From positions 1 to 26,847 of IMG/VR virus record IMGVR_UViG_3300028025_007032: a stretch of DNA of 26,847 bases. One strand, written 5' to 3'. The first letter of the stretch is position 1. Each line of letters begins with the position of its first letter. The notes under the pieces were generated by a model, which was given only the letters and a program-made list of their open reading frames with translations, was not told the DNA's origin and searched no databases. The translations under genes were made by a program, and so were the position numbers. Positions 1-26,847 of the stretch are shown in pieces. This DNA comes from a virus.

Positions 1-1
1 A

Positions 2-295
2 AAGATTTCTTTGATAAAAGAGGCAAAAAGCAAAAAAGTCTCAATCGATACTAAATCTGGAAAATTTATCGACCAACGCTCAGAATACAAACAATCATTC
101 GAATCTATGAAAATTCAAGAATCAGCAGGATTTGGAATGTCGAGAAAGATATCTAGGTTTATTGACGAGAAGTCAGAAATTGGCTGTACAAGCAACCGCT
201 CGTTAAGAAGAGTTAAATCACTATCTGAAAACCAAGAATTAATCTATGGCACAAGAATAAGCAAGGCCATAGAGCAAAGACTGAAGCGATTCTAG
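2..295 (+). CDS. Partial basic hypothetical protein, cut by window start
   Basis: The reading frame is open to the left edge of the window, so the true start is probably outside; a TTG at position 11 is only a possible start. The visible ~97 residues are rich in Lys, Arg and Ser, with no membrane segment and no domain I recognise. A short pattern recurs (SRKISRFIDEKSE, and TRISKAIEQR near the end). It ends one base before the ATG of the next gene, so the two are probably cotranscribed. Its place just upstream of the capsid gene suggests a structural or head-assembly role, but that is inference from position only. Confidence 0.55.
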   Translation, partial: KISLIKEAKSKKVSIDTKSGKFIDQRSEYKQSFESMKIQESAGFGMSRKISRFIDEKSEIGCTSNRSLRRVKSLSENQELIYGTRISKAIEQRLKRF

Positions 296-296
296 A

Positions 297-1016
297 ATGG
301 CTAAGCAAAAAGAATTAGTCAAGAAGATGGAAGCGCTTCGTGTTGCAGAAATGATTGGATGCAGAGGCGCACACAAGGATGAGGATGGGAATTGGATGCC
401 TTGTGCTTCGATGGATTCCCTGGAGCGAATTTCCAATAGGGCTGAAACTTCTAAATGGAAAGAGAAGTCATCGGTCGAAGGGCGCCCAGAAAGAGAAGAA
501 GTCGGCCGTAAGAAGCGTAAGAAAAAAAGAGACGGTTGGGAAAAGCTTCAAGAAAGACCGATACAGGGGATAAACGGTTCTGGTCCTGGCATAACTTCTG
601 GTCCAAGCCAGTTCGCGCCACCCCAGTCTGTTGGCTCATCTGTATCAAGTGGTTCTACCGTTTCTGGTGGTCCAACAATGAACATGTTTGGCGCGAGCAT
701 GGCAAAAGCGGCAATGACTGGACCTCAATACGTTAGAGACAACGACCCAGATGTTTTTACTGACCCAGAATCAGCCCGGGCTCGTTCGCGTCAAATGGGG
801 TGTATTGGGATAAGCAGAAGAATATCCAAAACCGGTAGGGCGGTTTGGATGCCGTGCACAAACATGAGTGATTACGCCCGTTTAGCTGGCACAACTTCGC
901 TTGGGCGAAGAGGACGGGCTGCGCAAGAAAGAAATGTAATCAGAACAGTTTTACGAGAAGAGCTAGGAAAACTAAAAAGAAAAAAATCAATCCAAGAAGA
1001 ACTAACAGAAGATTAA
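297..1016 (+). CDS. Hypothetical protein with duplicated GCxG...WMPC motif
   Basis: 239 residues. The same motif occurs near each end: GCRG at residues 21-24 with WMPC at 33-36, and GCIG at 168-171 with WMPC at 184-187. In each copy two Cys flank a short charged stretch and an acidic or Met-rich segment follows. Between them lie a very basic stretch (about 62-80) and a Gly/Ser/Pro-rich linker (about 91-127); the C-terminus is again charged and probably helical. The paired Cys could bind metal or form disulfides. The gene starts one base after the preceding stop and lies directly upstream of the capsid gene, where portal, protease or scaffold genes often sit. I do not recognise the family, and a head role is only positional inference. 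Confidence 0.75.
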   Translation: MAKQKELVKKMEALRVAEMIGCRGAHKDEDGNWMPCASMDSLERISNRAETSKWKEKSSVEGRPEREEVGRKKRKKKRDGWEKLQERPIQGINGSGPGITSGPSQFAPPQSVGSSVSSGSTVSGGPTMNMFGASMAKAAMTGPQYVRDNDPDVFTDPESARARSRQMGCIGISRRISKTGRAVWMPCTNMSDYARLAGTTSLGRRGRAAQERNVIRTVLREELGKLKRKKSIQEELTED

Positions 1017-1164
1017 TTTAATCATTTACACACTTTTGTTTGCAAATAAAGTAGTTCCACTAAAAGGTGTAAATCTCTGTTACTTTATATAACTAGGGCT
1101 GGGTGCTTACCTAAGCCACGAAGTAAATAATCCAACCCTCAAACAATTCCAATAGGAGCAAAAC
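1017..1164 (+). promoter_or_regulatory. Leader of the capsid gene: candidate promoter and long hairpin
   Basis: This gap holds a candidate -35 (TTTACA, 1025-1030) and -10 (TAAAGT, 1047-1052) with 16-base spacing. The same -10 hexamer occurs before other genes in this window. An inverted repeat overlaps it: ATTTACAC (1024-1031) pairs with GTGTAAAT (1067-1074), and CTTTT (1033-1037) with AAAAG (1062-1066), giving 13 base pairs with one bulged A and a 24-base loop. There is no T-run behind it, so it is not a simple terminator. It could be an operator or an RNA processing or stability element. A clear ribosome site, AGGAG at 1154-1158, lies six bases before the capsid ATG. Confidence 0.45.
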
Positions 1165-2538
1165 ATGTCGCAAGACAATTCAAGATTAAACGAACTGCAA
1201 GGTGCACTTCGTGGAAAGATGGCCGATAATAAGGCCATTGCGGATTCATTCCGTGTAGAAGACGGCACAGTTGTCGTCACCCCTGAGCAGAAGACAGCGT
1301 TCGACAAGAACATGTCAGACATCAAGGAAATCAAGAGCCTCATCGACGGTATGCAGACGATGAACAGCGTTGATTCATGGGCTTCACAGCCAGCTGAGAG
1401 TGTTGCAGGTTCATTCGCTGCAGCAAGTGCAGAAGTTGCACAGCTCACCAGCCGTGAAATCAAGTCAATCGGCGAAATGTTCTTGGAGTCAGCAGAATTC
1501 AAGACCCTCGCAAACGGCCGCAACGGCGCAAACATGGTTGCACCATGGCAGGTAAAGGCTTCATTCACATCTGGTTCATACAATGTGAAGGACGTTTACT
1601 CAGCACTTCCTGGCACCGACGTAACAAACAGCCGAATCGGTTCGTTTGGTTCAGTTCAGAGAGATGCAATGGTTACACAGCCAATGCGCACCAAGCGTGT
1701 TCGTGACCTGTTCCCAGTTCGCACAACAACTGCAGCAGTTATCGAATACTTCCGTCAGCTCGGCTTCACCACTCCTATCCAGGATGGTTACGGCTTTGCT
1801 GCTGGTGTTAACTCTGCATCAACAATCGCAGAGCGTAACGGTGCAAACAATGCATTCGCATTGAAGCCGCAGTCATCATTCTCATTCGTTGGTGAGCAGG
1901 CTCCTGTTCGCACATTGGCACACTGGGAAGCTGCACACCGCAACGTCCTTGCCGATGAGCCACAGCTGCGTTCAATCATCGACAACGAATTGATGTACGG
2001 CCTTCGTTTGTTGGAAGACAACCAAATCCTCAACGGCGATGGCGCTGGCGAGAACCTCTTGGGCGTTTTGAACACACCAAACATCCAGACATACGCCTGG
2101 TCAGATGGTGCAACACTTCCAGTAGCAGACACAAAGGCTGATGCAATCCGTCGTGCCGCAACACTCTCGTTCTTGGCTTACTATGAGCCATCGGGCGTTG
2201 TATTGCACCCGAACGACTGGGAAGACATCGAATTGACGAAGGACGAGCAGGGTCAATACCTCATTGCAGTTTCAGTTGCAATGGGTGGCGAGCCACGCGT
2301 TTGGAGAATGCCAGTTATCGACACTCCAGCAATGACAGAAGGAACCGGCCTCGTCGGTGCTTTCGGTACTGCTGCACAGCTGTACGACCGCGAGCAGGCT
2401 TCAATCCGAATTTCGGAACAGCACTCAGACTTCTTCGTACGCAACGCGATTGTGATTCTTGCAGAACAGAGACTTGCTCTCGCTGTTAAGCGTCCAGAAG
2501 CTTTCGTATCTATCGATTTCGACGCTCAACCAAGCTGA
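1165..2538 (+). CDS. HK97-fold major capsid protein
   Basis: 457 residues, within the usual size for HK97-type capsid proteins that carry an N-terminal scaffolding (delta) domain. Residues 1 to about 100 are helical and charged. The rest has family signatures: an RVRDLFPV segment, a strand-rich middle, and the helix-loop with LLEDNQILNGDGAGENLLGVLNT typical of the P-domain spine, followed by a late E-loop/A-domain region. It forms the icosahedral head shell. AGGAG six bases before the ATG gives strong initiation, and a strong terminator follows 20 bases after the stop, as expected for a very highly expressed gene. GC-richer synonymous codons than in the neighbouring genes also fit high expression. 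No separate prohead protease is visible in the window. Confidence 0.9.
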   Translation: MSQDNSRLNELQGALRGKMADNKAIADSFRVEDGTVVVTPEQKTAFDKNMSDIKEIKSLIDGMQTMNSVDSWASQPAESVAGSFAAASAEVAQLTSREIKSIGEMFLESAEFKTLANGRNGANMVAPWQVKASFTSGSYNVKDVYSALPGTDVTNSRIGSFGSVQRDAMVTQPMRTKRVRDLFPVRTTTAAVIEYFRQLGFTTPIQDGYGFAAGVNSASTIAERNGANNAFALKPQSSFSFVGEQAPVRTLAHWEAAHRNVLADEPQLRSIIDNELMYGLRLLEDNQILNGDGAGENLLGVLNTPNIQTYAWSDGATLPVADTKADAIRRAATLSFLAYYEPSGVVLHPNDWEDIELTKDEQGQYLIAVSVAMGGEPRVWRMPVIDTPAMTEGTGLVGAFGTAAQLYDREQASIRISEQHSDFFVRNAIVILAEQRLALAVKRPEAFVSIDFDAQPS

Positions 2539-2558
2539 TAAATCTTTAAAAGAAAGTC

Positions 2559-2598
2559 AAGAAACCCCCGGCCTAAAAACCGGGGGTTTCTTTTTTAT
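2559..2598 (+). terminator. Strong rho-independent terminator after capsid gene
   Basis: A perfect 13-bp stem (2559-2571 with 2580-2592) contains a run of five C paired with five G. It has an 8-base loop and is followed by T-rich sequence (2591-2596). It closes the capsid transcript and separates it from the repeat protein that starts 27 bases later. Confidence 0.93.
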
Positions 2599-2625
2599 CT
2601 ATACTTGATGTGGGAGAATGTACAA

Positions 2626-4575
2626 ATGGATGAAAACACCAAAATAGAACAACTCTTCAATGAGCTTGCAGAGATTGAAAAAAATATCTCCATCAAAGAA
2701 GATGTGTCATTTGAAGTTGATGAACCACTTTTTGACGAGTTTTACTCATCTATAGTCTTCGACTACTTGGCAGAAGAATTTGATAGCGAATTAAAAGCAG
2801 CAGATAGCCCATGCTGGCCAGGTTACAAACAGGTTGGAATGAAGCGTGGGAAAAGTGGGAAGATGGTCCCTAACTGCGTGCCAATGAATGAGAAATCAGC
2901 AAAACCAAAAATAAAAGACCCAAAAGGCGGCCTAACAGCGGCTGGACGCGCATACTTTAAAAGAACCGAAGGTTCAAATTTGAAGCCAGGAGTAAAAGGC
3001 GCTGCTGATACGCCAGAAAAGATGCGTCGTAAAGGTTCTTTCCTCACAAGATTTTTTACAAATCCATCAGGCCCAATGGTCGATGAAAAAGGTAGAGCAA
3101 CACGCTTGGCTCTATCTGCTGCAGCGTGGGGTGAAAGAGTTCCAAAGAATGCAGAAGATGCAGCAAAGCTCGCTGCTAAGGGCAAGAGACTTCTTGAGAG
3201 ATATCAGAATACAAAGAAGAAAGATGATTCTGAATTAGTAGAAGAAAAGCAACTTCCAGGTCAGACCATTGGCCAACAGGGCGGCGGTGGAATTGGCGCA
3301 ACAGCTCAAGGCTCATTAGATGCAGTAGACCATGACGGCGACGGAATGATTAATGACGGCACTCCAGAAGAACAGCGTGCTCCATACAAGAGACAAAGCA
3401 ACTCCGACTATGAAAAGCGTCGTAGAAAGTTTGTTCGTGGACAGCTTGCATCTCAAGGCATAAAGCCAAACAGAGACGTAGCTGACCGCTCACAGAAGGA
3501 AAGAGACGCTAGAGCTCGCGCACGTGCTGCTTTCGATAAGCAAACTGTTCGTGCAGGAGCTGAAGCACAAGCGCAAATTGGCAGAGCAAATACAGATGCC
3601 GCAAGAGATAGAAGAAATCAAGCTCAGAGCGACAGACTTACCGGTCAAGCACAACGCTCATCTGCTGCAGATAGAAAACCAGCAGACAGAATTGACAATT
3701 CCCCGCCAGCGCGTCGTATCGACTCAGCAGAGCGAGTTCAGGCAAATCGTGGAACTCCGCAAGCATCAGATGCCGCAACACGCCGTGGTCAAACAGATTC
3801 GAGAAGACCAACCAGTGCAGACGATAAGCGTCGTCCAGACTCAATCGACAAGGGGACTGGCAACAGGGTTGCAGGCGACCAGCCAGTAAGAGTTGGCCGC
3901 CAGGAGGCTCAAGGCACAAGAGATGCAGCGACTCGTCGTGGACAAACAGACTCAAGAAGACCAACGAGCGCCGACGACCGCAAGCGCCCAGACAGCGTTG
4001 ACCGTGGAACCGGAAACCGCGTAGCAGGCGACCAGCCTGTTCGTGTTGGTCGTCAAGCCGCTCAGGGGACGAGAGATGCCGCAACTCGACGTGGACAAAC
4101 AGATTCCCGCAGACCAACCAGTGCGGACGACCGTCGTGGAGCTGACAGGGCTGACCGTTCAGCCCCAAATAGAAAACCCGATTCAGCCGATAGAGCTAGT
4201 CGGTCTGAATATAAACCGGGATACATTCTGGAAGACGCTGATGGACAGTTGCAACAATACGATGGACAGACGCCAAAAGACAGAGAATACATAAGAGAAC
4301 AGCGTGATGGAACACTTCAGCTGTACGGCCCTGACGAAAGAACGGGTGCAAATGACAGAAGAGGTGCTGATAGAGCCGAACGCGAAAACCGAAACAGGGC
4401 CACACCTGGAAACCGTAGAAGAGATGACATTCGCCCTATCGTAAATCCAACCATAGACCGTCCAAGAATTGGTGAATCACGAGGCAGCGAAGGACCAACA
4501 ATAGACCGTCCTCGATTGCCAGGCAATCAGAATAAAAGAACATCTGGCAAAAATCGCAATATAAGAAATTTCTGA
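2626..4575 (+). CDS. Arg/Asp-rich repeat protein with DUF6321-like domain and Ca-binding-like loop
   Basis: About 649 residues from the ATG at 2626, which has GGGAG nine bases upstream; the earlier TTG at 2605 and ATG at 2608 lack such a site. Order of parts: an acidic N-terminus (1-60); a Cys motif CWPGYKQVG...NCVP (63-85); a domain of about 98-193 starting GGLTAAGRAYFKR that resembles DUF6321; a DHDGDGMINDG loop (about 235-245) like EF-hand or dockerin calcium loops; then a long low-complexity tail full of Arg and Asp. The tail has a 51-residue tandem repeat from residue 382 and a GYILEDADGQLQQY / TLQLYGPDERTG segment. It follows the capsid gene and overlaps the nuclease gene by one base (TGATG). 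The role is unknown; a virion-associated protein is an inference from position. Confidence 0.8.
   Translation: MDENTKIEQLFNELAEIEKNISIKEDVSFEVDEPLFDEFYSSIVFDYLAEEFDSELKAADSPCWPGYKQVGMKRGKSGKMVPNCVPMNEKSAKPKIKDPKGGLTAAGRAYFKRTEGSNLKPGVKGAADTPEKMRRKGSFLTRFFTNPSGPMVDEKGRATRLALSAAAWGERVPKNAEDAAKLAAKGKRLLERYQNTKKKDDSELVEEKQLPGQTIGQQGGGGIGATAQGSLDAVDHDGDGMINDGTPEEQRAPYKRQSNSDYEKRRRKFVRGQLASQGIKPNRDVADRSQKERDARARARAAFDKQTVRAGAEAQAQIGRANTDAARDRRNQAQSDRLTGQAQRSSAADRKPADRIDNSPPARRIDSAERVQANRGTPQASDAATRRGQTDSRRPTSADDKRRPDSIDKGTGNRVAGDQPVRVGRQEAQGTRDAATRRGQTDSRRPTSADDRKRPDSVDRGTGNRVAGDQPVRVGRQAAQGTRDAATRRGQTDSRRPTSADDRRGADRADRSAPNRKPDSADRASRSEYKPGYILEDADGQLQQYDGQTPKDREYIREQRDGTLQLYGPDERTGANDRRGADRAERENRNRATPGNRRRDDIRPIVNPTIDRPRIGESRGSEGPTIDRPRLPGNQNKRTSGKNRNIRNF
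3769..4134 (+). repeat. 153-bp in-frame tandem repeat, 2.4 copies
   Basis: Copies start at 3769, 3922 and 4075, exactly 153 bases (51 codons) apart; the third is cut after 60 bases. Each begins DAATRRGQTDSRRPTSADD. The first two continue to GTGNRVAGDQPVRVGRQ. Protein identity is higher than DNA identity because many synonymous sites differ between copies, so the repeats are not a recent duplication and appear selected at protein level. Confidence 0.9.
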
Positions 4576-4970
4576 TGCAACGATTTTGGTATGGGGCTAC
4601 GGTCCTCAATGTTGTTGATGGCGATACTATCGACTTGATGATAGACCTCGGTTTTAGCATCCATCACAAGATACGTGTTCGTCTGTATGGAGTGAATACT
4701 CCTGAATCAAGAACCAAAGACCTTGCAGAAAAAGAGATGGGTCTTAAGGCTAAGTCTTTTACTAAAGACTGGCTAACAAACCATCAGTGGGTTTTTGTTA
4801 ACACAATCCCAGACAAGAATGATAAATATGGCCGAGTTCTTGCGCGAATCTATAGCTCTGACAAAATAGATGACCCAACGACAGCATGCCTCAACAAGGA
4901 CATCATTCAGTCTGGTTACGCCAGAGAGTATTACGGCGTCGGCGACAAAACATGGACTGAATTCAAGTAA
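4575..4970 (+). CDS. Thermonuclease-like (SNase family) nuclease
   Basis: 131 residues covering a complete staphylococcal-nuclease fold. Visible signatures are VVDGDT (13-18, Asp17 as metal ligand), RVRLYGVNTPES (34-45, with Arg36 and Glu44 matching catalytic Arg35 and Glu43), and KYGRVLARI (84-92, Arg87 matching the second catalytic Arg). Asn41 replaces the Asp often found in the TPE loop. There is no signal peptide, so it should act in the cytoplasm, or in the virion if packaged. The family cleaves DNA or RNA with calcium; here it could degrade host nucleic acid. The start codon overlaps the preceding stop (TGATG) and the stop overlaps the next start (TAATG), showing translational coupling. 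Confidence 0.88.
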   Translation: MQRFWYGATVLNVVDGDTIDLMIDLGFSIHHKIRVRLYGVNTPESRTKDLAEKEMGLKAKSFTKDWLTNHQWVFVNTIPDKNDKYGRVLARIYSSDKIDDPTTACLNKDIIQSGYAREYYGVGDKTWTEFK

Positions 4971-5215
4971 TGAGAGTATGGATTGACCAAGACCTATGCA
5001 CTGGAGATGGTCTTTGCGCAGAGATAGCCCCAGATGTATTTCACATGATGCCGGACGGTCTTGCGTATGTGCGCGACGGGGAGAAGATTTATGCGGCCGC
5101 TGTGGGAAACCCAGAGGGAGCAGAAGGAATGGCATCTTTCGCAGACGAAAGACTGTCTGACGTAATCGAAGCTGCTGAAGAGTGCCCTGGTGAGTGCATA
5201 TTCATCGAACCATAG
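4970..5215 (+). CDS. Single-cluster ferredoxin ([3Fe-4S] or [4Fe-4S] type)
   Basis: 81 residues with the pattern of small actinobacterial ferredoxins that serve P450s and other oxygenases: DQDLCTGDGLC (Cys10 and Cys16, with Asp13 at the place of the usual fourth ligand), APDVF at 20-24, and a distal CPGEC (Cys72, Cys76). Asp instead of Cys at position 13 favours a [3Fe-4S] cluster. It would carry single electrons in the cytoplasm. It lies between the thermonuclease (TAATG overlap) and the next unknown gene (no gap), so it is expressed with structural-region genes. Possible clients in this phage are the diiron oxygenase at 22959-24068 or host oxygenases; that link is inference. An insert at about 36-60 makes it longer than the usual 60-65 residues. 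Confidence 0.85.
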   Translation: MRVWIDQDLCTGDGLCAEIAPDVFHMMPDGLAYVRDGEKIYAAAVGNPEGAEGMASFADERLSDVIEAAEECPGECIFIEP

Positions 5216-5827
5216 ATGGAAAATGACTATTTAATAGAAGTTAATGCCTGGAAAAATTGCAATCCAGAAGACTTGTGGATTTTCGACAAACTAATAGTTG
5301 CTAGACGGTCTGGTCATCTATGTGGCCCAATGGGTGTTCCAGTTCCAAAACGAGGCGAATATTTTGTTAGGCCTATCAGCAACATAAAAGGCATGGGGCG
5401 CAATGCACGAGTCGAGTATCTTGACGGAGATACGAGCCATCTTCACCCGGGAGAGTTCTGGTGCGAGATGTTTGAAGGTGACCATTTGAGCATTGACTAC
5501 AGTGGCTACAAACCTGTTCTATCAGTTAGGGGTGAAAAAGACAAGAAACGCCCGTATCAAAGGTTCACAAGATGGGAAAAAACTGAACAAATCCATCCGC
5601 TACCAAGCTTTATCGGATATATACCACTTCGCTATAAAACGGTTAACTGCGAGTTCATCGGTGGTAAACTAATAGAAATACACCTGCGTGGGAATCCAGA
5701 TTTTATGCATGGAAATAGCTCGGTAATCCCACTATGGAAGAACGAAATAGACCCAAAGCCAGAAGGCTATAGGTTTGTAAGCGACGAGGGCACTGAGCTA
5801 GAACGTATTGGGATATACGTCAAGTAG
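5216..5827 (+). CDS. Conserved-looking phage protein of unknown function
   Basis: 203 residues with no membrane segment or signal peptide. Distinctive runs are DLWIFDKLIVARRSG (19-33), CGPMGVPVPKRGEYFVRP (36-53), GMGRNARVEYLDGDT, and HPGEFWCEMFEGDHLSIDY. The Gly- and aromatic-rich character, and a C-terminal section with strand-like spacing, suggest a compact enzyme-like fold. I recall similar unannotated proteins in other large tailed phages but cannot name a function. The ATG directly abuts the ferredoxin stop with no separate ribosome site, so translation is probably coupled. It is the last gene of the plus-strand block. Confidence 0.75.
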   Translation: MENDYLIEVNAWKNCNPEDLWIFDKLIVARRSGHLCGPMGVPVPKRGEYFVRPISNIKGMGRNARVEYLDGDTSHLHPGEFWCEMFEGDHLSIDYSGYKPVLSVRGEKDKKRPYQRFTRWEKTEQIHPLPSFIGYIPLRYKTVNCEFIGGKLIEIHLRGNPDFMHGNSSVIPLWKNEIDPKPEGYRFVSDEGTELERIGIYVK

Positions 5828-5828
5828 T

Positions 5829-5978
5829 CTAGAAGCCGAGCTTTTCCTTCTCGAACTGCTTCCATTCACGGAACGAGCCGCCGTTGCCGTAGCTGTCGTA
5901 GGACTCGACCGAGTTCATCACAAACCTGTGTGCTGACAATATTGCTGTTACTGTTAAAATTAAGACGATGTAGAACAT
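5829..5978 (-). CDS. Small single-span membrane protein
   Basis: 49 residues from the ATG at 5978; a TTG at 5999 in the same frame would add seven (MRAILYV). One hydrophobic stretch, FYIVLILTVTAILSA, sits at the N-terminus. A hydrophilic tail follows with YDSYGNGGSFREWKQFEKEKLGF. The layout is an N-in anchor with a charged C-terminal tail. No good ribosome site is visible for either start, which lowers confidence. It converges with the gene ending at 5827, one base away. Small phage membrane proteins often act in lysis or superinfection exclusion, but nothing here decides between these. Confidence 0.5.
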   Translation of the reverse strand: MFYIVLILTVTAILSAHRFVMNSVESYDSYGNGGSFREWKQFEKEKLGF

Positions 5979-6053
5979 GACGTACAGTATGGCGCGCAAT
6001 CGTGTTATAAGATGTAAATATCTAAAGTATCTCTAAAATAGATGGGTCCAATC

Positions 6054-6188
6054 ATGAATATTAATAAGAGCAAGAATTCATTGGTCATAACAATCGCTGT
6101 TGCCCTGCTGGTTGCTTTATCCTCAATCCCACTTGTTAAAAGAGCGTGGAATAAACTGAGTTTTATCAATCCTGAGATGTTCGAGTAG
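6054..6188 (+). CDS. Small single-span membrane protein
   Basis: 44 residues: a basic N-terminus (MNINKSKNS), one hydrophobic span of about 17 residues (LVITIAVALLVALSSIP), then a basic segment VKRAWNK and a short tail. It could be a signal-anchor or a holin-like peptide. The ribosome site is weak. A candidate -10 (TAAAAT) lies about 14 bases upstream. Its 3' end overlaps the convergent gene at 6166-6486 by 23 bases. The hydrophobicity pattern supports a real gene, but the function is unknown. Confidence 0.5.
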   Translation: MNINKSKNSLVITIAVALLVALSSIPLVKRAWNKLSFINPEMFE

Positions 6189-6486
6189 GGCCACCTTTTT
6201 TCTCGTACCGCTCGTAGAGATTCACCACAGCGGCATCTGGTGTACTCCCAACTCCAATCATTTCTGATTTTTCAGACATCCAAAAATCTACAGCATCACA
6301 ATCGTCGCCAAATAGGTATTCTGAAATTCCTATTTCGTCAAAACTCTTAAAGTTTCCAATAGCAAACCACTCTCCGCCTTCGTACACTCCGCTGTATCTT
6401 GACTGGAAAACCGCTACTGGATATAGGTCGTATCTTGGTTCAAACATAACTTCGAAATCCATTTTGAAAGGATTGAATCTTCTCAT
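6166..6486 (-). CDS. Hypothetical protein, coupled to the VioC-like oxygenase
   Basis: 106 residues, acidic, with no signal or membrane segment. A run near the N-terminus reads DLYPVAVFQSRYSGVYEGGEW, followed by FAIGNF; the YSGVYEGGEW part resembles short phage proteins of unknown function. Its ATG overlaps the stop of the upstream oxygenase gene by one base (TAATG on the minus strand), so the two are translated together. Convergent with the small membrane protein ending at 6188. No function can be assigned. Confidence 0.7.
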   Translation of the reverse strand: MRRFNPFKMDFEVMFEPRYDLYPVAVFQSRYSGVYEGGEWFAIGNFKSFDEIGISEYLFGDDCDAVDFWMSEKSEMIGVGSTPDAAVVNLYERYEKKGGPTRTSQD

Positions 6487-7274
6487 TATTCGAACTTGGT
6501 TGTAATCATATGCCCGTCAATATGTTCTGGCGGAGGCATCTCGCGTATTACGAGCATTCTTTGAACCCATCTGTCCGTTCCGTCGTACCTCGGCTGAAAA
6601 GGCTTTCTACCATGGACAGTGCAGTCATTGTTTATTACCAGCAAATCACCAGTCTTTAGAACAACCTCTTTCGTAGAAGAATTTACCGCATCGCGCATCT
6701 CCTGGAGCGCCCTCTCTGCCTGAGAGCGAGATTCATCGCTTCCATCTCCAACGGCTTTCATAAACCACGAGTCGTAAGTTATTTTCCAGTCAGTATTCGT
6801 TTTTTCAAGTATTGGAGTAGGGATATGTACGTCTGGTTGTCCGTCAGACCTGAAACTTTGGTCAATCTGCGTTGTAAACCATTTTTTCTGAAGTATTGAA
6901 ATTGCCTCATTGCTTAACTTTGGGACGATATCAAAGTCGTCGGCATAGGTTGTTGCTACAGCATCATCGCCACGAAGGCAAAGTAGCAGGACGTATGAGG
7001 GCCTGTACGGATGAAATGATGACTCCGTGTGCATCTCTAATTCAACCTTGGACGACGTAGAAATCTGTTGGTACTCAGTCTTGTGGACTGGAACGAGGTT
7101 TTGGATTAACCTTCCGTTTTGTTCTTGGACATATGAAACAGGATGACCAAGGATTGAGCCGTATTCCTTTAGAACTTTTATGCTGTCTGGGGTGACAGAG
7201 TCATCGATAACGGAAGTGGCTGGGGTTGGCGGTATTTCACCAATTCGCTGGTTCCTGTAAATCGTTATGCCCAT
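6486..7274 (-). CDS. Fe(II)/2-oxoglutarate oxygenase, VioC/AsnO/clavaminate-synthase-like
   Basis: 262 residues. HTE at 82-84 gives the His-x-Glu iron ligands typical of the clavaminate synthase / asparagine hydroxylase / arginine hydroxylase group, in place of His-x-Asp. Around it the family run RPSYVLLLCLRGD is present. The distal half has GDLLVINNDCTVHGRKPFQPRYDGTDRWVQR, with His221 as third iron ligand and Arg235 or Arg239 to bind 2-oxoglutarate. All ligands are present, so it should be active. Known members hydroxylate free or carrier-bound amino acids in antibiotic biosynthesis; the substrate here is unknown. It lies 22 bases after tRNA-Thr on the same strand and is coupled to the next gene. 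A TAGAAT box sits 9 bases before the ATG. Confidence 0.87.
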   Translation of the reverse strand: MGITIYRNQRIGEIPPTPATSVIDDSVTPDSIKVLKEYGSILGHPVSYVQEQNGRLIQNLVPVHKTEYQQISTSSKVELEMHTESSFHPYRPSYVLLLCLRGDDAVATTYADDFDIVPKLSNEAISILQKKWFTTQIDQSFRSDGQPDVHIPTPILEKTNTDWKITYDSWFMKAVGDGSDESRSQAERALQEMRDAVNSSTKEVVLKTGDLLVINNDCTVHGRKPFQPRYDGTDRWVQRMLVIREMPPPEHIDGHMITTKFE

Positions 7275-7296
7275 AGAGGTTAAATTCTACCTCAAT

Positions 7297-7372
7297 TGGA
7301 GCCCTTGGTGGGATTCGAACCCACTGTCTCCTCATTACAAGTGAGGTGCATGGCCGATTATGCTTCAAGGGC
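7297..7372 (-). tRNA. tRNA-Thr (UGU)
   Basis: 76 bases including an encoded CCA. The acceptor stem GCCCTTG/CAAGGGC pairs perfectly. The D arm is GCAT/ATGC, the anticodon stem CCTCA/TGAGG with loop CTTGTAA gives UGU, and the T arm is GTGGG/CCCAC with TTCGAAT. It lies between the two 2OG oxygenase genes on the same strand. Confidence 0.95.
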
Positions 7373-7386
7373 CTGGACTTTAAACC

Positions 7387-8307
7387 CTACTGCCTGACTA
7401 TGTAATCGCCTTTTAGGTTTCCACCGTAAGCATCAAAGAGTTCTTTTGAAATAGTAGGAACACCCTTATCACCCTTATCGAACATCATTAAAGAAGCACC
7501 AGCCTTGGAGTAACCATTTTTCTTTTCTTTATCAACGCCCCAAAGCCTATCTTTCCACGCATCCTCGCCGTACTCTTTAACGCCCGCTTCCCACTCTGGG
7601 GTTACTGGGTCGGCATACTTGGCGAATGACCTAAAGAGCCATTTCTCTCCTTTGCCAGTTGCACAAACGGAATGAAAGTATGGGCGACCATCTCCGGGAA
7701 AGAGGGGGTTGCCTGATGGGAAAACAAGGATGTCTCCTGCTTTTGGTTTGTACTTTATAGCCTTTCCATCAGCCCAGAATTCAATTTCCCCACCCTCGTA
7801 ATCATCATTTGGGTAGGTACACGATGTAATCATGAACTTCTCTCCAGGAAAACTTACTGTTTCTGGTATGAAATCAACGTGATAGCTCATGGCTTTAGGG
7901 TTATCGGCACTTTCGTCAGATGAATATTCGTGGTATGTGCATGGACCAGGCATTGTGAGTATTGGCAACTCATCTCCCGTATTGGGGTCTGATATCCCGT
8001 TCACCCTCTGATAGTGACGCATCGCCTCATGAATTGCAGTTGTCGTTTCACGATAGCAACGTCTCTCAAAGTTTGAAATCTCTTGGTCGCCATTGCCTTC
8101 CTTAATCAACGCCATCGAACCGAAACTGTACCAAGGGGTCCATTTGTCATAGAAGTTCTCATCAGAGTTTCTTTGCTTACTCTCTCTAAGAGAGCGATAG
8201 ATTTCTTCGTGATTGGGAAGAAGTTTGTTGTAGACAAAGATGAAGTCATGAATCTCTTCGTATTCAAAGTTCATCGAATCAATCTTTGCGCTCTCGTTGT
8301 GCTCCAT
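7387..8307 (-). CDS. Fe(II)/2-oxoglutarate oxygenase, prolyl-4-hydroxylase-like
   Basis: 306 residues. The catalytic core is in the middle: YHVDF with His143 and Asp145, the DYEGGEIEFW strand pair at 169-178, KPKAGDILVFPS, and HSV with His212 as third ligand. Lys222 or Arg226 would hold 2-oxoglutarate. This order matches the P4H-type 2OG-Fe(II) oxygenases found widely in large phages. The N-terminal 120 residues and a C-terminal tail of about 75 residues are additions to the core. Known relatives hydroxylate proline or lysine in proteins, or small molecules; the substrate here cannot be read. The ATG at 8307 has TAAATT six bases upstream, which supports a leaderless start there rather than at Met12. 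Confidence 0.87.
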   Translation of the reverse strand: MEHNESAKIDSMNFEYEEIHDFIFVYNKLLPNHEEIYRSLRESKQRNSDENFYDKWTPWYSFGSMALIKEGNGDQEISNFERRCYRETTTAIHEAMRHYQRVNGISDPNTGDELPILTMPGPCTYHEYSSDESADNPKAMSYHVDFIPETVSFPGEKFMITSCTYPNDDYEGGEIEFWADGKAIKYKPKAGDILVFPSGNPLFPGDGRPYFHSVCATGKGEKWLFRSFAKYADPVTPEWEAGVKEYGEDAWKDRLWGVDKEKKNGYSKAGASLMMFDKGDKGVPTISKELFDAYGGNLKGDYIVRQ

Positions 8308-8324
8308 GCTTAAAATTTAGCATG
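8305..8324 (-). promoter_or_regulatory. Leaderless promoter -10 and inverted repeat before the P4H-like oxygenase
   Basis: TAAATT (8314-8319, read on minus) ends six bases before the ATG, so the mRNA would start at or next to the start codon. CATGCT (8305-8310) and AGCATG (8319-8324) form a 6-bp inverted repeat around this box and the start codon, a possible operator. Confidence 0.5.
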
Positions 8325-8331
8325 CACAAAG

Positions 8332-8421
8332 TGGAGGAATGGGAGGGATTTGAACCCCCGGTCCGCGCAAACGGACTCCTGTTTTCAAGACAGGTGCAAT
8401 AAGCCTCTCTGCCACCATTCC
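8332..8421 (-). tRNA. tRNA-Ser (UGA)
   Basis: 90 bases, class II with a long variable arm (GTCCG/CGGAC). The acceptor GGAATGG faces CCATTCC with mostly paired positions, then T and an encoded CCA. The anticodon stem CCTGT/ACAGG with loop CTTGAAA gives UGA, and the T loop is TTCAAAT. Confidence 0.92.
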
Positions 8422-8425
8422 GGAT

Positions 8426-8498
8426 GGTGCTTGCTAGACGCTCTGACTGCGCACCGGCAGAAATGATAATGACGCCCTCTAGCAAAAGGCCATTATCA
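8426..8498 (-). other. Possible structured RNA with interleaved stems (pseudoknot)
   Basis: Between tRNA-Ser and the 3' part of tRNA-Asn, two perfect 8-bp inverted repeats interleave. TTGCTAGA (8431-8438) pairs with TCTAGCAA (8478-8485), and TGATAATG (8464-8471) pairs with CATTATCA (8491-8498). The A-B-A'-B' order fits an H-type pseudoknot. GGTGC (8426-8430) can also pair with GCACC (8451-8455). No tRNA or credible ORF fits here. Confidence 0.45.
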
Positions 8499-8504
8499 GT
8501 ATAG

Positions 8505-8532
8505 TGGCTGGCAAGGTAGGGCTCGAACCTAC
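8505..8532 (-). tRNA. 3' part of split tRNA-Asn: T arm, acceptor, CCA
   Basis: Read on minus: T stem GTAGG/CCTAC with loop TTCGAGC, acceptor strand CTTGCCA, discriminator G and CCA. The acceptor strand is an exact complement of TGGCAAG at 9005-8999, which begins the 5' part. The stop codon TAG of the inserted HNH gene is formed by the first T-stem bases. Confidence 0.88.
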
Positions 8533-8945
8533 AGGGTTGTTTTTCTTGTGAATGTCCTAACCCGATGACAATTTGAGCAAACAACTTCGCATTTTTCAAT
8601 TTCTTTAATTAGTTTTTGTCTTGCGCATTGATTTACTAAAACAGAAATGTTTGCTGTTTTACCCTCTTTTACGTGGTCAAAGTCCATAACATACCCAGGA
8701 AAACTCTTTCCACAATCAGCGCAGGGTGTGGCCTCTTTTATTTCGGTAACTAGACGTTGTAGTTCTTTTCTTTCTTTTTTATTTCGTGCATAAACAATTT
8801 TGGAATGAGATTCACGGTTTTTTGAATATCTTTCTCGTGATTTTTTATTGTCACACGGCTTGCAATACGGCTGTCTGCGTTCTCCGCCCTTTTTATTGAA
8901 AGCATCTAAATTTTTGAGTTCCCCACATGATGAACATATTTTCAT
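8529..8945 (-). CDS. HNH endonuclease inserted inside a tRNA-Asn gene
   Basis: 138 residues. Cys4, Cys7, Cys28 and Cys31 form an N-terminal zinc knuckle. A basic helix region follows, and then the HNH core: CADC (75-78), YVMDFDHV with His91, NISVLV, and KCEVVCSNCHRVRT with Cys123, Cys126 and His127. This is the small phage HNH type that nicks or cuts DNA and spreads its own gene. The gene lies between the two parts of tRNA-Asn: its promoter overlaps the end of the 5' part and its stop TAG lies in the T arm. TATAAT seven bases before the ATG, with an upstream TGC, suggests its own leaderless transcript. The insert (about 430 bases) is almost all ORF, leaving little room for a group I intron core. 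Confidence 0.88.
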   Translation of the reverse strand: MKICSSCGELKNLDAFNKKGGERRQPYCKPCDNKKSRERYSKNRESHSKIVYARNKKERKELQRLVTEIKEATPCADCGKSFPGYVMDFDHVKEGKTANISVLVNQCARQKLIKEIEKCEVVCSNCHRVRTFTRKTTL

Positions 8946-8952
8946 ACTGTTA

Positions 8953-8958
8953 ATTATA
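8953..8958 (-). promoter_or_regulatory. Extended -10 box of the HNH gene
   Basis: TATAAT preceded by TGC (a TGn extension) ends seven bases before the ATG at 8945. It is a consensus extended -10 with no need for a -35. It lies in the loop side of an inverted repeat, ACTGTTAAT/ATTAACAGT, that reaches back into the tRNA anticodon loop. Confidence 0.6.
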
Positions 8959-8962
8959 GCAT

Positions 8963-9005
8963 ACGGATTAACAGTCCCTTGCTCTGCCGACTGAGCTACT
9001 TGCCA
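8963..9005 (-). tRNA. 5' part of split tRNA-Asn (GUU)
   Basis: Read on minus: acceptor TGGCAAG, TA, D arm GCTC/GAGC, then anticodon stem AGGGA, loop CTGTTAA (anticodon GUU) and TCCGT. The last five bases pair with AGGGA at four of five places. The T arm and 3' acceptor are missing here and are found 430 bases further on, past the HNH gene. It lies 5 bases after tRNA-Arg. Confidence 0.88.
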
Positions 9006-9010
9006 CTGTG

Positions 9011-9083
9011 CGCGTCGGGTAGGACTCGAACCTACAGTCTACAGATTAGAAGTCTGTTGCCTTATCCATTTGGCCACCGACGC
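9011..9083 (-). tRNA. tRNA-Arg (UCU)
   Basis: 73 bases to the discriminator. The acceptor GCGTCGG/CCGACGC is perfect. The anticodon stem ACAGA/TCTGT with loop CTTCTAA gives UCU, and the T arm is GTAGG/CCTAC with TTCGAGT. CCA is not encoded (GCAC follows). Confidence 0.94.
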
Positions 9084-9087
9084 AATT

Positions 9088-9546
9088 TTATTTATTTCGC
9101 CTAATCCTAGCCGTTATCTTGATGCACTCTTTACACGACCTATCTATCTTTCCATTTTTTCTATGTTGTATTCTTACGCCAACAACACTAAATTCATGAC
9201 CTCGCCTACAGTGTGTTCTTTCCCTATTGGTCCAGCCATGTCTATCACTTTCAAACATATCTTTCATGTTGTCGGAGTTAGACCCAAGAACTAAATGCTC
9301 TGGATTTACGCAAGGTGGGTTGTTGCATTTATGACAAACAATTTGTCCATCTGGTATTTTGCCTTTATGAAAAAGATAGCTTGATACATGTGCCCCAATC
9401 GCGGGTTTTTTTGTGTAGTAGCAAAAAGAGCCATAATTTTTGCTTGTTCTTCCACCACTCCAAATCCAGCAATCTGGAAACTGTTCATTACCAGACTTAT
9501 CAACCTTCTGAAAAAATCTTTCGATTAGTGGCATGTGCTTAGCCAT
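9088..9546 (-). CDS. HNH_3 homing endonuclease with C-terminal zinc ribbon
   Basis: 152 residues. FFQKV and CWIWSGG at the N-terminus, then AHVSSYLFHKG, IVCHKCNNPPCVNPEHLVLG (71-88; His72, Asn81, His84) and DNMKDM follow the HNH_3 pattern of phage homing endonucleases. The tail has a ribbon with Cys113, His117, Cys138 and Cys141. It would cut DNA at an intronless target and be copied by repair. GAGGG five bases before the ATG supports this start, which overlaps the preceding HNH gene by 8 bases. It ends four bases before tRNA-Arg. The C-terminal ribbon resembles that of its neighbour, so the pair probably arose by duplication and divergence. Confidence 0.87.
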   Translation of the reverse strand: MAKHMPLIERFFQKVDKSGNEQFPDCWIWSGGRTSKNYGSFCYYTKKPAIGAHVSSYLFHKGKIPDGQIVCHKCNNPPCVNPEHLVLGSNSDNMKDMFESDRHGWTNRERTHCRRGHEFSVVGVRIQHRKNGKIDRSCKECIKITARIRRNK

Positions 9547-10171
9547 TTTCCCTCTTTCTATCTCTGACTCTTTTGCACTCTAAACAAAGCTTGTATGTGT
9601 TTCCATTTTTTTTAGTCACTGGTATCCAATCGGATACGGTTAGGTCGTGCCCACGTCTGCAGTGATTTGGCTTTTTAGGCTCTATTCCTTGCTTCCTTAA
9701 TTTTCTTACCCTGCCATCTTTCTTGTATTTTTTAATACATTCCCTACAGTTCTTTGCCGGTAAACCCGTTCTTCTACTTGGTCGCCATATTGTGTTTTCT
9801 TCATTAAATGGATGCCCATGTTTGCAGTGAGTTTTCCTGCTCTCTTTGTTGTTTCCGTGCGTAACAGAATAACGCTGATTATAAGAACGAGACTTGGCTT
9901 CTAGATGGTCTGGCCGAACACATGGAGGATGGTTGCATTTATGACAAACTTCAAGCCCCTTTGGGACTCGTTTCCCATTAGCCTTTTGCCAGCTATATAC
10001 GTGGGCACCAAGTTTTTTATTTACTCCATCTTGTTTGCATACAAAATGACCGTAATCTTTTACTGTATGCGCAGTCCATTCCCAGCAGTCTGGATAATCT
10101 GGATTTGGTCCAGATTTATCTACTTTTTCCCAAAAACGTTCTTCTTCTGGTATTGGTTTTCTTCCTGCCAT
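9539..10171 (-). CDS. HNH_3 homing endonuclease with two C-terminal zinc ribbons
   Basis: 210 residues. FWEKV, CWEWTAH, GAHVYSWQKANG and VCHKCNHPPCVRPDHL (75-90) match the HNH_3 core; Arg86 stands where the neighbour has Asn81, so catalysis may be altered. Two ribbons follow: Cys116, His120, Cys142, Cys145 and Cys171, His175, Cys196, Cys199. The neighbour has only one such ribbon. It starts five bases from the end of nrdJ, a common target of phage homing endonucleases. A promoter, TTGCGC-17-TAAAGT, ends six bases before the ATG, so it has its own leaderless-type start within the nrdJ 3' end. Confidence 0.86.
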   Translation of the reverse strand: MAGRKPIPEEERFWEKVDKSGPNPDYPDCWEWTAHTVKDYGHFVCKQDGVNKKLGAHVYSWQKANGKRVPKGLEVCHKCNHPPCVRPDHLEAKSRSYNQRYSVTHGNNKESRKTHCKHGHPFNEENTIWRPSRRTGLPAKNCRECIKKYKKDGRVRKLRKQGIEPKKPNHCRRGHDLTVSDWIPVTKKNGNTYKLCLECKRVRDRKRENG

Positions 10172-10206
10172 GCCCTTACTTTATCGGACAAGCACCTGTT
10201 GCGCAA
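10172..10206 (-). promoter_or_regulatory. Leaderless promoter of the second HNH_3 gene
   Basis: -35 TTGCGC (10201-10206) and -10 TAAAGT (10178-10183) are 17 bases apart, and the -10 ends six bases before the ATG. It lies within the last codons of nrdJ. Confidence 0.6.
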
Positions 10207-12101
10207 TTGTCAAGGTCCAAATCTCCCATAAAAGTTACATCTTGCAATGGAGCAGAAAAATCAACCTTGGCGAGCATCTTGTTGTACTCCTCCTTGGTGA
10301 TTTCTTCATATGGAGGCAGGGCGAAGTTGTGGTCTACGTGTAGCAAGAACGAAACTGACTTAACGCTCTTGTCGTAGTTCTTTGAAAGCCATTCCTGGAT
10401 TTCTCCAAGCTCTTCCTTGCGGTAGTAGACAGTAACCGACACGGCATTATCTGCCCATTCGGTTTGCATCTTCTTTACCCATTCAAGCTGTTGCACAGCA
10501 GTCATTGCTGCAGCAAGTGTTGAGCCCTCTGGTGACATGCATGGGAAATCCACGACATATCGGGTGTGGTCTTCTCTGCCATCGATTCCAATATCCCACT
10601 GAATCTTGTATCCACGCTTGCGGCAAGCCTCAACGAGTGGGTCAGACGAACCGAAGCGAACACGTCTTACATAGAACGGAGCAAATGCAGGATGAATACC
10701 TGGTGTCACGCCTGGAAGCAGTGAAAGCGTTCCTGATGGCTGGACCGTTGTCAAGCGAACTGATGCTGGCCATCCACGCTCTGCAGAATACTGCTTGTCA
10801 AATTCCTGGAGGTACTCATAAGCAGGCGAGAGCCACGAAACTTGTTCCTCTGAGCACTGAAGGATTCCAGTAACAGACTGTCCAAGTCGTGCATTCTTAC
10901 TCACGATGTTTGTTGTTTTTTCGTATGGATAAGCCATGCGAGTAATTTGCTTTTGCGTCTTGTAGAGCAAGCGTGAGATTTCTTTGAATTGCTCAAGTGA
11001 CTCAACGTTTGGCAAGAATATTGTTGCCAAGTTGCACGACTCTCCGTCGGCGAGAGCGATTTCGGCGCAAGGGTTGAAGCCTTCAATTGAATTGTCAGCT
11101 TTAGCCTCGCCAAGACGACCAAACTTTCTTGCAAGACGACGATTCAATAGACCGTAAGGCTCGCCAGTTCCGTCGTAACCCTTCCACAGCTCAGACATGA
11201 TTTCGTCGTAGTGGTCAGCGTAAATGGAGTTGTTTGAATTCGCTCTCCATGCAGGAACATTGCCTGACGACCAGTTCTTGGCACGAAGGAATAGAACATC
11301 GTCCGGGTCGCCCATTGCAATCTGCGCTGAACGACGTGAGGAACCAGAAACAACGATGCGACCAATGATGTTGCAAATGTCAAGCACATCAATTGAGCGG
11401 AGCTTCTTGCCCTCACGGTTCTGCATTACTTTGCAAATATCTGCGATTCCATCAATTAGCGCGCCAGGACCCGATGCGGTACCACCGAACGTCTTCAATG
11501 GAGCACCGTACTCACGAATGAGAATTGTTGAGTAAGAGAATGACTTTCCTGTATCGAAATAAGACTTCAACACTGCATGGAGAAGACGCTTCCAACCTTG
11601 ACGCGAATCAGGGACAATGATGTCTGCATCGTTGGAACGTTCGTGCGTAATCGTTACGCCTGACTTCACCTTTGGCAAGTCGTGAATCTTGGAGCGCTCA
11701 ACGGAGAAACCAACACCGCCTCCGAGCATTAGGTATTCGAACAAAAGCTCAAAGTCTTCAATCTTTTCAATGTTCGTGAAGTAACAGTTGTTCAGTGATG
11801 TTGCGTTGAACTTCTGAACAAGCGGTGTTCCAAGCTGCCAGAGTGAACGGCCAGAGAAAGAACAACGAAGATTAAAGCAGTGGTCAAACAGCGCTTCTGC
11901 TTCTTCTTTTGTGTACTCAACTCCCACTTCCATTGCGCCATTGATGACACGCTGCAATGTTTCTGGCCAAGTCTCGTTGTTGCCATCTTCTTTCTTGCGA
12001 CTATAAGTACGAAGAAATACAATTTCCCCCATACCGTTAAAGCCCCAAGGAGCCTGTTTTAGAGAATACGAATCCACGAATGATTGGTCAAGCGAAGTCA
12101 T
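10176..12101 (-). CDS. nrdJ: Adenosylcobalamin-dependent (class II) ribonucleoside-triphosphate reductase
   Basis: 641 residues, somewhat shorter than bacterial monomeric RTPRs (about 740). Key residues are all present. Cys106 (SLNNCYFTN) and Cys356 form the active-site redox pair; Cys345 (NPCAEI) is the thiyl radical site, with Glu347 beside it. The spacing of 11 between Cys345 and Cys356 equals that of the Lactobacillus enzyme. Other signatures are SGSSRRSAQIAMGD and PSGTLSLLPGVTPGIHPA. The C-terminal CATGAC (Cys633, Cys638) is the shuttle pair that reduces the active site. It makes deoxynucleotides for phage replication and needs host cobalamin. AGGA upstream of the ATG supports the start. 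No cobalamin riboswitch fits in the 93-base gap upstream. Confidence 0.93.
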   Translation of the reverse strand: MTSLDQSFVDSYSLKQAPWGFNGMGEIVFLRTYSRKKEDGNNETWPETLQRVINGAMEVGVEYTKEEAEALFDHCFNLRCSFSGRSLWQLGTPLVQKFNATSLNNCYFTNIEKIEDFELLFEYLMLGGGVGFSVERSKIHDLPKVKSGVTITHERSNDADIIVPDSRQGWKRLLHAVLKSYFDTGKSFSYSTILIREYGAPLKTFGGTASGPGALIDGIADICKVMQNREGKKLRSIDVLDICNIIGRIVVSGSSRRSAQIAMGDPDDVLFLRAKNWSSGNVPAWRANSNNSIYADHYDEIMSELWKGYDGTGEPYGLLNRRLARKFGRLGEAKADNSIEGFNPCAEIALADGESCNLATIFLPNVESLEQFKEISRLLYKTQKQITRMAYPYEKTTNIVSKNARLGQSVTGILQCSEEQVSWLSPAYEYLQEFDKQYSAERGWPASVRLTTVQPSGTLSLLPGVTPGIHPAFAPFYVRRVRFGSSDPLVEACRKRGYKIQWDIGIDGREDHTRYVVDFPCMSPEGSTLAAAMTAVQQLEWVKKMQTEWADNAVSVTVYYRKEELGEIQEWLSKNYDKSVKSVSFLLHVDHNFALPPYEEITKEEYNKMLAKVDFSAPLQDVTFMGDLDLDNCATGACPIK

Positions 12102-12194
12102 GATTTTTTCCTGTTGTGATAGTGATTTGAGTAGGTATCGATTTTAACTTAACCGAGAATACTGAAAGGGTCTAAAGTCGTAGTAACTTTGCTC

Positions 12195-12533
12195 TTAGTT
12201 TGTCCAGCTTTTAATTAACCCAAGTCTTTCGGCTTCGGCATATGGTATCTGTTTGCCCTTCTTGTGCAACAGAACTTTTGTTTTTATCGAAGGTGTTATT
12301 TGTCTCTCTTCGTGTATGTCTTCCTCAACTAAAAAAGTTTGAACAGCTTTAAGTGAGTCAATCAATCCAAATCCAGCTATTCTCGTGTGGGAAGAGTTAT
12401 CCCCAGCACAATCCCCAGTTGGGTGACCACAAACGAGGCACGGAGTCCTGTCGGCTGGCAGGATTGTGACGTTGTCGAACAAGTTTCGCGAACGACCATA
12501 CATGTCGTCATATGAGTTATCGTAAAATGGCAT
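12195..12533 (-). CDS. Hypothetical protein with small Cys-rich site
   Basis: 112 residues. TPCLVCGHPTGDC (Cys32, Cys35, His37, Cys42) looks like a small zinc site and is followed by GDNSSHTRIAGFG. The C-terminal half has a short strand-rich basic segment, KTKVLLHKKGKQIPYAEAERLG, that resembles the basic, strand-rich end of many small phage proteins. TATAAT sits eight bases before the ATG, so transcription could begin just before or at the start codon. Next in line is nrdJ, 93 bases downstream. The function is unknown. Confidence 0.75.
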   Translation of the reverse strand: MPFYDNSYDDMYGRSRNLFDNVTILPADRTPCLVCGHPTGDCAGDNSSHTRIAGFGLIDSLKAVQTFLVEEDIHEERQITPSIKTKVLLHKKGKQIPYAEAERLGLIKSWTN

Positions 12534-12541
12534 TTGTAATA

Positions 12542-12547
12542 ATTATA
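12542..12547 (-). promoter_or_regulatory. Consensus -10 box before the Cys-rich hypothetical gene
   Basis: A perfect TATAAT on minus, eight bases before the ATG at 12533. It lies close to the end of the upstream gene (12550), so the two minus-strand genes are not necessarily one transcript. Confidence 0.55.
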
Positions 12548-12549
12548 CT

Positions 12550-13197
12550 TTAATAAAATTCCTGTATATGAAATCCATTCGAATTAATAAGACCTATCAG
12601 CTCCTCGTACGCTTCGTCCGGCAGGTCATCTACGACCTTGTTCTTCAAAGCTCGCCTCATGGACTGGGGGTACTTGGAGTTCCTGAAGTTCTTCCCACCG
12701 CCATTTGTGTAGATAAGGGTGTCGAACCACTTCAGCGTTCTGCCTAGCTCGTAGGCATAAGGAACAGCAATAATCGTTGTCACAAAACCACCGTCAGAAA
12801 CAGCCTTTTCATCCAAAGTTACGTTCGTTACCGTAATGCACTCTTTTACCGGTTTTGAGGCATCAAGAAATGCGTCAGACAGGGATAGCCCCTCTGTCTC
12901 GGTCATGTTCGCAGAGCAGTAGCCCTCGGCAACCATTGTTATAGATGAGACGCCCCAGTATCGCCTCAGAACCGCACACAGCTCCGTACAGCGCGCTAAA
13001 CGCTCTTCTGGGTCTATCTTCATCATATCCTGCCTCATCTGGCAGACAATGGCTAATCTGTCCTCTTCCCACCCAAAGAAATTAATTGATAAATCCTCAC
13101 CAATTCCAAATTCTTTTACACTCGTAGATTTTGCTAATTGGGCGGCAGTTATGGCAAGCGCAATTTTACTATAATCGTTGTCATAAGAGCCTTCCAC
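12550..13197 (-). CDS. Hypothetical phage protein
   Basis: 215 residues from a GTG start; TAGGCT lies six bases before the GTG, which supports it as a leaderless start. There is no signal or membrane segment. Strand-rich runs include INFFGWEEDRLAIVCQMR, SSITMVAEGYCS, and GFVTTIIAVPYAYEL, and the C-terminal third is helical and charged. The alternating strand and helix pattern suggests a single globular domain. It is divergent from the basic protein gene at 13280, with an 82-base shared regulatory gap. I do not recognise the family. Confidence 0.72.
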   Translation of the reverse strand: MEGSYDNDYSKIALAITAAQLAKSTSVKEFGIGEDLSINFFGWEEDRLAIVCQMRQDMMKIDPEERLARCTELCAVLRRYWGVSSITMVAEGYCSANMTETEGLSLSDAFLDASKPVKECITVTNVTLDEKAVSDGGFVTTIIAVPYAYELGRTLKWFDTLIYTNGGGKNFRNSKYPQSMRRALKNKVVDDLPDEAYEELIGLINSNGFHIQEFY

Positions 13198-13279
13198 GCC
13201 AACAGCCTAGGTCCAACCCTGCTATCAACAGGGGAGGTGGTTCCGCCACGGGGATGAATGGTTTGATAAAGTCAAGGAC
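13198..13279. promoter_or_regulatory. Divergent promoter region with two small hairpins
   Basis: On minus, TAGGCT (13204-13209) ends six bases before the GTG of the upstream gene. On plus, TAAAGT (13267-13272) ends seven bases before the ATG at 13280. Between them are two hairpins, CCCTG/CAGGG (13217-13233) and GTGG/CCAC (13237-13249), which could be operators or transcript ends. Confidence 0.45.
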
Positions 13280-13543
13280 ATGGCAACAGCAAAGAAAAAG
13301 ACAACATCAAAGAAGGCTCCTGCTAAGAAGGCGCCAGCAAAAAAGGCTCCTGCGAAAAAGGCTGCTCCAAAAAGCACTTTTGCAAAAGCAGAAGACTTCA
13401 TTGAAGAAATTGCAGCGAAGCAAGTAGCAGAGCATGCAGACAAAATTGAGAAGTTAATCGACAGCATTCCAGCGCAAGTATCAGTTGATGCTCGCGGTGT
13501 GAAAAAGTGGCTGCGAAAGCTTTTCAGACGTCTCTCAAAGTAA
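13280..13543 (+). CDS. Lys/Ala/Pro-rich basic DNA-binding-like protein
   Basis: 87 residues. The first 33 are a histone-H1-like tail in which KKAPA is repeated in tandem, as in the Lys-rich tails of actinobacterial nucleoid proteins. Residues 34-65 form an acidic helix pair (KAEDFIEEIAAKQVAEHADKI), and the end VKKWLRKLFRRLSK is strongly cationic and amphipathic. It probably binds DNA non-specifically, either to protect or condense phage DNA or to alter the host nucleoid; this is inference from composition. AAGGA is too near the ATG to act as a ribosome site, and TAAAGT seven bases upstream points to a leaderless transcript. Confidence 0.78.
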   Translation: MATAKKKTTSKKAPAKKAPAKKAPAKKAAPKSTFAKAEDFIEEIAAKQVAEHADKIEKLIDSIPAQVSVDARGVKKWLRKLFRRLSK

Positions 13544-13552
13544 TTTCTTCTT

Positions 13553-13570
13553 CCACCATAATGGTGGGTT
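13553..13570 (+). promoter_or_regulatory. Palindrome overlapping a -10-like box
   Basis: CCACCAT (13553-13559) and ATGGTGG (13561-13567) form a near-perfect palindrome with one central base. CATAAT (13557-13562) within it lies eight bases before the GTG of the next gene. It could be an operator over a leaderless-type promoter, or a weak hairpin at the end of the basic-protein gene. Confidence 0.35.
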
Positions 13571-13993
13571 GTGACAACTGAACATCGCAAAGCACCACGC
13601 CAAGAAGTGGTCCAAATCACCCGTGAAGGTGCTTGGGGAAAAGTTGAATATCGACACTTGCTTTCCTGTGGACACACAGAAACTCGTGCGCGTGCTGCAT
13701 CGACCCCAAAATTAGCCTGTGCATGGTGTCTCCGTGCTGTCGAAAAAGATGGCGAGATGAAGGCTCTGACTGCTGGAGCGGTTCCGGCAAACATTGATGA
13801 CAATGTAAAATTTGTTGAAGAAGAAATCGACATAAGCAAAATGAAAGCTGCAATTGCTTCAAAGTTTAAAATTCCGCTAGAAGCAATCGACATTGTCGCA
13901 ACAGATATTTCAGGAAATCTTGTAGTAAAACATGCCCTGGTATTTCTTTCCTCATCCGACGTCGCTAGGATAACCAAACCTAATCCGACGTAA
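13571..13993 (+). CDS. Hypothetical protein with C-x-H...C-x2-C site
   Basis: 140 residues from GTG. The N-terminal part has LLSCGHTE and CAWC (Cys33, His35, Cys50, Cys53), a likely zinc site set in a strand-rich segment that begins VEYRHLLSCGH. The C-terminal half (about 82-130) is mixed helix and strand with DISGNLVVKHALVFL. It precedes the WhiB-like gene, whose ribosome site starts inside this gene's stop codon, so the two are probably cotranscribed. The family is not recognised. A DNA- or RNA-contact role is possible but not shown. Confidence 0.72.
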   Translation: MTTEHRKAPRQEVVQITREGAWGKVEYRHLLSCGHTETRARAASTPKLACAWCLRAVEKDGEMKALTAGAVPANIDDNVKFVEEEIDISKMKAAIASKFKIPLEAIDIVATDISGNLVVKHALVFLSSSDVARITKPNPT

Positions 13994-14002
13994 GGAGTTA
14001 AA

Positions 14003-14395
14003 TTGCTGCAAAACTACGACGCGCCACCAGCAGTTGGTAATTGCAAAGGACACGATGTCGACAAGTGGTTCCCAATAATTGAAAAGGGTTTACCGAGGGA
14101 ACAGTGGCTTAAATTTAGGTCTGATATAAAAGAAGCTATTGAGCTTTGTAATTCGTGTGCATCTAAAGAACATTGTCTTGAGTACTCCCTTCGCCATGAA
14201 CCTATTGGTATATGGGGAGGAAAAACAGAGGCTGAACGAGCAATGATGAGGAGCGACAGGGGGATTCTTTTGTCACGAGAAGCAAGAATTTTCCTTCCTG
14301 GAATCGGAAGAAGAAATGCTAATGGATTTGCATATAAGGGTAATTACCGTCTCAAGGATGCAGCAATAAAGAAAGCTATCCAGGAAGCACAGTGA
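14003..14395 (+). CDS. WhiB-like (Wbl) iron-sulfur regulator
   Basis: 130 residues from TTG, fixed by AAGGAG at 13992-13997. The four Wbl cysteines are Cys14, Cys49, Cys52 and Cys58 (NCKG, then CNSCASKEHC). Behind them is the GIWGG turn (69-73) and the basic segment KTEAERAMMRSDRG typical of the family. Wbl proteins bind a [4Fe-4S] cluster and the primary sigma factor to alter transcription. In a phage this could redirect or inhibit host Wbl control. The C-terminal extension (about 90-130) is basic and longer than in minimal Wbl proteins. The stop overlaps the primase GTG by four bases (GTGA), linking it to replication genes. Confidence 0.9.
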   Translation: MLQNYDAPPAVGNCKGHDVDKWFPIIEKGLPREQWLKFRSDIKEAIELCNSCASKEHCLEYSLRHEPIGIWGGKTEAERAMMRSDRGILLSREARIFLPGIGRRNANGFAYKGNYRLKDAAIKKAIQEAQ

Positions 14396-16218
14396 CGAAT
14401 CCAGGACCAATCGTCCAAAACTTTCTTGACAGACTTGATGGAGTCAGGCAAAGTGGTGGCAACTTCATGGCTCGCTGCCCTTGTAGAAACGACGACAACA
14501 ACCCATCTCTTTCAGTCAGTGAGGGCACAGATGGTCGCGTTTTAGTTCATTGCCACAGAGGCAATGGGTGTGATGCTTCGGAAATATGCGCCTCAGTTGG
14601 TTTGACCATTTCTGACATAATGCCGCAAAATGGCACAAGTACAATTTACGAAAAGCCGATTGTTAAAAAAGAAAAACAGCAAACGTTAAAGCAGCCACCA
14701 AAGCCGATTGTCAAAGAGGAGCTCAAGTTTGTTTGCTCTTATGATTACATCGATGAATCTGGTGAGTTGCTGTTTCAAAAAGTCAGATACACCAATCAAG
14801 ATGGTGTTAAGACTTTTCGACAGAGAAAACCAGTTGAGAATGGTGGGTGGTCATACTCGCTTTCAGAGGTTCCAAAAATTCTCTACAATCTCCCAGCTGT
14901 TATTGCTGCAAAAGAGTCTGGAACACCAGTTTGGGTAGTCGAGGGAGAGAAAGATGCAGATACCCTTATTGCGTTGGGGTATGTTGCAACAACAATGCCT
15001 GGCGGAGCTGGACACTGGCTCGACATCCACACAGAAGCGCTTGCAGGAGCAGTTGTCGACATTGTTGCAGATAATGATGCCCCTGGAAGAGAGCACGCTT
15101 CAAAGCTGTTAAAAGTTCTGACCGATGCAGGTTGCGATGCACAAGCATGGATTTGTCCAGATGTAAAAGACATTACAGACCATTTATCCTCAGGTGGCAC
15201 ATTTGAGACACTTGTAGCGTTTTCACCGTCTGAAGAAAACGAATCAGAGCATGTCGAAAATATTGACATTGAGTCACAAGAAGAGAGTGAGCCAATTGAA
15301 GAAAAGAAAGAATCTGTTTTTGATTCTGCCCTCTTAAAGATTCAAGAGCTATTTGGCAGAGAAGACCTAAGCCCTGGTCAAATGGTTTCAAAAATGTCGA
15401 TGATTCTTTCAGCGACTACGTCAAAGCAGATTACTGACCCAGGTCGCCTCGTTCAATGGAACGACTTCATCGCAGAGCAAGTTGATGAGTCATATGACTG
15501 GGTAATCCCAGGGCTTCTTGAGCGTGGAGAAAGAGTAATCGTTGTTGCCGCTGAAGGCGTTGGAAAGACGATGCTTGCGCGACAGGTTGCACTTTGTGCA
15601 GCTGCTGGTATACATCCGTTTACGTACGGACAGATGAAACCAGTTGTGACATTGACGGTCGACCTTGAAAACCCTGAACGGATTATTAGAAGAGCGTCTT
15701 CTGCAATCCTCACGCAAGCAATGCGTCGTGGACATGTTGCCAGGGTTTATGGAGAAGTGCTGACAAAGCCATCTGGCATGGACCTCCTGAAACCAGAAGA
15801 CAGACTCATTCTTGAGGAAGCGATTGAGCGAGTCAAGCCGGATATCTTAGTGATGGGTCCGTTGTATAAAGCATTCGTCGACCCAGGTGGCAGAACGTCA
15901 GAGGCGATTGCCGTAGAGGTCGCAAAGTACCTAGACACAATTAGAACCGTTTACGGATGCGCGCTTTGGCTTGAACACCACGCTCCGCTTGGGACGACCT
16001 TGAACACAAGAGAATTGCGCCCTTTTGGTTCTGCTGTATGGTCGCGGTGGCCAGAGTTTGGTATCTCCCTCCAGCCAGACCCAACAGCTAACGAACCATA
16101 TGTTTACGACGTTCGACACTTTAGAGGTGCACGCGACCAGCGTCAGTGGCCGTTGAAAATCAAGCGAGGCAAGGTATTCCCGTTCGAAGTGATTGAGTTC
16201 ATGAAAGTTGATAAATAA
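14392..16218 (+). CDS. Fused primase-helicase: zinc-finger, TOPRIM, RecA-like ATPase
   Basis: 608 residues from GTG, overlapping the WhiB-like gene. Residues 22-65 hold a CHC2-type zinc finger (Cys29, Cys31, Cys54, Cys60). TOPRIM spans about 178-262, with VVEGEKDAD (Glu184) and DIVADNDAPG (Asp227, Asp229). An acidic linker covers about 278-307. The C-terminal ATPase is AAA_25/RepA-like, with Walker A AAEGVGKT (386-393, Lys392) and Walker B-like DILVMGPL. The first Gly of Walker A is replaced by Ala. It should make RNA primers and unwind DNA at the phage fork, as T7 gp4 does, although its ATPase is of the RepA rather than the DnaB type. Confidence 0.88.
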   Translation: MTNPGPIVQNFLDRLDGVRQSGGNFMARCPCRNDDNNPSLSVSEGTDGRVLVHCHRGNGCDASEICASVGLTISDIMPQNGTSTIYEKPIVKKEKQQTLKQPPKPIVKEELKFVCSYDYIDESGELLFQKVRYTNQDGVKTFRQRKPVENGGWSYSLSEVPKILYNLPAVIAAKESGTPVWVVEGEKDADTLIALGYVATTMPGGAGHWLDIHTEALAGAVVDIVADNDAPGREHASKLLKVLTDAGCDAQAWICPDVKDITDHLSSGGTFETLVAFSPSEENESEHVENIDIESQEESEPIEEKKESVFDSALLKIQELFGREDLSPGQMVSKMSMILSATTSKQITDPGRLVQWNDFIAEQVDESYDWVIPGLLERGERVIVVAAEGVGKTMLARQVALCAAAGIHPFTYGQMKPVVTLTVDLENPERIIRRASSAILTQAMRRGHVARVYGEVLTKPSGMDLLKPEDRLILEEAIERVKPDILVMGPLYKAFVDPGGRTSEAIAVEVAKYLDTIRTVYGCALWLEHHAPLGTTLNTRELRPFGSAVWSRWPEFGISLQPDPTANEPYVYDVRHFRGARDQRQWPLKIKRGKVFPFEVIEFMKVDK

Positions 16219-16223
16219 GTCAC

Positions 16224-16235
16224 TAAGATGGGTTA
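16224..16235 (+). promoter_or_regulatory. Leaderless -10 before terminase-like gene
   Basis: TAAGAT (16224-16229) is followed by exactly six bases and the ATG at 16236. No ribosome site is present, which fits transcription starting at the A of ATG. Confidence 0.5.
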
Positions 16236-16877
16236 ATGAGCGAAGACAAAAGCAATAAAATTGCTACGCGCGAGTTTCTTGGTGAAAGAGACATGCGAAT
16301 ATTCAAACTTCGCCAAGCTGGAACCTCAACGTCTGAGATAGCAAGGCGTTTTGGAATGACAACAAGCGCTGTATCAAAAGCCATTTCCCGTCAGTTAGAA
16401 AAAATGAACCGTGAAACGCTCATGGCTTATCCAGAAGTACTTCGTCTTGAACTTGAAAGATTGGACAGTCTTCAGCAGGCAATCTGGCCACTGACTCAGC
16501 ATAGAAGACAGGTTATGGATGATGGAACCGAGGTTGCTGTTGAACCAGACCTCAAAGCGATTCAACAGGTTCTTTCAATAATGGATAGGAGAACAAAACT
16601 CCTCGGTATGGACCAAACGAACATCAGCGTTCAAATGGATGTTGGGAATAAAACCAGCGAGACAATAAAAGCCACACTTGCCGGTTCTGAACAGCTGAAA
16701 CAGATAGGCAATACTTTTGACCCTGAAGCTGAAGCAAGGCAGCTTCTGCAACTGATGGGAATGTCAGGAGTTCTACCAGAAAGCGCAGTCAGACAAATGC
16801 TTGGTGAAGCTGACATTGTTGACGCTGAGATAGTATCTGAAGAACAAGAAGCAAACGAAGAGGAAACAAATGAGTGA
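16236..16877 (+). CDS. Helix-turn-helix protein, terminase-small-subunit-like
   Basis: 213 residues. Residues about 22-58 form a helix-turn-helix (IFKLRQAGTSTSEIARRFGMTTSAVSKAIS). Then come helices with RLELERLDSLQQAIWPL and PDLKAIQQVLSIMDRRTKLLGMD, a pattern common in small terminase and packaging-recognition proteins. The acidic tail is 170-213. If it is a terminase small subunit it would bind the packaging site, but no large subunit lies next to it in the window. A transcription factor role is the main alternative. It overlaps the RHH gene by 8 bases. Confidence 0.68.
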   Translation: MSEDKSNKIATREFLGERDMRIFKLRQAGTSTSEIARRFGMTTSAVSKAISRQLEKMNRETLMAYPEVLRLELERLDSLQQAIWPLTQHRRQVMDDGTEVAVEPDLKAIQQVLSIMDRRTKLLGMDQTNISVQMDVGNKTSETIKATLAGSEQLKQIGNTFDPEAEARQLLQLMGMSGVLPESAVRQMLGEADIVDAEIVSEEQEANEEETNE

Positions 16878-17169
16878 CAGCAATCTTGAAGCCGCAATGA
16901 AGGCCGTCGCTGATTCGACAGACCTGTCAGTACGACCCATAGAAAAAGAAGATGAAGGTCCAACGAATACATCAGTTCTAATTAGAACAACAGATGAGGT
17001 CCGGGAGCGCTGGAGACAGGCCGCCGCTGTTGAAGGGAAAACAATGTCGGCGTGGATACGAGACGTTTTAAACGCAAAGGCAAAGACGCTCCTTGAATGT
17101 GAGCACCCCTCAGTTAGGCGCTATCCATGGTCGGTTACTTGTCTTAAATGTGGTCAAAGACTGCAATAA
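16870..17169 (+). CDS. Ribbon-helix-helix protein with C-terminal zinc site
   Basis: 99 residues. TSVLIRTTDEVRERW at 34-48 begins the ribbon, and the helices run on to about 72 (VEGKTMSAWIRDVLNAKA), as in Arc/CopG/MetJ repressors. The tail CEHP...CLKC (Cys77, His79, Cys91, Cys94) is a small zinc knuckle. It probably binds DNA as a dimer, as a repressor or an accessory to the upstream terminase-like protein. The ATG lies within the upstream gene, eight bases before its stop ends, so translation is coupled. The first 30 residues are acidic and probably disordered. Confidence 0.75.
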   Translation: MSDSNLEAAMKAVADSTDLSVRPIEKEDEGPTNTSVLIRTTDEVRERWRQAAAVEGKTMSAWIRDVLNAKAKTLLECEHPSVRRYPWSVTCLKCGQRLQ

Positions 17170-17184
17170 ACACTTAACACCAAT

Positions 17185-17216
17185 CCGCTTTTTTATCGCG
17201 TATTATTTTAAGCGGA
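17185..17216 (+). promoter_or_regulatory. Hairpin that overlaps the ribosome site of the DUF5872 gene
   Basis: CCGCTT (17185-17190) can pair with AAGCGG (17210-17215), whose 3' end runs into the ribosome site GGAG (17213-17216). The loop is A/T-rich. Pairing would hide the ribosome site. Its effect is not known. Confidence 0.3.
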
Positions 17217-17223
17217 GAAACCA

Positions 17224-17733
17224 ATGGCGAGTAGACAAGATAAATCAACAAACTACGGCCCTGAGTGGGTTGAGCTTGCCGTCGGCGAATTTTTGGCTGG
17301 TGTGGATTCAGAATTCATGGAAAAGTCCGCCAAGAATTCATACACAAAGCCAGAATTAAGGGAGAGAATTAAATCTCGTATCCTCGCCGGTTCAGAAGGT
17401 GGTCGGCCTGGTCAGTGGTCTGCTCGAAAGGCTCAGCTTCTTGCCGTGCGTTACAGAAAAGCCGGTGGCGGATACCGTGGTGGATTGAGTAAAACTCAGC
17501 AGTCCTTGAAGAAGTGGACAAAGGAAAAGTGGACAACTAGCGATGGCAAACCAGCGAACCGACCAGACGGGATGCGTAGGTACCTTCCTGCAGCAGCATG
17601 GGAAAAACTAACCCCAGCACAAAAAGCCGCAACAAATAGAAAAAAAATCGCAGGAAGCAAAAAGGGTAATCAGTTCGTTCCGAACACAATGCGAGCGGCA
17701 AAAGCTGGAAGAAGCGCGAGAAAGTCCAGATAG
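17224..17733 (+). CDS. DUF5872-like protein
   Basis: 169 residues. Residues about 41-155 match the DUF5872 pattern: TKPELRERIKSRILAGS, GGRPGQWSARKAQLL, GGGYRGG, SLKKWTKEKWTTSDGKP, YLPAAAWEKLTPAQKAATNRKK and GSKKGNQFVPNT. The family is common in phages and environmental genomes and has no known function. It is very basic, so nucleic acid binding is plausible. The N-terminal 40 residues are outside the domain. GGAG seven bases before the ATG supports this start. The related-looking DUF6321-type domain occurs in the 649-residue protein of the structural block. Confidence 0.85.
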   Translation: MASRQDKSTNYGPEWVELAVGEFLAGVDSEFMEKSAKNSYTKPELRERIKSRILAGSEGGRPGQWSARKAQLLAVRYRKAGGGYRGGLSKTQQSLKKWTKEKWTTSDGKPANRPDGMRRYLPAAAWEKLTPAQKAATNRKKIAGSKKGNQFVPNTMRAAKAGRSARKSR

Positions 17734-17735
17734 AA

Positions 17736-17936
17736 ATGCCAAGATTTGATGAAGAAGATGACGAACTTGTTGGACTGATAAAACAGTACGAAAAATACGT
17801 CATCTCCAAGCAAGGTGAAGTTGAAGACTTTGATGAATGGCTAGAATCCCAATATGGCAAATCAAAGTCAAAAGTCATGAAGCCCTCAAAAAAGGGTAGA
17901 GGCTCAATGAAGAGTGGCAGCATTGAGTACCCCTGA
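17736..17936 (+). CDS. Small charged hypothetical protein
   Basis: 66 residues, three bases after the DUF5872 stop. The first half is acidic (FDEEDDELVGLIKQYEKY) and the second basic (KSKSKVMKPSKKGRG). No domain recognised. The split charge and small size suggest a partner-binding protein, perhaps for the basic DUF5872 protein with which it is probably cotranscribed; this is inference. Confidence 0.6.
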   Translation: MPRFDEEDDELVGLIKQYEKYVISKQGEVEDFDEWLESQYGKSKSKVMKPSKKGRGSMKSGSIEYP

Positions 17937-18039
17937 AGAACCTCCGCCCCTTGTTCTGAGATTTAAAACTGGTGAACTAGTTTATGATGTTCAGCCCCCG
18001 GAAGTCAGCAAAGACTCCCAGGAGCAGGAACAGAACTAA
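17923..18039 (+). CDS. Possible very small protein, TTG start
   Basis: 38 residues in another frame, starting with a TTG 14 bases before the end of the upstream gene. It is proline-rich at each end (STPEEPPPLVLRF and VQPPEVSKDSQ) with the middle FKTGELVYDV. The ribosome site is weak (GAAGAG about 9 bases upstream). It ends with a 3-base overlap of a convergent gene. Short length makes this uncertain, although the region has no other gene. Confidence 0.35.
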   Translation: MSTPEEPPPLVLRFKTGELVYDVQPPEVSKDSQEQEQN

Positions 18040-18245
18040 CGACCTTTTTTACTAAGAGATTTGAATTCTTCTTCAAAAATCTTGTTGTACTCATCCTGGT
18101 GGCGATGCTGAAGAACAAGATGAGCCCGCCTGCGAGCTTCTTGTCGAACAGAGTTCATTTGCTTTCGCAGGACTTTTTCTTCCTCGTTCAGTTTTGGACG
18201 ACCACGCCCAAGCCCGCTGTTCTTTAGTTTATTGTATTCAGACAT
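18036..18245 (-). CDS. Small basic protein with AT-hook-like motif
   Basis: 69 residues. GLGRGRPKL at 11-19 resembles an AT-hook, then a long basic helix with QEARRRAHLVLQHRHQDEYNKIFEEEFKSLSKKGR. Similar short Arg-rich proteins are common in actinobacterial phages. AAAGGAG lies nine bases before the ATG. A -10-like TATAAATA on minus (18271-18278) is about 25 bases upstream. It probably binds nucleic acid, but the function is unknown. Confidence 0.7.
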   Translation of the reverse strand: MSEYNKLKNSGLGRGRPKLNEEEKVLRKQMNSVRQEARRRAHLVLQHRHQDEYNKIFEEEFKSLSKKGR

Positions 18246-18343
18246 TAGTAATAACTCCTTTATGTCCGTCTATTTATAGGTTGACTCAGATATTAATAAC
18301 TAAAAAATGCTTTGACAACCTCTGGTTTAATATTTTTTATGTT

Positions 18344-18355
18344 TATACTTAACCC
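18344..18355 (+). promoter_or_regulatory. Leaderless -10 before small gene
   Basis: TATACT (18344-18349) and six bases then ATG at 18356; no ribosome site. The upstream TTGACA (18312-18317) is too far (26 bases) to be its -35, though it could serve TTTTAT at 17 bases. Confidence 0.55.
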
Positions 18356-18541
18356 ATGGATTCCATAGAAACTCACCTTCATAGACTTTCAAAGCAATTA
18401 GTCAAAGACCCTAAGTCTTCGGTTCCAGTGGCGGAGGTCATAGACATGCTCTTGGATGCCAGAAACTATGTCGACGCTTACGCCCTTCCTTTTGACGGCG
18501 ATGAGCTGACAAAGATATTGCATGGCTTAAAAAAGATATAA
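18356..18541 (+). CDS. Small hypothetical protein
   Basis: 61 residues, probably all helical (HLHRLSKQLVKDPKSS, VAEVIDMLLDARNYVDAYALP, DELTKILHGLKKI). It has a leaderless-type promoter and no ribosome site, and ends in a bidirectional terminator, so it forms a complete single-gene unit. No family recognised. Confidence 0.62.
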   Translation: MDSIETHLHRLSKQLVKDPKSSVPVAEVIDMLLDARNYVDAYALPFDGDELTKILHGLKKI

Positions 18542-18542
18542 A

Positions 18543-18587
18543 AAAACCCTCGTCTTCGCGTCTCTGCACGAAATTAACGAGGGTTTT
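18543..18587. terminator. Bidirectional terminator between the small gene and ssb
   Basis: The arms AAAACCCTCGT (18543-18553) and ACGAGGGTTTT (18577-18587) form 11 base pairs with a 23-base loop. On minus it is followed by a T-run, which terminates ssb; on plus T-rich sequence follows and serves the small gene. Confidence 0.82.
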
Positions 18588-18607
18588 GTTTATTTAAACA
18601 GCAATAA

Positions 18608-19084
18608 TCAGAATGGTTCTGATTCACCATCTACGCCAACGCCTACTGGCTGGCGATTTGATGCTGCTGGCTTTGAGCGGCGCTGTGCCGGAGCGGATGA
18701 ACCGCCCTGCGCTTGACCACCGTCCTGCTTGGTGCGACGGACAACGGTTTCAACACTGCGAGTGTTAATTGCAATTTCGTCTGCAATAACTTCGACTGTT
18801 GAACGCTTTTGACCTGTCTCTTTGTCGTCCCATGAGCGCTGTTCAAGGCGTCCTGTTACGATTACACCAATTCCCTTTTCCAGTGTCTTTGCAGCATTCT
18901 CAGCTGTGTAGCGCCATGCGACGATGTTGAAAAAGGAAACCTTTTCCTGCTTTTCGCCTGCCTGGTCGTACCAAACATAGTTTGCGGCTACTGAAAATGA
19001 CAGGCGTGCCTGTCCGTTTGATGTGAAGGTGAGTTCTGGTTCCGCCGTAACGTTACCGATAATCACCGTTGGTGCCGGGTTCAT
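18608..19084 (-). CDS. ssb: Single-stranded DNA-binding protein
   Basis: 158 residues. The OB-fold domain (about 1-110) has VIIGNVTAEPELTFTSNGQARLSFSVAAN, KVSFFNIVAWRYTAENAAKTLEKGIGVIVTGRLEQRSW and RSTVEVIADEI. A Gly/Gln/Pro-rich linker follows and the tail ends GESEPF, an acidic tip with the PF that recruits partner proteins. It coats single-stranded DNA during phage replication and works with the primase-helicase. GGAG with seven-base spacing fixes the ATG. Sequence style is close to actinobacterial SSBs. Its 5' end is 83 bases from the start of the divergent gene at 19168. Confidence 0.93.
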   Translation of the reverse strand: MNPAPTVIIGNVTAEPELTFTSNGQARLSFSVAANYVWYDQAGEKQEKVSFFNIVAWRYTAENAAKTLEKGIGVIVTGRLEQRSWDDKETGQKRSTVEVIADEIAINTRSVETVVRRTKQDGGQAQGGSSAPAQRRSKPAASNRQPVGVGVDGESEPF

Positions 19085-19130
19085 TTCTTCTCCTTGGTTT
19101 ACGTATGCCGATGTCGGATGACTTCAGCGA

Positions 19131-19167
19131 GTGCAACTTTATCACCTCAGATGATAGGATGCAACAC
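19131..19167 (+). promoter_or_regulatory. Leaderless promoter that sets the start at 19168
   Basis: GTGCAA (19131-19136) and TAGGAT (19155-19160) are 18 bases apart; seven bases later is ATG 19168. This argues against the earlier in-frame ATGs at 19069, 19105 and 19111, which would overlap ssb or lie upstream of the promoter. Confidence 0.5.
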
Positions 19168-19437
19168 ATGACAACAACAAAAGATGAAGCCCGTCTGAAC
19201 CTTATTGAACACATCGCAGGAGTTCTTTTGTACTTCTACATAGACGAAGACATGAGCGAGGAAGAGATTGATGACGCATCAAATGACTGCGGTGATATTG
19301 CCAGTGTTCTTGTTCAATCAATGAATCTTGATATTCACGATATTGAGTCAGAAAATTCATTCAAAACCTCAGTAAATCTAAAAGATTTTGAAAAATTTAT
19401 GACAAGCCTTCAAGACCGTACGGTTATTGGGGATTAG
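19168..19437 (+). CDS. Acidic hypothetical protein
   Basis: 89 residues, strongly acidic and mainly helical (LNLIEHIAGVLLYFYIDEDMSEEEIDDASNDCGDIASVLVQS). The N-terminal helix has a hydrophobic face but no true membrane span. The frame is open further upstream, but the promoter position fixes this start. Divergent from ssb. A small acidic protein could mimic DNA or bind a basic partner; I see no motif that shows either. Confidence 0.62.
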   Translation: MTTTKDEARLNLIEHIAGVLLYFYIDEDMSEEEIDDASNDCGDIASVLVQSMNLDIHDIESENSFKTSVNLKDFEKFMTSLQDRTVIGD

Positions 19438-19575
19438 GACCAAACGTCAAGGGTTAAACAATCGCTGAAGTTGCAATTACCTAATAATTTGGTAATATTG
19501 AAGTACCCGATACTGACATAGGCAGGTTAGTTACTACAACCTGTTGCCCTATCCGCCGAGTTCAGGAGAAAAACA
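19438..19575 (+). promoter_or_regulatory. Promoter and leader of the lysozyme-like gene
   Basis: TTGCAA (19471-19476) and TAATAT (19493-19498) are 16 bases apart. A hairpin, CAGGTT/AACCTG, lies within 19523-19542. AGGAG at 19565-19569, seven bases before the TTG, is the ribosome site. ATTACC/GGTAAT (from 19476 to 19496) is an inverted repeat within the promoter, a possible operator. Confidence 0.5.
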
Positions 19576-20289
19576 TTGAAGCAAATCACAGGATGGTCTA
19601 TTTCTATACTTTTTGGAGCCCTTGGGATTTCAATCCCAGGTGGGACAAAGGCGGAGGTAGCCATGCTGGCGCCCCCTCCAGCTGTCTTTGTGGTTTCACC
19701 AGACAGGATGGAAGAGGCCAAAAATAAGCAGGTTTTATTGGATAATTACTCCTTCGGAGAGAAGAGTGAGCGAGTCAAAAATCTGCAAAGAACGATTGGA
19801 AGCGTCAGGGTTGACGGTGACTACGGCTCTATCACCCGTCGGAGACATATCGAGAAGCTTCAATCGCTAAATCTTCCTGTGAGCAATGTTCCAGAACCTC
19901 CAATGAGCGCTATTTACAACATTCCTGCAGACCAGTCAAAACGCTGCCCGATGTGGGAGCCCCTGTTTAAGGAAGTTGGGCTTCTTCCAGTTGAGGTTTT
20001 TTCATATATTGCATGGCGCGAAAGTGGATGTAACCCAGCCGCACAAAATGCGAAGTGGGATGCCAACGGGAACATGACTTACGCCTTGAACAAAGACAAG
20101 TCGTACGATACAGGCCTTCTGCAAATTAACTCATCGTGGAAATCCAGGGTCGCCGATGTTTGCGGTGAGGATGCCGTAAAGAATCGCATGAGCGGTCTAA
20201 AAGACGTTAACTGCAACGTCAAATTTGCAAAATGGATTATGGACAACTCTGCGGGAAAACTCGGAAACTGGCGAGTATATAAGAACTAG
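19576..20289 (+). CDS. Secreted lysozyme-like protein with peptidoglycan-binding domain
   Basis: 237 residues from TTG, fixed by AGGAG. Residues 1-27 are a signal peptide or signal anchor (SISILFGALGISIPGGTKA). A peptidoglycan-binding_1-like domain spans about 60-98 (GEKSERVKNLQRTIGSVRVDGDYGSIT). The catalytic domain has AWRESGCNP with Glu149, then DTGLLQINSSW, as in lytic transglycosylase/lysozyme folds. It would cut the glycan strands of peptidoglycan outside the membrane, as an export-dependent endolysin or an entry lysozyme. Cys residues (124, 151 and others near the end) may form disulfides, as expected for an exported protein. No holin is recognised next to it. Confidence 0.85.
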   Translation: MKQITGWSISILFGALGISIPGGTKAEVAMLAPPPAVFVVSPDRMEEAKNKQVLLDNYSFGEKSERVKNLQRTIGSVRVDGDYGSITRRRHIEKLQSLNLPVSNVPEPPMSAIYNIPADQSKRCPMWEPLFKEVGLLPVEVFSYIAWRESGCNPAAQNAKWDANGNMTYALNKDKSYDTGLLQINSSWKSRVADVCGEDAVKNRMSGLKDVNCNVKFAKWIMDNSAGKLGNWRVYKN

Positions 20290-20291
20290 GG

Positions 20292-20326
20292 TTGCAAATA
20301 AGTTTTAATGCTGGCATGATTAATTC
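20292..20326 (+). promoter_or_regulatory. Leaderless promoter of the nuclease-like gene
   Basis: TTGCAA (20292-20297) and CATGAT (20315-20320) are 17 bases apart with a TG extension before the -10, then six bases and ATG 20327. This is one of the clearest examples of the pattern in the window. Confidence 0.6.
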
Positions 20327-20785
20327 ATGGTCGCAGAGTTCGATATCCCAGCACGAAAATTTGATTTCAAGAAAGACCTAGCTTATGGGCAACAAGGTGA
20401 ATCACTCGTATCGACGTTCCTGGATGACCTTTCGGACGGCTCATTTGAGGTAAAGAGCGATAGATACCGCAACGGGAGAATGGTCGTTGAAACAGACCAA
20501 AATCCACGCGGATACAGAGACTCAAACGGTGTGCAGGTCTGGAATAAGAGCGGCATAAATATAACAACCGCTAAATGGTGGGTTTATATTTTCTCACCAG
20601 AAGGGGCTTTCATTGTCGTTTCTGTGGCTCGCCTTAAAAGATATTTACGAGCATTCCCGGAAAGATTCAATGGTTCGAATAAGATAAACCTAGGTGGAGC
20701 TGACAATCCAGCAAAAGGTTTTCTCCTCATGCCTGAAGATGTCCAAGACATGATGATTAACCCGAGATACGACGAACAAGGATAG
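20327..20785 (+). CDS. PD-(D/E)XK-like nuclease
   Basis: 152 residues. DLAYGQQGE (17-25, Glu25) and GSFEVKSDR (38-46, Glu41-x-Lys43), with Asp37 and Glu55 near, follow the PD-(D/E)XK nuclease plan seen in Holliday-junction resolvase-like and restriction-like phage proteins. The middle segment WNKSGINITTAKWWVYIF is characteristic of this small family. It probably cuts DNA at branched or specific sites; the exact substrate is unknown. It has a leaderless promoter and is followed five bases later by the next gene. Confidence 0.72.
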   Translation: MVAEFDIPARKFDFKKDLAYGQQGESLVSTFLDDLSDGSFEVKSDRYRNGRMVVETDQNPRGYRDSNGVQVWNKSGINITTAKWWVYIFSPEGAFIVVSVARLKRYLRAFPERFNGSNKINLGGADNPAKGFLLMPEDVQDMMINPRYDEQG

Positions 20786-20789
20786 AAAA

Positions 20790-21062
20790 GTGTCCGCAGA
20801 AGAAGACCAGCTCGACATTATCGAAGAACTTAGAAAAAGCCCAAGCCCATTTGCGCAGACGGTCATAAATGAAATAAAAGCGTTGCGCGATAATAACGTT
20901 CTAATTCGCTTGGATAGGGATAACTGGAGAAATGACTATCAAAAAGAACGCGATTTAGCAGACGAGCTTTATGACGTGGTCATGATGGAGCACTCTGAAC
21001 CAAATTACGCGGAAAAATATGCTTCTGCCGTGACGAACCATAGGACCAGAAGGCGTGGATGA
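20790..21062 (+). CDS. Small charged hypothetical protein
   Basis: 90 residues from GTG, helical and highly charged (EEDQLDIIEELRKS and LDRDNWRNDYQKERDLADEL), possibly coiled coil. It is just after the nuclease stop with AAGGA nearby. The next gene starts one base after its stop. No domain recognised. Confidence 0.65.
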   Translation: MSAEEDQLDIIEELRKSPSPFAQTVINEIKALRDNNVLIRLDRDNWRNDYQKERDLADELYDVVMMEHSEPNYAEKYASAVTNHRTRRRG

Positions 21063-21063
21063 G

Positions 21064-21198
21064 ATGCGTAAATGGGTTAGAAAGTTTGTAAACATTGAAA
21101 GACCAGGACTTACAAATGGAACTGACTCATTTGTGGAGTGGTACGAAGATTTAGAAGAAGAAGAAACACCTATTCAAGGAGAAGATAGTGAAAAATAA
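21064..21198 (+). CDS. Very small acidic protein
   Basis: 44 residues (RKWVRKFVNIERPGL then an acidic end with EWYEDLEEEETP). It starts one base after the preceding stop and overlaps the lipoprotein GTG by 11 bases, so it is probably part of the same transcript. The basic N-terminus and acidic tail make a dipolar peptide. The function is unknown. Confidence 0.5.
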   Translation: MRKWVRKFVNIERPGLTNGTDSFVEWYEDLEEEETPIQGEDSEK

Positions 21199-21571
21199 AA
21201 TAGCGATACTTATTGCATCATTGACAATCTTGGCTGGATGCGGAAAAGAAACAATCAGAGAAGTTCTCGTAACGACTCCTCCAACTGAAGCGCCAGCTGC
21301 TCCAGAAGCAAATAAGTTTGACCAATATCTAGACATGCTTTATAACGAATCTGCCCAAGCTCGCTCTTGGACAGAGGCTGACTTGCTGGAACTTGGCACA
21401 ACCGTATGCCAAGTATTTGACCAAGGCGGAACAATTGATGGCCTGATTGCGGTATTCAATGAAAGCTCCACGGGGAATTACGATGATGAACTTTATTCAG
21501 CAGTAATTGCTGGTTCGGTGATTTTTCTTTGTCCAGAATGGGCAAATTATGTTAAGGAACAACTTAGCTAA
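21188..21571 (+). CDS. DUF732-like lipoprotein
   Basis: 127 residues from GTG. The signal peptide MKNKIAILIASLTILAGC has a lipobox (LAGC, Cys18), so the mature protein should be lipid-anchored on the outer face of the membrane. After a Pro/Ala linker, the domain (about 48-125) has Cys74 and Cys115 (TTVCQVF and LCPEW), spaced as in actinobacterial DUF732 proteins. AAGGAGAAGATA upstream supplies the ribosome site. Phage lipoproteins often block superinfection at the cell surface; that role is inferred. Confidence 0.8.
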   Translation: MKNKIAILIASLTILAGCGKETIREVLVTTPPTEAPAAPEANKFDQYLDMLYNESAQARSWTEADLLELGTTVCQVFDQGGTIDGLIAVFNESSTGNYDDELYSAVIAGSVIFLCPEWANYVKEQLS

Positions 21572-21588
21572 TGATTTTTACAGGTCGA

Positions 21589-21691
21589 ATACAGGGGTTA
21601 GTGCAATGATGCTCGCCCCTGTATCGGCCCACTCTTATAAGGTGTAGAAACCGTAGCTGTCCACGTTGGTTCAACTCCAACCAGGGGCACG
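21589..21691 (+). other. tRNA-like element with alternative pairing
   Basis: GCCCCTG (21615-21621) pairs perfectly with CAGGGGC (21682-21688), and a T arm GTTGG/CCAAC with loop TTCAACT lies just before it; total 74 bases, the size of a tRNA. No standard D arm or anticodon arm fits, though CTTATAA lies in a weak 4-bp stem. ATACAGGGG (21589-21597) can instead pair with CCCCTGTAT (21616-21624), so two exclusive structures are possible. It may be a decayed tRNA or a regulatory switch. Confidence 0.45.
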
Positions 21692-22300
21692 ATGGTTATC
21701 TTTAACTGCTATTGTTTTCTTATGAACCAATACATGGGTGTTAGTAGCCAAGAGAAATTTGCGCTTGAAATGAGCGGTTACAAGACAGATGGATTCTACG
21801 TTGAGCTTGGTGCATTTCACTCAAAAGAAGGCAGCAATACATATCATCTTGAAAAAGATTTCGGCTGGTCGGGTGTTTCTTTCGAGATAGTTGAAGAAAA
21901 AAAACAAGAGTTTATAAGTAATCGAAAAAATCCTTGCTTCGGGGACGCACTGCAGTTTGACTATTTGTCATACTTTGAGATAAATCAATTTCCCAAACAA
22001 ATTGACTATCTCCAAGTCGATATTGACGCAGGCTACGACGAGAACATCAAACCATTGACTCCTTACACAACCCTTATGGGCTTAATTACCGTCCCACTGA
22101 CTCAATACAGATTTAACGTAATCGTCTTTGAGCACGATGTGAACATGTATTGGAGAATGAAATCCACCAGGGATGCCCAGAGAGAGATTCTTGATGGACT
22201 TGGATACACATTGATTTGGAAGGAAGAACACGAAGACTGGTGGATTGACTGCAATGCTGTTGACCACCAACTTGCTCGACGCTACTTCTACGAAAACTAA
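21692..22300 (+). CDS. FkbM-type SAM-dependent methyltransferase
   Basis: 202 residues from the first ATG; the ATGs at 21722 and 21734 are alternative starts, and the domain begins only after them. DGFYVELGAFHS (33-44) with Glu54 and FEIVEE is the SAM-binding front half of the FkbM group, and IDYLQVDIDAGYD (104-116) is the typical acidic core strand. FkbM relatives O-methylate sugars, small molecules or glycans, or glycan-linked amino acids. It opens the block with the 2OG oxygenase, diiron oxygenase and second methyltransferase. Its 3' end is five bases before the ATG of the oxygenase. Confidence 0.78.
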   Translation: MVIFNCYCFLMNQYMGVSSQEKFALEMSGYKTDGFYVELGAFHSKEGSNTYHLEKDFGWSGVSFEIVEEKKQEFISNRKNPCFGDALQFDYLSYFEINQFPKQIDYLQVDIDAGYDENIKPLTPYTTLMGLITVPLTQYRFNVIVFEHDVNMYWRMKSTRDAQREILDGLGYTLIWKEEHEDWWIDCNAVDHQLARRYFYEN

Positions 22301-22304
22301 TCTA

Positions 22305-22937
22305 ATGTTTGACACCCTGATGAGGACGAATTTCGTCAATAACGAAACCCTCGTTAAACTCCAAGAGTATTGCGGCAGGTCTGAGTTTTATATAAACGAG
22401 TCTTATGGTGGACTACCAATCGACCAAGCCACCGGAATTGACGGAATCACTGATAAGCAGATTGAAGAGCTTGGACTCCCTGCTGTCCCAAGTGAGGTTC
22501 TCCGTTCTCACCGTTCTTCAGACATGAGTGACGAGATTAGAACAATCGCCTCGGAAATAAATAAAATGTGTGAACAGATAATCCTTGAAAAATACGACAA
22601 AAAGATGACGTACATGCAGGGCGGGGATTTTGTCAGGTATGGGGTTGGACAGTCGCTTCCATACCATCAAGATTGGTCCGTTTCCGAATGGGTGCTAAAG
22701 CACAATCTTCCAACCGTCCACCTTTCCTCTGTTTTCTACATAAACGATGACTACTCTGGCGGGGAGCTGCTCTTTTCATCGTCAAGACTCAATGGATACG
22801 AACACGATGTCGTGTCTCTGAAACCACAGGCTGGAACTATCGTCTTTTTCGATGCACTTCAGTGGCATGCCTCGGCTCCGGTAACAAGCGGTTTCAAGTA
22901 TGCCAGCACTAATTTTTACACCCTAGAAAACATGTAA
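22305..22937 (+). CDS. Fe(II)/2-oxoglutarate oxygenase, P4H-like
   Basis: 210 residues from ATG 22305; an earlier in-frame ATG (22245) would overlap the methyltransferase by 56 bases, so the later start is preferred. YHQDW has His121 and Asp123; NDDYSGGELLF, KPQAGTIVFFDALQWHASAP with His188, and GFKYAST with Lys198 in the usual 2OG-binding Arg place complete the core. Lys at the co-substrate site is seen in some P4H-type enzymes, so activity is likely. It is the third such enzyme in the window and differs from both at 6486-8307. The substrate is unknown; neighbours suggest hydroxylation in the same pathway. Confidence 0.84.
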   Translation: MFDTLMRTNFVNNETLVKLQEYCGRSEFYINESYGGLPIDQATGIDGITDKQIEELGLPAVPSEVLRSHRSSDMSDEIRTIASEINKMCEQIILEKYDKKMTYMQGGDFVRYGVGQSLPYHQDWSVSEWVLKHNLPTVHLSSVFYINDDYSGGELLFSSSRLNGYEHDVVSLKPQAGTIVFFDALQWHASAPVTSGFKYASTNFYTLENM

Positions 22938-22958
22938 AACTGTTACCATTGTTAGACC

Positions 22959-24068
22959 ATGACAGTCACGCGCGAGACCTATAAAGAATTTATTGGAAGA
23001 GTTAATTATGGCGATATTGAGCCAATTATTAATGCCCCAGAGACCGACTTTGAAGCAGTCGACCACATAGTCAAGAACGATAGTGACGTTATATTCACTT
23101 GGGACTACACGCTTGTTAGACCGCAGCTTCGCAAGCTTTATGAGAAGGCGAAGAATAATCAGTGGAATGGCGAAACAGCACTTGATTGGTCAACCGAGGT
23201 TGATGTTGAGCGTTCAGTCATGGAGGATTACGCCAACTTTGGTTCTACGCGAGAAATGTCAATCTACGACGGCAGCCCGATTGAGCGCTGGGGCGATAAA
23301 GAGTGGCTTGAATTCGGGGTCAATAGCCGACGTTGGTTGATTTCGCAGTTCATACACGGAGAGCAAGCTGCACTGATGTGTTCAGCAAAACTTACACAGA
23401 CATGTCCGTGGTATGACGGAAAGCTGTACGCCTCTACCCAGGTAATGGACGAAGCTCGTCACGTAGAAGTGTTCGCGAAGTACGCAAAAGAGAAGCTCGG
23501 CGGAACCCTCCCGTTCAATTGGCACATTCAAAGTCTTGTTGATGACACAATCGCCGACAACCGCTGGGACATGACATATCTTGGCATGCAAATCATGGTT
23601 GAGGGCTTAGGACTTGCATCAATGGCCTACATGCGCGAGTTGACGAACGAGCCGCTTCTAAAACAGTTGCTCCGAAACGTAATGGCAGACGAAGCTCGCC
23701 ATATATCTTTCGGAGTGCTTTCACTAAAAGAGATTTACGCAGAAATGAGCGACTCGGAAATCATGGAGCGCCAGCAATTTGCATATGAAGCAAGCATCAA
23801 ACTCGGCGAGCGCATGCTTCAGCAGGAAGTATATGAAAAAATGGGTGTGAAGACAAAAGATATTGCTCCGTACCTGTTGAAAGACCCTGCTCAGGCCTGG
23901 ATTCGAAAAATGCTGGCTGCAAAAATAGTTCCCAACGTCAGCAAGCTTGGTTTGCTTGACCGAAATGGGGCATGGTTGCGTAGAAAATTTGAAGAAATGG
24001 GCACAATCGAGTTTGAAACACTCGGTGATTCAGATGAAGAGTTTGCGGCGTTCGTACATAGCTACTGA
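22959..24068 (+). CDS. Ferritin-like diiron oxygenase
   Basis: 369 residues. Two sets of metal ligands are seen in long helices: HGEQAAL (Glu135) with DEARHVEVF (Glu165, His168), and EGLGLASM (Glu215) with DEARHISFG (Glu245, His248). This is the four-helix diiron plan of AurF-like N-oxygenases and related actinobacterial ferritin-like proteins; R2 of ribonucleotide reductase is less likely because nrdJ needs no R2 and the radical Tyr context is not evident. It would activate oxygen on an unknown substrate and needs electrons, perhaps from the phage ferredoxin (inference). TGTTACCAT lies nine bases before the ATG, giving it a promoter of its own. The stop is directly followed by the next ATG. 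Confidence 0.85.
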   Translation: MTVTRETYKEFIGRVNYGDIEPIINAPETDFEAVDHIVKNDSDVIFTWDYTLVRPQLRKLYEKAKNNQWNGETALDWSTEVDVERSVMEDYANFGSTREMSIYDGSPIERWGDKEWLEFGVNSRRWLISQFIHGEQAALMCSAKLTQTCPWYDGKLYASTQVMDEARHVEVFAKYAKEKLGGTLPFNWHIQSLVDDTIADNRWDMTYLGMQIMVEGLGLASMAYMRELTNEPLLKQLLRNVMADEARHISFGVLSLKEIYAEMSDSEIMERQQFAYEASIKLGERMLQQEVYEKMGVKTKDIAPYLLKDPAQAWIRKMLAAKIVPNVSKLGLLDRNGAWLRRKFEEMGTIEFETLGDSDEEFAAFVHSY

Positions 24069-24716
24069 ATGAAAACACCAGAAGATTTTTCAATAAATCT
24101 GGCTTATTCTTACGAGAAGCCAGAGGATTTAGCTCGCTATTACGACGACTCGGCCAATCAGTACGACGACTATGTCAATCAGGTAAAGTATGTCCTGCAC
24201 TTAAAGGTCGCAGCTGAATATGTAATGAATGTTTCAAGCTGGGGTAGGGTGCTTGATATTGGATGTGGGACTGGGTGTCTTGGGCAAGCTATTTCAAACA
24301 TACTTCCATCAATGCAAATCGACGGTGTGGACATTTCCCAAGAGATGCTGAATATAGCAAAAGAAAAACAGAACTCGGTTCTCAATAGACCAAGTTATAA
24401 AAATTTGTTTTTACATGATGTAACAAGGGACGTTTCTTTCACAAGTACACGATATGATGCATTGGTCAGCTCTGGTGTTTTTACGCTTGGCCATTTGATG
24501 CCGGAGCACCTCGAATCACTCCTTGTCCTGCTTCATTGTCGCGGGGTTTTTACGACAAGCATAAAAAGCGACCATTTTGAAAAACAAGCATTTTTAGAAA
24601 AACTTAATGAGCTATTAGGAAAAAAAATTATTTCTAAACCAAAAATTTTTGAGGTAAATTCATATGATTCCGGGTATGATTCAAAGTCCATGATTGTCAC
24701 ATTCAGGAAGATGTAA
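24069..24716 (+). CDS. Class I SAM-dependent methyltransferase
   Basis: 215 residues. RVLDIGCGTGCLGQAI (60-75) is motif I; IDGVDISQEMLNIAKEK gives the acidic end of strand 2; YDALVSSGVFTLGHL is motif IV-like; then GVFTTSIK. The N-terminal YYDDSANQYDDYV resembles the small-molecule methyltransferases of the UbiE/Methyltransf_25 type. It should methylate O, N or C of a small molecule. Its ATG follows the diiron oxygenase stop with no gap, so the two are cotranscribed and coupled. Substrate unknown, but the cluster suggests a tailoring step. Confidence 0.86.
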   Translation: MKTPEDFSINLAYSYEKPEDLARYYDDSANQYDDYVNQVKYVLHLKVAAEYVMNVSSWGRVLDIGCGTGCLGQAISNILPSMQIDGVDISQEMLNIAKEKQNSVLNRPSYKNLFLHDVTRDVSFTSTRYDALVSSGVFTLGHLMPEHLESLLVLLHCRGVFTTSIKSDHFEKQAFLEKLNELLGKKIISKPKIFEVNSYDSGYDSKSMIVTFRKM

Positions 24717-24722
24717 TGGCTA

Positions 24723-24881
24723 ATGGATAGATTTATTCGTTGTCAGGCAACAACAAAAAGCGGGGAGCAATGTAAAACTGGCGCAATGTCTCTTACTCCG
24801 TTTTGTGGAATGCATCAGGGTTCAGAACACCCTCATGTCAAAAAATTAAAAAAAGAAAAGAAGCACACAAAGAGCCTCTAG
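24723..24881 (+). CDS. Small zinc-motif protein (C-x9-C...C-x2-H)
   Basis: 52 residues. RCQATTKSGEQCKTGAMSLTPFCGMHQ has Cys7, Cys17, Cys28 and His31 in the order of small DUF5763-like zinc knuckles found in phages and actinobacteria. The tail is Lys-rich. It begins six bases after the methyltransferase stop. It probably binds nucleic acid. It is separate from the tailoring enzymes in kind, although it shares their strand. Confidence 0.68.
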   Translation: MDRFIRCQATTKSGEQCKTGAMSLTPFCGMHQGSEHPHVKKLKKEKKHTKSL

Positions 24882-24907
24882 CTAGGTAAAGAAAGGGAAA
24901 AGTTGAA

Positions 24908-25650
24908 ATGAGTATTCATAAGCGCGTAGGTAAACGCGGAACTTCCTATCAAGTGAAATATCGCGATGCGAGTGGAAAGCAAATCGCCAAAACTTTTCGA
25001 ACCAAAAAAGAAGCAAGCTTATTTGAGGCTTTGCAGCAGAATGAAAAAAATAAAAACCGCATTTCCTCATTGGGCGATTACTCAAACTACGGCGCAATGG
25101 CAGGGCTGTATGAACGAGAAAAAAAGTTTAAACACGCTGGGAATCTTCGCCCGACCGACCGACCGCAACCAGCGTACCTGCAATGGCAGCATAACAATGA
25201 ACGATGTGACCGAAATGCTCCGTTACTGGAAGGCTCAGAAGGTTTAGACGCACTGTGGGACTGGCAGGAAAACCGCTGTGCGATGTGCGGATTCGAAGAT
25301 GACAAAATTGTAAAGGACCACTGCCACGAAAGCGGACTTATACGCGGGCTATTGTGCCATTCCTGTAATTTGAACGAGTCGAGCAACGATGACGTCCGCT
25401 GGCAGATTTATCGTAAATTTCCACCAACAATATTGCTAAATGTAAAAGTTTTCTATAACGATTTTTCATCATGGGGGCCCAAGGAGTGTGTTTTTTCAAA
25501 AGAAGCGATTGATACACCCTGGTGGGAGTCAGATAAGGAGCTCAGCTACCGAGTGTTGAATGATTTTTGCAATCATAAGATAAGTTTGAGTTGGATGGAC
25601 ACGGAACAGTTTTCCGGGCTAATCAAAACATCTATGGAATTTGCAAAAGA

Positions 25651-25660
<10 letters not shown>
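24908..25660 (+). CDS. Endonuclease VII-like homing endonuclease with integrase-type arm domain
   Basis: 250 residues. The first ~40 (SIHKRVGKRGTSYQVKYRDASGKQ then TFRTKKEA) look like the arm-type DNA-binding domain at the N-terminus of tyrosine integrases, but no integrase catalytic part follows. Residues 117-155 are the Endonuclease VII core: Cys124, Cys127, Asp137-His138-x-His140, then IRGLLCHSCN with Cys150, Cys153, Asn154. This joins site-specific DNA binding to a nuclease head, as in mobile endonucleases. A long C-terminal part (about 165-250) is unassigned. Its stop TAG is formed by bases 8-10 of the following tRNA, and the last codons overlap the tRNA acceptor strand. Confidence 0.84.
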
Positions 25661-25723
<63 letters not shown>

Positions 25724-25731
25724 CTAAATAC

Positions 25732-25743
25732 TAGTATTGACGA
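25732..25743 (+). promoter_or_regulatory. Leaderless -10 before the carbamoyltransferase gene
   Basis: TAGTAT (25732-25737), then exactly six bases and ATG 25744, with no ribosome site. It lies nine bases after the tRNA. Confidence 0.5.
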
Positions 25744-26847
25744 ATGGTCATCTACGGCATAAACGCATGCTCGCATGACGCATCAATTTCTGTAATCAAA
25801 AATGGTGAAGTTCTTTTTGCCGCACACGCCGAGAGATACAGCAAAATAAAAAATGACTGGTACCTCAACGACGACATAATCAAGGCAGCCCTTGAGTATG
25901 GAAAACCTGACGCAATTGGCTACTACGAGAAACCGTGGCTAAAGAAGGCGAGAACGAGCATATTTGGTGGACACAGTTCATCGTATTCTGCTGTTAAAGA
26001 ACGTTTTCCGAATTCAAAAATTGTAAATTTTAAACATCACTATTCTCATGCGTGTGCTGGGTATTACACGAGCAAATTTGATGACGCTGCAATAGTGGTG
26101 CTTGATGCAATTGGCGAATTTGAGACAACAAGCATATGGACTGGAAATGGCGAAAACATAAAGCAGGTTTACTCCAAGAGTTATCCGTTTAGCTTTGGTC
26201 TTTTCTACTCAGCATTCACCGAGTACATCGGGTTGAAGCCAAACGAAGAAGAATACATAATGATGGGCATGGCAGCGTACGGAGACCCGGAAATATACTT
26301 CTCTCAAATCAATGCTCTATTTCCGTCCATAAACGAACAGACAGAACTTTTTCATTACGGAGTTAATGGATTTTCAGTCACCCCCACAAAACGGAATAAG
26401 TTTCACATTGCTGCTGCAGTGCAGGCTGTATATGAAAAAAGATTTATTGAGTTCATGAGATTCGCCAAGAAAAAAACAGGCAAAGAAAACCTGGTGTTCA
26501 TGGGTGGGTGCGCCCTCAACTGTTCTGCGAATACAAAGCTGTTTGATATCTACAATAAAATATGGATTATGCCTAATCCGGGGGATGCAGGAAGCAGTCT
26601 TGGGGCTGCTGCTGCGATTTATGGGAAACACTTAAATTGGCAAGGCCCTTATCTTGGGGAAGATGTTGGAAGTGAATATCCAGTTGATTCAATATTCAAA
26701 GAACTTGTCGATAAAAAGATTGCGGCTGTTGTTAGCGGAAGAGCAGAGTACGGGCCAAGAGCTCTAGGCAACAGGAGTATTTTTGCAGACCCTCGAGAGG
26801 CGTCCTGCAAAGACTTGGTTAACACCGTAAAGGGTAGAGAGATGTTT
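25744..26847 (+). CDS. Carbamoyltransferase (NodU/CmcH/TobZ family), 3' end outside window
   Basis: 368 residues are visible and the frame is open at the end of the window. Family marks are GINACSHDASISVI (5-18), FKHHYSHACAGYY (96-108; His98, His99 and His102 bind metal), a Kae1-like middle with GMAAYGDP, GGCALNC (254-260), NPGDAGSSLGAAAAI (278-292) and YGPRALGNRSIFADPR (336-351), the last at the join to the C-terminal domain. The enzyme makes carbamoyl-adenylate from carbamoyl phosphate and ATP and moves carbamoyl to a hydroxyl of a sugar or antibiotic-like substrate. A hydroxyl made by the oxygenases upstream would suit it (inference). The usual family length is 500-600 residues. Confidence 0.88.
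   Translation, partial: MVIYGINACSHDASISVIKNGEVLFAAHAERYSKIKNDWYLNDDIIKAALEYGKPDAIGYYEKPWLKKARTSIFGGHSSSYSAVKERFPNSKIVNFKHHYSHACAGYYTSKFDDAAIVVLDAIGEFETTSIWTGNGENIKQVYSKSYPFSFGLFYSAFTEYIGLKPNEEEYIMMGMAAYGDPEIYFSQINALFPSINEQTELFHYGVNGFSVTPTKRNKFHIAAAVQAVYEKRFIEFMRFAKKKTGKENLVFMGGCALNCSANTKLFDIYNKIWIMPNPGDAGSSLGAAAAIYGKHLNWQGPYLGEDVGSEYPVDSIFKELVDKKIAAVVSGRAEYGPRALGNRSIFADPREASCKDLVNTVKGREMF

Follow-up and report, generated by a model that had tools for sequence, protein, structure and literature searches.

An intact HNH endonuclease gene is precisely inserted into a tRNA-Asn gene in the DNA analysed here, an IMG/VR virus record of 26.8 kb (26,847 nucleotides, hereafter the window), as comparison with the empty site in related phages shows, and the insertion belongs to a class of elements of the same kind. 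It is likely, judging from sequence, that a homing-endonuclease gene entered the anticodon arm and destroyed the tRNA, and that the class to which it belongs homes, usually replaces the tRNA that it breaks and represses its own expression. The features at the site are:

9083-9010, minus strand: intact tRNA-Arg (TCT), upstream neighbour and synteny marker
9005-8965, minus strand: 5' part of tRNA-Asn, 41 nt, one mismatch to the intact tRNA-Asn of the related contig L084
8975-8967, minus strand: left arm of a dyad, ACTGTTAAT, the anticodon loop with one base on each side
8964-8533, minus strand: insert of 432 bp replacing 7 bp (CTGGGTC), its edges set by blastn against L083, L084, L085, L089 and L093
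8961-8953, minus strand: extended -10 promoter TGCTATAAT, 7 nt 5' of the ATG, with a leaderless mRNA predicted
8954-8946, minus strand: right arm of the dyad, ATTAACAGT, repeating the anticodon loop in inverted orientation directly next to the HNH start codon, proposed operator half-site
8945-8529, minus strand: HNH endonuclease gene, 138 aa, matching phrog_2255 (E=2e-31) over residues 1-135
8532-8505, minus strand: 3' part of tRNA-Asn (T arm, acceptor 3' strand CTTGCCA, G, CCA), no mismatches to L084
8421-8332, minus strand: intact tRNA-Ser (TGA), downstream neighbour and synteny marker

As a preliminary description of this DNA had proposed, the tRNA-Asn gene is cut in two by the HNH gene on the minus strand, and the positions first assigned to it hold. 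The 5' part, TGGCAAG TA GCTC AGTCGGCA GAGC A AGGGA CTGTTAA TCC, comprises the acceptor 5' strand, the D arm, the 5' strand of the anticodon stem, the loop CTGTTAA (anticodon GUU) and the TCC of the 3' strand of that stem; the 3' part reads GTAGG TTCGAGC CCTAC CTTGCCA G CCA. The two lie in the right order, 432 bp apart, and their acceptor strands pair at seven of seven positions, in agreement with the complementarity reported earlier. The 5' join falls after TCC in the 3' strand of the anticodon stem, one of the places first considered for it, and the 3' join exactly before T-stem position 49, the GT that apparently closes the anticodon stem being insert DNA and not tRNA. The insert is indeed nearly all HNH gene, a promoter region of merely 19 of its 432 bp preceding the ORF, whose last base and stop codon TAG (8531-8529) are supplied by the T stem (GTAGG) of the native tRNA. 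The broken gene was called neither by ARAGORN nor by Rfam at gathering score. The order along the minus strand is tRNA-Arg(TCT), broken tRNA-Asn, tRNA-Ser(TGA), a 2OG-oxygenase gene and tRNA-Thr(TGT) at 7372-7297.

A search among annotated phages found no close match to the window, and the 2OG-oxygenase gene, used as a synteny probe, led to contigs without this tRNA cluster. In the comparison with related phages that the preliminary description had proposed, L083, L084, L085, L089 and L093 all carry an intact tRNA-Asn in the same place between tRNA-Arg and tRNA-Ser, and the empty site is known because these sister phages, with the same tRNA order, keep it. The blastn alignments break at window positions 8965 and 8532 in five of five relatives, which have the 7 bp CTGGGTC there, and in most of the five the flanks show 84-87% identity across kilobases. 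As the relatives carry a single gene at this place, the two parts do not stem from two separate tRNAs.

Occupied and empty alleles of one site in close relatives are thus available for the window against five contigs and, in a second pair that is the clearest case by sequence and involves named phages, for Streptomyces phage Wofford compared with Karimac, a phage that has the same laboratory host. The two sequences match at 98.9% until a break in the second tRNA-Met, directly after CTCATAATCT, and the match resumes after the insertion; Wofford has 704 bp in place of 3 bp of Karimac, and both tRNA-Met halves are kept. The 704-bp element carries the HNH gene gp171, an intact tRNA-Met that overlaps the end of the HNH gene, and a small ORF. 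The phages Anedea and Riptide have the same HNH gene and tRNA as Wofford, and in most other sister records of Wofford the match is limited to the tRNA-Met stretch, up to the break. The window is a single metagenomic contig and a second copy of the same phage is absent, as would be the case for an assembly artefact or chimera, but joins of this kind are also seen in the contigs L002, L102 and L160b, and the architecture is matched in the records of the named phages Wofford, Anedea, TunaTartare and Naboo. Because the architecture recurs in unrelated contigs the insert is not an assembly join, and the chance of an artefact is negligible.

The broken tRNA-Asn is most likely dead, as its sequence indicates and as the preliminary description had allowed; the other route that it considered, an unusual way of making the tRNA, finds no support. 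Were the two parts expressed and joined, by splicing, trans-ligation or an unrecognised ribozyme, tRNA-Asn would still be made, and it is true that both parts are intact with a perfect acceptor stem and that related records show one tRNA-Asn, the one that is broken here. Such joining is very unlikely, however, given that no intron family matches, that the 432 bp leave 19 bp beyond the ORF and that 7 bp of the tRNA are gone. If the parts are joined at their true edges the variable loop is absent, and if GTATGCT of the insert is retained at the join a G-G mismatch arises in the anticodon stem. Rfam models of group I and II intron cores gave no match in the window at the gathering score, nor in 8490-9008 at E<=5, and a group I or II intron was rejected on these grounds; the earlier remark that there is little room for a group I intron agrees with this. 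A spliced or split functional tRNA was likewise rejected, since 7 bp are missing, 19 bp are all that is non-coding in the insert, and the 3' half has decayed in the contig L002. The latter has the same 5' half and dyad and an HNH protein 65% identical to that of the window, the pair evolving under purifying selection (dN 0.28, dS 2.2), while its 3' tRNA part has decayed to TGTAGATTATCCCCACCT, whose alignment to the window 3' part is equalled by 0.05% of shuffles. Moreover, in most related elements the HNH gene is accompanied by an intact tRNA with the same anticodon, which would be needless if the parts were spliced. Each of seven related records of 32 to 172 kb shows one tRNA-Asn pattern match, so the window phage probably lost its sole copy and probably depends on the tRNA-Asn of its host.

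The protein encoded by the insert is identified as an HNH endonuclease by its family match and by its conserved catalytic and zinc residues, and is predicted to cleave DNA. No Pfam family matched it, so the family assignment is that of the phrog_2255 profile. Two N-terminal CxxC pairs are followed by CxxC..DFDH..CxNCH, and C4, C7, C28, C31, C75, C78, D90, H91, C123, N125 and H127 are invariant in 14 proteins, C126 nearly so; D90, H91, N125 and H127 are the HNH core residues. An AlphaFold2 model reached a pLDDT of 92, and a search of PDB structures with it gave no significant match, the nearest being GmeHNH (4h9d) and EndoVII, so that the predicted fold says no more than 'HNH-like'. A tree built from 21 element proteins places the three Asn proteins in a fully supported group and joins two Lys proteins at 96/96 and two Gly-TCC proteins at 94/89, most deeper forks being poorly resolved; this grouping by isotype fits the prediction that enzyme and target co-evolve.

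A survey gave 221 distinct relatives of the HNH gene of the window, the start codons of several HNH genes being placed by alignment. In the class delimited among them, the tRNA genes of phages, of many isotypes, are broken in the anticodon arm by HNH genes that belong to one family, and the HNH gene usually adjoins an intact replacement tRNA with the same anticodon, whose 5' end it often overlaps, as read from the sequences. The following arrangements occur:

Layout A, 5' half, HNH gene, replacement tRNA and sometimes the native 3' half: L102 (Asn), L003 (Arg-TCG), L004 and L115 (Lys), L116 (Cys), L124 (Gly), L126 and L146a (Arg-ACG), L160a (Glu), Wofford and Anedea (Met)
Layout B, 5' half, replacement tRNA, HNH gene, 3' half: L157 (Arg-ACG) and L146b (Val, read by eye)
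Layout C, intact tRNA, HNH gene, orphan 3' half: TunaTartare (Arg-ACG) and Naboo (Thr)
Layout D, 5' half, HNH gene and 3' half only: the window, L160b (Arg-TCG) and L002 (3' half decayed)

Layout C looks as though a new 3' half had come with the element. In the window, L114, L115, L126, L160b, L157 and L146b the HNH gene stands between orphan halves whose acceptors are complementary. The window gene lies in the anticodon arm with the 5' half directly upstream, and its promoter bears the cognate anticodon loop in inverted copy, as in the class; because an intact tRNA of the same anticodon is absent from the window, this copy is filed, like L002 and L160b, as a variant and not as a full member. 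The counterpart L102, found by the pattern GACTGTTAATCN{4,30}ATTAACAGT, has the same 5' half, dyad and HNH gene, and there the HNH stop lies inside an intact tRNA-Asn of different sequence. In an earlier set the HNH stop overlapped or abutted a downstream tRNA in 38 of 142 loci.

It might be argued that a free-standing HNH gene landed here by illegitimate recombination, tRNA genes being permissive and the anticodon arm not specifically targeted. The family does occur away from tRNAs (103 of the 221 relatives have none within 400 nt), and phage HNH genes generally sit beside tRNAs (PMC5966550). Nevertheless, the same break point recurs in tRNAs of many isotypes, the anticodons of the half and of the carried tRNA match, and the dyads bear the cognate loop, all of which makes an untargeted landing improbable. 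When orphan 5' halves were called among the 221 relatives blind to their neighbours, those with a tRNA nearby matched its anticodon in 11 of 14 loci, against a null mean of 1.35 and maximum of 6 in 5,000 draws; in this and the other null model the tRNAs are drawn from the same locus pool, with relatedness not fully corrected, and all counts come from searches seeded with class members and are not estimates of prevalence. Automatic 5'-half calls at L230, L131, L119, L271 and L272 were discarded as false, their loops being odd and the cognate tRNA absent.

Two replacement tRNAs deserve mention. The anticodon loops of tRNAs almost universally carry U33. The replacement tRNA-Lys of L004 (3430-3503) has C33 in its place (loop CCTTTAA), possibly an escape from its own nuclease. 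In L124 the broken and the replacement tRNA-Gly are identical over all 17 bases of the anticodon arm, so that protection or immunity cannot rest on that arm alone.

The preliminary description also reported an inverted copy of the anticodon-loop sequence within the insert. The dyad ACTGTTAAT/ATTAACAGT is exact and is common to L002 and L102, and the feature extends to other elements, in which other loops are copied:

Arg-TCG: AGTCTTCGAA/TTCGAAGACT
Cys: TTCTGCAAAAT/ATTTTGCAGAA
Lys: TAACTTTTAACT/AGTTAAAAGTTA
Gly: ACTTCCAAT/ATTGGAAGT
Arg-ACG: CTACGAA/TTCGTAG
Thr: ATTGTAA/TTACAAT

Dyads of at least 7 bp number 55 against 21 in shuffles (2.6 times commoner), and in 11 of 41 loci their arms match the loop of the anticodon in a tRNA nearby, the null giving a mean of 1.4 and a maximum of 7 in 3,000 draws; the window and L002 are outside these 11, and one of them, L270, lies in AT-rich DNA and may be a chance match. 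A first test, in which inverted copies were scored against the anticodon arm of the replacement, gave a weak signal, since outside the loop this arm and that of the target are usually unlike; scoring against the loop gave a clear result. As for the 'own consensus promoter' attributed to the insert, a -10 of its own is present, but 'consensus' overstates it, since there is no -35 and a sigma-70 -35/-10 scan did not report the HNH promoter. The motif TANNNT precedes the start by 5-8 nt in 12 of the 16 element genes, compared with 39 of the other 205 (p=6e-6), which implies that element mRNAs probably start at or near the ATG, the dyad overlapping or preceding the -10.

This geometry, together with the dyad sequences, favours a DNA operator that copies the target. 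A competing explanation of the operator step only, that the dyad works as RNA, with a hairpin in the read-through transcript of the tRNA operon hiding the HNH start while mRNA from the internal promoter is unstructured, is possible but less probable. I-TevI and T4 segB offer precedents, the stems fold as predicted, and the window -10 lies between the arms as in hairpin-regulated T4 endonucleases (PMC2988022). Against it, the window stretch as a whole folds no better than shuffles (z -0.29), and pairing would require no particular sequence, while in L106, L214, L215 and L216 the dyad is detached from the broken tRNA, away from any 5' half, and still keeps the cognate loop, so that the dyad sequence matters and not pairing alone. 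Those four dyads also coincide with the -10 or lie upstream of it, and so fall beyond the mRNA that is predicted.

Three loci touch on these dyads. In L215 (Streptomyces phage Mildred21, MF155946.1) an annotated tRNA-Phe(gaa) at 1140-1215 contains CTGGCTTCGAACCAG, which reads as an Arg-TCG arm; with the CTTCGAA/TTCGAAG dyad of the adjacent HNH gene, this indicates that the tRNA-Phe is probably misnamed. L120 carries, near position 627, a second HNH gene that is highly divergent, has an ATTAACA dyad and is followed directly by a tRNA-Asn; this locus is uncertain, as it is present in one of two dyad listings and absent from the other. The contig L207, from a Kaiserbacteria MAG, has near 1959 an HNH gene of the window family with a Pro-TGG loop dyad (TTTGGGAT) and a tRNA-Pro(TGG) downstream, and the class may extend to prophages or bacteria.

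In the mechanism that we propose, the HNH enzyme would recognise anticodon-loop DNA and cut or nick the unoccupied tRNA gene of a co-infecting phage, the element would be copied into the cut site by recombination, and the replacement tRNA that it carries would make good the lost one, a half of the model that is inapplicable to the window copy. The dyad would act as an operator, binding of the enzyme shutting off its own leaderless promoter, for which I-TevI provides a precedent. The broadest form of the proposal, a widespread class of phage homing elements in which the HNH enzyme reads anticodon-loop DNA, breaks the tRNA of a competitor, installs a replacement isoacceptor and controls itself by a dyad copying its target, we regard as evenly balanced between right and wrong.

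Parts of this scheme are known from other systems. Group I introns with endonuclease genes occur in bacterial tRNA genes; as in the window, an endonuclease gene then lies inside a tRNA near the anticodon, but those introns splice, whereas the window insert is without an intron and so without splicing. The nrdA gene split by MobE still works in pieces. MobE in nrdA of Aeh1 and MobA in T4 gene 60 are free-standing HNH genes that, like the window gene, split phage genes without an intron (PMC2988022); gene 60 also goes on functioning in pieces, whereas the split tRNA is most likely non-functional and in most cases has a replacement. In T4, the GIY-YIG enzyme SegB has cut sites inside tRNA genes and drives tRNA inheritance or amplification (PMC2988022; PMC13096335); like the HNH enzymes of the window class it is a homing endonuclease tied to a phage tRNA cluster, but it is of another nuclease family, sits between tRNAs, splits none and has no paired replacement isoacceptor. 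The I-TevI operator matches the homing site at 15 of 20 positions and overlaps the promoter, where binding autorepresses, and promoter-overlapping copies of the homing site, with probable autorepression, are reported for I-TevII and I-TevIII (PMC2988022). With the anticodon loop taken as the target, the window dyad is likewise a target copy overlapping the promoter of the endonuclease itself; these three enzymes are, however, intron-encoded, whereas here the mimic is a dyad that varies with the tRNA isotype, and its repression would follow by analogy. In fungal mitochondria the mORFs of atp6, atp9, cox2 and nad3 are endonuclease genes that insert into a target gene and carry a substitute for the part that is lost, the native end persisting as a relic (PMC3630166). 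TunaTartare and Naboo, with intact tRNA, HNH gene and orphan 3' half, closely resemble this arrangement; the fungal cases differ in concerning mitochondrial protein genes and LAGLIDADG or GIY-YIG enzymes, while here the setting is phage, the enzyme HNH and the cargo a tRNA or a tRNA 3' half.

For HNH genes adjoining mycobacteriophage tRNA arrays, a role in diversifying the tRNA repertoire has been suggested (PMC5966550, with reference to Pope et al. 2014), the available part of that account making no mention of split tRNAs, matched anticodons or the dyad. Gene splitting by HNH genes, copies of lost parts in fungi, SegB cuts in tRNAs and HNH genes beside phage tRNAs are therefore already known; in the open-licence literature searched, no description was found of HNH elements that break tRNAs within the anticodon arm and combine this with a replacement and a dyad that both match the tRNA. 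The reasons for which phages carry tRNAs, and for which HNH genes gather around these, are a long-standing question, and elements that disrupt a tRNA gene while supplying another in its stead would offer a direct mechanism for the turnover of phage tRNAs. If the proposal is true, these elements are tRNA-swapping devices that shape phage tRNA repertoires, and provided that each dyad identifies the target of its enzyme, target specificity would be predictable from sequence for dozens of HNH enzymes.

Other nuclease genes of the window also adjoin tRNAs:

24908-25660, plus strand: Endonuclease VII-type gene, 250 aa (PF02945, E=4e-11; weak match to an integrase-type arm domain)
25651-25724, plus strand: intact tRNA-Met, inside which the Endonuclease VII-type gene ends
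9088-9546 and 9539-10171, minus strand: tandem HNH_3 endonuclease genes between a ribonucleotide reductase gene and tRNA-Arg

In the related record L096 the Endonuclease VII-type gene is absent and the tRNA-Met (98.8% identical over 82 nt) follows the upstream gene by a few bases, so that this gene and its tRNA-Met look like a second nuclease-plus-tRNA insertion in the window. The tRNA-proximal HNH_3 gene ends 4 bases before tRNA-Arg. Annotation often overlooks or misnames split tRNAs as well as the HNH genes that they contain, and unannotated HNH genes of the window family were also observed between tRNAs in Myxococcus phage Mx1 (L103, 1501-1929) and Mycobacterium phage ET08 (L104, 1501-1902).
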